46,327 bases of DNA, from NCBI GenBank assembly GCA_018333995.1, contig JAGXSG010000001.1, positions 1 through 46,327 on the forward strand, in the 5' to 3' direction. The notes beneath the pieces are model-generated. The model was given only the letters and a program-made list of their open reading frames with translations. It did not search any database and was not told the origin of the DNA. Below, one piece after another: positions 1 to 46,327 of this stretch. How positions within the stretch are numbered: position 1 is the first letter of the stretch; each line of letters opens with the position of its first letter. Both the position numbers and the translations under genes were made by a program. This DNA comes from Clostridiales bacterium. Lineage in GTDB: Bacteria > Actinomycetota > Coriobacteriia > Anaerosomatales > SLCP01.

Positions 1-445
1 AATCACTGCCCTTGTCAACCCAGGCAAGCGCTTTCGCATGACACGCCTCAACGCAACGAGGGCCAGATGGCACGCCCGCAGCAACGCTAAACCCAGCGCA
101 TGCGTCACACTTATCCATTTTCTTGGTGTCCGGTTGAAGCACCATGGCACCGTACGGACACGCCCACTCGCAGCGACGACAGCCTACGCACGCGGATGTG
201 TTCAGCGTCACCACTCCGCTGGCAGCGGATTTGGACAACGCGCCCTTAGGACACGCGGCCACACATGATGGCTCCTCACAATGGTTGCATGCTATCGAAA
301 CGAACACGCGGGAATTCGCGATATCCCTTGTGTAGACGCTGCGGCGGCTGACACCGCTCGGCGAAGCGTAACGAATCTTGCAGACCGCGACACACGCCTT
401 ACAGCCAACACACCTCTTGAGATCTACGACAAATCCCTTCGCCAC
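1..445 (-). CDS. 4Fe-4S ferredoxin-type electron-transfer subunit of a molybdoenzyme (partial, 3' end outside window)
   Basis: The frame runs off the left edge, so about 148 N-terminal codons are visible. It starts at GTG 445 behind GGAGGT with a 9-nt gap. Sixteen cysteines fall into four clusters: C12/15/18/22, C53/56/61/65, C86/89/92/96 and C113/116/131/135, the pattern of DmsB/PsrB/NrfC-type subunits that wire a molybdopterin catalytic subunit to a membrane quinol module. No signal peptide is visible, as usual for subunits co-exported by the Tat system with their catalytic partner. It lies 57 nt downstream of the catalytic gene in the same direction. An NrfD- or DmsC-like membrane anchor would be expected just beyond the window; that is inference. 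Confidence 0.9.
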   Translation of the reverse strand, partial: MAKGFVVDLKRCVGCKACVAVCKIRYASPSGVSRRSVYTRDIANSRVFVSIACNHCEEPSCVAACPKGALSKSAASGVVTLNTSACVGCRRCEWACPYGAMVLQPDTKKMDKCDACAGFSVAAGVPSGPRCVEACHAKALAWVDKGSD

Positions 446-501
446 CGGTTATGCACCTCCTTCGTGATCCATTGCACGCATGCAGCGCATGCAACCCGAC
501 A

Positions 502-3234
502 CTACGCTCTTGCGATTCGTACCTTGACGTCGGTCATCAGAGCTGATGCCGAGGGATCGCGCCGTGCAACCTGAATCGGCAATGGCAACGCTGTGACGAG
601 CGTGTTGTCGTTCGCCCCGACACCGGCAGACGCATTGAGTCCAAATGCTCTCTGTGTCTGATTTCCAAGCGAATCAAGCGCCCTCGAATGCGACAGGGCC
701 CACGTGCCCCAACCATGCGGTATGAGGATGCAGTCCTGGCGGATGTGCTCGGTCACCCTGATAACGCCTCGCTCTCTCGCGCCCGGAATCTGCGGTGTGG
801 TAATTATGACCTCATCGCCTTGGACGAGACCGAGAGCGGATGCCGAGGTCGGGTGGATCTCGATCCGTCCCTTGTCCGACAGCTCGACCATCAACTCATC
901 AGCTTTACCCTCGGTATGGATGAGCATGGGTTCACGATTCGTCAGCAGCCAGAACTCTCCCAGTGCCGGATTCGGAAGTGTGATGGCTCCCGTCCCCACG
1001 CGAGGAGGCGCCCACCCCGGGAAACGCTCGATAAGCGTTGCCGCACCATTAGCGTCCGGCACTGTAGCGTAGGCGCTCGTAATTCCGGCATGAGCTCGAG
1101 CGCGTACATCCAACCGCACCCGACTTGCGGTGCTAAGCGCCGAGTAGTCGACCCAGACGGGTGCCGTTGCAGGCGTAGGCCTGATTCCCGTCCTGTCACC
1201 GGCGATTCCCGCACGGGAGGCAAACGTTGTCATGCTGGTTACGCCTGAATCCCACCCCAGCGCGATGGAGGGTGCGTGAACAGCCAGGTCCGCCAGTCTC
1301 CGATTGTTGAGCGCCCCGCCGCTCCAAGCCGGTCCTGTCAGCAACCCGTTGGTCGTGAAGAACATCCTCAGGCTGTTTCGATTGGTCATGAAGTTCGGGT
1401 TTGCCGTCGCCCATGCGGGATTGGCGGCCGCCCGTGCATCAGCGTAGGCTTGACACGCCTGCTGATACGTATTCCTGCCGACCACCACCGCATCCGCGGC
1501 GACTCCGATTTCCCTGATCGCACCAGCCAAAGAGACCGACTGCCCGATCGTGGTCGTGATCGAGCGCTCCTGGAATGCCACGTACCCATAGTTGCTCATC
1601 GCCTGGGTCCCACCGCTTCGGACCAGAAAATCCCTCTCGTTGTACGAGGGCTCAGGGAGCAGAACGTCAGACATCCACACCCCGGCATCGGCGTAGTAAC
1701 AGTGGTTGACGATGAAGCACTTCTCGAGCGCCCGCACCGTCATGTTCGTGTCGCAAGAGATAAACGGCGTGTTGTAGTGGTGATTGAATACCCAACGGAC
1801 GGGATACGGATGATCCTTGTCCATCTGGTCAAAGCCGGTTTCAAAGGAGCCGTGGTCGGGCGAAGTACCGGGCCACCACTGACGGAAATCGCCGCGCGGA
1901 AACGCCTGCCCGGTCGCAGGGTCAACTTCGTGAGCGGGAAAGCCGCCCGCCGGCAGCGGAAACGCGGTGTTGACCCCTGTCCACGACGGAAGCTGCCGAT
2001 CTAACAGATTGCCTCCCCGCCGATCAATCGAGCCAACCAAAACGTCGAGCACCACAGTAGCGTACGCCTGGCGCCACGAGTTCTCATAGTTTGGCCCTGC
2101 GGCGCCGTCACGCTTGTGGCTCATCACATGAGGGCGATGATCCGTGTAGACACCATCGTTGGTGAACTCCAAGGCGACTTGAAGGATGTCAGCGGCAGGC
2201 ACACCGGATTTCGCTTCTGCCCATGCGGCGACATCCGCGACACTTGCTGTCGACGTAAGTTCACCTGCGGCAAACCCATTCGTATCCACGAAGGCACGGA
2301 AATCGGTCCAGTCGGTAGCGTTGACATAGATGTCGATGAAGTTCGCGTTCCACTTCTGGTTAGCCACTATCCACTTGATCATGGCCCACATGACCGCGAG
2401 GTCAGTTCCCGGCTTGATCGCGTAGTAGCGACCACCGTAAGCGAGCGCCTTCGCAGCCATGTTGCTCAACCGCGGATCAAAGACCACCGACTTGGCCCCA
2501 TTATCAAGCGCCTTGATCACGCCAGCGACCGTTGGGTTCTGGGCACGCCCTACCTGGTCATGACCGAACGAGAGCAGATACGTGGAGTGCGCGTAATCAT
2601 GCGTCCACGTACGTCCGCCTCGGGCGATTTGGGGCACCATTGCCGGCCATGCCCATGTGTACGTGGTAAAACACGTCGACTGGTGCGACATGTGGTTCGG
2701 CGTCCCCAGTGCGTCCCTGAGTCGATTGACCCAGTCATTCCGGCGCGAGAGAACCATCGCCGCTTTCGGGCCATGCTGCTCTATCGTCTCCAGCAGGCTC
2801 TTCGCGCACAACTCATATGCCTCGGCGAAGCTTATGCGCACGAAGCCCGGGTCCTCGTTGGGACCCTTTCTAGGGTTGGTGCGCTTCATCGGGAACAGAA
2901 CTCTATCTGGACTCAGCGCCTTCTGGGGACTGCCGTACCCCTTCACGCATAGCGTTCCCGTGCCGTCACCAAACTGATTCGAGCACGGATGCGCTGGGTT
3001 TCCAAACACTTCGTACCGCCCGCTGCTCACTCTGCCGATGAGACCGCATTGCGAGCCGCACATCCGGCAAATCCCTACCGAATCCCTGAACACCGAACTC
3101 GCTCTAGCTTCCTGGGCCTCAACGAAATACTTGGTCGCGCCCGCGCCAATGCTCGCGCCGACGCCCAACGCGCCCATCAGTTTAGTGAACGAGCGCCGTG
3201 ACATGGGACGTGTCAAGGGTGTTGTGGTGGACAT
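502..3234 (-). CDS. Tat-exported molybdopterin oxidoreductase catalytic subunit (DMSO reductase superfamily)
   Basis: A 910-residue protein from ATG 3234, preceded by AGGAGGT 6 nt upstream; an in-frame TTG one codon earlier is less likely. A twin-arginine motif SRRSFTK (residues 12-18) precedes a hydrophobic stretch. C56/C59/C63/C96 form the N-terminal [4Fe-4S] motif (Cx2Cx3Cx32C). HQSTC, ending at C188, sits where Cys-ligated enzymes of the superfamily (Psr/Phs/Arr-like) bind molybdenum, so C188 is the proposed ligand. The C-terminal part matches the dinucleotide-binding domain. A TorD-like chaperone and two cytochromes lie upstream and a ferredoxin subunit downstream, indicating an extracytoplasmic respiratory oxidoreductase. 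The substrate (sulfur, arsenic, selenium or nitrogen oxyanion, or an organic oxide) cannot be deduced. Confidence 0.92.
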   Translation of the reverse strand: MSTTTPLTRPMSRRSFTKLMGALGVGASIGAGATKYFVEAQEARASSVFRDSVGICRMCGSQCGLIGRVSSGRYEVFGNPAHPCSNQFGDGTGTLCVKGYGSPQKALSPDRVLFPMKRTNPRKGPNEDPGFVRISFAEAYELCAKSLLETIEQHGPKAAMVLSRRNDWVNRLRDALGTPNHMSHQSTCFTTYTWAWPAMVPQIARGGRTWTHDYAHSTYLLSFGHDQVGRAQNPTVAGVIKALDNGAKSVVFDPRLSNMAAKALAYGGRYYAIKPGTDLAVMWAMIKWIVANQKWNANFIDIYVNATDWTDFRAFVDTNGFAAGELTSTASVADVAAWAEAKSGVPAADILQVALEFTNDGVYTDHRPHVMSHKRDGAAGPNYENSWRQAYATVVLDVLVGSIDRRGGNLLDRQLPSWTGVNTAFPLPAGGFPAHEVDPATGQAFPRGDFRQWWPGTSPDHGSFETGFDQMDKDHPYPVRWVFNHHYNTPFISCDTNMTVRALEKCFIVNHCYYADAGVWMSDVLLPEPSYNERDFLVRSGGTQAMSNYGYVAFQERSITTTIGQSVSLAGAIREIGVAADAVVVGRNTYQQACQAYADARAAANPAWATANPNFMTNRNSLRMFFTTNGLLTGPAWSGGALNNRRLADLAVHAPSIALGWDSGVTSMTTFASRAGIAGDRTGIRPTPATAPVWVDYSALSTASRVRLDVRARAHAGITSAYATVPDANGAATLIERFPGWAPPRVGTGAITLPNPALGEFWLLTNREPMLIHTEGKADELMVELSDKGRIEIHPTSASALGLVQGDEVIITTPQIPGARERGVIRVTEHIRQDCILIPHGWGTWALSHSRALDSLGNQTQRAFGLNASAGVGANDNTLVTALPLPIQVARRDPSASALMTDVKVRIARA

Positions 3235-3238
3235 CAAT

Positions 3239-3940
3239 CTACCTCCTCACTTCTTCTATTCGGCCTTCTAATCCGGCTAGACAGACGTCTATGCCAAGCA
3301 TCTGCGCATCCACTCTCAAGAACTCTGATCCGACACGTGCCGCATCGGCGTAGAACTCGGCTCGCGGGTCGGCCGCGACCCTGTCGAAGAACCTGGGAAT
3401 CCACGTCATCACGTGTGTCCCAAGGTAGTTCACAAGCACATCGGGGAAGCTGTTCGCTGTGTTCGCTGAACCGCTTCGCGCCACGCGGCCGGATAGGACC
3501 GATGCAAAATAGAGCTCGGCGCCCACATGATCAGCCAGCCATATGTCTTCCTCGCGCGGAACCAGTCCTTCATCGTGGTAGCAGTCGAGAACATCGCGCC
3601 ACGCGTCACCCATCAGGCGGGGCCTGTCACTCAGCCAACACGAAGCGTTCGCGTAGATCCTGTCGTGGCCGCAGAAGAGTCGTGCGTACTCGATCGCAAC
3701 ACGCTCGACAAGTCCTTCATCGCACGCAACCAGGGTGGCCGCGACTCTGTTGGCAGACTCCGGTGCGATTCCCGCCTGGGCGAATGCACGCAATGCGTGT
3801 CCACCTTCGCCGCCGCCGATCGAAAGCGCATCCTCCACTCCGAGTTCGCGTTCAAACAAACGTCCCAACAGTGCGTAAGCGACCTCTCGGCCCGTCGCCT
3901 CTTCCTTGATCGATAGGATCGTATCGTTCATGCTCGGCAT
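3239..3940 (-). CDS. TorD/DmsD-family molybdoenzyme maturation chaperone
   Basis: A 233-residue cytoplasmic, largely helical protein without signal peptide. It resembles the TorD/NarJ-like redox enzyme maturation chaperones, which bind the Tat leader and apo-form of a molybdoenzyme until cofactor insertion. The central stretch with DYxHDEG-like residues (CYHDEGLVPREED) and the region before it fit the family. Start ATG 3940 has GGAG 9 nt upstream. Its stop lies 4 nt before the ATG of the catalytic gene, so the two are translationally close and it is almost certainly the dedicated chaperone of that enzyme. The exact subfamily is uncertain. Confidence 0.85.
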   Translation of the reverse strand: MPSMNDTILSIKEEATGREVAYALLGRLFERELGVEDALSIGGGEGGHALRAFAQAGIAPESANRVAATLVACDEGLVERVAIEYARLFCGHDRIYANASCWLSDRPRLMGDAWRDVLDCYHDEGLVPREEDIWLADHVGAELYFASVLSGRVARSGSANTANSFPDVLVNYLGTHVMTWIPRFFDRVAADPRAEFYADAARVGSEFLRVDAQMLGIDVCLAGLEGRIEEVRR

Positions 3941-3965
3941 CTTTCATGACTCCAGTCTTTGGAAG

Positions 3966-4535
3966 TCAGAAACGGTTCGTTTCCTCAGCCGCATAGAAGT
4001 CCAGGCCTCCATGACACTTGGTGCAGTAGGTGCTGCTGCGAGTAAAAAACCTGTTCACGTTGTCCACAGTGGCATGTATGGCTTGCGGATCGACGTGGCA
4101 TCCCGAAATCGTGCACCCTCGCGGATCAGTGAGCGCAAAGTCGATTCCGCCGTGCGCGTTCACGGTGAATCCGCCGTGACACCCCAGGCACGACTCGGGA
4201 TCCACCTGCTTACCCATGGTCGCCCCATCGGCATCCCACGTATTCGTCGACTGGTGACACGACGCGCACCCGTTGGCAGATGTCTGGTAGGTTAAGAATG
4301 CCGAGTACAGGTGACGCTTGTGGGCAGTGAATGTCTGTGGATCGAGTGATCGCTCGAGAGCCATCTGTCCGTGACACCCAATGCACTGCGCATTAGTCAC
4401 AGTGGCGGAGTCTAGATGCGCCGCATGTGAGTTAACCCCGGCGAAACTGGCGATGACAGCAGACGCCCCGAAGCCCGCGACAAAGACCGTACCCGCAATA
4501 GCCATGACCAGTAGTCGGCTACTCAGTGTAGACAT
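3966..4535 (-). CDS. Small multiheme c-type cytochrome (four CxxCH plus one Cx4CH motif)
   Basis: A 189-residue protein with an N-terminal hydrophobic segment (about residues 7-31) serving as signal peptide or membrane anchor. Heme c attachment motifs are CIGCH (51-55), CASCH (90-94), CLGCH (116-120) and CTKCH (171-175). CTISGCH (141-147) is an unusual Cx4CH site of the kind known from cytochromes c3. Up to five hemes are therefore possible. It lies 25 nt after a second cytochrome gene and 25 nt before the chaperone gene. Its likely role is electron transfer between the membrane quinol pool and the exported molybdoenzyme, or onwards at the cell surface; the direction of flow is unknown. Confidence 0.88.
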   Translation of the reverse strand: MSTLSSRLLVMAIAGTVFVAGFGASAVIASFAGVNSHAAHLDSATVTNAQCIGCHGQMALERSLDPQTFTAHKRHLYSAFLTYQTSANGCASCHQSTNTWDADGATMGKQVDPESCLGCHGGFTVNAHGGIDFALTDPRGCTISGCHVDPQAIHATVDNVNRFFTRSSTYCTKCHGGLDFYAAEETNRF

Positions 4536-4560
4536 GAGTCGAATCCTCCTTTCCGGTTCA

Positions 4561-5367
4561 CTAGGGCAGGAGGCCGGCGACGTGACATTGGAGGCACAAT
4601 CCGTCGGGCTCCATCGTCAACATCGCATCCGTGTATGACGTGTGCGGAAAGTCTGCTGTAGTTGTTGTGGCGACACTATTCCCATGACACGTCAGACACG
4701 CGTAGTCCGGGTGGTTCCGATGGACGTCCCCCGATGCCCTCCTGTCGTGACACGCCGCGCACCAATCTCCGCCCTGGGTAAGCCACGATCCCGTGAGGGT
4801 CGCACTCAAGTCTTGAGCGGAATGATTGGGTCGAGACGACAACAACGCCGGACTGAAAGTAGCCGGCATCACGTTCCCAAAGGCTCCATGAGGAGTGTGA
4901 CAGCTGGCACAGTACAAGCCCCTTGTAGCCGTGAAAGCGGTCGCGGAAACGGTCGCCGGATAGCTCAGGTACTGGATCGCCGTCAACGCCCCGCTGCCGC
5001 CGGGAATGTGGTTGTTCCCCAATCCAAGCCGGTGGCCTTCGTGCGTGAGCCGATCAGAAATGGGCACGTTGTATGCTGCTAGGTTCGGTACCGCAGCAGC
5101 GGAAGTGCCGGAGAACCCGGGGTCATAGGCACCCGTGGGCGCCGACTGATAGAGGGTGTGACACGTCGCGCACACGTCGGTGACGGTCGTCTCCCTCATA
5201 AGCACGTAATCCCCGGAAGCCTCATGCATATCGTGACATTGCAGACATGAGTCCGTCGCCATGCTGTAGCCACCGTGCGGGATCGTCGAGCCATCGGCCG
5301 CGAATACGACGGCGACGGACGACGAAGCGGCAAGCATCAGCACAACCGCGATAATGGTCGCTCTCAT
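4561..5367 (-). CDS. Six-heme c-type cytochrome, first gene of the respiratory operon
   Basis: A 268-residue protein with a classical Sec signal peptide (about residues 1-23, ending VFA). It has six CxxCH motifs at 41-45, 66-70, 153-157, 203-207, 224-228 and 258-262. Further His residues (for example the CHTPH and CHDMH contexts) could serve as distal ligands, as in the NrfH/doubled-CxxCH type cytochromes. Start ATG 5367 follows GGGAGGTG. As the first gene of the minus-strand operon it faces the 425-base control region and the divergent sensor genes. It is probably a periplasmic or surface electron carrier; no catalytic domain was recognised. Confidence 0.9.
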   Translation of the reverse strand: MRATIIAVVLMLAASSSVAVVFAADGSTIPHGGYSMATDSCLQCHDMHEASGDYVLMRETTVTDVCATCHTLYQSAPTGAYDPGFSGTSAAAVPNLAAYNVPISDRLTHEGHRLGLGNNHIPGGSGALTAIQYLSYPATVSATAFTATRGLYCASCHTPHGAFGNVMPATFSPALLSSRPNHSAQDLSATLTGSWLTQGGDWCAACHDRRASGDVHRNHPDYACLTCHGNSVATTTTADFPHTSYTDAMLTMEPDGLCLQCHVAGLLP

Positions 5368-5445
5368 AGTTCACCTCCCGTTCGCTCGCTGGTCAGTTCC
5401 CGCGTGATGCGCAGACGGTGCCCACACACCTCCCTTCGGGGGTCT

Positions 5446-5480
5446 TTCCGGTGTTCTCGACATCGAAATAAACACCGGAA
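5446..5480. promoter_or_regulatory. Perfect inverted repeat, candidate operator
   Basis: TTCCGGTGTT (5446-5455) and AACACCGGAA (5471-5480) are exact reverse complements separated by 15 nt, with centres 25 bp apart. The element sits 79-113 bp upstream of the ATG of the first cytochrome gene. No U tract follows on either strand, so an operator is more likely than a terminator. The regulator is unknown; the LytTR regulator encoded nearby is a candidate, although LytTR sites are usually direct repeats. Confidence 0.5.
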
Positions 5481-5684
5481 CGCCTGCAGCGTCTTCATGG
5501 TGTCACGAGGGCAGGCCATCGCCGCCCCGTGGACCGCTACAGATGATGAACTGCGGACAGGCGGTGACAGAATGCGTGTCCGGAACGCGAACCGACGATT
5601 GAGTGGCCTGCTCGCGCGGCCTGGGCGGCGGTGACCGTTGCGACCCGCATGCGAGGCGGCTCCCACCGCCGGAAGGCCTGCGGC

Positions 5685-5693
5685 TGATATGCT
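5685..5693 (+). promoter_or_regulatory. Weak extended -10 candidate for the sensor operon
   Basis: TGATATGCT fits an extended -10 (TGn plus TATGCT, 4 of 6). The hexamer 17 bp upstream (ACCGCC) does not resemble a -35. It lies about 100 nt before the ATG at 5793. This is only a candidate. Confidence 0.3.
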
Positions 5694-5792
5694 AGGACTA
5701 CGACTGATCGGTGGGCGCATCGTACGCTCGCAACAATCACAACGTCTTCTCACACGTAGATGACCCGGACCTGAACTGAAAGGAACAGGGGC

Positions 5793-6713
5793 ATGGACGC
5801 GAGGCGGCTGCTGCGGCTTTCTTTGGCAACTACAACAGCGATGACGCTGGTGTTACTTGCGTTCATTTCGAGCGCGGGGAACAGTGTGGACTCCTCCGTG
5901 ACCGAAGACTCACCACCGTCAGGCCGATCCCTCACCATCGCCGTCACACGGCTTGTCGGCGGTTGGGCCGCATGGCCTTCGTTTACAGAGGCGCTCGAAC
6001 ATGTCAGCCAGTCTACCGGGGTTCCGATCCAAGTAAGATTCCTGGCCCCGGGCGAGAGCGCTGAGGACATCTTTGCTGAGGACAGCGATGTGGATGCGGC
6101 CTTCATGTCGACATACGCGTTTCTGTTGGTCCGAGAGAAGAAAGGGGACGTCTCCCACCTTGCGACGCCGATCATCCGGGGGCGGACGTCTGAGCGGGCC
6201 GTGTTCGTCGTACATGCCAACAGCCCATACCTGAGCCTGCAGGAATTGAGGGGCGCCCGTCTGGCGCTCTCCCCTCCCGGCGTGGGCGGTTCGATACCTG
6301 GAAACGCCTATGCACGATGGCTGCTGCAGCAAGAGGGGCTCGGTGACGCAGAGGAGTTCTTTCGCGAAGTCGACGAGACATCCAGCCAGGATGCAAATCT
6401 TCAACTGGTTCTGAACGGTTCAGCCGATGCGACCACGGTGAGTCTTAGTCAGCTCGCCTCCTGGCCACAGGGTTCCTTTCGAGTACTCCACTATTCTGAG
6501 CGCTTCGCCATGCCTCCCTTTGTCGTCTCCCCGGAGCTCAGTGACGCCGAAGCCGAATGGATCATCGATGCGCTGGTAAGCTACACACCGGACGGCGATG
6601 ACGCGATTCTCGGGGGATTCACGCGACCGAGGCAAGAGGATTACGATTTCCCCTATATGCTCCTACGTTTCGCCCGAGACAGAACTGCGCCTATGGAGAG
6701 CGCCAAGCAATGA
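5793..6713 (+). CDS. PhnD-like periplasmic binding protein, probable signal-sensing partner of the adjacent kinase
   Basis: A 306-residue protein with an N-terminal export signal (RR plus hydrophobic residues about 6-28, no lipobox cysteine). The body resembles PhnD-type binding proteins: an opening beta strand LTIAVTR, a DVDAAFMSTYAFLLV segment and ALSPPGVGGSIPGN near the ligand pocket. No ABC permease or ATPase lies nearby. Instead the stop overlaps the start of a histidine kinase by 4 bases (ATGA). Stand-alone PhnD-like proteins next to kinases include AioX/ArrX arsenite sensors, so a sensor role for an oxyanion-like ligand is inferred. The ligand itself is unknown. Confidence 0.8.
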   Translation: MDARRLLRLSLATTTAMTLVLLAFISSAGNSVDSSVTEDSPPSGRSLTIAVTRLVGGWAAWPSFTEALEHVSQSTGVPIQVRFLAPGESAEDIFAEDSDVDAAFMSTYAFLLVREKKGDVSHLATPIIRGRTSERAVFVVHANSPYLSLQELRGARLALSPPGVGGSIPGNAYARWLLQQEGLGDAEEFFREVDETSSQDANLQLVLNGSADATTVSLSQLASWPQGSFRVLHYSERFAMPPFVVSPELSDAEAEWIIDALVSYTPDGDDAILGGFTRPRQEDYDFPYMLLRFARDRTAPMESAKQ

Positions 6714-8278
6714 GCAGTACATCCGTCGCGCGTGAAAGAAAGAGCAGATCTCTTGCCCTTCGATTCGTGCGCATGACCATCCTAGGGCAAGCTTTGTTCG
6801 GCGTCATGCTCGGTCTCGGTGCCGGCGCGTACGTCGTCGTTTCGGACTATCGTGCCCGGTATGTCTACATGGAAGATGTCGCTGGCGCCATGGCGGCGAG
6901 CTTGATGCCGATGGTGATCGACCGAGACATTCCCGCCGTACAAGGGCAACTAGGGATCCTGCAGTCCCTCGCTGGACGCGGAGACATAGTGGGCATCGAA
7001 TTCTCTGACACCTCTGGCCGTGTTCTGGCGACCATAGGCGACCTGCATACAGTGGACACCTCGCCAGCTTCCACGCCCATCATTGACCGGCTCTTCGGCC
7101 CGCACTCAATTAGGCATCACATCGCTATTGGTGACGTGCACTACGGTAGTGTACGGCTCGCGTTCGGGGAACGCTCTCTCATCGAGACGCTCGGTGCTGC
7201 GATGGTGGTCGCGCTACTGGTCACCCTGTCAGTCGTGTTGGTGTCCGCTCTTTGGTTCTCCTGGCTTACAGTGCGGACGGTGATCGAGCCAATCCAGGCC
7301 ATTCAGACGGCGGCGCGGCGACTGGCCGACGGCAAGCGTGACATATTCTTGGGACTCAAGAGGAACGACGAGATCGGATTGCTTGGGGACTCGATCGAGA
7401 ACCTTGCGCAGCAGCTGCAGAAAGGTGAAGCGGAACTGCGGGATGCTCTCAGGGACGCCCGGAAAGCACAGATCGGTGAGGCTCGGTTGCGAAAGAAGAC
7501 CGAGGAGGAAGCCCAGCTCAAATCTGACTTCGTGGCGGTCATCGCTCACGAACTGGGCACACCATTGTCCGTGGTGACCTTGTACAGCGATGTATTGGTT
7601 TCCAGCAGGGAGCGCGAAGCCGATGAGGACTCCGCAGAGGTGATCGATGGCATCGCCGCCGCCGCGTCTCGACTGAACTCCATCGTCAATGACTTGCTGG
7701 ACACGGCGCTGCTCGATCGCGGAGTGATGCGGATCACGATGAAACCGGTCGATCTGGCCGAGGTCGTCCGCGAAGCGGCGAAGGATGCTGCGCGATTGAG
7801 TGACACTCATGACTTGCGCGTAGATCTTGGTGCACCCGATCGACCCGATCGGCCATTACTTGTACACGCTGACAGAGTGCGAATCCGACAGATTCTGGAT
7901 AATCTCCTGTCTAACGCAACCAAGTATTCGCCGACCGGAAGCACAGTGACAGTCCGGGCTTTCCGCGACAATGATGATGCTGTCATCCAGGTGGAAGACC
8001 AGGGGCCAGGAATTCCCCACGCAAGCCGGTCAAGAGTGTTCCAGATGTTCGGCCGTCTGGATCATAGCGACAATCGCGACACAGCCGGTTTAGGTCTCGG
8101 GCTCGCGATCAGCGCGAGGATCGCCCAGGCCCACTCGGGGACACTCGGCTTCGAAGCGGGAAACGGTGGCGTGGGAACGGTGTTCACCCTGAGTATTCCT
8201 CTTCTCAGCACCGATGAAATCAACCCCCAAGGCCATGGACCGTCGACTGTAAAGATCATTAAGGAAGCGGAGGTGTGA
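6710..8278 (+). CDS. Membrane sensor histidine kinase (HAMP-HisKA-HATPase)
   Basis: A 522-residue kinase. A first membrane helix (about 23-46), an extracytoplasmic sensor region of about 110 residues and a second helix (about 160-186) precede a HAMP linker (187-238) and a coiled coil. HisKA carries the phospho-acceptor H280 in AHELGTP, where Gly replaces the usual Lys/Arg. HATPase_c shows the N box around N398/N402, DQGPG (430-434) and GLGLG (460-464). The gene overlaps the binding-protein gene by 4 bases and is followed after 3 nt by the regulator gene, so the three form one transcription unit. The binding protein probably docks on the sensor region. Confidence 0.93.
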   Translation: MSSTSVARERKSRSLALRFVRMTILGQALFGVMLGLGAGAYVVVSDYRARYVYMEDVAGAMAASLMPMVIDRDIPAVQGQLGILQSLAGRGDIVGIEFSDTSGRVLATIGDLHTVDTSPASTPIIDRLFGPHSIRHHIAIGDVHYGSVRLAFGERSLIETLGAAMVVALLVTLSVVLVSALWFSWLTVRTVIEPIQAIQTAARRLADGKRDIFLGLKRNDEIGLLGDSIENLAQQLQKGEAELRDALRDARKAQIGEARLRKKTEEEAQLKSDFVAVIAHELGTPLSVVTLYSDVLVSSREREADEDSAEVIDGIAAAASRLNSIVNDLLDTALLDRGVMRITMKPVDLAEVVREAAKDAARLSDTHDLRVDLGAPDRPDRPLLVHADRVRIRQILDNLLSNATKYSPTGSTVTVRAFRDNDDAVIQVEDQGPGIPHASRSRVFQMFGRLDHSDNRDTAGLGLGLAISARIAQAHSGTLGFEAGNGGVGTVFTLSIPLLSTDEINPQGHGPSTVKIIKEAEV

Positions 8279-8281
8279 GAA

Positions 8282-9037
8282 ATGGCTGAAGAACATCCGG
8301 TTGCCGGCGGCGGAAAAGTGCTGATTATCGATGACAGCGTTGACCTTCTCAAAGGGCTCCGTATGGTGCTTTCCAGAGAAGGTTATTTGGTCGAGACACT
8401 CAACAAGCCCGCGATGGCCATGAGTGTTGTTAAGAGCACCCACCCTGACCTTTTGATACTTGATGTAATGATGCCGGAGGTTGACGGCTGGCAAGTCCTC
8501 CGTAGCGTCAGGGGCGATGCTGACACAGCAAACATTCCGATACTGATGCTGACCGCCAAAGGCTCACCTGAGGCCAAAATCTCGGGTTTCACTCTGGGAG
8601 CCGACGATTATCTGGTCAAACCCTTCGAGATTTCTGAACTCAAGTGCCGCATCGCCGCCCTGTTGCGACGCTCGGTGGACCACCAAAACCCCTCTCCCGC
8701 AGAATACCTGTTCCCCGGCTTCCTAGGCTCAGGCGAGTCGTTGCTGATTCCCTCAAGAGATGTCTACTTCGTCGAAGGAGCAAAAAACTACACGTACGTG
8801 CACACCTACGACAAGAAGTGCCTGAGTCGCTTGACGCTAGGAGAGGCGACCGCGGCCGCTCCGCATGGCTTCATGAGAGTCCATCGATCGTACTTGGTCA
8901 ACCTTGGAAGAATCGCATCCGGGAGGTGGGCTTCCTCCTCTCTCTACCGGGTAACCCTATCTGATGCCGATGGGACTCAGATCCCAATCAGCCGAGGGTT
9001 GGTCAGCCAGATCAGAACAGCGGCAGGACTGAAGTGA
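8282..9037 (+). CDS. Response regulator with receiver and LytTR DNA-binding domain
   Basis: A 251-residue protein starting at ATG 8282 behind GGAGGTG. The receiver domain (about 10-130) has the acidic pair D17/D18, phospho-acceptor D61 in LILDVMMPE, T91 and K113, so it should be phosphorylatable. The C-terminal part (about 150-250) is a LytTR domain with the characteristic MRVHRSYLVN. LytTR regulators usually pair with LytS-type kinases, whereas here the partner is a HisKA/HAMP kinase encoded immediately upstream. The likely target is the divergent respiratory operon, its own operon, or both. Confidence 0.92.
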   Translation: MAEEHPVAGGGKVLIIDDSVDLLKGLRMVLSREGYLVETLNKPAMAMSVVKSTHPDLLILDVMMPEVDGWQVLRSVRGDADTANIPILMLTAKGSPEAKISGFTLGADDYLVKPFEISELKCRIAALLRRSVDHQNPSPAEYLFPGFLGSGESLLIPSRDVYFVEGAKNYTYVHTYDKKCLSRLTLGEATAAAPHGFMRVHRSYLVNLGRIASGRWASSSLYRVTLSDADGTQIPISRGLVSQIRTAAGLK

Positions 9038-9131
9038 GCACGGGCTCCTCCATCGAAGACATCTCCGCACCCTGTCAGCCGCAGGAACCAAACCTCTGGC
9101 CGCGAAGACTAGAGCGAGGGAGGTGGTGCCG

Positions 9132-9473
9132 ATGACGCCCAGGCGCCCGGATATCTCAGACGAAGATCTCGGCATGCGAGCATTCCAGCTTCGCAAAGCG
9201 CAGGCGACCGAGCGTGCCATCGACCGTGTCCGCCACGGACTCGGCGCTGAGTGGACGTCACTCACCGGCGAGGAGATCGCCCAAATCGAGTGGGTACTCG
9301 GTGAGCTGTGGGCGTATGCCGCGCGTGCCGACTGGGACGACCTGCACTTCGGCAGCTTGCGGATGCACGATATGCGGCGGATCCTCGTCTTCGGCCGAGA
9401 ACTGCGGACCCACTCACGTAGCGCGGTCGACGTCCTGCAAGACGTCGCCCAGATCGTGCGAAACAGGAGCTGA
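9132..9473 (+). CDS. Small protein of unknown function
   Basis: A 113-residue product from ATG 9132, which follows GGAGG by 8 nt; GTG codons at 9123 and 9126 overlap the ribosome binding site and are less likely. The protein is charged and probably helical, with three or four amphipathic helices and no membrane segment, signal peptide or cysteine motif. I do not recognise a family. It starts about 95 nt after the regulator gene, and its stop is only 4 nt from the converging V-ATPase subunit D gene. It could be the last gene of the sensor operon. A real gene is favoured by the ribosome binding site and ordinary amino-acid composition. Confidence 0.6.
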   Translation: MTPRRPDISDEDLGMRAFQLRKAQATERAIDRVRHGLGAEWTSLTGEEIAQIEWVLGELWAYAARADWDDLHFGSLRMHDMRRILVFGRELRTHSRSAVDVLQDVAQIVRNRS

Positions 9474-9477
9474 CGCG

Positions 9478-10119
9478 CTACCGCACGGCCTTTCTGCGCT
9501 CAATCTTCTTCTTGACCTTCTTGAGCCGGAAGAGATCCTCACGCGCGCGCTCGTCGAGCGTCTGGCGGATATACGCGACCTGCTGACGAAGTTGCGGCAC
9601 TGTCACCTGCTCGAGCGCGTTCACACGCCGGTTCGTCTTTTGGATCTCCTCGCCTAGCCTTTTGAGCCGCGTCTCGATGTCGGCATACTCGATGATGACA
9701 TCGAGTATGCGCTCGAACTTATCGGCGCTCTCGTCCACGCGGGACGACACTCCCGTCACCGCGTAACCCCGCGTAAACGACGACCGGATCGGACTCTCGC
9801 CTTTCGTTACCACAGGTACCGAGACGCCCATGATCTTGGTCCCGGTCATGTCAACGACGATCTCACTCGTCGTCGCCATGCCCGCGCTCCTGAGAGCGAC
9901 CGTTCCGTCGACCGCCTTGGCGACCGCGAGCGAGTACTGCGCCTCCGAGACGGTCTTTTGGAGTGACTCGGAGAGCCGAAGCGTCTCGTCCATCACTCCC
10001 ATGAACTCGATGAGCAGGGCGTCGCGCTTCTGCTTGAGCAGGTCCATGCCTTGCTCGGCAAGGGTGATCTGCTGTTTCCTCTCCAGTAACTCGGCCCGCG
10101 TAGGCCGCACCTCTTCCAT
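9478..10119 (-). CDS. atpD: V/A-type ATP synthase subunit D (central stalk)
   Basis: A 213-residue protein, the usual length for the family, with long N- and C-terminal heptad helices (for example LLKQKRDALLIEF near residues 28-40 and RREDLFRLKKVKKK-like basic residues at the C-terminus). Subunit D is the rotor shaft that turns inside the A3B3 head and links it to the membrane ring. It is the last gene of the nine-gene ATPase operon and starts 9 nt after subunit B. It ends convergently 4 nt from the unknown gene on the plus strand, with no room for a separate terminator. Confidence 0.93.
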   Translation of the reverse strand: MEEVRPTRAELLERKQQITLAEQGMDLLKQKRDALLIEFMGVMDETLRLSESLQKTVSEAQYSLAVAKAVDGTVALRSAGMATTSEIVVDMTGTKIMGVSVPVVTKGESPIRSSFTRGYAVTGVSSRVDESADKFERILDVIIEYADIETRLKRLGEEIQKTNRRVNALEQVTVPQLRQQVAYIRQTLDERAREDLFRLKKVKKKIERRKAVR

Positions 10120-10128
10120 GTTCGCTCC

Positions 10129-11568
10129 TTAGAACCGGACGTTGAGCCCCGCCTCCGCGGAGACGCTGGGGTGATACTTCTCGATGAAATCGCGGACGCG
10201 CTTGAGCTCACTCATCGGCAGCCCCGCCATGAGCTCCCACCCTATATCGAGCGTCTGCTCGATGGTGCGGCCTTCATCGCCCTGGCCTACGATACGCTTC
10301 TCGAACTCGTCAGCGAATCGCAGGTATGCGCGGTCGCTGTCGGAGAGCGCCTCTTCACCCACTATCGCGACAAGTTTGCGCAGGTCGCGGCCTTGCGCGT
10401 ACGCCGAGTACAGCTGGTTCGCCACAGCCCGGTGGTCGTCGCGCGTCTTGCCCTCTCCAATGCCGAGGTTCATCAGGCGCGATAGACATGGAAGCACGTC
10501 GATGGGCGGGAACACCGCACGGCGATGCAACTGACGGGAGAGCACGATCTGCCCCTCGGTGATGTAGCCGGTGAGGTCAGGGATCGGGTGAGTGATGTCA
10601 TCATCGGGCATCGACAGGATCGGAAGCTGCGTCACCGATCCCTTCCGTCCCTTGATGCGCCCCGCGCGCTCGTAGATCGTCGACAGGTCGGTGTACATGT
10701 AGCCGGGATACCCGCGCCGGCCCGGAACCTCTTCACGCGCGGTGGACACTTCACGTAGCGCCTCACAGTAGTTCGTCATGTCCGAGAGAACCACGAGCAC
10801 CTGCAGGTCCTTCTCGAACGCGAGGTACTCGGCCACGGTCAGCGCGCAGCGCGGGGTGAGAAGCCTCTCGACAGTGGGGTCATCGGCGAGGTTGAGAAAG
10901 AACACGACACGCTCAAGTGCGCCGGTACCCTCGAACTGAGACATGAAGTACGCGGCCTCCCGATGGGTGATCCCCATCGCCCCGAACACGATCGCGAACT
11001 CCTCGCCGCTCTTGACGCGAGCTTGACGGATGATCTGCGCGGCGAGCTCGTTGGCGGGAAGGCCCGAGCCCGAGAAGATCGGCAGCTTCTGTCCGCGCAC
11101 GAGCGTGTTGAGTCCGTCAATGGCACTGATGCCCGTCTCGATAAAGTCCGCCGGCTTCTCGCGGGTGTACGGGTTGATCGGCGCTCCCGTGATGTCGAGG
11201 CGGGCCTCCGGGATGATCGGCGCTCCGCCGTCGATCGGCTTGCCTGTCCCGTTGAAGATCCTGCCGAGCAGATCCGGCGACACGCTGACGCGAGCGACCT
11301 CTTCTAAGAACCGCACTTCGGTCGCGTCAACGTCGATTCCTTGGGTGCCCTCGAAGACTTGGATGACCGCCGTCTCGCCACTCACCTCGAGAACCTGCCC
11401 GCTGCGACGCCCGCCGTCCGGCATCCTGATCGAGACCATCTCGTTGTACGCGACCCCGCGCACGTTTTCCACGAAGACGAGTGGCCCCGTGACGTAGCTG
11501 ATAGTCCGGTAGTCCGTTGAGACAAGTGAACCTTGGTTCCCGCGTGCTTTCGCCGTCGCTGGCGTCAC
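10129..11568 (-). CDS. atpB: V/A-type ATP synthase subunit B (non-catalytic, regulatory head subunit)
   Basis: A subunit of the A3B3 head that alternates with catalytic A and binds nucleotide without a full P-loop. It shows [39 protein letters not shown] and [14 protein letters not shown] as in the family. A longer open frame extends upstream inside atpA, but GTG 11568, 1 nt after the atpA stop and 9 nt behind GAGG, gives 479 residues, close to the family length. The C-terminus (FIEKYHPS) is typical. Confidence 0.93.
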
Positions 11569-11569
11569 G

Positions 11570-13324
11570 TCAGTACACCTCGATTCCGGCGATGTCCTCG
11601 GCGATGCTCTTCGCCAGTGCGGGCAGGTTTTCGATGGCCTCGTCATGGGGTGTCGTCTTCATCATCGCGATACGCTCTTTGTGCGGCAACTCAAGCACCT
11701 GCCTGAGCGACACTCCCCTGTTGAGCGCCCCCACCGCCGCATCGTGAAAAGCGAGAACCGCCTTAAGCATCAGATACTGCTTCTCGGGCGGACAGTACGC
11801 GTCGATGTCGTCAAACGCGAACTGCTGGAGGAAGTCCTCGCGCAACATGCGCGCGATCTCCAAAATGATCTTCTCGGATTCGGGAAGCGCGTCCGGGCCG
11901 ACGAGCTGGACGATCTCTTGCAGCTCGGTCTCCTTCTGCAAAATGCCCATCGCCCGTTCTCGCATCGCGTGCCAGTCGCTCGCAACGTTCTCCTCGTACC
12001 ACGTGCGCACTTGGCCGAGGTAGAGCGTGTAGGACTTGGTCCATGAGATGGCGGGAAAATGCCGGCGATGCGCAAGCGACGTGTCGAGCGCCCAAAACGC
12101 GCCGGAGACGCGCAGGGAATTCTGCGTCATCGGTTCGGACATGTCACCACCAGCCGGCGAGACAGCGCCGACCATCGTGACCGAACCGGTCCGTTCATCA
12201 CTGCCGAGCGCGCGCACGCGACCCGAGCGCTCGTAGAACGCTGCGAGCCGAGTTGCCAGGTACGCGGGGTACCCTTCCTCGCCGGGCATCTCTTCGAGCC
12301 GACCCGAAACCTCACGGAGCGCCTCTCCCCACCGCGAGGTCGAATCGGCCATCATCGCCACGTCGTAACCCATGTCCCGGTAGTACTCGGCGAGCGTCGC
12401 CCCTACGTAGATCGACGCCTCTCTCGCGGCGACCGGCATGTTGGAGGTGTTTGCCACGAGCACGGTACGGTCCATCAGCGGCGCTCCGCTTCGCGGGTCC
12501 TCCAGTTCAGGGAACTCGACAAGGACCTCTGTCATCTCGTTTCCCCGCTCGCCGCATCCCACGTAGACGATGATGTCGACATCCGCCCACTTGGCGAGCG
12601 ATTGCTGAGTGACCGTCTTGCCCGTGCCAAAGCCACCAGGGATGATCGCGTTTCCGCCGAGCGCTATCGGGAAGAGCGTGTCGAGGATCCGCATCCCGGT
12701 CATGAAGGGACGTGCCGGGTCAAGCTTGCGCGCGTATGGTCTCCCTTGGCGGACCGGCCACCACTGCGACATCGTGATTTCGGTGCCGTCTTCGAGTTTC
12801 GCGAGCACAGCGTCGACCGTGTACCCGCCGTCATCGGTCACCCATGCCACCGTTCCCGCGGCTGTCCCGGGGGGGACCATGACCTTGTGGACGATCGTCT
12901 GACCCTCAGGGGTCGTACCTATCACGTCGCCAGGAACAACGTGCTGGCCAACCGCGACCGTCGGCGTGAACTCCCATATCCGCTCGCGATCGAGGGCGGA
13001 GGCTACCGTTCCGCGCTCGATGAAGTCTCCACTTTCTGCGGCTATCACCGGCAAGGGACGCTGTACGCCGTCGTAGATCGAAGACAGCAACCCTGGTCCT
13101 AGCTCCACCATGAGCGGCCCCTCGCTCGACTCCACGGGGTCGCCGACGGTAAGACCTGAGGTGTCCTCGTACACCTGAACGGTCGCCTGGTCTCCTTCGA
13201 GCCGGATGACCTCGCCCATGAGACCTTCTTCACCCACACGGACGATGTCATACATCTTTGCGCCCAGCATTCCGGACGCGACGACAACAGGCCCGGTGAT
13301 CTTGGATATCGTTCCTGCAATCAT
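11570..13324 (-). CDS. atpA: V/A-type ATP synthase catalytic subunit A
   Basis: A 584-residue catalytic subunit that hydrolyses or makes ATP. It has a P-loop GGFGTGKT (230-237), the A-specific non-homologous bulge region (about 120-200), and [20 protein letters not shown] followed by [14 protein letters not shown]. Most family members read GPFGSGKT or GPFGAGKT, so the Pro-to-Gly change is a small peculiarity; the essential Lys and Thr are intact. ATG 13324 overlaps the stop of subunit F by one base (TGATG). Confidence 0.96.
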
Positions 13325-13656
13325 CAGCCTCGCCTCAGTGTGATGTCGAACCCGATCGCCCTGCGGATCAGGCGGGCGAGGTACGCCCTGTGGTCCTCGC
13401 CGATCTCAAGCTTTTCCTTGATGGGAAGTGAGATGACGATTGGCCGGTAGATGCCATCTATCTTGCGCTGCGTGCGCTCGTCGATGGCGGCCATCATCTT
13501 CTCGTTGACCGCGATGATGCCGCTCGTCTCATCATCGAGTAGCGCGTTGAGCCTCTTGCGGGCGGCCTCATCCGAGTCGGCTACCGCGACGTCCACGCCT
13601 GCCAGCCGAAAGCCGTCAGCCGTGTCCGGATCGGTTAACACGACGAGCTTATACAA
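13324..13656 (-). CDS. atpF: V/A-type ATP synthase subunit F (central stalk)
   Basis: A 110-residue Rossmann-like small subunit: [20 protein letters not shown] opens the family, followed by GIIAVNEKM and a conserved [11 protein letters not shown]. It binds subunit D in the rotor and modulates activity. The start is TTG 13656 behind GAAGGAG with a 7-nt gap. It overlaps the end of subunit C by 8 bases and the start of A by one base, so translation of C, F and A is tightly coupled. Confidence 0.9.
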
Positions 13657-14746
13657 GAATGAGCTCCTTCCTCACCCGATCAACGGGCATGCCGACCGCT
13701 TTGCCCTTCACTATGATGCGAACATTGGTGACCTCGTTTTGCTTGGCCCACAGATACGCGATGGCGACACCTACCCCAAGCGGATCGCCCTTCGCGAGCG
13801 CGAGGGTCCGGCGGGTCAAGAGATCCTCAAGCGCCCGCTCGAAGACCGAGATCGAGTTCGTCTCGAGAAAGGACATCGCGACATCGTCGAGAGTCGTGCC
13901 AAGACGGGTGCCCCGCATCTTGTCGAGCACCTCGTCCACATCGGACATCCGCGCAAGCGTGACGTAGAGATCAGGGGTGATCGTTCGCCCACCCTCCAGG
14001 AAGAAGCGGGTCGCGTCGACGCTCTCCGTGTCCTCCTTCTGAAGCCGGAACACCATGACGAGATTGGAGATGTCGATTTGCATCTGGAGGATCGAACGCG
14101 CCATCGTGGCGTTGGCGTTCCTGCCGCGCAACCGGGCACTCGCCCAGGCAGAGTAGTAGCGATCGAGGGCAAGCTCGAGCTCGGCAAGCTCTCCGCTCTT
14201 GAGATAGACCGCGTGCCCCTCCCTGAGCGCGGAGGCTATCGGCAGTCCCCACGTGACAATCGTGTCGACGACCGCACGGACGTCAGGCACGGACGCGAGC
14301 GCTTGGAGATCGACCGGCCCAAGAGTACCCACCGGGAGCAACCCGTCGACCAGCTCTTCGTGTCTGAGCCCCATCTGTTTGGCCCGCAGGAGCGTCTTGA
14401 CGTTGAACACGTCCCACCTGCCGAGAAGGGTCGTGACAAGATGCTCGGCTTCTTCGTTTAAGAAACCGAGAACCTTCTGGAACGTTCGCACCATGTTGTT
14501 CTTGAGGGCCGCATCGACAGTTGTCGCGTTGAGCCCCTGGATCAGCGCCTCTTCGAGATCGGGGCCATACTCGGTTTCCGCAAGATCTTGCACAAGACGC
14601 CTCAAATCGGTACCAGCGATCAACGTGTCCAGGAAGTCGCGGCGCAACAGCCGCGATCGCATCCCGCGGATGCGCGCGTTTGAGTATCCGTAGTCCCCTC
14701 CGCCGGGACGGTGCCGGGTTCGCGTCTCGAGCCTCACCGAACTCAT
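13649..14746 (-). CDS. atpC: V/A-type ATP synthase subunit C (rotor-ring adaptor, AC39-like)
   Basis: A 365-residue helical protein of the V-ATPase subunit d/AC39 family (YGYSNARIRGMRSRLL near the N-terminus, FNVKTLLRAKQMG in the middle). It caps the membrane ring and couples it to the D/F stalk. Family proteins are about 320-360 residues. It overlaps subunit E by 4 bases upstream and subunit F by 8 bases downstream. Confidence 0.9.
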   Translation of the reverse strand: MSSVRLETRTRHRPGGGDYGYSNARIRGMRSRLLRRDFLDTLIAGTDLRRLVQDLAETEYGPDLEEALIQGLNATTVDAALKNNMVRTFQKVLGFLNEEAEHLVTTLLGRWDVFNVKTLLRAKQMGLRHEELVDGLLPVGTLGPVDLQALASVPDVRAVVDTIVTWGLPIASALREGHAVYLKSGELAELELALDRYYSAWASARLRGRNANATMARSILQMQIDISNLVMVFRLQKEDTESVDATRFFLEGGRTITPDLYVTLARMSDVDEVLDKMRGTRLGTTLDDVAMSFLETNSISVFERALEDLLTRRTLALAKGDPLGVGVAIAYLWAKQNEVTNVRIIVKGKAVGMPVDRVRKELILV

Positions 14747-15321
14747 GAGAAGAGGATCTCCGCGACTTGTGACTCGATGTCGGGGCGAGCCTTCTCGAGA
14801 CGATCTTCGAACGTGTTACGTCGCACAATCCGGCCGTTGCCCGTAACGACAGCAACACCCCCACTCGTCGTAGCGGTGGCCTCAACGACCGTCGAGATTC
14901 CTAAGGTTTCGAGCACCGCGCGCGCAAGCTCCTCGTCCGCGGGATCAATCAGCACCGTGGGCACGCCCTCGACACCCTCAAGCGCTTCAGCGATAAGCGC
15001 TCTAAACACGTCGGGATACCCTTCCGAGCGCCGCGCCTCGGCGAGCGCGACACCGGCGCGCTCGAAGGCCTCGTCGATCGCGCGTTGCTTGACTGCGGCA
15101 ACCCGCTTCTTCGCCTCGAGACGCGCGGCGTTGGTCTCGCGCGCCAACCGCCGTTTGAGTACGCTATCAGCCTCGTCGACGCACGCGGCACAAGCGCGAG
15201 ACGCCCGGTCCTCGGCGTCTGCGGCGATCGCTTCCGCCTGCAAGCGAGCAGCCTCGAGGATGTCCTCGCACTCTTGTGACGCCTGCTCTTCGAGTGCGCG
15301 GAAGATATCTTCAAGCGCCAT
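14743..15321 (-). CDS. atpE: V/A-type ATP synthase subunit E (peripheral stalk)
   Basis: A 192-residue protein: an N-terminal half of long charged Ala/Glu/Arg-rich helix (about residues 5-110) and a C-terminal mixed domain ending IESQVAEILFS. This is the layout of subunit E, which pairs with the H/G coil to form the peripheral stalk holding the head against the membrane stator. Start ATG 15321 lies 36 nt after subunit K, the widest gap within the front half of the operon. Confidence 0.87.
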   Translation of the reverse strand: MALEDIFRALEEQASQECEDILEAARLQAEAIAADAEDRASRACAACVDEADSVLKRRLARETNAARLEAKKRVAAVKQRAIDEAFERAGVALAEARRSEGYPDVFRALIAEALEGVEGVPTVLIDPADEELARAVLETLGISTVVEATATTSGGVAVVTGNGRIVRRNTFEDRLEKARPDIESQVAEILFS

Positions 15322-15356
15322 CCAGGTCGTCCCCCTTCACGCACATCGCCAAAGAA

Positions 15357-15689
15357 TCACGCGGGAGTGACTGGCATGTTGACAATCAGCACCGCCGCTA
15401 CGAAGCCGAGAAGGACGATGATCTCAGGGAGCGCCTGCAACACGACGACCCACACCGCGACCTCGGGCCGCTCGGCGAGGGTTCCAGCTCCAGCCGATCC
15501 GATCTTTGCCTGAGCGTATCCTGCCGCGAGAGCGGAAAGACCCATCGCAAGGCCCGCGCCGATCGCCTTGGCAACGTACGACTGGTACTCACCAACCGGT
15601 CCCTCCACCGCCAACGCTGTCGCAGGCGCAAGCACCGTCACCAGGAACGTTGCGCCAAACACCCACCTAACACGTCTCTTGTCGATCAT
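15357..15689 (-). CDS. atpK: V/A-type ATP synthase subunit K (membrane rotor ring, proteolipid)
   Basis: Only 110 residues: an N-terminal hydrophobic signal-like segment (about 9-28, ending ATALA) and then a single two-helix hairpin. The first helix carries GLSALAAGYAQAKIG and the loop AERPE; the second carries LQALPEIIVLLGFV, whose Glu is the ion-carrying carboxylate. Many bacterial V-type K subunits are duplicated four-helix proteins of about 150 residues; this short form resembles the Thermus-type ring subunit. The Thr-Gln pair that follows the Glu in Na+-binding relatives is Ile-Ile here, so proton coupling is the better guess. Confidence 0.9.
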   Translation of the reverse strand: MIDKRRVRWVFGATFLVTVLAPATALAVEGPVGEYQSYVAKAIGAGLAMGLSALAAGYAQAKIGSAGAGTLAERPEVAVWVVVLQALPEIIVLLGFVAAVLIVNMPVTPA

Positions 15690-17683
15690 GCTATCTCCTC
15701 ACCTCCGGTCTTCGTAAACGGGCTGTACGGCTGCTTGCCGGTCTCGTAGAACTTGCCGAAGAACTCGAGCAAGTTGAGACGCAGCGCGTGGATCATCGGG
15801 CTGAACGACGCTATGACTATGTGCAGCGCGTGCAACACGATTCCCACGAAAGCACCGAGGAGGGGGTTGCCTATGATCGAGACGATCTGGTTGATGGCAT
15901 CGGCAAAGATCGCGCCCGCCAGACCGACCGCCATGATTCGTATGTAACTCGCGACGTGCACGAACGACTCGATCGTCTCGATGGCGCCCATGATGCCACC
16001 GCCCCTGATCGCGTAGATGAACCCCGCTGCCGCCAACAGTGCGACTGCGGTCTGCGCCATGAGCTGACCCGTCTCACCTAAGGTGATTTGGGCGCCCTGT
16101 TGTGCGAGTCCGATCAGTACGAGGACTGAGATGAGAACCGTCAGAACACCCGCGCGCTCGTAGAGGTGCTTCTTGTGACGCGTCCTTATCGCGTTAACGA
16201 CCCCTATCACGAGCCCGAACACCACATGGAGCACCCCGACGACAAGTGCGATGATCATAAACGGCATGATCAGGTCGACCCTGTGAAACGTCGGGATCAC
16301 CCCGAACCATGTGCTTGAATGGGTCGCGTAATCGACCTGGATCCAGCCGAGCCGATACGGCACGTCACCGAACCCCTCTCCGTATGCGAGACCAAACGCG
16401 ACCACCATCGTCGCCGCTGGACCAAGGATGGATGTCGCAACCTGAACGAGCTCGTTGCCCCTGAACTTTCTTCGCAACCACAGAATCACACCGAGCATGA
16501 TCAGCCCGTACCCGAAGTCCCCGACGATCATCCCGTAGAAGACCGGAAAGAAGATGAACAGCATCCACGTCGGGTCGACGGTTCCGTAGCGGGGTACACC
16601 GCGCACCTTTATGAGCTGCTGGAACGGTGCGATCGCCTTGGGGTTCTTGACCGCTACGGGCGTCTCGGCGTACTCCTCCTCGGTTATCTCGGTCCGGTTG
16701 ACGATGATCCTATCGCCCCACCGGGATGCGATGGCACGCTCTAGCTCCCCGAGATCGGCCACCGGGATCCAGCCGTCGATGACGAAGGCGTACTCAGTAC
16801 GGCCAAACTTGGGAATCGCCTCAATCTCGCAGATCTTGTCGATCATCACGTCGCGGATGACGGTGAGACGCAGGAGCCACCGTTTGGACATCTCCTCGAG
16901 CTCGAGCGAGACCTTCTCAATCTGCGCCGGAAGATGCGCACGGCGCTCCTTGAGCGTGTCGTACGCGACATCGAACGGCATGTTCTCGAACGCGGATGGA
17001 AGACGTATCTGATTTACGTTCTCCATCGCGAGGAACTTGTGTACGGGATCGGAAAACGTCTTGTTGAAGACGACGATAGCCGCCGTCGTGTCCTCGTCGA
17101 CATCGGTGGAGACAATCTCGCACTGTTTGCGCGTGATCTTGTCGAGCTCACCTTTGAGGAGTTCCAGAGCGGACTTGTACCGTCGCTCGACGAGGAGCGC
17201 GACCGATTCGTACGCGCCGGTCGTGACGATCTGCTTCGCCAGAGGCTGAATCTTTTGCAGGATCGGCTCGTACCTGTTGAGCAGCCCGAGCTCAGATTCG
17301 AAGTTTGTGCGGGTCGACGCCAGCTGCGCGGCGTTGCTTTCGACTTCGCTCACTACCGAGGAGACCTCGCTCGCAAGCCCGCTCGCCGTGAGAGCGAACA
17401 TCCTATCGTACTCGGCTCGGCGGCGTGCCGGATCGATAACCACCCTGTCATGCTCAAGAGCTTTGACGATCGACCTGACCCTGAGGAGCAGGTCTTCCAT
17501 CTGCTCACGGTCGATCTCCTGTTGTTCGTGCACCTCCATCTGGTTGAGCGGAACTTGGCCGGCCTTGATCTTCTTGGAAAGGTCCTCTATGTGCAGCTTG
17601 CCCTGTTCGTGCAGGAGGCTGAGGACGTCGAAGAATTCGGACTTGGGGCCAATGATCTCGACCTTCGCCATCGGGACGAGCAC
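15686..17683 (-). CDS. atpI: V/A-type ATP synthase subunit I (membrane stator, a-subunit)
   Basis: A large stator protein with a cytoplasmic coiled half (to about residue 340) and a C-terminal membrane half of about seven to eight helices. The FxPVFYGMIVGDFGYGLIM and MAVGLAGAIFADAINQI segments are typical; the latter contains the region facing the rotor ring. The longest frame starts at GTG 17704 without a good ribosome binding site. GTG 17683 lies 8 nt behind GGGGAGG and is preferred (665 residues). The gene overlaps subunit K by 4 bases downstream. Confidence 0.92.
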   Translation of the reverse strand: MLVPMAKVEIIGPKSEFFDVLSLLHEQGKLHIEDLSKKIKAGQVPLNQMEVHEQQEIDREQMEDLLLRVRSIVKALEHDRVVIDPARRRAEYDRMFALTASGLASEVSSVVSEVESNAAQLASTRTNFESELGLLNRYEPILQKIQPLAKQIVTTGAYESVALLVERRYKSALELLKGELDKITRKQCEIVSTDVDEDTTAAIVVFNKTFSDPVHKFLAMENVNQIRLPSAFENMPFDVAYDTLKERRAHLPAQIEKVSLELEEMSKRWLLRLTVIRDVMIDKICEIEAIPKFGRTEYAFVIDGWIPVADLGELERAIASRWGDRIIVNRTEITEEEYAETPVAVKNPKAIAPFQQLIKVRGVPRYGTVDPTWMLFIFFPVFYGMIVGDFGYGLIMLGVILWLRRKFRGNELVQVATSILGPAATMVVAFGLAYGEGFGDVPYRLGWIQVDYATHSSTWFGVIPTFHRVDLIMPFMIIALVVGVLHVVFGLVIGVVNAIRTRHKKHLYERAGVLTVLISVLVLIGLAQQGAQITLGETGQLMAQTAVALLAAAGFIYAIRGGGIMGAIETIESFVHVASYIRIMAVGLAGAIFADAINQIVSIIGNPLLGAFVGIVLHALHIVIASFSPMIHALRLNLLEFFGKFYETGKQPYSPFTKTGGEEIA

Positions 17684-17720
17684 GACACGCACCTCCCCGT
17701 TCACATCCGCCGATGTGACA

Positions 17721-18095
17721 TCACGCCTTTCCGCGCACCACAGCCCCCACTATGAAATCAACACCCGTGTCGAAACGTGATCTGACAGCCTCTTCGAGGG
17801 CGGCTACGTCGCCGTCCGCCTGCGCAAAAATCCGAAGCGTCTCGCGCTCGATCTCGCTTCGAACTTCCACCTCCCGCTCTGCGGAAAGCCGCGAGCCCTC
17901 CTCTTGGGCCTCCTGAAGGACCGCAACCGCGCTACGGCGCGCCTCGGCGACGATCTCCTCGGCGTGTTTCTTGGCGGCAAGCACCCGTCCCGAAATCTCC
18001 ATCTCTTTTTCGCGGATCAGATGGAGCGGCGAGTTGGCGTCACTGGCAACTGTCTCCGTGTGGAACTGGATCTCCTCTAACACCTTCTCGTCCAC
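17721..18095 (-). CDS. atpH: V/A-type ATP synthase subunit H/G (peripheral-stalk coiled coil), first gene of the ATPase operon
   Basis: About 124 residues, almost entirely charged coiled coil with a central LAAKKHAEEIVAEARRSAVA stretch of the V-ATPase G/H family, partner of subunit E in the peripheral stalk. GTG 18095 is 5 nt behind GGGAGG and is preferred; GTG 18101 overlaps the Shine-Dalgarno sequence. It opens the H-I-K-E-C-F-A-B-D operon. No convincing promoter could be picked in the 160 bases between it and alr. Confidence 0.82.
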   Translation of the reverse strand: MDEKVLEEIQFHTETVASDANSPLHLIREKEMEISGRVLAAKKHAEEIVAEARRSAVAVLQEAQEEGSRLSAEREVEVRSEIERETLRIFAQADGDVAALEEAVRSRFDTGVDFIVGAVVRGKA

Positions 18096-18256
18096 GTCCA
18101 CCTCCCGCGCTCACGCGGTGACCCGGCGCGCGCGTCGCCGGACCAACGCGGCACGTTTCTTATGTTGTATTTCTCCAAACGCGCCGCAAACTCCTGCCAA
18201 GAGCGGATAGACGGCGCCAAAGGGCCCGGCACGTATAGGAGGCGACCGAGAAAGCG

Positions 18257-19378
18257 CTACGTGGTGTATACGCGCGGCATGCGCATCCCCAACGCGCACG
18301 CCAGCTCGTAGTTGATGGTGCCGGCGAGGCCGGCGAGTTCGTCAAGGGTGATCGACGCGGCCCCCTGCGTACCGATGATGACCGCCTCGTCGCCTTCGCG
18401 CACATCCACCCCGCGCGCAATCTCCACCATGAGCTGATCCATGCAGATCCGGCCTATCTGGGGGCAACGCTCGCCTTTAACAAGTACGCTCATCGAGTTC
18501 GAGAGCACGCGGTGAACTCCGTCGGCATAGCCGAGGGGCAACGTCGCCACGGTAGTCGGAGCCGCCGCGCGCCACGTGAGGCCGTAGCTCACGCCCTCTC
18601 CCATCCCAATCCTTTTGACGAGGGTCACCCTCGCGCGCACCGACATCGCGGGCGTGAGATCAACAAGTTCGCGCGTCGCCGACGATGGGTGGAGGCCGTA
18701 GATCGATATCCCGCAGCGCACCATGTCGAAGTGGGAATCCGGACGCAGGATCGTGGCCGAGCTGTTCGCCGCGTGCACGATGCCAGGGTCGATACCCTCC
18801 TTGCGCATGCGGTCGAGCACCGCCGAGAACCGCGTCAGCTGGTTCTCGAAATCCCAGTCACCGGGAACATCGGCGGTGGCGAAGTGCGTGAAGACGCCCT
18901 CGAGTGTGAGAGCAGAAAACTCAGTGAGCGCCGCGGCAAACGCCGGCGCGTCACCGGCGGCAACACCGATCCGGTTCATCCCGGTGTCAATCTTGAGGTG
19001 GTAGCGTGCCCTAACGCCTCGCGACGCGGCCGCACGTCCGAGCGCGTCGGCGAATCCGCGTGTCGTCACGGTGGGCACGATATCGCTCTCAAGCAACAGG
19101 TCAACGCTACTTGCAGGCGGCTCTGAAAGAAGTTGCACGGGAGCGGTAACTCCTGCTTCACGCAGCTCGAGAGCTTCCTCCACGGTCGCCACTCCGAGAC
19201 GGTCAGCCCCCGCCGCCAGCGCGGCTCGAGCCACGGGAAGCGCACCGTGTCCGTATCCATCAGCCTTCACGACCGCCATGAACAGCGTGCCCGGGCGCGT
19301 GAGCCCCTTAAGCGCGCGCACATTCTTCGCGATCGCAGTAAGATCGATGTCTACATGAGCCCAGCGCTCATACCCCAC
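18257..19378 (-). CDS. alr: Alanine racemase
   Basis: A 373-residue PLP enzyme that converts L- to D-alanine for peptidoglycan. K38 in AVVKADGYGHGA is the PLP lysine and Y265 in EGVSYGLTW the second catalytic base. HLKIDTGMNRIG and the C-terminal beta domain (PQIGRICMDQ) are present, and the length matches the family. GTG 19378 follows the upstream stop by 6 nt, with GGAG inside the upstream reading frame. In Actinomycetota alr often follows nnr, as it nearly does here, with a CBS protein between. Confidence 0.96.
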   Translation of the reverse strand: MGYERWAHVDIDLTAIAKNVRALKGLTRPGTLFMAVVKADGYGHGALPVARAALAAGADRLGVATVEEALELREAGVTAPVQLLSEPPASSVDLLLESDIVPTVTTRGFADALGRAAASRGVRARYHLKIDTGMNRIGVAAGDAPAFAAALTEFSALTLEGVFTHFATADVPGDWDFENQLTRFSAVLDRMRKEGIDPGIVHAANSSATILRPDSHFDMVRCGISIYGLHPSSATRELVDLTPAMSVRARVTLVKRIGMGEGVSYGLTWRAAAPTTVATLPLGYADGVHRVLSNSMSVLVKGERCPQIGRICMDQLMVEIARGVDVREGDEAVIIGTQGAASITLDELAGLAGTINYELACALGMRMPRVYTT

Positions 19379-19384
19379 TGAAGG

Positions 19385-19852
19385 TCACTCCGCCTCGGCC
19401 ACGAGCGAGCGAACGATGTCGGACTTGCTCACAACCCCGACCAGGCGGCCGCCATCGAGTACCGGCAGGCGGCTCACGTCGCGATCGACGAGGAGCGTGG
19501 CGGCGTCCTCGACTGTGGCGTCAGCCTGGACGGTGAGCGGATCGGGCGTCATCACGTCCCGCACGTTCGCGGCGACGGCCTTCTTGAGCTCGGATTCGAA
19601 TCGCGCCTTAGCTCCCGGGTACAGGATGTAGCCGTCGAGAAGGTGGAGGTACGTTGGGAACTCCAGCTTCACGTCTTGCATGATGAGATCGCCCTCGGTC
19701 ACGATGCCGATGATAACGTCGCCTTCCATGACCGGCAGCGCCCCGATGGCGTGCTCGACCATAAGGCGCGCCGCGTCAGTGACCGTCATCTCCGGCGTCA
19801 CCGTGACCGGCTCGGCCGTCATGATCTCCCGTACCGTCTTCTCAGTCATCAT
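19385..19852 (-). CDS. CBS-domain pair protein
   Basis: About 155 residues forming two CBS motifs in tandem: VREIMTAEPVTVTPEMTV ... GIVTEGDLI (about 7-65) and VRDVMTPDPLTVQADATV ... GVVSKSDIVRS (about 95-152). Such stand-alone Bateman modules bind adenine nucleotides and sense energy state. ATG 19852 or 19849 follows AGGAGG; a GTG at 19855 is too close to it. The target is unknown. It sits between nnr and alr, apparently co-transcribed with alr. Confidence 0.88.
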   Translation of the reverse strand: MMTEKTVREIMTAEPVTVTPEMTVTDAARLMVEHAIGALPVMEGDVIIGIVTEGDLIMQDVKLEFPTYLHLLDGYILYPGAKARFESELKKAVAANVRDVMTPDPLTVQADATVEDAATLLVDRDVSRLPVLDGGRLVGVVSKSDIVRSLVAEAE

Positions 19853-19932
19853 CACTCCCTCCTAAACCAGGTTCTCGACCGGCCCGACACCGCACCTTGG
19901 TTCCAATCGCTCACGTGCGGCCCCGTCAAACA

Positions 19933-21468
19933 TCACGCTTCTTCGTCAAGCTCGCGGATTGCTCTAGGAAGGTACGCCGGGATATCCTCGGCGACCACCG
20001 AAAGAGCGGTCAACTCCGCTGCGGCGAGATCACCCGCTCGCGCGTGGAGATACGCTGCGAGTGCCCCCGCTTCGAGTGGCTCAAGCCCCTGCGCAAGCAG
20101 TGATCCGGCAATCCCCGCGAGAACGTCGCCGGTACCGGCTGTCGCGAGTGCGGGACCTCCCGCAACCGTGATGACCTGACGTCCACAACCGCTCACCACA
20201 GTGCGGGCCCCTTTGAGCACGCACGTGAGCCGGGGTCCGCTCAGTACGCCTCCGTACATCAGTCTATCCGATTGCACGGTCTGGGGGGTCACCCCAAGCA
20301 GTCGCGCGAGCTCGCCGGGGTGCGGAGTGATAATGGTGGGCGCCTCGCGCACCGTTATCGCTCCCACCGTGTCGATGAGAGCGTTCAACCCGTCCGCGTC
20401 GATCACGAGCGGCACGTCGAGCGATTCCGTAAGCGCCCTGACGACGTGGACCGCGCCGTGAGCGACGGTCATGCCCGGGCCAAGCACCACAGCGTCAAAC
20501 TCTCGAGCAACATCGAGAACGGCGTCGATCACCTTCGATGCGAGCGTGCGCGTCCGGCTCTCCGGAAGCCCCATCACCACGGCCGACGTGAGCATGGCTT
20601 GGAGGACGGGAACGATTGATTCTGGAGCGGCCACAGCCACATACCCGGCACCCATCCGCTGCGCGCCCATCGCCGTGAGAGCCGCCGCTCCGGGAAACGC
20701 GCCCGATCCGGCCACGATGAGCACCCGGCCGCGTGAGTTCTTGTGAGAATCGAAGGCTGGCCTTGGCAGCAACGCGCGGTAGTCGATCGGGTCCCAGAGC
20801 TCGAGGTCACCCGGTTGGCCGAGGTACTCCTGCGGGATTCCGATGTCAGCGACGACCACCTCTCCGGCGTACTCAGCACCGGGATAGACGAGCGTGCCGG
20901 TCTTAGGAGCCGAGAAGGCCACCGTCACATCAGCCCTGACGGCGCAACCAAGAACCGTTCCGGTTGATGCGTCCACCCCGGACGGCACGTCCGCGGCCAC
21001 GACCACGGCGCCTGAAGCGCCGATCGCGTCAATCCATGCGACAAACGGTGGGCGGACCGGTCCCAGGAAACCGGTACCGAAGAGCGCGTCTATGACAAGT
21101 GCATGCCCGCGGAGCGCATCGGGCGCGGGCGACCCCTCCAAGATGACGACGCGAGTCACAACTCCCGCACCGGCAGCGGCGCGTGCGGCCTCGCCAGCAG
21201 GCCCCCTTATTGCCGCCGGATCGACTGGGGTGAACACGGTGACGTCACGCCCCGCCGAGGCAAGACGTCTTGCGGCGACCCAACCGTCTCCGCCGTTGTT
21301 ACCCTTCCCAGCAACGACCGCAATCGGCCCATCGGGTGCCCGTCGAGCGACCTCACGAGCGAGCGCCGTGCCCGCCCGATCCATGAGGATCGCGACCTCA
21401 ATTCCCAGCTCAGCCGCCGCACGTTCCTCGGCGACGCGCGCGGTCCCGGCGTTGAGTGCGTACAACAC
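19933..21468 (-). CDS. nnr: Bifunctional NAD(P)HX epimerase / ADP-dependent dehydratase
   Basis: A 511-residue fusion that repairs hydrated NAD(P)H. The N-terminal YjeF_N epimerase part (about 1-215) has VVAGKGNNGGDGWVAAR and GFLGPVRPPF. The C-terminal ribokinase-like dehydratase part (about 230-505) has HKNSRGRVLIVAGSG, ITPHPGELARLLG and AGTGDVLAGIAGSLLAQG. Start is GTG 21468 behind GGGAG. The position between acpS and alr is the usual actinobacterial context. Confidence 0.95.
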   Translation of the reverse strand: MLYALNAGTARVAEERAAAELGIEVAILMDRAGTALAREVARRAPDGPIAVVAGKGNNGGDGWVAARRLASAGRDVTVFTPVDPAAIRGPAGEAARAAAGAGVVTRVVILEGSPAPDALRGHALVIDALFGTGFLGPVRPPFVAWIDAIGASGAVVVAADVPSGVDASTGTVLGCAVRADVTVAFSAPKTGTLVYPGAEYAGEVVVADIGIPQEYLGQPGDLELWDPIDYRALLPRPAFDSHKNSRGRVLIVAGSGAFPGAAALTAMGAQRMGAGYVAVAAPESIVPVLQAMLTSAVVMGLPESRTRTLASKVIDAVLDVAREFDAVVLGPGMTVAHGAVHVVRALTESLDVPLVIDADGLNALIDTVGAITVREAPTIITPHPGELARLLGVTPQTVQSDRLMYGGVLSGPRLTCVLKGARTVVSGCGRQVITVAGGPALATAGTGDVLAGIAGSLLAQGLEPLEAGALAAYLHARAGDLAAAELTALSVVAEDIPAYLPRAIRELDEEA

Positions 21469-21496
21469 GCCTCGCTCCCGTCATCTTGGTGCGGTC

Positions 21497-21994
21497 TCAC
21501 GGTGTGAAACGAGTATCCCCCTCCGCAGACTCGTCGAGCAGCGCTCGCGCCTCTTTAAATGAAGCAGCGAGGCGCATTTTGGGATCCACGGGCTTGTCGG
21601 CAGGGCGAGGTCTGCCCTCCACGGTGATCGCGACGGCCGAGGCTACCGCGGTCGAGTGCGTGAACGACAGTGAAAGGTGCATCTCGACGATCCCGCGTTC
21701 CTGTGCGACCTCAGCAGCGCGCCCCGAAAGCCTCGGCGCCGGCCTGCCGCGCTCATCGCGAACGACCTCGACGTCGGTGAAGCGCATCCCGGAAAAGCCG
21801 GTGCCGAGCGCCTTTAAGACCGCCTCCTTGGCGGCGAACCTCATCGCGTAGTGGATCTCGGGCCTGCGGCGCGAATCGCAGTACGCGCGCTCCTCGGCCG
21901 AGAAGATGCGCTCGCGCATTCGCGGCGTACGCTCAAGCGCCGAGCGCATGCGCTCGATCTCGACGATGTCGACCCCGAGTCCGGTGACCGCCAT
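21497..21994 (-). CDS. acpS: Holo-[acyl-carrier-protein] synthase with C-terminal extension
   Basis: The first about 128 residues are a normal AcpS, which transfers 4'-phosphopantetheine from CoA to acyl carrier protein. D9 in GLGVDIVEI and E57 in FAAKEAVLKALG are the metal and catalytic residues, and SLSFTHS is present. About 37 further residues (DPKMRLAASFKEARALLDES and after) are not part of the standard family and look like a short helix. ATG 21994 is 3 nt after glmS, with GGAG spanning the glmS stop. Confidence 0.93.
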   Translation of the reverse strand: MAVTGLGVDIVEIERMRSALERTPRMRERIFSAEERAYCDSRRRPEIHYAMRFAAKEAVLKALGTGFSGMRFTDVEVVRDERGRPAPRLSGRAAEVAQERGIVEMHLSLSFTHSTAVASAVAITVEGRPRPADKPVDPKMRLAASFKEARALLDESAEGDTRFTP

Positions 21995-21997
21995 GCG

Positions 21998-23824
<1,827 letters not shown>

Positions 23825-23957
23825 GGGTCAGATGACCTTTCTCATCCGCCGCGCGCGACGAGCGCACGACTGCTAGGTGTACGGTAGAGACCGCGGCTCG
23901 GATGTCTGCCGGGTCGTGGGCGCCACGGCCCCATGAACTCATGTCGATACCGGACCG

Positions 23958-24110
23958 CCACCGTGTTGTCCCCGCGATCGCCCGCGGGATTTGCCGGTGA
24001 CGTCACGACTCCGGTCGAGCCGGAGAGCCATCCGCCGAATACTTCGATAGACTCTCACCTCGTCGGCTGACCACCGCTCTCGCGGTGCTTGTACCGTCAG
24101 CCCTGGCGCT
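23958..24110 (-). ncRNA. glmS ribozyme-riboswitch
   Basis: The minus strand between glmM and glmS matches the glmS ribozyme. The cleavage-site motif A|GCGCC has A at 24110 and G at 24109. A P1 stem GGCTGAC/GTCAGCC is capped by CACCGC-GAGA-GCGGTG. The conserved core reads GACGAGGTGAGAGTCTATCG and then TTCGGCGGATGGCTC. A CTCCGG/CCGGAG hairpin and a final CACCG/CGGTG domain enclosing CCCGCG/CGCGGG follow. The order and length (about 150 nt) fit the family. Glucosamine-6-phosphate acts as cofactor for self-cleavage, which destabilises the mRNA. The 3' boundary is approximate. Confidence 0.93.
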
Positions 24111-24179
24111 TTCTCACGCTCACTTCGTTCCCGGCCCACCTCCATTCCGCAAACACGACCCGCCGAGTGTTCCGGCGAG

Positions 24180-24188
24180 ATTATATCA
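24180..24188 (-). promoter_or_regulatory. Extended -10 promoter of glmS
   Basis: TGATATAAT on the minus strand is a perfect extended -10 (TGn plus TATAAT), 11 nt downstream of the glmM stop. The -35 position (CTCGGC, 24203-24208) is poor, as expected for extended -10 promoters. Transcription would begin near 24173, about 64 nt before the ribozyme cleavage site, giving glmS its own promoter and a cleavable leader. Confidence 0.7.
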
Positions 24189-24199
24189 GCCCCACTCCC

Positions 24200-25534
24200 T
24201 CAGCCGAGCTCCGCGCGAACCACATCCACGAGCTCATCGACGATCTTGGAGGCGATCTTAGCGTCAGCGGCCTCGGCCATGACGCGCACGAGCGGCTCTG
24301 TCCCGCTCGCTCGAACGAGCACACGGCCCTCCTCGCCGAGCCGGTCCTCGGCGGCGTGTATCGCCGCGCTGATAGCGGCGCTTGCGCCGAGACGGCCCTT
24401 ATCGGCCACCGGAACGTTGATCAACACCTGCGGGTACCGGGTCATCACCTTCGTAAGTTCCGAGAGACGTCTGCCGGTCTGACGGATGACCTCGGCGAGC
24501 TTGAGCGCCGTAACAAGACCGTCACCCGTGGTCGAGTGCTCCATGAAGATGACGTGCCCCGACTGCTCTCCGCCAAGAAGCGCCCCGGACGCCCGCATTT
24601 GCTCGAGCACGTAACGATCACCAACCTTGGTCTTGACGAGCGTTATCCCACGTTCACGCATAGCGACCTCGAAGCCGAGATTACACATGACGGTGCTCAC
24701 CACTGTGTTGCCAGCGAGCGCCCCACGCTCCTTCAGATACGCGGCGCACACCGCCATGATCGCATCACCATCTACCTCGGCCCCGGTCTCGTCAACCGCG
24801 ATGACTCGATCGGCATCACCATCGTGCGCGATGCCAAAGTCGACCGTGTGCGAGCGCACAAGCTCCGTGAGGGGCGCCAGATCGGTCGATCCGCACGAGT
24901 CGTTGATGTCCATCCCATCCCACGCACAGTTGAGCGCGACAACGGTCGCCCCGAGCTCGCGCAAGGTCCGCGGGGTCGCGACCGAAGCCGCTCCGTGACC
25001 GCAGTCGACCGCTATCGTCATTCCGGTGAGATCGCCATCGATGCACGAGATCGCATGCGCGACGTAGAGGTCAACGGCGTCGGCGAGCTCACGCACCCGG
25101 CCCACCCCCGCGCCAACGGGCCTCTCCCAGTCGCGCTCCGAGATCATGAACTTCTCGATCTGGTCTTCGAGCTCATCGGGGAGCTTGAACCCTTCCCGGC
25201 TGAACAGCTTGATGCCGTTGTAGGTCGCGGGATTGTGCGACGCCGAGATCACCACCCCGCCATCGGCTCCGAGCGTGCGCGTAAGGTGTGCGACCGCGGG
25301 TGTTGGCACGATGCCAGCGATGAGCGCATCGGCACCGCCAGAACAGATGCCCGCTACGAGCGCCGCTTCGAGCATCTCGCCAGAACGCCGCGTATCTCGT
25401 CCCACCACAATGCGGCCAGCCCCCTTGTCACCAAGGAAGTGACCCGCCGCTTCCCCAAGCCTGAAAGCGATCTCCGGAGTGAGGTCCGCGTTAGCGATTC
25501 CGCGCACACCATCGGTGCCAAACAGACGCGCCAT
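24200..25534 (-). CDS. glmM: Phosphoglucosamine mutase
   Basis: A 444-residue enzyme interconverting glucosamine-6-phosphate and glucosamine-1-phosphate. S99 in VVISASHNPATYNG is the phosphoserine. DGDADR is the metal loop and the C-terminal RASGTEPLVRVMAE binds phosphate. ATG 25534 opens MARLFGTDGVRG, the standard N-terminus, behind GGGAGG. With glmS downstream it supplies UDP-GlcNAc synthesis; the ribozyme between them lets glmS, but not glmM, respond to product level. Confidence 0.98.
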   Translation of the reverse strand: MARLFGTDGVRGIANADLTPEIAFRLGEAAGHFLGDKGAGRIVVGRDTRRSGEMLEAALVAGICSGGADALIAGIVPTPAVAHLTRTLGADGGVVISASHNPATYNGIKLFSREGFKLPDELEDQIEKFMISERDWERPVGAGVGRVRELADAVDLYVAHAISCIDGDLTGMTIAVDCGHGAASVATPRTLRELGATVVALNCAWDGMDINDSCGSTDLAPLTELVRSHTVDFGIAHDGDADRVIAVDETGAEVDGDAIMAVCAAYLKERGALAGNTVVSTVMCNLGFEVAMRERGITLVKTKVGDRYVLEQMRASGALLGGEQSGHVIFMEHSTTGDGLVTALKLAEVIRQTGRRLSELTKVMTRYPQVLINVPVADKGRLGASAAISAAIHAAEDRLGEEGRVLVRASGTEPLVRVMAEAADAKIASKIVDELVDVVRAELG

Positions 25535-25611
25535 GGTGAATTCCTCCCGTTCTACGCGCGGAACCCGCCACGATGGACGGGTCCCGGCAGTCGAATCTCG
25601 TGATAGAAAGC

Positions 25612-26010
<399 letters not shown>

Positions 26011-26013
26011 GCT

Positions 26014-26448
26014 CTAACCCTCCAGAGTGATCTCACGAGGCTGCTGAGCCTCGTGGGGATGATCGGGGCCACCGTACACCTTCAGCTTCTTGAGCATGGC
26101 GCGACCGAGCGTGTTCTTGGGCAGCATACCCTTGACAGCGAGCTGGACGACGCGCTCGGGGTGCCGCTCGAGCATCCTCGAAATCGGAACCTCCTTGAGG
26201 CCACCGGGGAAACCGCTGTAGCGGAACTTGGACTTCTCAGCGAGCTTGTTGCCTGTCAAGCGAATCTTCGAGGCGTTCACCACGACCACAAAGTCACCTG
26301 TGTCCACGTGCGGAGTGTACCGTGGCTTGTTCTTGCCTTTGAGAATCTGGGCCACCTGGCTTGCAAGCCTCCCCAGGACGATATCGGTGGCGTCGACAAC
26401 GAGCCACTCGCGCTCGACCTCGCCGGGTTTGGCATGATAGGTCTTCAA
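26014..26448 (-). CDS. rplM: 50S ribosomal protein L13
   Basis: 144 residues with [19 protein letters not shown], the GDFVVVVNA strand and [18 protein letters not shown], all family hallmarks. The start is TTG 26448, 4 nt behind GGAGG, an unusual initiation codon for a ribosomal protein. A promoter (26520-26548) and a foldable leader precede it, so rplM-rpsI has its own transcription start downstream of truA. Confidence 0.97.
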
Positions 26449-26513
26449 TGGTCCTCCAAACGGATACGATCATGTGTGTTCGCGTCACGGTTTCACGGGG
26501 CCTTGAAACGAAC
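26449..26513 (-). promoter_or_regulatory. Foldable rplM leader, candidate L13 autoregulatory RNA
   Basis: From the predicted start site near 26513 the minus-strand RNA begins GUUC-GUUUCA, then an 8-nt loop, UGAAAC, an 8-nt bulge and GAAC. This is a nested stem at 26478-26513 directly at the transcript 5' end. rplM leaders regulated by L13 are known in other bacteria; similarity to those families was not tested, so the function is inference. Confidence 0.4.
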
Positions 26514-26519
26514 CCTTAC

Positions 26520-26548
26520 ACTTTAGCCACCGCCATCCGGCGTGTCAA
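26520..26548 (-). promoter_or_regulatory. Promoter of rplM-rpsI
   Basis: A perfect -35 TTGACA (26548-26543) is followed by a 17-bp spacer and TAAAGT (26525-26520, 4 of 6). It overlaps the last codons and stop of truA. Start of transcription is expected near 26513. Confidence 0.65.
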
Positions 26549-27368
26549 TTTCACACGCACCCGGGCGTATCCATGGGTCCTCGGCGTACTCCACGCGCCA
26601 GAGCACAAGTCCGTGCGGCGGAGCGGTGGGTCCGGCCGCCGACCGGTCCCGTGACTCGAGCGCGTCGGCGATCCACCCCGCCGGATGTCTCCCGCTCCCC
26701 ACCTCGACGAGGGAACCGACTATTACGCGTACCATCGAATGCAGGAAGGCATTGCCTACAACACGCACCACGATAGCACGCTCGCCGAGCTGAACGTCAG
26801 GGTAGACTTCAAGCTTCTCTATCCGGCGTCTCGTGACACGCCCCTTGGCGCTCTCGGCCACACAGAACGAACGGAAATCATGCTCGCCTATAAGGAGCGC
26901 GCCCGCGTCACGCATCGCGCCAACGTCGAGTGCGCGCTTCACCCACCACGCTGTGGATCTCAAGAAGAGCGGCGGCACCGGTCCGGGCACGAGGGTATAG
27001 CGGTACTCTCGGCGTATCGCTGAGTGCCGTGCCGAGAATCCAGCTACCGCGCGCGTGACACCGGTGACGGCCACGCCCTCTCCCACAAGCGCATTAAGAG
27101 AGCGCACAAGCACGTGGGGGTCCGGATTCTCACCGTATAGCGGGGCCGAGACGACCTGGCCGAGCGCGTGGACCCCCGCGTCGGTGCGCCCGGCGCCCGT
27201 CGTCTCCACAGCACGCCCAAACACGGTGGTGAGCGCAGACTCGACTCGTCCCTGAACCGTGTCGAGCCCAGGTTGCCGAGCGAATCCCGCGAAGCGCGCG
27301 CCATCGTAGGCGAGCGTGAGCACGAGGGTGCTCGTGGCATCGATAGATTCCTGTGTCCCCGGCACCAT
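26523..27368 (-). CDS. truA: tRNA pseudouridine synthase A
   Basis: The enzyme makes pseudouridine at positions 38-40 of tRNA anticodon arms. LAYDGARFAGFARQPG and the catalytic Asp in GAGRTDAGVHALGQ are clear, and FLHSMVRVIVG is present towards the C-terminus. The open frame reaches upstream inside ecfT, but ATG 27368 overlaps the ecfT stop by one base (TAATG) and gives 281 residues, near the family length. The ecfA-ecfA-ecfT-truA-rplM order is common in Gram-positive anaerobes. Confidence 0.95.
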   Translation of the reverse strand: MVPGTQESIDATSTLVLTLAYDGARFAGFARQPGLDTVQGRVESALTTVFGRAVETTGAGRTDAGVHALGQVVSAPLYGENPDPHVLVRSLNALVGEGVAVTGVTRAVAGFSARHSAIRREYRYTLVPGPVPPLFLRSTAWWVKRALDVGAMRDAGALLIGEHDFRSFCVAESAKGRVTRRRIEKLEVYPDVQLGERAIVVRVVGNAFLHSMVRVIVGSLVEVGSGRHPAGWIADALESRDRSAAGPTAPPHGLVLWRVEYAEDPWIRPGACEIDTPDGGG

Positions 27369-28165
27369 TAGAGCGTCACTCCAAGCATCACCATGAGCGC
27401 GACGCTTGCGGCGAGCACCGTCCAGTCGCTGGCGCCCATCCGCCTCTCCGTAAGCCGCGTGCGCCCGGTGCCCCCACGATAGCACCGGGACTCCATCGCC
27501 GTCGCCAACTCGTCGGCCCGGCGGAACAGGCCGACGAAGAGCGGAACGAGTACAGGCACGTACGCCTTCGCTCGCGATATCGGTCCTCCCCGATCGAACC
27601 GCGCACCGCGGGCCATCTGCGCGACCACGACCTTCTCGGCCTCCTCTGCTGTCGTCGGGATGAACCTTAGCGCGACCGTCAGCATCATCGCGATGTCTCC
27701 GGCGGGCAACCCGACACGCTCGAGCGGTCGCATCAACCGTTCAAGCCCCTCAGTGAGGCGCACCGGCGAGGTGGTGAGCGCGACGAGCGACGTGCCCACC
27801 ACAAGCAACACGATGCGCGTCGCAAAAAACATCCCGGTGAGCAAGCCGTCAGCGTCAACAGAAAGCGGGCCAACGCGCACGAGAGCCACCGTCGCGGAGT
27901 CCCAGCGCAACGCATGGGCGAGCAGGGTGAAGAAAAGAATGAAGGAGACGACGCGAACACCGCGCAAGACGAGCCTCGGCGGTACACCTGAGAGTACGAC
28001 GGCTGCGACCGTGATGACCGCCGAGACGCCGAGACCGGCGAACCCTTCGACCGCGAACAGCATTGCGGTAAACGCGGCAGCGACCCCCATCTTGGCGCGC
28101 GCCTCGAGCCGGTGGATCCCAGAGTTGCCGGGCACGTACTGACCGAACGGTACAGGGGGCTTCAT
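27368..28165 (-). CDS. ecfT: ECF transporter transmembrane component EcfT
   Basis: 265 residues from ATG 28165, which overlaps the upstream ATPase stop as ATGA; a longer frame upstream lies inside that gene. Several hydrophobic helices and the two ATPase-coupling motifs (ARGARFDRGG and AMESRCYRGG) mark the EcfT family. It joins the two EcfA ATPases in the shared energising module for vitamin and metal uptake. No substrate-binding S component lies in the window, as expected for group II ECF systems where S genes are scattered. Confidence 0.93.
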   Translation of the reverse strand: MKPPVPFGQYVPGNSGIHRLEARAKMGVAAAFTAMLFAVEGFAGLGVSAVITVAAVVLSGVPPRLVLRGVRVVSFILFFTLLAHALRWDSATVALVRVGPLSVDADGLLTGMFFATRIVLLVVGTSLVALTTSPVRLTEGLERLMRPLERVGLPAGDIAMMLTVALRFIPTTAEEAEKVVVAQMARGARFDRGGPISRAKAYVPVLVPLFVGLFRRADELATAMESRCYRGGTGRTRLTERRMGASDWTVLAASVALMVMLGVTL

Positions 28166-29019
28166 CGCTTCCGCTCCCGCTTCCCCTTCCGCTCCCGCGC
28201 TCCGGCCACAAGCGCCGCAGCCGCGTGAGGATCGAGCGAAAAGCACGTCATCGGCACTCCGGCCTCACGAGCCATCACCTGCGCCCGGAGCACCTCGGGA
28301 ACCCGAAGGCCGGCGGCTTGGAAACGCGCGGGTTCGTCGATGAGCGCCCCCGCCCCTCCCGAGTACGCCAGAACCCCTTCCGATAGCACGATCACTCTAT
28401 CGGCGACACCGAGAAACTCCTCGACGTCGTGGGTGACGATGGCAACGCCCGCACGCTCACGCAACTCCTCCACGATCACGCGCACGGCGCGGCGCCCGCT
28501 CACATCAAGTCCGGTGGTGGGCTCGTCGAACAACACGATCTCCGGACGCATCGCGAGCACCCCCGCGATTGCGACGCGGTGCGCTTCGCCGCCTGAGAGC
28601 GCGAACGGGGACCGCGGGCCGAAAGTGCGCCAATCGAGGCCTACGCGCTCGAGCGCCTCCCGTGCCGCTTCGAGCGCGGCATCATGGCCGCGTCCGAGAT
28701 TTCGCGGACCGAACGCGACGTCTTCTTCAACCGTCTCGGCGAATAGTTGCGTCTGAGGCGACTGGAACACGAGTCCCACGCGCCCGATGATCTCTGGCGG
28801 ACGGCTGACCGGCGAACCATTCAGCATAACGGTGCCCTCGGCAGGCGAGAGCAGTCCTGCGGCGATCCTCAGTAGCGTCGACTTGCCCGACCCGGTCGCG
28901 CCGAGCACAAGCACGAGCTCGCCCCGGTCCACCTCGAGACCCACCCCAGAAAGCGCGCGCACAGCGAACGAGGTCCCTTGTGCGTATGTGTATCCGATGT
29001 CACGGAGCGCGAGTCTCAC
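28162..29019 (-). CDS. ecfA2: ECF transporter ATP-binding protein EcfA2
   Basis: A 285-residue ABC ATPase: P-loop GATGSGKS (40-47), Q loop in VGLVFQSPQTQLFA, signature LSGGEAHRVAIAG, Walker B IVLFDEPTTGLD and switch His in VTHDVEE. The signature reads EAHR where many EcfA proteins have QKRR. The C-terminal tail is very basic (ERKGKRERKR). It overlaps the previous ATPase gene and ecfT by 4 bases each. The EcfA2 assignment rests on gene order. Confidence 0.92.
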   Translation of the reverse strand: MRLALRDIGYTYAQGTSFAVRALSGVGLEVDRGELVLVLGATGSGKSTLLRIAAGLLSPAEGTVMLNGSPVSRPPEIIGRVGLVFQSPQTQLFAETVEEDVAFGPRNLGRGHDAALEAAREALERVGLDWRTFGPRSPFALSGGEAHRVAIAGVLAMRPEIVLFDEPTTGLDVSGRRAVRVIVEELRERAGVAIVTHDVEEFLGVADRVIVLSEGVLAYSGGAGALIDEPARFQAAGLRVPEVLRAQVMAREAGVPMTCFSLDPHAAAALVAGARERKGKRERKR

Positions 29020-29828
29020 AGCGCGGCCACCACGCTCTCGGCATCCATCGCCTCAAGGGGAACGGGCACGCCGAGGGACCTCAGTTCAGCGGCGAAACGA
29101 CCTATCGGGGGCAGAGACAGACCGAGGGACGTAAGCGCTGCCTCATCGCCCAAGATCCCGCGTGGATGACCGGAAAAAGCGATCCGCCCGGCAGTGAGAA
29201 CGATCACGCGATCAGCTACCGACGCGTCGGCGAGATGATGGGTAACGTGCAATACGCCCCGGCCCGCATCGATCTGTCGACTCACCGCCTCTAACACATC
29301 CAACCGCCCCTGCGGATCGAGCATGGAGGTCGGCTCATCCAACACAAGGTAGGCCGGTAAGAGCGCGAGGGCTCCGGCGATCGCGAGTCGTTGGCGTTGA
29401 CCGCCCGAGAGTTGATGCGGCTCGCGTGCCTCAAGACCCGCAAGTCCGACGGCCGCAAGCGCCTCATCCACACGCGTCCTCAACTCAGGGGCGGGAACGC
29501 CGAGGTTCTCGGGGCCAAAGGCGACATCTTCCTCAACCGTGGTGGCCACAATCTGATTGTCGGGATCCTGAAAGACCATGCCCACACTCGAGCGGACATC
29601 CCATGCGCGGGCCAGATCACCAGTGTCGATTCCATCGACCGTGACGCGGCCAGCAGACGGCGTCAGCAAGCCGTTAGCCAATCTTGCGAGGGTCGACTTC
29701 CCCGATCCGTTCGCCCCGAGCACCGCGACATGCTCACCAGGCCGCACGCTGAACGTGACGCCATCTAGCGCAACAGCGTTCTCGTCCGCGCCAGGATAGA
29801 CGTAGCTTACGTGGTCGAACACGATCAT
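29016..29828 (-). CDS. ecfA1: ECF transporter ATP-binding protein EcfA1
   Basis: A 270-residue ABC ATPase from ATG 29828 (MIVFDHVSYVYPG); an upstream in-frame extension crosses the 29856-29905 hairpin and is rejected. P-loop GANGSGKS (38-45), VGMVFQDPDNQIVATTVEED, signature LSGGQRQRLAIAG, Walker B YLVLDEPTSMLD and HVTHH are all intact. It pairs with EcfA2 to power EcfT-based uptake. The ribosome binding site is weak (AAGGGG well upstream). Confidence 0.93.
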   Translation of the reverse strand: MIVFDHVSYVYPGADENAVALDGVTFSVRPGEHVAVLGANGSGKSTLARLANGLLTPSAGRVTVDGIDTGDLARAWDVRSSVGMVFQDPDNQIVATTVEEDVAFGPENLGVPAPELRTRVDEALAAVGLAGLEAREPHQLSGGQRQRLAIAGALALLPAYLVLDEPTSMLDPQGRLDVLEAVSRQIDAGRGVLHVTHHLADASVADRVIVLTAGRIAFSGHPRGILGDEAALTSLGLSLPPIGRFAAELRSLGVPVPLEAMDAESVVAAL

Positions 29829-29855
29829 CGCCCGCAGCACCCCTTGCCGTGCCGA

Positions 29856-29905
29856 GACGTACAGGGAGGGCCATGCACCTCGCGGTGAGACCCTCCCTGT
29901 ACGTC
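29856..29905. repeat. Long perfect inverted repeat between rplQ and ecfA1
   Basis: GACGTACAGGGAGGG (29856-29870) and CCCTCCCTGTACGTC (29891-29905) are exact 15-bp reverse complements. The 20-nt loop contains a second small stem, which in the minus-strand RNA reads CACC-GCGA-GGTG with a GNRA-type loop. No U tract follows on either strand. It could be a transcript processing or stability element, a protein-binding RNA, or a non-canonical terminator at the end of the alpha operon. Confidence 0.75.
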
Positions 29906-29943
29906 GCCGTGGCGCCGATAGCGCCATCCGAGACCGATAGTGG

Positions 29944-30297
29944 CTACTCGACGAGTTCGAGAATCACCATCGGCGCGGCGTCTCCCTTCCTCGGGCCGAG
30001 CTTCAGGATACGCGTGTACCCGCCGTCGCGGCCTTCGAAACGCGGAGCGATATCCGCGAACACCTTGTGTACGACTTCCTTGTCGCCCAGCGCTGCGAGA
30101 GCGAGCCGCCGTGAGTGGAGGTCGCCACGCTTTCCCCATGTGATGACCTTGTCCACCAGCGTACGGACTTCTTTCGCACGGGTCTCGGTGGTCTTGATCC
30201 GCTCGCTCTTGAACACGGCGATCGCAAGACTGCGGAGCATCGCCTTTGTGTGACTCGCGTCCGTTCCGAGCTTACGGCCCTTCTTGAGATGTCTCAT
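29944..30297 (-). CDS. rplQ: 50S ribosomal protein L17
   Basis: 117 residues, standard length. [20 protein letters not shown] opens the protein and [13 protein letters not shown] follows, as in the family. It is the last gene of the alpha operon and lies 17 nt after rpoA; the structured spacer 29856-29905 separates it from ecfA1. Confidence 0.98.
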
Positions 30298-30314
30298 CTT
30301 CAGCTGTCTCCCAC

Positions 30315-31253
30315 TTATGCCTTCAGTCCCAAGCCCATGTGCTGGAGTTTGTCTTTGACTTCCTCGATGGACTTCGCGCCAAAGTTACGGATGTTGAGCA
30401 GGTCGCCCTCGGAGCACTCCGCAAGCTGACCGATCGTGTTGATGCCCTGCCGCTTGAGGCAGTTGTACGAGCGAACCGAAAGATCGAGCTCCTCAATCGG
30501 CGTATCGAGCTGAGTGTCACCGTCCGCGTCGCTGTCCTCGAATATCGTTCCATCAGGGAGCGAGCCCGTGGCCTGCGCGGCGAACAGCAGCATGTGCTCT
30601 TCGATGATGCGGCCCGCGCGAGCAACCGCATCGCCGGGCGTGATCGCGGCGTTGGTCTCGACCTCGAGGATCAGCTTGTCGTAGTCGGTACGCTGGCCGA
30701 CACGCGTGTTTTCGACCACGTAGGTGCACCGCGACACTGGGCTGAACAGCGAGTCAATCGTGATGACACCGATCGGGTCCTCGACACGCTTGTTGCGGTC
30801 CGCCGAGACATAACCCCGTCCCACGCCGACACGCACGCCCATCTCAAGCTTGCCCTTGCCGTTGAGCGTCGCAATAACGTGTTCGGGGTTGACCAGCTCG
30901 AACTCGGCTGGAACCCTGAGGTCCGCTCCCGTTACGACTCCGGGTCCGGTCGCACTGAGAGTCGCTACCGCGTCACCGGCGCCAATGCCGGTCTCGCGAA
31001 ACACGAGCCCTTTGATGTTGAGGACGATGTCCGTTACATCCTCGCGCACCCCCTCGACGGTGGCGAACTCGTGCTGCACGCCCTCGATACGGATCGATGT
31101 CGCGGCGGCGCCCTCAAGCGAGGAGAGCAGCACGCGACGCATGCAGTTGCCGAGCGTGTATCCAAAGCCCCGCTCGAGCGGCTCAACGACGTAGCGGGCC
31201 ACCCGCTCGTCGACGGGCACTACGTTCACGCGCGGTCTCATGAACTCTGTCAT
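30315..31253 (-). CDS. rpoA: RNA polymerase alpha subunit
   Basis: 312 residues with both domains: the N-terminal assembly domain (about 1-228; [40 protein letters not shown]) and the C-terminal domain (about 245-312; [29 protein letters not shown]) that contacts UP elements and activators. ATG 31253 follows AAGGAGG by 7 nt. It is in the usual place between rpsD and rplQ. Confidence 0.98.
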
Positions 31254-31289
31254 CCAAGAGCCTCCTTGGCCTTCATACGTGCTGTGTCG

Positions 31290-31916
31290 TTACTTCGAGT
31301 ACAGCTCGACTATGAGCTGCTCACGGACGGGCGCGTCGATCTGATCACGATCAGGCAGCGACAGTACCTTGCCGGAAAGCTTCTCTATGTCGACCTCCAG
31401 CCACCCGGGGACCTCGATCTTCTCGGAAGAGATGAGCGCGGTCTTGATGACGAGGAGATCTTTTGCCTTCGGGCCAACGGCAACGGTGTCACCCGGGCGG
31501 ACACGGTACGACGGGATGTCGACGCGCCTTCCGTTCACCGTGATGTGACCGTGACGCACCACCTGCCTGGCCTCATCGCGTGACTTCGCAAACCCGAGAC
31601 GGTACACCACATTGTCAAGACGGCTCTCAAGGAGGCGGAGCAGGTTCTCGCCCGTGATCCCTGTCTGACGGTTGGCGATCTCGTAGTAGGTGCGAAACTG
31701 CCTTTCCAGCACTCCGTAGATCCTTTTGGCCTTCTGCTTCTCACGAAGCTGAACGCGGTACTCACTATCGCGAGGGCGGCGCTTGCCTGCCATTCCCGGC
31801 GGGAAGGGCCGTCGTTCGACGCCACACTTATCCGCGTAGCAGCGGTCGCCCTTCAGAAAGAGCTTGATTCCTTCGCGGCGGCACAATCTGCAGTCCGCCC
31901 CGGTGTAACGTGCCAT
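31290..31916 (-). CDS. rpsD: 30S ribosomal protein S4 (zinc-type)
   Basis: 208 residues. C9, C12, C26 and C31 near the N-terminus form the zinc-binding C+ version of S4. The S4 RNA-binding domain follows ([40 protein letters not shown]). Assembly protein of the 16S 5' domain and a likely translational regulator in other bacteria. In the usual place before rpoA. Confidence 0.97.
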
Positions 31917-31936
31917 ATCGGTGGTCCTCCCGAGTG

Positions 31937-32338
31937 CTAGACGCGGCGGCGCTTACGCGGCCGGCAGCCATTGTGGGGTACGGGCGTACGATCCTGGATG
32001 CTCGCGATCTCGAGCCCCGCCGCCTGGAGCGTGCGGATAGCGGTCTCGCGGCCTGAGCCAGGACCCTTGACAAACACGGATACCTTGCGAACACCGTGCT
32101 CCTGTGCGACCTTGGCGCACGCCTCGGCCGCGAGCTGAGCGGCGAAGGGCGTTGACTTGCGTGAGCCCTTGAAGCCGGCGGTGCCGGCGGACTGCCACGC
32201 GATCACGTTCCCGTTGGGGTCGGTGATTGAGATGATGGTGTTGTTAAACGTACTCCTGATGTGCGCCTGACCAACGGCGATGTTCTTCCGCTCGCTCCTG
32301 CGCACACGTTTTTGAGCAGTCTTCTTCTTGGCAGCCAT
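31937..32338 (-). CDS. rpsK: 30S ribosomal protein S11
   Basis: 133 residues. [38 protein letters not shown] and the basic end [13 protein letters not shown] are family hallmarks. Platform protein of the small subunit. It starts 3 nt after rpsM and is followed by rpsD. Confidence 0.98.
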
Positions 32339-32341
32339 ACC

Positions 32342-32716
32342 CTACTTGCCCTTCTTCTTCGCGCCGATCTGGCGGCGCGGTCCCTTGCGGGTCCGCGCGT
32401 TCGTGTGCGTGCGCTGCCCACGGACAGGCAGACCGCGACGATGGCGAAGGCCGCGATAACAGCCAATCTCCATCAGGCGCTTGATGTTCTGACCGACCTC
32501 GCGGCGCAGGTCGCCTTCGACTTCAAGTTCGCGGTCGATGAACTCCCGCAACCGGACGACCTCTTCTTCCGTGAGGTTCCGGACGCGCGTGGACGGGTCT
32601 ATCCCAGTTTCGCGCAGAATCGTCTGACTCGTGGTCAGACCGATCCCATAGATGTAGGTCAAACCAATCTCTACTCGCTTCTCGCGCGGTAGGTCAACAC
32701 CTGCGATTCGGGCCAC
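32342..32716 (-). CDS. rpsM: 30S ribosomal protein S13
   Basis: 124 residues from GTG 32716, 9 nt behind AGGAGG; the longer open frame upstream overlaps rpmJ and is rejected. [20 protein letters not shown] opens it and [16 protein letters not shown] closes the conserved part. Head protein contacting P-site tRNA and the large subunit. Confidence 0.97.
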
Positions 32717-32729
32717 TCCCGGATCCCTC

Positions 32730-32843
32730 CTAACCCTGCCGCTGCTTGTGACGCGGGTTCTCGCAGATGACGAGAACCCGTCCATGGCGGCGAATGATCT
32801 TGCACTTATCACACATCGTCTTGACCGAAGGTCGCACTTTCAT
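32730..32843 (-). CDS. rpmJ: 50S ribosomal protein L36 (zinc-type)
   Basis: A 37-residue gene recognised by direct translation: [20 protein letters not shown] opens it and NPRHKQRQG ends it. C11, C14, C27 and H32 make the zinc-binding C+ form. It lies between infA and rpsM as in most bacteria and ends 13 nt before the rpsM start. A perfect 10-bp inverted repeat (32754-32763 / 32771-32780) is embedded in its coding sequence. Confidence 0.97.
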
Positions 32844-32960
32844 GACGCCCTACCCTTTCGGCATCGTTCGATCTATCTACACACCCAGCCGCAGGTGCGA
32901 GGTTTCTCCTGTCATATCCACGCATCCGGGCGTATCCACAGCCCGCCTTCAGGACTCCCG

Positions 32961-33182
32961 CTACTTGTACCGGTACGTTATACGGCCCCGGGACAGATCG
33001 TACGGCGAGAGTTCCACGACCACCTTGTCGCCCGGCAGTATCCGGATGTAGTGCATCCTCATCTTGCCCGAGATGTGCGCAAGAACCTTGTGGCCGTTAT
33101 CCAGCTCCACCCTGAACATAGCGTTCGGCAGCGGTTCTAGGACCGTGCCTTCCATCTCTATCGAGTCTTCACGCTTGGTCAC
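32961..33182 (-). CDS. infA: Translation initiation factor IF-1
   Basis: 73 residues, an OB-fold: [39 protein letters not shown] and [18 protein letters not shown]. It binds the A site of the 30S subunit during initiation. The start is GTG 33182, with GGGAGG about 12 nt upstream, a rather long gap. A promoter is predicted at 33226-33254, making infA the first gene of the alpha operon transcript. Confidence 0.97.
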
Positions 33183-33225
33183 GTGGCGCTGTATCCTCCC
33201 TAGGCTCTCCGAGCGGCAAATGGTT

Positions 33226-33254
33226 AGTATACTTATTCCTGTCGGTTGAGTCTA
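33226..33254 (-). promoter_or_regulatory. Promoter of the infA-rpmJ-rpsMKD-rpoA-rplQ operon
   Basis: On the minus strand TAGACT (33254-33249, 4 of 6 to TTGACA) is followed by a 17-bp spacer and TATACT (33231-33226, 5 of 6). It lies in an AT-richer stretch between map and infA. Transcription should begin about 37 nt before the GTG of infA. Confidence 0.6.
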
Positions 33255-33269
33255 TCGAATCCGCAATAC

Positions 33270-34016
33270 TCATGCAGCGGTGAGCACAATTGGCCCCTTC
33301 GCGGTCACCGCAACCGTGTGCTCGAAGTGCGCAGACAGCGATCCGTCTTCCGTGACGACACTCCAACCGTCGTCGAGCGCCCGCACCCCAGCGCCACCGG
33401 CATTCACCATCGGCTCGATCGCAAACACCATCCCTTCAGCCAGGACCGGACCTGTCCCAGCGCGCCCGTGATTGGGAATCTGGGGCTCCTCGTGCATCGA
33501 TTGGCCTATGCCGTGACCCACGTACTCACGTACCACAGAGAAGCCAGCCGCTTCGGCGACGGCTTGAACCGCCGCTGAGATGTCGTAGAGCCGCATCCCG
33601 GGATGGCATCGCTCGATTCCCGCCTCAAGCGCCAGACGGGTGGCCTCTACAAGTGCGAAGGCCTCGGGTTCCACGCGTCCCACAGTGAACGTCGCCGCAC
33701 AATCGCCGTAGTACCCGTCGAGAATCGCGCCTACATCCACAGACAGGATGTCCCCCTCGACCAGTACTCCCGCCCCTGGTATCCCGTGAACGACCGTGTT
33801 GTTAGGCGACGCGCATATGGTGGCGGGAAAGCCATGGTACCCCTTGAACGCGGGAACGGCGCCGCTCGACCGGATCACCTCTTCCGCGATACGGTCGAGA
33901 TGCCCGGTAGCAATCCCGGGGCATACCGCTTCACCGACAGCTTCCAGCGCGGCCGCTGCGATCCTGCCCGCCTCGCGCATAGTCTCAATCTCTGATGCCG
34001 ACTTGCAGATGATCAC
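33270..34016 (-). CDS. map: Type I methionine aminopeptidase
   Basis: 248 residues that remove the initiator Met. The five metal ligands are D94, D105, H168, E201 and E232, with the substrate His H77 in VVHGIPG. There is no N-terminal zinc-finger extension. GTG 34016 gives the standard MIICKSASEIETMREAG start although the ribosome binding site is poor. It lies 9 nt after adk, the common secY-adk-map order. Confidence 0.97.
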   Translation of the reverse strand: MIICKSASEIETMREAGRIAAAALEAVGEAVCPGIATGHLDRIAEEVIRSSGAVPAFKGYHGFPATICASPNNTVVHGIPGAGVLVEGDILSVDVGAILDGYYGDCAATFTVGRVEPEAFALVEATRLALEAGIERCHPGMRLYDISAAVQAVAEAAGFSVVREYVGHGIGQSMHEEPQIPNHGRAGTGPVLAEGMVFAIEPMVNAGGAGVRALDDGWSVVTEDGSLSAHFEHTVAVTAKGPIVLTAA

Positions 34017-34025
34017 GGGGCCGTG

Positions 34026-34670
34026 TTACTTCTCGACGGCCCGGCGAACGTCAGCAAAGACTTCATCGGCAGGACGATCGCCGTCGATCTGCCTGAGCAG
34101 ACCCTTCGCACGGTAGTAGTCGACGAGCGGCGCCGTCGACCTGTCATAGACCGCTAGCCGGTTTGTCACGGTCTCGACGGTGTCATCGTCACGCTGGTAG
34201 AGCTCGCCTCCACACGCGTCACACTTCGCGGGATCGGATGGCGGATCGGTGACAAGACTGTATATCTTCCCGCACTTCCTGCACGTGCGCCGTGAGGTGA
34301 GTCTCCTAACGATCACATCACGAGCGACGTCAATACTGATGACCGCGTCGATACCGCGACCGAGTTCGGCGAGAGCCCGGTCGAGCGCCTCGGCCTGAGC
34401 GTCGGTGCGAGGAAACCCGTCAAGGATGAACCCCCTGAGTGCGTCGGGCTCAGCAAGCCGATGCTTAACCAGTCCGATAACGACGAAATCGGGCACGAGC
34501 TCACCGGAGTCCATATAGGTCTTCGCCTGTATCCCCAGCGGGGTACCCGCCGCCACGGCTTTGCGAAGGATATCACCGGTAGAGATATGGGGAACGCCCC
34601 ACGTCTCGATCATCCTCTCGGCCTGGGTGCCTTTACCGGCGCCAGGCGCCCCAAGGAGGACAACATTCAT
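34026..34670 (-). CDS. adk: Adenylate kinase with zinc-binding lid
   Basis: 214 residues catalysing AMP + ATP to 2 ADP. P-loop GAPGAGKGTQAE starts at residue 7, DGFPRT (84-89) is the AMP-site motif, and the lid carries C130, C133, C150 and C153, the four-cysteine zinc site typical of Gram-positive enzymes. Downstream of secY as usual. Confidence 0.97.
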   Translation of the reverse strand: MNVVLLGAPGAGKGTQAERMIETWGVPHISTGDILRKAVAAGTPLGIQAKTYMDSGELVPDFVVIGLVKHRLAEPDALRGFILDGFPRTDAQAEALDRALAELGRGIDAVISIDVARDVIVRRLTSRRTCRKCGKIYSLVTDPPSDPAKCDACGGELYQRDDDTVETVTNRLAVYDRSTAPLVDYYRAKGLLRQIDGDRPADEVFADVRRAVEK

Positions 34671-34709
34671 CTTCTTACCCCTTCCGTGCTCATTGCGGCA
34701 TTCCGTTGT

Positions 34710-35960
34710 CTACTTGAAGAACCCGTCGTAGTGGCGCATCTTCAGCTGGCTCTCGAGTTGCGTCATGAACTCAAGTGAGACACCTACCATGATCAGGATT
34801 GACGCCCCTCCAAACTGCTGGAGTACGGTCACGCCGGTTCCCTGGAAGAGCGCTGTCGGTCCGATCGCGATAATCGCAAGGAAGATAGCGCCCGGCAGTG
34901 TGATCCGGTTCATGGTCTTCTCGAGATACGAGATCGTCGCCTTCCCTGGACGCACGCCGGGGATGAACCCGCCGTTCTTGCGCAGGTTATCTCCGAGGTC
35001 AATCGGATTGAACACCAGGGCGGTGTAGAAGTACGTGAAAAAGACGATGAGTCCAGCGAACATAGCGAGATAGAGCCAGCCTTCGGCAAGCGCGTTGCCG
35101 ACGGTTTCGAGCCACGGCACGCCTGTCAGCGCGGCGATCTGGGCCGGAAAGAACAGCACCGCCGAGGCGAATATGATCGGGATCACGTTCGCACCGTTGA
35201 TCTTAAGCGGAATATACGTGCCTGAACCTCCGTACACCTTTCTGCCCACCACTCGCTTCGCATACTGCACGGGTATGCGGCGCTGGCCACGGTCGATCGT
35301 CACAACCGCGGCGACCACGAAGACGAAGATGAACAGAAGTGCGACGGCAAGTACCAGATCGAGACTTACGGCCTGAACGATCGCGGCAGGGAATCCCGCG
35401 ACAATGCTGGCAAAGATCATCAGGGACATTCCGTTACCGATGCCTCGCTGCGTGACGAGCTCACCCATCCACATGACGAGCGCAGTGCCAGCGACCAGCG
35501 TGACCACGATGACGAAGCGGGTCACAAGGTCGAGTGTGACACCCACCGGCGCAAGATCCCGCTGGAAGAGCCCGATCATCGCGATAGCCTGTACGGTGGC
35601 GATAACCAGCGTCATATAGCGTGTGGTCTGCGTGATCTTCCTCTGACCCGCCTCGCCCTCCTTGGCCCATCGCTCTACCTTGGGGATGACTCCCTGAAGG
35701 AGCTGCATGATGATCGACGAGGTGATGTACGGCATGATTCCGAGCGCGAAGATCGCGAAGTTCGCGAGTGCGCCGCCAGAGAAGAGATTGAGCAGACCGA
35801 GCGCGGCCTGCCCTTCGATGAGGTTTCGGAGCCGTTCGAGATCAACACCGGGCACCGGGATGTGCGCGCCGACCCTGTACAGTGCGACGAGGCCGAAGGT
35901 GAACAGCAAGCGCCTGCGAAGTTCAGGAACCCGGAATGCGTTAGCGATGGCGGTGATCAC
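34710..35960 (-). CDS. secY: Protein translocase subunit SecY
   Basis: 416 residues with ten membrane helices forming the Sec channel. GLVALYRVGAHIPVPG, ALGIMPYITSSIIMQLL (helix 2), GIGNGMSLMIFASI, RRIPVQYAKRV (cytoplasmic loop) and NPIDLGDNLRKNGGFIPG are conserved. GTG 35960 overlaps the rplO stop by 4 bases. Last gene of the classical spc set. Confidence 0.98.
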   Translation of the reverse strand: MITAIANAFRVPELRRRLLFTFGLVALYRVGAHIPVPGVDLERLRNLIEGQAALGLLNLFSGGALANFAIFALGIMPYITSSIIMQLLQGVIPKVERWAKEGEAGQRKITQTTRYMTLVIATVQAIAMIGLFQRDLAPVGVTLDLVTRFVIVVTLVAGTALVMWMGELVTQRGIGNGMSLMIFASIVAGFPAAIVQAVSLDLVLAVALLFIFVFVVAAVVTIDRGQRRIPVQYAKRVVGRKVYGGSGTYIPLKINGANVIPIIFASAVLFFPAQIAALTGVPWLETVGNALAEGWLYLAMFAGLIVFFTYFYTALVFNPIDLGDNLRKNGGFIPGVRPGKATISYLEKTMNRITLPGAIFLAIIAIGPTALFQGTGVTVLQQFGGASILIMVGVSLEFMTQLESQLKMRHYDGFFK

Positions 35961-36403
35961 GGGGTATCGACCGTCCCCCCGGCGGCCTCGATCTTGGCCC
36001 GCGCCGGACCTGAGACCCTGTCGACTCTCACGGTCAAGGCCTTTGTAATCTCGCCATCACCAAGGACTTTAACCAGAACCGACTTGGACTTGATGATGCC
36101 GGTTTCGAACAGGGCGTCTATGTCCACGGTCGAACCAGGCTCGAAACGCTCTTCAAGGCGCGAAACGTTTACCACCGCGTACTCGGTTCGGAAGGGATTC
36201 TTGAACCCGGGAAGCTTAGGTAGCCGCATGTGGAGCGGGTTCTGGCCACCCTCGAATCCAGGGCCTTTGCCGCCCCCAGCACGTGAGAGTTGGCCCTTGT
36301 TACCCCGTCCTGAGCGACCGCCATGACCGGAACCGTGGCCCCGTCCCACACGCTTTGGCTTCTTCCGTGATCCCGGTGCCGGGAAAAGGTCGTGAATCTG
36401 CAT
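35957..36403 (-). CDS. rplO: 50S ribosomal protein L15
   Basis: 148 residues. The N-terminal glycine-rich arm VGRGHGSGHGGRSGRGNKGQ reaches into 23S rRNA, and the globular part (GFEGGQNPLHMRLPKLPGF) follows. It is separated from rpmD by a 133-base spacer, longer than most in the operon, which carries a hairpin (36485-36500). Confidence 0.97.
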   Translation of the reverse strand: MQIHDLFPAPGSRKKPKRVGRGHGSGHGGRSGRGNKGQLSRAGGGKGPGFEGGQNPLHMRLPKLPGFKNPFRTEYAVVNVSRLEERFEPGSTVDIDALFETGIIKSKSVLVKVLGDGEITKALTVRVDRVSGPARAKIEAAGGTVDTP

Positions 36404-36484
36404 CGTACGAATCTCCTCACTCGCTCCCGCCAGACACTGCCTGCGCGGGGCCGACCGCTCGCCGTCGGCTGACTACCGTGTCGT

Positions 36485-36500
36485 GCCCGCGCCTGCGGGC
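36485..36500. repeat. Inverted repeat in rpmD-rplO spacer
   Basis: GCCCGC and GCGGGC are exact complements around a 4-nt loop. A second, smaller CCGAC/GTCGG pairing lies downstream in the same 133-base spacer. No U tract follows in the direction of transcription. Confidence 0.5.
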
Positions 36501-36536
36501 GTCGTTTTGACTCTCGGAACCAGTCCTAGGTATCTC

Positions 36537-36728
36537 CTAGATGTCTTCAACTTCCACCAGATGCTTGACCTTGAAAACCATACCGCGGATGACGGCGGTG
36601 TCATCGTGGTCAACCGTGTGGTTGATGCGCTTGAGTCCAAGCGCGCGCACGGTCGCCTTCTGGTCCGCCGGCGATCCGATGACGCTCTTGAACTGACGAA
36701 CGCGAATCCTCTTGGTCTGGGCGCTCAC
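36537..36728 (-). CDS. rpmD: 50S ribosomal protein L30
   Basis: 63 residues from GTG 36728, with AGGAG upstream; the frame extends further into rpsE but that start is unlikely. RIRVRQFKSVIGSPADQKAT and ALGLKRINHTV are the family signature. It sits between rpsE and rplO as usual. Confidence 0.95.
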   Translation of the reverse strand: MSAQTKRIRVRQFKSVIGSPADQKATVRALGLKRINHTVDHDDTAVIRGMVFKVKHLVEVEDI

Positions 36729-36733
36729 GGGGC

Positions 36734-37243
36734 CTACTCCTCCCATCCGTACACCTGGCCCACGCTCTTACCGCGACGGCGCGCGATCTCCTGTGGGCTG
36801 GAAAGCGACTTCAATCCCTCGGCAGCAGCCTTGACCATGTTAAGAGCGTTGTCCGTGCCCAAGGACTTCGACAAGATGTCCTGCACGCCAGCCAGCTCCA
36901 GCAAGGCGCGCACGGGGCCACCCGCTATGATCCCGGTACCGGGCGACGCCGGCTTCAGGAGCACCCGCCCTGCGCCAAACTGGCCAATGACTTCATGGGG
37001 GATAGTGTTTTTCTGTAGCGGGATTTTGAACATGTTCTTCTTAGCGTCTTCGATGCCCTTCTTGATGGCGATGGGCACCTCGGCTGACTTGCCCATGCCC
37101 ACGCCCACGCTTCCGGCGCCATCACCCACGACGACGAGCGCCGTCAACGCGAAGCGACGACCGCCCTTGACCACCTTGGCCACGCGGTTGATATAGACGA
37201 CCTTCTCCTGGAGCTCTGAGACCGGGGCCTCTCTGCGAGCCAT
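36734..37243 (-). CDS. rpsE: 30S ribosomal protein S5
   Basis: 169 residues. The double-stranded RNA-binding N-terminal domain ([39 protein letters not shown]) is followed by the C-terminal part ([19 protein letters not shown]). Involved in decoding accuracy and mRNA helicase function. It lies between rplR and rpmD. Confidence 0.98.
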
Positions 37244-37256
37244 ACCGTCTCCTCCC

Positions 37257-37625
37257 TTAGAACTTCAGTCCGGCGCTTCGGGCACCGTCGGCCAGGGCTT
37301 TGACACGTCCGTGATAGAGGCGGCCCCCGCGGTCAAATACCGCCTGGTTCACGCCAGCCTCAAGCGCCCTGCGCCCTAGTACCTCACCGACCGCTTTTGC
37401 GGCATCGATGTTGGAACCAGACGCGAGGGAAGGGCGCATCTCGGGATCGACGCTCGACGCGGAAGCAATCGTGTGCCCGCTGACGTCATCGATCAGCTGC
37501 GCGTAGACATGCGCGTTAGTTCGCGTCACCCGCAGACGCGGCTGCGCGGCCGTCCCGCTCACTTTGCCCCTGACTCGTCGCTGCCGACGGGCCAAACCAG
37601 CCGTCTTTGCTTTCAGTCGTTCCAT
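37257..37625 (-). CDS. rplR: 50S ribosomal protein L18
   Basis: 122 residues. [20 protein letters not shown] and the C-terminal [20 protein letters not shown] are characteristic. It binds 5S rRNA with L5. A 52-base spacer with a small hairpin (37650-37667) separates it from rplF. Confidence 0.98.
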
Positions 37626-37649
37626 GCCTTCACCGCACTCCTCTTCAAC

Positions 37650-37667
37650 TCCGGCTCGATCGCCGGA
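37650..37667. repeat. Inverted repeat in rplF-rplR spacer
   Basis: TCCGGC (37650-37655) and GCCGGA (37662-37667) are exact complements with a 6-nt loop TCGATC. One of several spacer stem-loops in this operon, without a U tract. Confidence 0.45.
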
Positions 37668-37677
37668 TCACCTGCTA

Positions 37678-38214
37678 CTACTTGGCGGTCTTCCCGACCT
37701 TGCGGCGAACATGCTCGCCTTCGTAACGCACGCCCTTGCCCTTGTAGGGCTCAGGCGGACGGAAATCGCGGATTTCGCTCGCGACCTGCCCTACCCGCTG
37801 CTTGTCGATGCCGCGCACAATGACTCGCGTAGGAACTGGAACCTCGAAGGTGATGTTGGGCTCGGCCTTGACCACCACCGGGTGGCTAAAACCAAGCGCA
37901 AGTTCAAGGTTGGTGTCCTTTAGCTGCGCACGATAGCCGACACCGACGATCTCAAGGGTCTTGGAGAATCCCTCGGACACGCCGCTGACCATGTTCGCCA
38001 GCAGGCTGCGCGTCAGCCCGTGGAGCGCGCGATGAGAGCGGCTGTCACTCGGGCGAGCGACCGTCAACACCCCGTCATCGAGCGTAATCATCATGTCCTC
38101 GTTAAACGTTTGCCGCAACTCGCCTTTGGGACCTTTCACGGTCACCGTTGAGCCTTCTATCCCCACATCGACCCCGGACGGGACCGGGATGGGCTGCTTG
38201 CCGATTCTAGACAC
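37678..38214 (-). CDS. rplF: 50S ribosomal protein L6
   Basis: 178 residues. [17 protein letters not shown] opens it (GTG start 38214) and [19 protein letters not shown] near the C-terminus is the signature region. Two similar alpha/beta domains bind 23S rRNA near the factor-binding site. Confidence 0.98.
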
Positions 38215-38241
38215 GGCCCTCGCTCCTCTCTGTCCTGTCCG

Positions 38242-38640
38242 CTACCAAATGTAGGCGATTACTTCGCCGCCGACGCCAGCCTTGCGGGCGACCTTCTCGG
38301 TCATGACGCCGCTCGACGTCGAGATGACCGCGATGCCGAGTCCGCCGAGCACGCGAGGCAACTCGTCCTTCTTAGCGTACACACGCAAGCCCGGCTTACT
38401 GATCCGGCGGATGCCGGTAATGGTGCGCTCGCGCTTCGGGCCGTACTTGAGCGTGATCTCAAGGGAGTCTTGCACGTCCCCCGGAATCACACGGTAGTCC
38501 TCGATGTATCCCTCTTCCTTCATGATGCGGGCGATCTCCACCAGCTTCTTTGACGAGGGCATCGTCGCCGAGGGCTTGAACGCCGAGTTCGCGTTGCGAA
38601 CCCTAGTCAGCATATCGGCGATGGGGTCTGTCATGCTCAT
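38242..38640 (-). CDS. rpsH: 30S ribosomal protein S8
   Basis: 132 residues. [16 protein letters not shown] opens it and the C-terminal [20 protein letters not shown] contains the conserved Ser-rich loop. In enterobacteria S8 represses the spc operon by binding the rplX-rplE region; whether this holds here is unknown, though that spacer is strongly structured in this genome (39587-39613). Confidence 0.98.
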
Positions 38641-38742
38641 GATGGTGTTCCTCCTATGGTTCTCACGAATGACTCCGCTCCAGTGGTTCGTCCCTGCCCG
38701 TGGCAGACACGCCTGCTGAATGGGACTCCTCGGACGTCCCGC

Positions 38743-38928
38743 TTACCAGCTTGCCTTGCGGACGCCGGGAAGCTCACCGCGGCTCGCAAGCTCACGCACG
38801 CAGATGCGGCACAGCCCGAACTGCCGGTAGAACCCGCGGGGTCTGCCGCAACGATTGCAGCGATTGACCGCACGGACACCGAACTTGGGTGCGCGCTTCG
38901 CCTTGGCGATCATCGACTTTTTGGCCAC
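38743..38928 (-). CDS. rpsZ: 30S ribosomal protein S14, type Z (zinc)
   Basis: 61 residues from GTG 38928, behind GGAGG; the open frame reaches further upstream, across a palindrome, which is rejected. C24, C27, C40 and C43 bind zinc, as in the short Z-type S14 of Gram-positive bacteria. [20 protein letters not shown] closes the conserved part. It lies between rplE and rpsH. Confidence 0.97.
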
Positions 38929-38947
38929 TTCCAATACCTCCTTGCCG

Positions 38948-38973
38948 CGATTTGGCCCTGCAGGGCCAAATCG
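38948..38973. repeat. 26-bp perfect palindrome upstream of rpsZ
   Basis: Arms CGATTTGGCCC and GGGCCAAATCG flank TGCA, giving 26 bases of perfect symmetry between rplE and rpsZ, 7 nt upstream of the rpsZ Shine-Dalgarno sequence. As RNA it would form an 11-bp stem with a 4-nt loop. There is no U tract. It may affect rpsZ translation, mRNA processing, or bind a protein as DNA. Confidence 0.75.
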
Positions 38974-38992
38974 AACGGATCTCACCTATCGC

Positions 38993-39535
38993 TTATCGCT
39001 TGAACGGGAACCCAAACGCGCCAAGCAGCGCCTTGGCCTCCTCGTCTGTTTTCGCTGATGTGACAAACGTGACGTCCATTCCCCGGACACGATCGACCTT
39101 GTCGTAGTCGACTTCGGGGAAGATGAGCTGCTCGGTCACGCCCATCGAGTAGTTGCCGCGACCGTCAAACGCCGTAGCCGAGAGCCCGCGGAAGTCACGA
39201 ACGCGCGGGATTGCCGTGGAGAGCAGGCGGTCGAAGAACTCCCACATGCGATCTCCGCGGAGTGTGACCTTGACGCCGATCGGCATGCCTTGACGCAGCT
39301 TGAACCCGGCTATCGACTTCTTCGCCCGGGTGATCATTGGCTTCTGGCCGGTGATGATCGACAGATCAATCGCCGCGGCGTCGAGCTGCTTTGAGTCTTG
39401 CACCGCCGATCCCACACCCATGTTCACTACGATCTTCTCAAGCCGAGGAACCATGTTGACGTTCTCGTATCCAAACTGCTCGAGCAGGACGGGAAGAACC
39501 TCGTCCCGATACCGCTCCTTGAACCTGGCTTTCAC
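38993..39535 (-). CDS. rplE: 50S ribosomal protein L5
   Basis: 180 residues. [40 protein letters not shown] and [20 protein letters not shown] are conserved. It binds 5S rRNA and contacts tRNA at the P site. Both flanking spacers contain perfect inverted repeats. Confidence 0.98.
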
Positions 39536-39586
39536 TTCGTGCTACCTCCGTAGATTCTTGGTCGCACCGGATTTCCGACCCGGCGC

Positions 39587-39613
39587 CTCGCGCCCGGTTT
39601 CGCCGGGCGCGAG
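39587..39613. repeat. Perfect 11-bp inverted repeat in rplX-rplE spacer
   Basis: CTCGCGCCCGG (39587-39597) and CCGGGCGCGAG (39603-39613) are exact complements with a 5-nt loop; the minus-strand RNA loop reads CGAAA. This very stable GC stem lies between rplX and rplE, the region where S8 acts as repressor in E. coli. It has no U tract. The function is not known. Confidence 0.7.
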
Positions 39614-39630
39614 CTCATGAAGACATCGTC

Positions 39631-39954
39631 TTACTTATCGATGTCCTTGCCGCACTTCTTGCACACGCGCACGCGGCCGGCGTCATCACGTCGCCGGCTC
39701 ACACGGGTCGCCTGGGCGCACGACGGGCAAATGAGCATCACGTTGCTCACATGGATCGTGCCCTCAATCTCGAGGATGCCGCCCTTGGGCTGGCGTTGCG
39801 TCGCTCGCTGATGCTTCTTGATCATGTTGACGTGCTCTACCACAAGACGCTCCCTGTGGGGGTAGACCCGCAGGACGCGGCTTTCCTTGCCCTTGTCCTT
39901 GCCGGTGATGACCTTCACACGGTCGCCCTTGCGGATGGTGAGAGACTTAGACAT
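39631..39954 (-). CDS. rplX: 50S ribosomal protein L24 with C-terminal zinc ribbon
   Basis: 107 residues. [20 protein letters not shown] is the KOW motif and [19 protein letters not shown] follows. C76, C79, C98 and C101 (CPSC and CKKC) form a likely zinc ribbon seen in many Gram-positive L24 proteins. An early assembly protein of the large subunit. Confidence 0.97.
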
Positions 39955-39969
39955 CTGTTCCCAGCCCTC

Positions 39970-40338
39970 CTACAGGACTTCGGGCGCCAACGAGACGATC
40001 TTCATATACCGGCGATCGCGCAGTTCGCGCGCTACCGGACCGAAGATTCGAGTTCCTCGCGGGTTGCCCTGATTGTCGATAATGACCGCAGCGTTCTCGT
40101 CAAACTTGATGTAGCTGCCGTCGGGACGGCGTATCTCTTTCTTCGTGCGAACGACGACAGCACGGACGACGTCGCCCTTCTTGACTGTGCCGTTGGGGAT
40201 GGCTTCCTTGACCGTGCACACGATCGTGTCCCCCACCCGGGCATAGCGGCGCTTCGAGCCGCCCAGCACCTTGATGCACAGCACCCTGCGCGCGCCCGAG
40301 TTATCGGCCACTTTGAGCCGTGATTCCGCCTGTATCAT
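39970..40338 (-). CDS. rplN: 50S ribosomal protein L14
   Basis: 122 residues. [20 protein letters not shown] opens it; [19 protein letters not shown] and [10 protein letters not shown] close it, as in nearly all bacteria. It lies at the subunit interface. A 78-base spacer separates it from rpsQ. Confidence 0.98.
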
Positions 40339-40416
40339 CTCTGCTATTCCTCCGAAACCGCGTCGGCGCGCGAGAGGTGCGGCTCCCGATGTGGAAGCGC
40401 ACGTCGACCGCCGTCC

Positions 40417-40683
40417 CTACTTGGCCTTCTCAACGATCTCGACGAGCCGCCACCGCTTGAGCTTTGAGAGCGGACGTGTCTCCATAATCTGGACCACGTC
40501 ACCTACCTGGGCGGCGTTGTCCTCATCGTGCGCGTGAAACTTCGTGCTACGGGTGATCATCTTGCCGTAGAGGGGGTGGCGCTTGCGGTCGGAGACCTGC
40601 ACCACGCACGTCTTATCGCCGGCGGCGGACACCACGGTGCCCTGACGAACCTTACGCCTGTTGCGCTCAGTAGTAGTCATCAC
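40417..40683 (-). CDS. rpsQ: 30S ribosomal protein S17
   Basis: 88 residues. [20 protein letters not shown], the [15 protein letters not shown] loop and [19 protein letters not shown] are the OB-fold family features. It binds 16S rRNA 5' domain. Follows rpmC by 18 nt. Confidence 0.98.
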
Positions 40684-40701
40684 TCTTCCTCCACCGTCTC
40701 C

Positions 40702-40917
40702 TTAGGACGCTCGCGCGTCGCTCGACGCGCTGATCTGACGAGCGCGTATCTCTGTGAGCAATCGAGCGATATTCCTCTTGACGGAACCGATTCTCGCGGG
40801 GTTGTCGAGCTGGCCGGTGGCGAGCTGGAACCTCAGATTGAACAACTCGGCACGTGCTTCCTTCACCTTCTCCACAAGATCGGAGTCTGCGAGATTCTTG
40901 ATCTCTGTCATCTGCAT
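40702..40917 (-). CDS. rpmC: 50S ribosomal protein L29
   Basis: 71 residues: two helices with the [20 protein letters not shown] turn and [10 protein letters not shown]. The first ATG (40917) directly abuts the rplP stop; ATG 40911 is a possible alternative. It sits near the exit tunnel and is a docking site for SRP and trigger factor. Confidence 0.95.
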
Positions 40918-41343
40918 CTATCCCTCACCACCAGCGTCTGCACGGGTGACAAACTTGCACTTGATCGGCAGCTTGTGCGCCGCGAGGCGCATCGCCTCTT
41001 TGGCGACCTCCTCAGGCACGCCAGCGATCTCGAACATCACCCGGCCCGGCTTTACAACAGCGACCCACTTTTCGGGGCTTCCCTTGCCCGAACCCATGCG
41101 GGTCTCAGCGGGTTTTTGCGTGATCGGCTTATCGGGGAAGATGTTAATCCACACCTTTCCGCCACGCTTCATGTAGCGCGTCATCGCGACACGGGCCGCC
41201 TCAATCTGGCGGTTGGTGATCCACGCCGCCTCGAGCGCCTTCAGGCCGAAGTCACCGTACTGAACGTCGGTGCCCCCCTTGGCCACACCCTTCCTTGAGC
41301 CCCGCTGCACTTTGCGGTGCTTTACTCGCTTAGGCAGCAACAT
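40918..41343 (-). CDS. rplP: 50S ribosomal protein L16
   Basis: 141 residues. [15 protein letters not shown] opens it; [20 protein letters not shown] and [16 protein letters not shown] are conserved. Needed for A-site tRNA positioning. It starts 2 nt after the rpsC stop. Confidence 0.98.
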
Positions 41344-41345
41344 CT

Positions 41346-42044
41346 CTACGTTCTCCCTCCACGATCATTGCGGCGCCCTCTCGACGGACGAGCGTCGGTC
41401 GGGGATGGCAACTCCTGACCTGGGAGCACCTCTCCGCGATAGATCCAGACCTTAACGCCGATAGCGCCCATGGTCGTGCGAGCATCGGCCGTTCCGTAGT
41501 CGATCTTGGCGCGCAGGGTGTGCAGCGGCACACGACCCTCGCGGTACCACTCGCGACGACCCATCTCGGCCCCGCCGAGACGTCCAGAGCACTGGATCCT
41601 AATGCCAAGCGCACCGCTCTTCATCGCGGACGTGACCGCTTTGCGCATGGCTCGGCGGAAGGCGACACGGCCCTCGAGCTGCTCGGCGACGCTCTGCGCG
41701 ACCAAGACCGCGTCGAGCTCTGGGCGCTTGATCTCAACGATGTTGACCGAGACGGTCGAACCCGCGAGCTTCTCGAGGTCCTTGCGGAGCGCGTCAACCT
41801 CGGTTCCCTTCTTGCCGATCACGATGCCCGGGCGGGCGGTCCACAACTCGACGACCACCTTATCGCCCTTGCGCTCGATCTCGATGCGGGACACCGCGGC
41901 CCGGCGTAGGCGCGTATGCAGATACTCGCGAATCTTGAGGTCCCCGGCGAGTGTGGAGGCGTACTCTTTTCCGGCATACCAGCGAGAACGCCACTGCTCA
42001 GTGATTCCCAGCCTTATACCTATAGGGTAAACTTTCTGGCCCAT
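41346..42044 (-). CDS. rpsC: 30S ribosomal protein S3
   Basis: 232 residues. [16 protein letters not shown] opens it, the KH domain carries [20 protein letters not shown], and [20 protein letters not shown] with [12 protein letters not shown] form the C-terminal domain. Part of the mRNA entry channel. It starts 7 nt after rplV. Confidence 0.98.
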
Positions 42045-42051
42045 GCGGCTC

Positions 42052-42393
42052 CTACGCCTCCTCTCGCTGCTTGACTACTACAGTGATGTGACTTGTGCGC
42101 TTGCCGATCTTAAACGCCCGACCCTGGGCGCGCGGACGGATCCGCTTCAGAGTCGGACCCTCGTCTACGAACGTGGTTGCGACGACGAGGCTGTCCCTGC
42201 GAATCTTCAGGTTCTTCTCGGCGTTGGCCACCGCGCTCATCAATACCTTCTCGACCACCTCGGCCGCCGCGCGCGGCGTGAATGTGAGGATGGCCGCGGC
42301 CTCATCTACGGACTTGCCCCGGATCAGGTCGACAACAAGCCGAGCCTTGCGGGGGCTAACCCGCACGTAGCGTGCAACTGCTCTCGCTTCCAT
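42052..42393 (-). CDS. rplV: 50S ribosomal protein L22
   Basis: 113 residues. [20 protein letters not shown] and the C-terminal [20 protein letters not shown] loop, whose beta hairpin lines the exit tunnel and is where macrolide-resistance changes arise in other bacteria. It starts 3 nt after rpsS. Confidence 0.98.
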
Positions 42394-42396
42394 CTG

Positions 42397-42672
42397 CTAC
42401 CTCTTGCCCTTCTTGTCGGCCGCGTGACCCCGGAACGTGCGGGTCGGCGCGAACTCTCCGAACTTGTGGCCGACCATCGACTCGGTCACATAGACCGGAA
42501 CGTGCTTACGGCCATCGTGAACGGCTACGGTATGACCAACCATCTCGGGAAAGATCGTCGACGCTCTCGACCAAGTCTTAATGACCTTCTTCTCGCCGGC
42601 CTCATTCATCGCGTGGATCCGGCCGAGTAGCCGCGGCTCGACGTACGGTCCCTTCTTCAGACTTCTACTCAT
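42397..42672 (-). CDS. rpsS: 30S ribosomal protein S19
   Basis: 91 residues. [35 protein letters not shown] and [17 protein letters not shown] are the family motifs. Head protein that contacts S13. It lies 32 nt after rplB. Confidence 0.98.
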
Positions 42673-42704
42673 GATTCTGGCTCCAGCTTCCGTACGGTCC
42701 GGCG

Positions 42705-43535
42705 CTACTTCTTGCGACGACGGATGATCAGGCGGTCAGAGGCCTTGCCTTTCGTGCGAGTCCGGTGACCCTTGGTTGGCACACCCCACGGCGTCACCGG
42801 GTGGCGACCGGCGGTCTTGTTCTTGCCCTCGCCGCCGCCGTGCGGATGATCGACCGGGTTCATCGCGGTCCCGCGCACTGAGGGACGGACACCCTTCCAG
42901 CGGTTGCGGCCCGCCTTGCCGATCGAGATGCCCTCGTGTTCCGCGTTACCCACAGCGCCCACCGTGGCGCGGCACGTGATGAGAACCTTGCGCATCTCCG
43001 AGGAGGGCATACGCATGATCGCGTAGCCTCCTTCCTTCGCCATCAACTGGGCGGAGGTACCGGCCGAGCGAGCTAGTGCCGCACCCTTCCCAGGCTGGAG
43101 CTCTATCGCGTGAACGACCGTACCCGTAGGGATGTCCTTCAGCGGCAGGGCATTACCCGGCTTGATGTCGGCATCTGGACCCGACATGATCATCGTACCG
43201 ACCGTAAGCTTTTGCGGAGCGAGAATGTAGCGCTTCTCGCCATCCACGTAATGGAGCAACGCGATTCGAGCGGAGCGGTTCGGGTCATACTCGATAGTAG
43301 CGACTTTCGCTGGAATCCCGTCCTTGTTGCGCTTGAAGTCGATGCGACGGTACCTGCGCTTGTGGCCGCCTCCCTGGTGCCGGGTCGTGATCCGGCCCTT
43401 GTTGTTGCGTCCGCCCTTCCTGTGCACAGGTTCGAGCAGCGACTTTTCCGGGGTCGACGTCGTGATGTCGGCGAAGTCCGACACCGTCTGGAATCGTCGA
43501 CCCGGCGAGGTCGGCTTATACTTCTTTAGTCCCAT
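42705..43535 (-). CDS. rplB: 50S ribosomal protein L2
   Basis: 276 residues from ATG 43535 ([14 protein letters not shown]), behind AGGAG; the longer frame from 43586 is rejected. [20 protein letters not shown] and the peptidyl-transferase-proximal loop [15 protein letters not shown], with the conserved His, are present. Core protein needed for subunit association. Confidence 0.98.
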
Positions 43536-43621
43536 CTTCTCTCCTTCCGTCCGATGGCCGGTCCGCCTGGGACGTGCGCGCCTCACTCACGCGCGGCGGC
43601 TCCGACGCCGGACTACCACGG

Positions 43622-43643
43622 TGCCGGGCGGCTCCATCCGGCA
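43622..43643. repeat. Inverted repeat in rplB-rplW spacer
   Basis: TGCCGG (43622-43627) and CCGGCA (43638-43643) are exact complements around a 10-nt loop, inside a 146-base spacer that holds no gene. A second CGGC/GCCG pairing lies near 43598-43612. No U tract follows. Confidence 0.4.
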
Positions 43644-43681
43644 TCACACCGAAACCCGGTCACCTCGTTCCCGGTACGGCC

Positions 43682-43978
43682 CTAGCGGGCCTCGAAGAAC
43701 TCGATCGTGTCGCCCACTTTCAGGCTAACAACGGCCTTCTTCCACGAACGGGTATGCCCAGCACGCCAGCGAAGGCGGCGCGGCTTACCCGAGACGTTCA
43801 TCGTGTTCACCTTCGTGACCGTCACGCCGAAGATTTCCTCGATCGCATCAGCGATCTGCGGCTTCGTTGCGCGTTTGTCGACCTCGAAGGTATAGCGGTT
43901 CTGCGCAATCAGGTCGTAGGACTTCTCTGAAACGACCGGACGCAGAATGATAGCACGCGGATCGCTGTTCTGCATCAT
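43682..43978 (-). CDS. rplW: 50S ribosomal protein L23
   Basis: 98 residues. AIILRPVVSEKSYDLI, KRATKPQIADAIEEIFGVTV and KVNTMNVSGKPRRLRW are characteristic. It sits at the tunnel exit and docks trigger factor. ATG 43978 overlaps the rplD stop by 4 bases; ATG 43975 is an in-frame alternative. Confidence 0.98.
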   Translation of the reverse strand: MMQNSDPRAIILRPVVSEKSYDLIAQNRYTFEVDKRATKPQIADAIEEIFGVTVTKVNTMNVSGKPRRLRWRAGHTRSWKKAVVSLKVGDTIEFFEAR

Positions 43979-44598
43979 GCAAGCACCCCTTCGAGCCAGC
44001 TCAGCGCGGGTCGCGTGAAGAGCACGGCCACGTTGTCGATGAGGTCGTACGTGTTTGCCTCGGACGCGGTGATGACCCGCACCTTAGGAAGGTTGCGCAG
44101 TGACAAGATCGCGTTGACATCACTGTCCTCAACAACGACCGTCACGCGTCCGTCGATACCGAGAGACGCGAGCACTGCGGCGGCCCGCTTGGTCGAAGGC
44201 TCGTCAAAACCGAAGCCGTCGATCACATGCAAAACGCCTTCAGCGGTCTTGGCCGAGAGCGCCGAGCGCATCGCAAGCTTGACCACCTTGCTTGGAACCT
44301 TGAACGCGTAGCTGCGAGGACTTGGCCCAAATACCACGCCTCCCCCGCGCCACTGAGGTGCCCGGATCGTTCCCTGCCGGGCGCGGCCAGTGCCCTTCTG
44401 GCGCCATGGCTTCCTTCCGCCTCCGGTCACCATACCGCGCGTCTTGGTCGAGTGCGTGCCGGAGCGGCGGGCCGCCATCTGACTGCGGACCACCTGGTGC
44501 ATGGCGAAAACATGCGGCTCTATGCCGAACACACCATCGGCAAGCTGCGCGGTTTCGACCGTCTTGCCAGCCGTATCCTTAACTTCTACCTGTGCCAT
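43975..44598 (-). CDS. rplD: 50S ribosomal protein L4
   Basis: 207 residues. [20 protein letters not shown] and [20 protein letters not shown] form the long loop that reaches the exit tunnel. In E. coli L4 autoregulates the S10 operon; no such site can be inferred here because the operon start lies outside the window. Confidence 0.98.
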
Positions 44599-44649
44599 CG
44601 TTTCCTACTCCTCGAAAGAGACGGTACCTAAGTCCGTTCTTGTACCGTC

Positions 44650-45273
44650 TTACGCCGACTTGATGGTGAGCAGCGTACCGCGCGGACCGGGGACCGCACC
44701 TCTGACAAGAAGCAGGTTTTGCTCCTCGTCCACCCTCACGACCTCAAGGTTCCGGACCGTGACGGTCTCGTTGCCCATCTGACCAGGCATCTTCCTGCCG
44801 CGAAAAACGCGCGACGGCGTAGACGCCTGTCCCACCGAGCCGGTAGCGCGGTGGAAATGTGATCCGTGACCGCCGGGTCCTCCCCGGAAGTTGTGGCGCT
44901 TCATGACGCCGGCGAACCCTTTTCCTTTGCTCGTGCCGCTCACGTCAACGACGCCGCCCGCCGTGAAGATCGCGACAGTGAGCTGATCGCCAGCTTTCAC
45001 ATCGCTATCTGGCTCAGAAAGGCGCACCTCGGCAACGTGCCGCTTGGGCGTCACGCCCGCCTTCGCGAAATGACCCGCCATAGGCTTGTTTACCTTTGAC
45101 TCCTTGATGTCGCCAAATGCGATCTGTACGGCGTCGTAGCCGTCACGCGCGATCGTCTTGATCTGGCTGACCACGCAGGGGCCGGCCTCAATCACCGTGA
45201 CCGGCACGAGGCGATCGTCCTCACTCCACACCTGCGTCATTCCCAGCTTCCTGCCGAGAATCGTCGTAACCAT
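44650..45273 (-). CDS. rplC: 50S ribosomal protein L3
   Basis: 207 residues. [17 protein letters not shown] opens it and [19 protein letters not shown] with [20 protein letters not shown] form the extended loop near the peptidyl-transferase centre. It is separated from rpsJ by a 124-base spacer with small hairpins. Confidence 0.98.
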
Positions 45274-45363
45274 CGTTCTCTCCGTCCTTCATGCGGTCGT
45301 GGCTCCTCTCGGTCGCACACTTGAGTGCGCTCGCCAGCGGACCGCTCCTGTCGCACGCACCCA

Positions 45364-45380
45364 GCCGAGAACTGCTCGGC
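45364..45380. repeat. Inverted repeat in rplC-rpsJ spacer
   Basis: GCCGAG (45364-45369) and CTCGGC (45375-45380) are exact complements with a 5-nt loop; a CGCAC/GTGCG pair lies upstream in the same spacer. No U tract follows. Confidence 0.4.
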
Positions 45381-45397
45381 GGATGCGAAGCGCCTGC

Positions 45398-45706
45398 CTA
45401 CAGCTTTATCTCAATGTCGACGCCCGCGGGAAGATCGAGCCGCATCAGCGAATCGACCGTCTTAGGCGTAGGCTCGAGAATGTCGATGAGACGCTTGTGC
45501 GTCTTCATCTCGAAGTGCTCCCGGCTATCCTTGTTCACGTGCGGCGAACGGATGACGCAGTACAGATTGCGCTCCGTTGGCAGCGGAATCGGACCGGAGA
45601 CCTTCGCGCCCGTCTTCTGGGCGGTGTCCACGATCATCTTCGTCGACTGGTCGACGATCTCGTGGTCGTAGCCCTTGAGCCGGATCCGTATCTTCTGGTT
45701 CGCCAA
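45398..45706 (-). CDS. rpsJ: 30S ribosomal protein S10
   Basis: 102 residues. [17 protein letters not shown] and [19 protein letters not shown] are the family signatures; [20 protein letters not shown] follows. It also acts as NusE in antitermination. The start is TTG 45706, 8 nt behind GGAGG. First gene of the S10 set, 36 nt after tuf. Confidence 0.98.
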
Positions 45707-45742
45707 CTCTCTACCCTCCGTGTCAGACGAGACGTGTCTCGG

Positions 45743-46327
<585 letters not shown>

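Follow-up and report, generated by a model that had tools for sequence, protein, structure and literature searches.

At the start of the window (the whole stretch of 46,327 nucleotides analyzed here), a Tat-exported molybdoenzyme and its four-cluster ferredoxin are encoded in one conserved cluster with multiheme c-type cytochromes, and without a membrane anchor. Compared with the references sampled, the catalytic subunit is by its sequence a deep, uncharacterized lineage of the Psr/Phs/Arr region. What is new here is this clade, the missing anchor, the presence of four multihemes, and the linked sensor. The reading we favor, with confidence evenly balanced against doubt, is that of a cytochrome-fed, anchor-less Psr/Phs-like reductase of an oxyanion or sulfur compound, which would operate at the membrane's outer face.

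Gene content and conservation of the cluster

All five genes found between positions 1 and 5367 lie on the minus strand, and are transcribed in the order hexaheme cytochrome, pentaheme-type cytochrome, TorD, catalytic subunit, ferredoxin. The first encodes a secreted c-type cytochrome of 268 aa (4561-5367) with a signal peptide, six CxxCH motifs, and a doubled CXXCH domain (PF09699, 59 bits). Next comes a membrane-anchored (or secreted) pentaheme-type cytochrome of 189 aa (3966-4535), with four CxxCH motifs and one CX4CH. The latter reads CTISGCH and is conserved as CTVSGCH in G065, a genome from another family of the order, which agrees with the “up to five” hemes first proposed. A TorD/NarJ-type molybdoenzyme chaperone follows (3239-3940; PF02613, 51.7 bits against a cut-off of 22.2), and then the 911-aa molybdopterin oxidoreductase catalytic subunit (502-3237). 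This has a twin-arginine leader (SRRSF) and the Molybdop_Fe4S4, Molybdopterin, and Molydop_binding domains (PF04879, PF00384, and PF01568, all above cut-off). The last gene, truncated at the contig end, encodes the four-[4Fe-4S] DmsB/PsrB-type subunit (2-445; TIGR02951, 121 bits). The preliminary description had correctly given this gene content, with a secreted six-heme cytochrome, a Cys-type molybdoenzyme with a Tat leader, and a four-cluster ferredoxin, as well as the common direction of the genes; its gaps of 4-60 nt were slightly off, the distances in transcription order being 25, 25, 1, and 56 nt. Only 3 of the 92 frames in the window (stop-to-stop, at least 150 aa) contain any CxxCH motif, and two of these are the cytochromes described here (with 6 and 4), so the pair of cytochrome genes is not due to chance.

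As contig C1 of a genome of 1.95 Mb in 34 contigs (G000), the window starts where the contig itself does, partway through the ferredoxin gene. Another contig of this genome, C12, shares exactly 183 bp of identical sequence with this end, and the ferredoxin joined across the overlap has 183 aa and 16 Cys, i.e., four clusters. The presumed adjacency of the two contigs rests on this exact overlap and on the identical gene order in G065. Beyond the ferredoxin, C12 encodes a 414-aa polyferredoxin, one TPR and one NHL-repeat protein, and a small membrane protein. Two further cytochromes come next, with 6 hemes (164 aa) and 9 hemes (279 aa), and then proteins of 261 aa and 688 aa; CW_binding_2 domains are present in the G065 counterpart of the latter. 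Housekeeping-type genes follow. The whole cluster thus comprises 13 genes across C1 and C12, and with its 6 + 5 + 6 + 9 heme motifs it has four multihemes and 26 such motifs. While the genes first placed within 1-5367 are all there, the system is larger than that extent, with about 8 kb more on C12 and a sensor module at 5793-9037.

The CISM A/B architecture is present, in the form of the catalytic subunit plus four-cluster ferredoxin, but no CISM integral membrane anchor protein is encoded in the cluster, which has multiheme cytochromes instead. The preliminary description had proposed looking further to the left for an NrfD/DmsC anchor. No NrfD, DmsC, or cytochrome-b gene is found among the cluster proteins, C12 extension included; two more multihemes and the NHL and TPR proteins are found there instead. 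For three of the cluster's cytochromes, no PDB relatives are found by sequence. A consensus scan for sigma-70-like promoters found none, and the terminator count is no higher than the chance level.

The gene set is, as first supposed, a single conserved cluster, whose order is kept in G065 and partly in G002. In G065, the order is identical on a 15-kb contig, with identities of 91% for the catalytic subunit, 85% for the hexaheme, 82% for the pentaheme, 75% for the NHL protein, 61% for the 9-heme cytochrome, and 49% for the polyferredoxin. In G002, from the window's own family, the ferredoxin, TPR, NHL, and small membrane proteins and two multihemes are kept in order, followed by binding-protein, kinase, and regulator genes and, after these, the beginning of a hexaheme gene. 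The catalytic match there is a 44-residue C-terminal piece at 64% identity, as compared to 91% in G065 from a different family. This likeness of G000 and G065 across families may reflect horizontal transfer, or mis-binning of G065 contig C30. The hexaheme gene shows two peculiarities in these genomes. In G002 (L014:8056-9378), a domain of glycine-rich repeats, some 400 aa long, appears to be fused to its N-terminus, the contig stopping just past the first heme motif; in G065, a partial tandem copy with three CxxCH motifs lies upstream of the full gene (L013:1-525) and ends early on the contig.

Elsewhere, a catalytic relative at 47% identity is encoded in a termite-gut MAG (WQUG01000054.1, G075) with a NapC-type cytochrome, a ferredoxin, and TorD; the locus adjoins molybdenum-cofactor synthesis genes, an ABC importer, and a [NiFe]-hydrogenase. 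No further full-length close relatives of the catalytic subunit occur in a sample of 298 Coriobacteriia. Against 84,980 species genomes, a single-protein query gave no match; a three-row alignment query retrieved the termite MAG, all its other hits being distant enzymes. Hits in a plasmid collection were limited to PhsA and other distant enzymes, and none of the clade's members comes from an identified isolate.

Cofactor sites and phylogeny of the catalytic subunit

The cofactor-binding residues are intact: the three relatives all share the FS0 cysteines (Cys57/60/64/97) and, at the Mo-ligand position, Cys189. The enzyme resembles PhsABC and PsrABC in having a Tat catalytic subunit, a Cys ligand, FS0, and a four-cluster ferredoxin, and the HxSTC motif is common to it and PhsA. 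However, it is ~24% identical to these systems, its last FS0 Cys is followed by Lys in place of Arg, and the window's cluster has no NrfD-type or cytochrome-b anchor, but four multihemes, a polyferredoxin, and NHL/TPR and CW_binding_2 proteins. The best curated model, PhsA (NF012032), scores 217.8 bits against a cut-off of 694, and the next, ArrA, 100 bits against 1600, both below threshold. The best PDB match is the Thermus PsrA-type structure 2vpw (1.4e-36), and AlphaFold2 run from a two-row alignment reached a pLDDT of 28.

The invariant FS0 cysteines and Cys189 also bear on the idea of a Qrc-like, non-catalytic electron-transfer complex, in which the molybdopterin-type subunit would be a mere scaffold between cytochromes. 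Qrc, reportedly the subject of a study on QrcABCD, likewise has a multiheme cytochrome, a molybdopterin-family subunit, and a four-cluster ferredoxin. Yet its NrfD-type subunit is absent here, a TorD chaperone is encoded beside the intact catalytic subunit, and the QrcB model has no match for the window's subunit and gives the termite subunit 51 bits against a 440-bit cut-off. We therefore hold such a scaffold to be very improbable.

In a tree of 27 rows, the enzymes from the window, G065, and the termite MAG form a clade (100/100), whose sister group (100/100) consists of equally uncharacterized enzymes from other actinobacterial families. Direct union of the clade with PhsA is rejected (AU p 0.0085), as is its union with ArrA (AU p 0.012). 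Thus, on the point that the preliminary description had left to phylogeny, the subunit does not seem to nest in a characterized clade among the sampled references. For the clade plus its sisters, which falls within the Psr/Phs region, alternative deeper placements relative to PhsA, PsrA, and ArrA have AU p values of 0.17-0.28, and union to PhsA, sisters included, is not rejected (p 0.28). Since the reference set is limited, containing no characterized ArxA, SrrA, TtrA, AnrA, or catechol dehydroxylases, the lineage could still nest inside an unsampled characterized clade.

This last point matters for a possible organic substrate, on which the enzyme might act as, for instance, a reductase resembling the aromatic dehydroxylases. 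Such enzymes are said to occur in gut Coriobacteriia. An isolate of the Anaerosomatales also uses protocatechuate (PMC9686372). Nevertheless, aromatic-metabolism genes are not seen in the cluster, and the sampled Psr/Phs- and Arr-like enzymes of Coriobacteriia fall into separate clades, a weak argument given that no characterized dehydroxylase is in the tree; an organic substrate thus seems improbable to us.

The sister enzymes have other partners, namely a cytochrome-b-like anchor in G531, RnfC/RnfD genes in G547, and RnfD in G479, so that multiheme wiring marks the window's clade. In three sister genomes (G479, G547, and G622; L105:442-4473, L107:764-6890, and L106), the molybdoenzyme and TorD genes lie directly behind Rnf-type genes, with matches to RnfD of 275.7 bits in L105 and to RnfC of 517.7 bits in L107. 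This arrangement suggests an Rnf-linked molybdoenzyme.

The divergent sensor module

On the plus strand, divergent from the cluster, three genes encode a PhnD/ArrX-like periplasmic binding protein (5793-6713; PF12974, 101 bits; best PDB match ArrX, 9.5e-13), a HAMP histidine kinase (6710-8278; PF00672, PF00512, and PF02518), and a response regulator with a LytTR output domain (8282-9037; PF00072 and PF04397). Homologs of all three lie beside the cluster in G002 (39% identity for the kinase and 49% for the regulator), and none are found in the other cytochrome clusters read. The divergent intergenic region contains a perfect 10-bp inverted repeat, TTCCGGTGTT-N15-AACACCGGAA (5446-5480), which is single in the window, with none expected from window shuffles. 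No exact copy occurs in any other locus examined, and the repeat is a possible regulator site.

A binding protein, a kinase, and a regulator beside a molybdoenzyme recall the layout of ArrXSR and AioXSR (PMC5908839), and with ArrX as the best match of the binding protein, the system could be imagined as a variant respiratory arsenate reductase (ArrAB), with its own XSR regulation and with cytochromes replacing ArrC/CymA. The catalytic RTNPxKG..DPxF region is also ArrA-like, although this is common to the sister enzymes. However, the pocket Cys shared by AioX (Cys106), ArxX, and ArrX is Ser106 in the window's protein, which has no Cys at all and has Gln at the equivalent of His192. It is thus a relative of these proteins rather than a demonstrated arsenic sensor, and gives no support for arsenate. 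The LytTR-type regulator is a further difference, and both the ArrA score, far below its cut-off, and the rejected union with the ArrA clade stand against this variant, which we rate as about as improbable as an organic substrate. Arsenate reductase, raised by the ArrX match, was dropped after the pocket-residue check and the tree.

Cytochromes, proposed electron path, and direction

NHL homologs occur in 62 of the 69 genomes of the order, and homologs of the NHL, TPR, and multiheme proteins are present in other clusters of the order. In seven other regions (L086-L092), NHL-type and often TPR genes lie beside cytochromes, most with 7 to 14 hemes. None of these regions has matches to the window's molybdoenzyme, ferredoxin, or sensor proteins. 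The hexaheme has distant 7-heme homologs in other TPR/NHL/multiheme clusters of the order, while the pentaheme is found only in G000 and G065 among the 69 genomes. Given how widely NHL homologs occur in the order and how confined the pentaheme is, the cluster has the look of a general cytochrome module that is combined with a molybdoenzyme and supplemented by dedicated cytochromes.

The preliminary description considered dedicated multihemes unusual for such an operon. The pentaheme is indeed dedicated, but the pairing itself has precedents, since Nap, Tor, and Qrc also pair Mo enzymes with dedicated multihemes. Already known too are the TPR/NHL/multiheme modules of electron-export clusters and the combination of a CISM-type enzyme and a multiheme in DmsEFAB. 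In this extracellular DMSO/iodate reductase of Shewanella, a multiheme supplies electrons to an A/B pair of the CISM type that lies outside the membrane (PMC9048795), as is proposed here. DmsEFAB, which belongs to a Gram-negative bacterium, differs in relying on a single MtrA-type decaheme together with an outer-membrane barrel. Among the families matched in the window's cluster, no outer-membrane barrel gene is identified; the DmsE-family model gives the hexaheme 37.9 bits, below its cut-off of 192.2, and Escherichia coli DmsA is 20.5% identical to the catalytic subunit. In another phylum, a Nitrospinia MAG (L056:2-5009) has consecutive genes for an 8-heme cytochrome, an FeS protein, a molybdoenzyme, and TorD, a layout similar to the window's, with no obvious anchor gene and with an FS0 that reads CxxCxxxD.

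Within the order itself, multihemes are mixed with a molybdopterin oxidoreductase in Parvivirga hydrogeniphila (MCL4079376-90), where the Mo enzyme is presumed by its authors to be part of a formate dehydrogenase (PMC9686372). The genomes that fit Anaerosoma tenue and P. hydrogeniphila (G012, L083; G016, L085) contain just one PF00384 gene apiece, which has an in-frame TGA; in the latter genome, no ortholog of the window's enzyme was found. These two genes look like selenocysteine formate dehydrogenases, which leaves open the thiosulfate reductase proposed for Anaerosoma (PMC9686372).

The preliminary description had suggested a possible surface or periplasmic electron wire and had allowed for either direction. 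Were the system an oxidase, an external substrate such as a reduced sulfur compound would be oxidized, and the multihemes would export electrons to Fe(III), minerals, or partner cells. TPR, NHL, and multiheme modules of this type are found in electron-export clusters, both in the Anaerosomatales (PMC9686372) and in Dethiobacter (PMC10376724); an obligate Fe(III) reducer exists in the order (PMC9686372); and four multihemes with 26 heme motifs exceed the need of a quinol-to-reductase link. On the other hand, the closest characterized relatives, PhsA and PsrA, are reductases, and the termite relative lies beside a hydrogenase and a NapC-like cytochrome of the quinol-oxidizing type, as for an enzyme that receives electrons. 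We consider oxidation unlikely, albeit less so than arsenate or an organic substrate.

In the reductase model that we prefer, the cell would be a monoderm of the Anaerosomatales (OPB41) type, with the molybdoenzyme and ferredoxin on the outside of its membrane. A hydrogenase or formate dehydrogenase would supply the electrons, probably via menaquinol. The membrane-anchored multihemes (the 9-heme, 6-heme, and/or pentaheme) would then pass these electrons to the ferredoxin and on to the Mo center, where a small oxyanion or sulfur compound would be reduced. The NHL, TPR, and CW_binding_2 proteins may arrange the cytochromes within the cell wall. In the presence of a ligand, the cluster would be turned on by the divergent module of binding protein, kinase, and LytTR regulator. 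The genome also encodes [NiFe] hydrogenases, and its second PF00384 gene contains an in-frame TGA. Only one gene of the MqnA/MqnD family was found in it, and quinones were undetected in both cultured members of the order (PMC9686372). More speculatively, and in our opinion with a low probability, the cluster might represent an undescribed class of monoderm respiratory molybdoenzyme, its anchor replaced by a cell-wall multiheme conduit (26 predicted hemes), and working away from the membrane on an unrecognized inorganic acceptor or donor.

Respiratory electron transfer across the thick monoderm wall is poorly understood, and the order has a wide distribution, in sediments as well as in the subsurface (PMC9686372). 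The cluster offers a compact and testable case of a soluble-substrate molybdoenzyme that would be wired to cytochromes of the electron-export type, and the Psr/Phs/Arr region gains a clade whose electron partner differs from those of its nearest relatives.

Follow-up and report, generated by a model that had tools for sequence, protein, structure and literature searches.

The window, i.e. the whole stretch of 46,327 nucleotides analysed here, carries a tandem of three genes encoding a PhnD-like sensor protein (X), a sensor kinase (S) and a response regulator (R), which diverges from a molybdoenzyme operon on the opposite strand (Table 1). The start codon of S and the stop codon of X share 4 nt (ATGA, 6710-6713), and R starts 3 nt past the stop codon of S. 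The genes beyond the trio encode V-type ATPase subunits, and no second relative of X was found in the window's own genome. An earlier note on this DNA had described a PhnD-like gene, a HAMP/HisKA kinase gene and a REC-LytTR regulator gene in tandem, with X standing alone, S overlapping X, R abutting S and the trio divergent from the molybdoenzyme operon; all of this holds, with the three open reading frames recovered at exactly the same positions and the minus-strand cytochrome-TorD-molybdoenzyme genes starting at 5367.

Table 1. Genes and other features at the locus, in window positions
Feature	Position	Strand	Description
4Fe-4S dicluster subunit	2..445	-	PsrB/DmsB-like; cut by contig start
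Molybdoenzyme catalytic subunit	502..3237	-	PhsA/PsrA-like, 911 aa; Tat-type N-terminus
Molybdoenzyme chaperone	3239..3940	-	TorD/NarJ family; PF02613, E 1e-13
cytA	3966..4535	-	multihaem c-type cytochrome; 4 CXXCH and one CX4CH
cytB	4561..5367	-	multihaem c-type cytochrome; 6 CXXCH
Intergenic region	5368..5792	.	425 bases between the trio and the divergent operon
Inverted repeat	5446..5480	.	perfect, TTCCGGTGTT-N15-AACACCGGAA, 10-base arms; ~80 nt upstream of the cytB start
X	5793..6713	+	PhnD-like sensor, 306 aa; Pfam PF12974 (Phosphonate-bd), E 1e-28
S	6710..8278	+	sensor kinase, 522 aa; HAMP 187-237, HisKA 271-337 (His280), HATPase_c 388-498
R	8282..9037	+	response regulator, 251 aa; REC 13-124, LytTR 153-247

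X begins with a hydrophobic membrane helix (residues 3-30) that is followed by a type II periplasmic-binding fold (AlphaFold mean pLDDT 87), and the protein is probably exported and anchored in the membrane. S consists of a transmembrane segment, an extracytoplasmic alpha/beta domain of ~110 residues and another transmembrane segment, followed by HAMP, and is PhoR/WalK-like according to NCBIfam. The Pfam matches of R were REC (E 7e-26) and LytTR (E 3e-19), the REC domain being PhoB-like. The catalytic residues of S and those of R, including Asp61, were invariant in the sequence alignments. A scan of the genome contigs with the regulator alignment returned mostly ordinary REC relatives because its patterns fell within the REC domain.

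The molybdenum ligand of the catalytic subunit is probably Cys189 (SHQSTC). The nearest solved relatives of this subunit are polysulfide/thiosulfate reductase (2vpw) and ArrA; against plasmids, the best annotated matches were phsA, too distant to assign a substrate (26-28% identity, 58% of the protein aligned). The operon probably encodes a PhsA/PsrA-type respiratory reductase, a reading we hold with moderate confidence jointly with the regulatory mechanism proposed below. The gene for the 4Fe-4S subunit at the contig start was absent from the earlier note's account of the operon.

Conservation of the trio and kinship of X

X followed by S was found in 20 of the 69 genomes of the order to which the window belongs, a count that omits G017, where the strong match, an ArrX-like protein, has a separate kinase beside it. 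The third gene encodes a REC-LytTR protein at all 17 readable loci of the order, i.e. 15/15 in alignment A1 (by Pfam) plus G023 and G004, the contig ending before R in G039, G025 and G016. HAMP, HisKA and HATPase_c were present in every S protein of alignment A4 (19/19). In G049, S- and R-like genes follow the gene for methylenetetrahydrofolate reductase (MTHFR), and the piece read contains no match to X. Elsewhere in the phylum, beyond the order, G135, G376 and G298 carry X-S-R with a LytTR output, and G416 carries X-S with a divergent LytTR regulator. The trio is therefore a real conserved unit and chance adjacency is excluded; the 17 loci within the order and these four outside it bear out the proposal that the three genes belong together.

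Searched alone by sequence against the PDB, X matched only ArrX (E 1e-12). The X profile, whose alignment holds one ArrX-like row and so favours ArrX, matched ArrX at 5e-48, AioX at 1e-27 and, after these, phosphite and phosphonate transporters (PhnD at 6e-16). ArrX and AioX also ranked first in a fold search with the predicted structure of X, and the match of X to the PhnD equivalog reached 39 bits, the cut-off being 261 bits. In the tree of X proteins, the members from the order form a clade of their own on a long branch (1.4), apart from the ABC-type PhnD proteins and from the clade that contains ArrX and AioX, and not nested in the latter; the ABC-type PhnD proteins, which have Gly at position 106, group separately.

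The binding pocket of X

We compared the X proteins at the seven residues of the AioX oxyanion pocket (AioX numbering, by alignment to AioX, with Ser or Thr accepted at position 163). At Y88, C106, Y131, S161, S163, H192 and D210 the X protein of the window carries G, S, E, S, P, Q and S, so that one of the seven is kept. All seven were kept in 26 of the 27 other XSR X proteins, ArrX and AioX included, and in four of the five LytTR-type X proteins from outside the order; the ABC-type PhnD proteins kept 5/7, and among the 19 X proteins from the order the number ranged from none to three. At position 106 the window's group has Ser, and some other members of the order have Cys. Since the full signature also accompanies TtrA- and PhsA-like enzymes, it is not specific for arsenic.

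The X proteins of the order share a loop motif, R53-x2-G56G57-x3-W61, which occurs in all 19 of them (G56 in 18) at identities of 25-64% and is absent from all other proteins compared (43, of which two were not readable there). By offset (AioX 88 corresponds to residue 87 of the window X), this loop falls at about the AioX loop 53-61, which moves on arsenite binding and for which a role in signalling to the kinase has been proposed (PMC5908839).

These substitutions suggest that the ligand has probably changed in the X proteins of the order. The replacement of six of the seven AioX/ArrX ligand residues in the window X makes an arsenic oxyanion an improbable ligand, and arsenic sensing by X was rejected on the pocket residues. 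It is possible, and we propose it tentatively, that the X proteins of the order form a new subfamily of sensory binding proteins, in which the pocket would have been rebuilt around R-x2-GG-x3-W for a new class of ligand, with the X-S-R wiring kept, the output changed to LytTR and, in the window lineage, a respiratory molybdoenzyme under control.

Neighbouring genes and intergenic DNA

Within the order, the molybdoenzyme of the operon was found only in the window genome (G000) and in G013, a genome of another family. Contigs C1 and C30 of G013 overlap by at least 250 identical nt (the offset implies ~311), and the joined locus reads trio-cytB1-cytB2-cytA-TorD-molybdoenzyme in one direction. As the trio and the operon are co-directional in G013 and divergent in the window, their linkage has outlived a rearrangement, which at this locus is the strongest argument that the link is functional. 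In G135 and G376, which are outside the order, the LytTR trios lie beside genes for a 6-haem cytochrome, a PhsA-like molybdenum subunit, a 4Fe-4S subunit and TorD. In the Chloroflexota, a relative of X at E < 1e-35 was present in 24 of 301 genomes, and a molybdoenzyme catalytic subunit, of the TtrA/PhsA type where tested, was encoded in the same piece at 17 of the 21 X loci read.

Only two of the ~20 loci of the order have a molybdoenzyme nearby. About 14 lie at an MTHFR/methionine-synthase locus, with the trio directly after MTHFR (11 were seen directly, all co-directional), in a row of homocysteine-biosynthesis, NIL-ferredoxin and methionine-synthase genes, and a dihydrolipoyl-dehydrogenase-like gene often follows the trio. 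MTHFR is a core gene, present in 67 of the 69 genomes of the order, mostly without the trio. A TorD-like gene at this locus was considered as a hidden link to a molybdoenzyme and discarded, being present there with or without the trio. In G055, G037 and G002 the trio lies beside split-Soret or other multihaem cytochromes, with no molybdoenzyme seen. In the X tree, both branches of the basal split within the order's clade include trios at the MTHFR location, so it is probably ancestral and the location in the window probably derived. The window X (P0001) groups with full support with the X proteins of G013 and G039, which belong to another family, and not with those of its own family, which suggests that this version of X moved between families by transfer.

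The earlier note had read the locus as an acceptor-sensing circuit. A molybdoenzyme beside the trio or its relatives in the window, in G013, in G135 and G376 and at most of the Chloroflexota loci supports this reading in part, and the unlinked majority of loci within the order detracts from it; that the trio occurs mostly away from molybdoenzymes, which by the note's own standard would refute the reading, is true inside the order and does not extend to the wider family.

In the intergenic region (5368-5792), no direct repeat of the LytTR type stood out clearly from shuffled sequences: in a scan of 18 upstream regions, the best site of the window had 16/18 matches, a value equalled in 6 of 100 shuffles. 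Nor was a sigma-70 promoter match found in the region. The inverted repeat is unique in the genome and was not reproduced in 100 shuffles at up to three mismatches; as no counterpart was found in G013, it may be a candidate operator or a leader hairpin. Footprinting of the upstream regions of the window and G013 returned nothing in common except a leader beside the start codon. At several Chloroflexota loci, the stretch that separates R from the enzyme genes contains palindromes of the TCAGG-N5-CCTGA type; a TCAGG-N-CCTGA palindrome, seen there and at the G135 and G376 loci, was rejected as the window operator because it occurs in the window at chance level.

Mechanism, alternatives and known systems

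We consider it most likely, with moderate confidence, that the trio, as an XSR-type system whose output domain is LytTR, controls the adjacent molybdoenzyme operon in the window lineage. The mechanism builds on the observed gene order, the domains, the conservation of the trio, the kinship of X to ArrX and AioX and the presence of the molybdoenzyme operon beside the trio in two different arrangements. In the proposed scheme, X would bind a small ligand outside the membrane and, when liganded, contact the extracytoplasmic domain of S; S would then autophosphorylate on His280 and pass the phosphoryl group to Asp61 of R. Phosphorylated R would dimerise and bind DNA in or near 5368-5792 through its LytTR domain, raising transcription of the divergent cytochrome-cytochrome-TorD-molybdoenzyme-FeS operon.

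We weighed this reading against three others. Counted against it are the loss from the window X of the pocket signature of molybdoenzyme-linked X proteins, and the fact that in the order only G000 and G013 have the molybdoenzyme, against ~14 loci at MTHFR; no operator for R was found. In one alternative reading, the trio is real and its regulon is not the molybdoenzyme: it would sense some aspect of sulfur or one-carbon metabolism, or of the cell envelope, and would have moved beside the operon by rearrangement. The placement of most relatives in the order favours this, as they follow MTHFR co-directionally and often precede the dihydrolipoyl-dehydrogenase-like gene, as do the probably ancestral standing of that location and the three loci where multihaem cytochromes are the neighbours. 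However, with MTHFR mostly lacking the trio the methionine locus may be a mere address, the molybdoenzyme operon accompanies the window's group in two families and in either orientation, and LytTR trios outside the order are also linked to molybdoenzymes. On balance we judge a regulon elsewhere to be unlikely, without being negligible.

The changed pocket bears on a different possibility, namely that X no longer binds a ligand, or responds instead to a protein or redox partner (e.g. the adjoining cytochromes), and activates S either constitutively or under redox control. The single AioX-type residue left in the window X, the Ser or Cys at position 106 and the anchored N-terminal helix would all fit such a role, but the preservation of R-x2-GG-x3-W in 19 sequences as divergent as these argues for retained function there, and we regard the loss of ligand sensing as improbable. 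It is barely credible that X is the orphan binding protein of an ABC transporter beside an unrelated two-component pair, as its family name, Phosphonate-bd, might imply: no transporter genes lie nearby, the neighbours being V-ATPase and molybdoenzyme genes, X overlaps S, the X-S-R order is conserved across many families, and the ABC-type PhnD proteins stand apart in their clade and in their Gly at position 106.

If the preferred reading of an XSR-type system controlling the operon is correct, the trio offers a handle on the substrate of a PhsA-like respiratory enzyme that is as yet uncharacterised. A lineage that rebuilt the pocket of X would also provide a test set for ligand choice in sensory binding proteins.

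TorTSR consists of a periplasmic binding protein, a kinase and a regulator that govern a molybdoenzyme operon in which a cytochrome and TorD are also encoded, and the output domain of TorR is of the OmpR type. The window shares with it the combination of binding protein, kinase and regulator with a cytochrome-TorD-molybdoenzyme operon. TorT differs from AioX both in structure and in phylogeny (PMC5908839). TtrSR and ThsSR resemble the window trio in having a PhnD-like sensing part, a kinase and a regulator beside a sulfur-oxyanion reductase (PMC5408782). In TtrS, which adjoins tetrathionate reductase, the PhnD-like part and the kinase form a single protein, and by 2017 the kinases on record with a PhnD-like sensor domain numbered 838 (PMC5408782); TtrSR further has a LuxR-type regulator and TtrA, whereas the window has a separate X, a LytTR output and a PhsA-like enzyme.

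LytS/LytT and AgrC/AgrA-type systems share the REC-LytTR output protein, but their kinases are of the His_kinase or HATPase_c_5 type, not HisKA, and they have no binding-protein component (PMC8895600). The remark in the earlier note that LytTR regulators usually partner LytS-like kinases agrees with a quorum-sensing survey, in which the kinases of LytTR regulators are without a HisKA domain (PMC8895600). The window S does not qualify as a LytS-type kinase by His_kinase (PF06580), HATPase_c_5 or 5TM-LYT; a paralogous LytTR system in the same genome has a kinase with PF06580. No report joining PhnD-like or periplasmic binding proteins with LytTR was found in the open literature searched.

The Chloroflexota units likewise have separate X, S and R adjoining a molybdoenzyme, but they differ from the window in their kinase (sCache_3_2 and HisKA_3 in the three S proteins tested, HisKA in the window), in their output (LuxR, GerE, in the four R proteins tested) and in their full 7/7 pocket. 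ArrXSR, AioXSR and ArxXSR are alike in having a PhnD-like X, a HAMP kinase S and a regulator R adjoining a molybdoenzyme of the DMSO reductase family (PMC5908839), and unlike in that the window has R with a PhoB-like REC domain and LytTR, a pocket of 1/7 and a PhsA-like enzyme. AioX and ArrX are themselves PhnD-like, each being the X component of an XSR system located next to an arsenic molybdoenzyme (PMC5908839). As these two proteins are the nearest solved structures to X, and Chloroflexota X-S-R units lie beside TtrA/PhsA-like molybdoenzymes, the window trio falls among the XSR three-component systems, with LytTR as its output domain, and is not a new kind; the earlier note's setting apart of AioXSR is not supported. 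The note was right that the outputs differ, the regulators being of the NtrC type in AioXSR and ArxXSR and FixJ-like (FixJ/LuxR type) in ArrXSR (PMC5908839), and its description of the circuit as undescribed applies to the output domain only, a PhnD-like sensor with kinase and regulator beside a molybdoenzyme being already known. A locus in the Rhodospirillaceae carries an NtrC-type regulator. These systems indicate that a unit of PhnD-like X and kinase has been joined to at least three DNA-binding outputs (NtrC, LuxR and LytTR), often near enzymes of the DMSO reductase family.

Divergence of the molybdoenzyme gene

When the window was compared with its relative G013, which belongs to another family of the same order, the molybdoenzyme gene gave 64% fourfold-site identity, whereas the genes neighbouring it gave 27-45% and the methylenetetrahydrofolate reductase gene MTHFR gave 39%. 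The higher value for the molybdoenzyme gene may reflect either codon selection or a later exchange of this gene alone.

Genes accompanying the trio and MTHFR

The window genome encodes a second PhoB-like REC-LytTR regulator, on contig C8, and its neighbour is an NPCBM-associated-domain protein, not a kinase. Many of the order's genomes carry a TorD/NarJ-like gene behind MTHFR, whether the trio is present or not, and no molybdoenzyme lies nearby. In two families a split-Soret-type cytochrome lies immediately 3' of the LytTR trio. In G013 the six-haem cytochrome gene has a tandem partial duplicate between the regulator and the operon, and the leaders of the two copies are near-identical.

Features and their positions (L, loci read)
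Feature	Position	Context
Molybdoenzyme gene	window 502-3237	
V-type ATPase subunits D, B, A	window 9478-13324	immediately past trio
Second REC-LytTR regulator	L231:6537-8347	window genome
TorD/NarJ-like gene	L024, L026, L030, L034, L035 and others	behind MTHFR
Split-Soret-type cytochrome	L025:981-2036; L032:12944-13948	directly downstream of LytTR trio
Six-haem cytochrome gene, tandem partial duplicate	L181:1-1625	G013
TC(A/G)GG-N5-CC(T/C)GA palindrome	L213:6298, L225:7271, L230:5824; also L215, L221, L224, L227	Chloroflexota, regulator-to-FeS-subunit gaps
TCAGGGAATTCCCTGA palindrome	L175:5487, L176:14501	LytTR loci outside the order

Palindromes at XSR loci

A palindrome of the form TC(A/G)GG-N5-CC(T/C)GA (e.g. 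TCAGGAAAATCCTGA) recurs with one spacing in several Chloroflexota XSR loci, in the interval between the regulator and molybdoenzyme genes. At both LytTR loci outside the order with a molybdoenzyme nearby, TCAGGGAATTCCCTGA lies within a conserved block 5' of the cytochrome. The palindromes of both groups are similar to the predicted ArrR site, tcaggtttttccctga (PMC5908839).

Follow-up and report, generated by a model that had tools for sequence, protein, structure and literature searches.

The spacer between glmM and glmS in the window, by which we mean the whole stretch of 46,327 nucleotides analysed here, carries what we take, with a probability of about nine in ten, to be a canonical glmS ribozyme-riboswitch with an extended -10 promoter of its own, its ligand-dependent cleavage being predicted from the family. 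A covariance search gives RF00234, the glmS ribozyme, as the single Rfam match in the window (E 2.9e-21, gathering threshold 37 bits), and the match takes in the full model, positions 1-167 of 167, in agreement with the complete ribozyme proposed in the first-pass annotation. The location given there also stands, and only the 3' limit has to be moved, to 23946, slightly past the 23958 noted before (Table 1). Across the genome, the RF00234 search shows the ribozyme to be present in a single copy. The family cleavage motif places the cut exactly where it had been expected, and the P1 hairpin with its GAGA loop folds as claimed, with -22.5 kcal/mol and a z-score of -4.1. P4 is capped by GCGA, a GNRA loop with a pyrimidine at the second position, which is a known feature of glmS ribozymes (PMC2258182). 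All core segments, GACGAGG, UAUCGA and UCGGCGGAUG, are there. Among the aligned ribozymes of the order, AGCGCC, GACGAGG and ATCGA are invariant and UCGGCGGAUG is nearly so. On the whole, the helices of 41 aligned ribozymes have 95.1% of their cells paired, with changes on both sides in 22 of 36 pairs, while pairing falls to 31-48% when the partners are slid, and the observed values are reached by no shuffle. That the ribozyme of the window is a degenerate and inactive relic is thus most improbable: core, GNRA loop and P1 are intact and the helices covary in relatives, and nothing specific speaks for decay beyond a score (96.1 bits) below that of some relatives (up to 111.5 bits).

Compared with the glmS ribozyme of Bacillus subtilis, that of the window shares the full model, the cleavage motif, the core, the P1-P4 layout, the placement before glmS, the GNRA loop with a pyrimidine second, and the presence of RNase J, whose gene is found in the genome with 582.9 bits against a cut-off of 400. 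It differs in being G+C-rich, in belonging to a Coriobacteriia-type lineage of Actinomycetota, and in a P1 with an apical extension and an 8-nt bulge, all of which lie within the known range of the family. It adds an ordinary new member to a known family, from a lineage in which that family is less familiar. Metagenome-assembled genomes labelled Coriobacteriia or Actinomycetes are the closest named relatives, and we presume the order to be an environmental one within Coriobacteriia, for which Anaerosomatales is a possible name. The surrounding cluster, described before as actinobacterial, is confirmed in the order truA-rplM-rpsI-glmM-[ribozyme]-glmS-acpS-NAD(P)H-hydrate enzyme. The ribozyme sits in the 5' leader of glmS, between a glmM stop codon at 24202-24200 (minus strand) and a glmS ATG lying 121 nt past the ribozyme end.

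Table 1. Coordinates of the features of the glmM-glmS region in the window
Feature	Position	Strand	Basis
glmM (phosphoglucosamine mutase), upstream neighbour	24200..25534	-	TIGR01455, 559.5 bits, above cut-off
Extended -10 promoter TGATATAAT	24180..24188	-	sole TGNTATAAT in window; kept in relatives
SD-like GGAGGUG (in GGAAUGGAGGUGGG), no usable start codon; candidate STAB-SD	24137..24143	-	conserved position across 49 relatives
glmS ribozyme (RF00234), full model	23946..24121	-	96.1 bits; covariation within order
Self-cleavage site A24110/G24109	24109..24110	-	AGCGCC aligned to family cleavage motif; invariant in order
P1 helix: GGCUGAC/GUCAGCC with apical CACCGC-GAGA-GCGGUG and 8-nt bulge	24065..24102	-	fold
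glmS SD-like sequence GAGAAAGG, the gene's own	23836..23843	-	sequence
glmS (glutamine-fructose-6-phosphate transaminase), regulated gene	21998..23824	-	TIGR01135, 844.9 bits, above cut-off

The promoter lies just past the glmM stop codon, and transcription is predicted to start near 24173. Its core TGNTATAAT occurs once in the 46 kb of the window, where 0.05 occurrences are expected. Scanning the 260 nt before the cut and allowing one mismatch at most, we found TGNTATAAT in 35 of the order's 49 genomes that have the ribozyme (window included), always 49-75 nt before the cut, against about 0.6 expected from the 0.013 sites that shuffled sequences give each. In the remaining 14 the -10-like sites, TGCTACACT and TGCTAGACT among them, are weaker and stand 57-88 nt ahead of the cut. 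In relatives where some 480-1300 nt separate the glmM stop from the cut, the -10 is still located 58-75 nt before the cut; since the promoter lies downstream of glmM and stays near the cut even there, the earlier suggestion that glmS is controlled independently of glmM is a sound inference. Eight relatives that have no ribozyme retain TGNTATAAT or TGGTACAAT upstream of glmS, which indicates, from these sequences, that the promoter is the gene's own and predates the ribozyme, or is independent of it, in these genomes. No -35 hexamer is found at the TGATATAAT site; extended -10 promoters often do without one. A terminator-like hairpin, CTCGCCGGAACACTCGGCGGG (24159-24179, minus strand), stands directly after the -10 and overlaps the expected transcription start. 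All this also bears on the possibility that glmS is mainly expressed by read-through from promoters upstream of rplM-rpsI-glmM, with the -10 playing a minor part. The genes are co-oriented and close, and the scan gave no sigma-70 site containing a -35; however, the window has no second extended -10 of this kind, the site is nearly fixed in place and kept both with a distant glmM and without a ribozyme, the hairpin would hinder passage, and the ribozyme would cut such RNA too, so that we consider read-through unlikely. As a separate observation, in 26 of the 49 relatives GTNACC is repeated in tandem, as GTNACC-N5-GTNACC with the copies 11 bp apart, near the -35 position upstream of the glmS promoter (score 8 or more, reached by 4% of shuffles). 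Such repeats are seen for example in G029, G035, G037 and G066, are not obvious in the window, and resemble the sites of OmpR-family response regulators.

We then present an overall view of the ribozyme in related Actinomycetota, a survey that had been proposed as a check. Within the order, 49 of 69 genomes have it, upstream of glmS in all 49, and on the fetched stretch glmM precedes it in most of them. In the class, 52 of 246 genomes match RF00234; three of these are outside the order, two of them above the cut-off, among about 177 genomes sampled there. In the sample of the phylum it is scattered over 75 of 396 genomes. The ribozyme is therefore normal in the order and rare elsewhere in the class. 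The 20 members of the order without it include eight with a glmS 75-80% identical to that of the window, seven whose glmS is a different one, with about 50% identity, and five with a weak glmS match or none, and in the 14 loci examined of members without a match no trace of a residual ribozyme was seen. In L149-L154 (genera g6, g7, g11 and g15), where glmS shares no more than about 50% identity with the window's gene and the ribozyme is absent, gene and switch appear from their sequences to have been replaced together. No glmS ribozyme was seen in viral contigs that have a core motif of the Bacillota type. In addition, two plasmid records labelled Stenotrophomonas rhizophila (CP031730.1 and CP065518.1) have a glmS and a ribozyme 98-99% identical to those of Lysinibacillus, and probably come from mislabelled or mixed cultures.

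The part worth follow-up is an element that the first-pass annotation had missed, a Shine-Dalgarno-like (SD-like) sequence in the leader. When the 49 leaders are read side by side, GRRAGGRG stands out in nearly all of them as an element downstream of the promoter and ahead of the cut, frequently followed by YGCC. Against the 16S 3' end, the leaders reach a best pairing energy of -10.1 kcal/mol and their shuffles one of -7.0 kcal/mol (30 genera, Wilcoxon p 1.9e-9; shuffled without dinucleotide preservation, and with the best site in the stretch taken for cases and controls alike). Comparison stretches pair more weakly, with -5.2 between the ribozyme and the glmS SD and -6.4 in upstream DNA, and the relatives that have no ribozyme are without the element (mean -4.4, p 4e-5). 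In the window the element reads GGAGGUG; this copy occupies the conserved position, yet it does not exceed shuffles of its G-rich leader (p 0.43). The assembly contains no 16S rRNA gene in which the anti-SD could be confirmed. A separate actinobacterial family, f30, has a GGAGG element some 76-125 nt ahead of the cut (p 2e-7). Outside the phylum, among nine Bacillota and Fusobacteriota leaders, taken from plasmid records, six have the element, namely those of Anoxybacillus (GAAAGGAGGG), Lysinibacillus, Pusillibacter, Subdoligranulum, Fusobacterium and Cetobacterium; it is weak in Paenibacillus, and none is seen in Pontibacillus and Acetoanaerobium. The leaders of family f30 (L112, L118, L119, L121, L122, L127, L128 and others) also show a further conserved stretch, GATAAC..GGGTAGGC..GGACCGT..GGCTTGCGGG, about 15-75 nt before the cleavage site, which matches no Rfam family and may be a structured RNA.

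Two other roles for the SD-like element have to be weighed. It could be the ribosome-binding site of a short upstream ORF encoding a leader peptide, and in some leaders ATG, GTG or TTG is indeed close by; a start codon at a spacing of 3-12 nt is present in only 5 of the 49 leaders and missing in 44, however, and where starts exist the ORFs run from 2 to 143 codons with no common frame. With so few usable starts, and lengths and frames unshared, we reject this reading as very unlikely. Alternatively, the element could pair with the CUCC strand of P2, delaying or switching the folding of the ribozyme. The purine-rich leader is complementary to the pyrimidine-rich 3' strand of P2 (mean about -14 kcal/mol), and such pairing also predicts what is observed, namely no element in relatives that have no ribozyme. 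Yet own pairs (-13.97) are no better than swapped pairs (-14.15; p 0.755), the leader is unpaired in the consensus fold, and the distance from element to ribozyme differs between families, from about 20 to 125 nt. A conserved leader helix or coevolution with P2 is thus unsupported, and we hold a pairing of this kind to be improbable.

A third role, which we put forward tentatively, is that of a STAB-SD, an SD-like sequence that starts no translation and binds 30S subunits, blocking RNase J1 from the 5' end (PMC4113751). In B. subtilis, RNase J1 destroys the cleaved glmS mRNA (PMC3997798). By analogy, the extended -10 just after glmM would give a glmS mRNA with about 64 nt of leader before the cleavage site, on which a 30S subunit docked at the SD-like element would shield the uncut message from 5'-to-3' decay by RNase J. 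When glucosamine-6-phosphate is plentiful, it would bind the preformed core and serve as cofactor for the cut between A24110 and G24109; the downstream glmS mRNA would gain a 5'-OH end and be degraded by RNase J, both the ligand-dependent cleavage and the decay being expected from what is known of the ribozyme family. Self-cleavage would at the same time take off the leader with its SD-like element, and the shield would be gone. The conserved element may thus be a STAB-SD that protects the intact mRNA and is removed by the cut, a role to which we would give somewhat less than an even chance. It is possible, at similarly modest odds, that glmS ribozyme leaders of several phyla share such a built-in STAB-SD, the cut removing a ribosome shield besides making a 5'-OH end. 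The best comparison is the STAB-SD of cry3A mRNA in Bacillus thuringiensis: there, too, the SD-like sequence lies close to the 5' end (predicted in the present case), translation does not start downstream of it, and the organism has RNase J. The present candidate differs in that it lies upstream of a self-cleaving ribozyme whose cut would remove it, and in that its 30S binding and stabilising effect are predicted ones. The co-occurrence of element and ribozyme can be considered in the same way. With the ribozyme, the glmS SD is about 330 nt from the 5' end of the mRNA, while in the relatives without it the stretch from the end of the -10 to the start codon measures 32-74 nt in six of eight, and 114 and 197 nt in the other two. 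At such short distances initiating ribosomes could themselves protect the 5' end, and this would fit the presence of the SD-like element together with the ribozyme. Our literature search, outside which key subscription papers lay, found no report linking glmS leaders with STAB-SD.

Overall, control by a glmS ribozyme prevails in one order of Coriobacteriia-type Actinomycetota, where it appears to have been lost repeatedly, or replaced together with the glmS gene. Should the leader element prove to be a STAB-SD, this would explain why self-cleavage is needed to expose the glmS mRNA to RNase J, the intact 5' end being protected.
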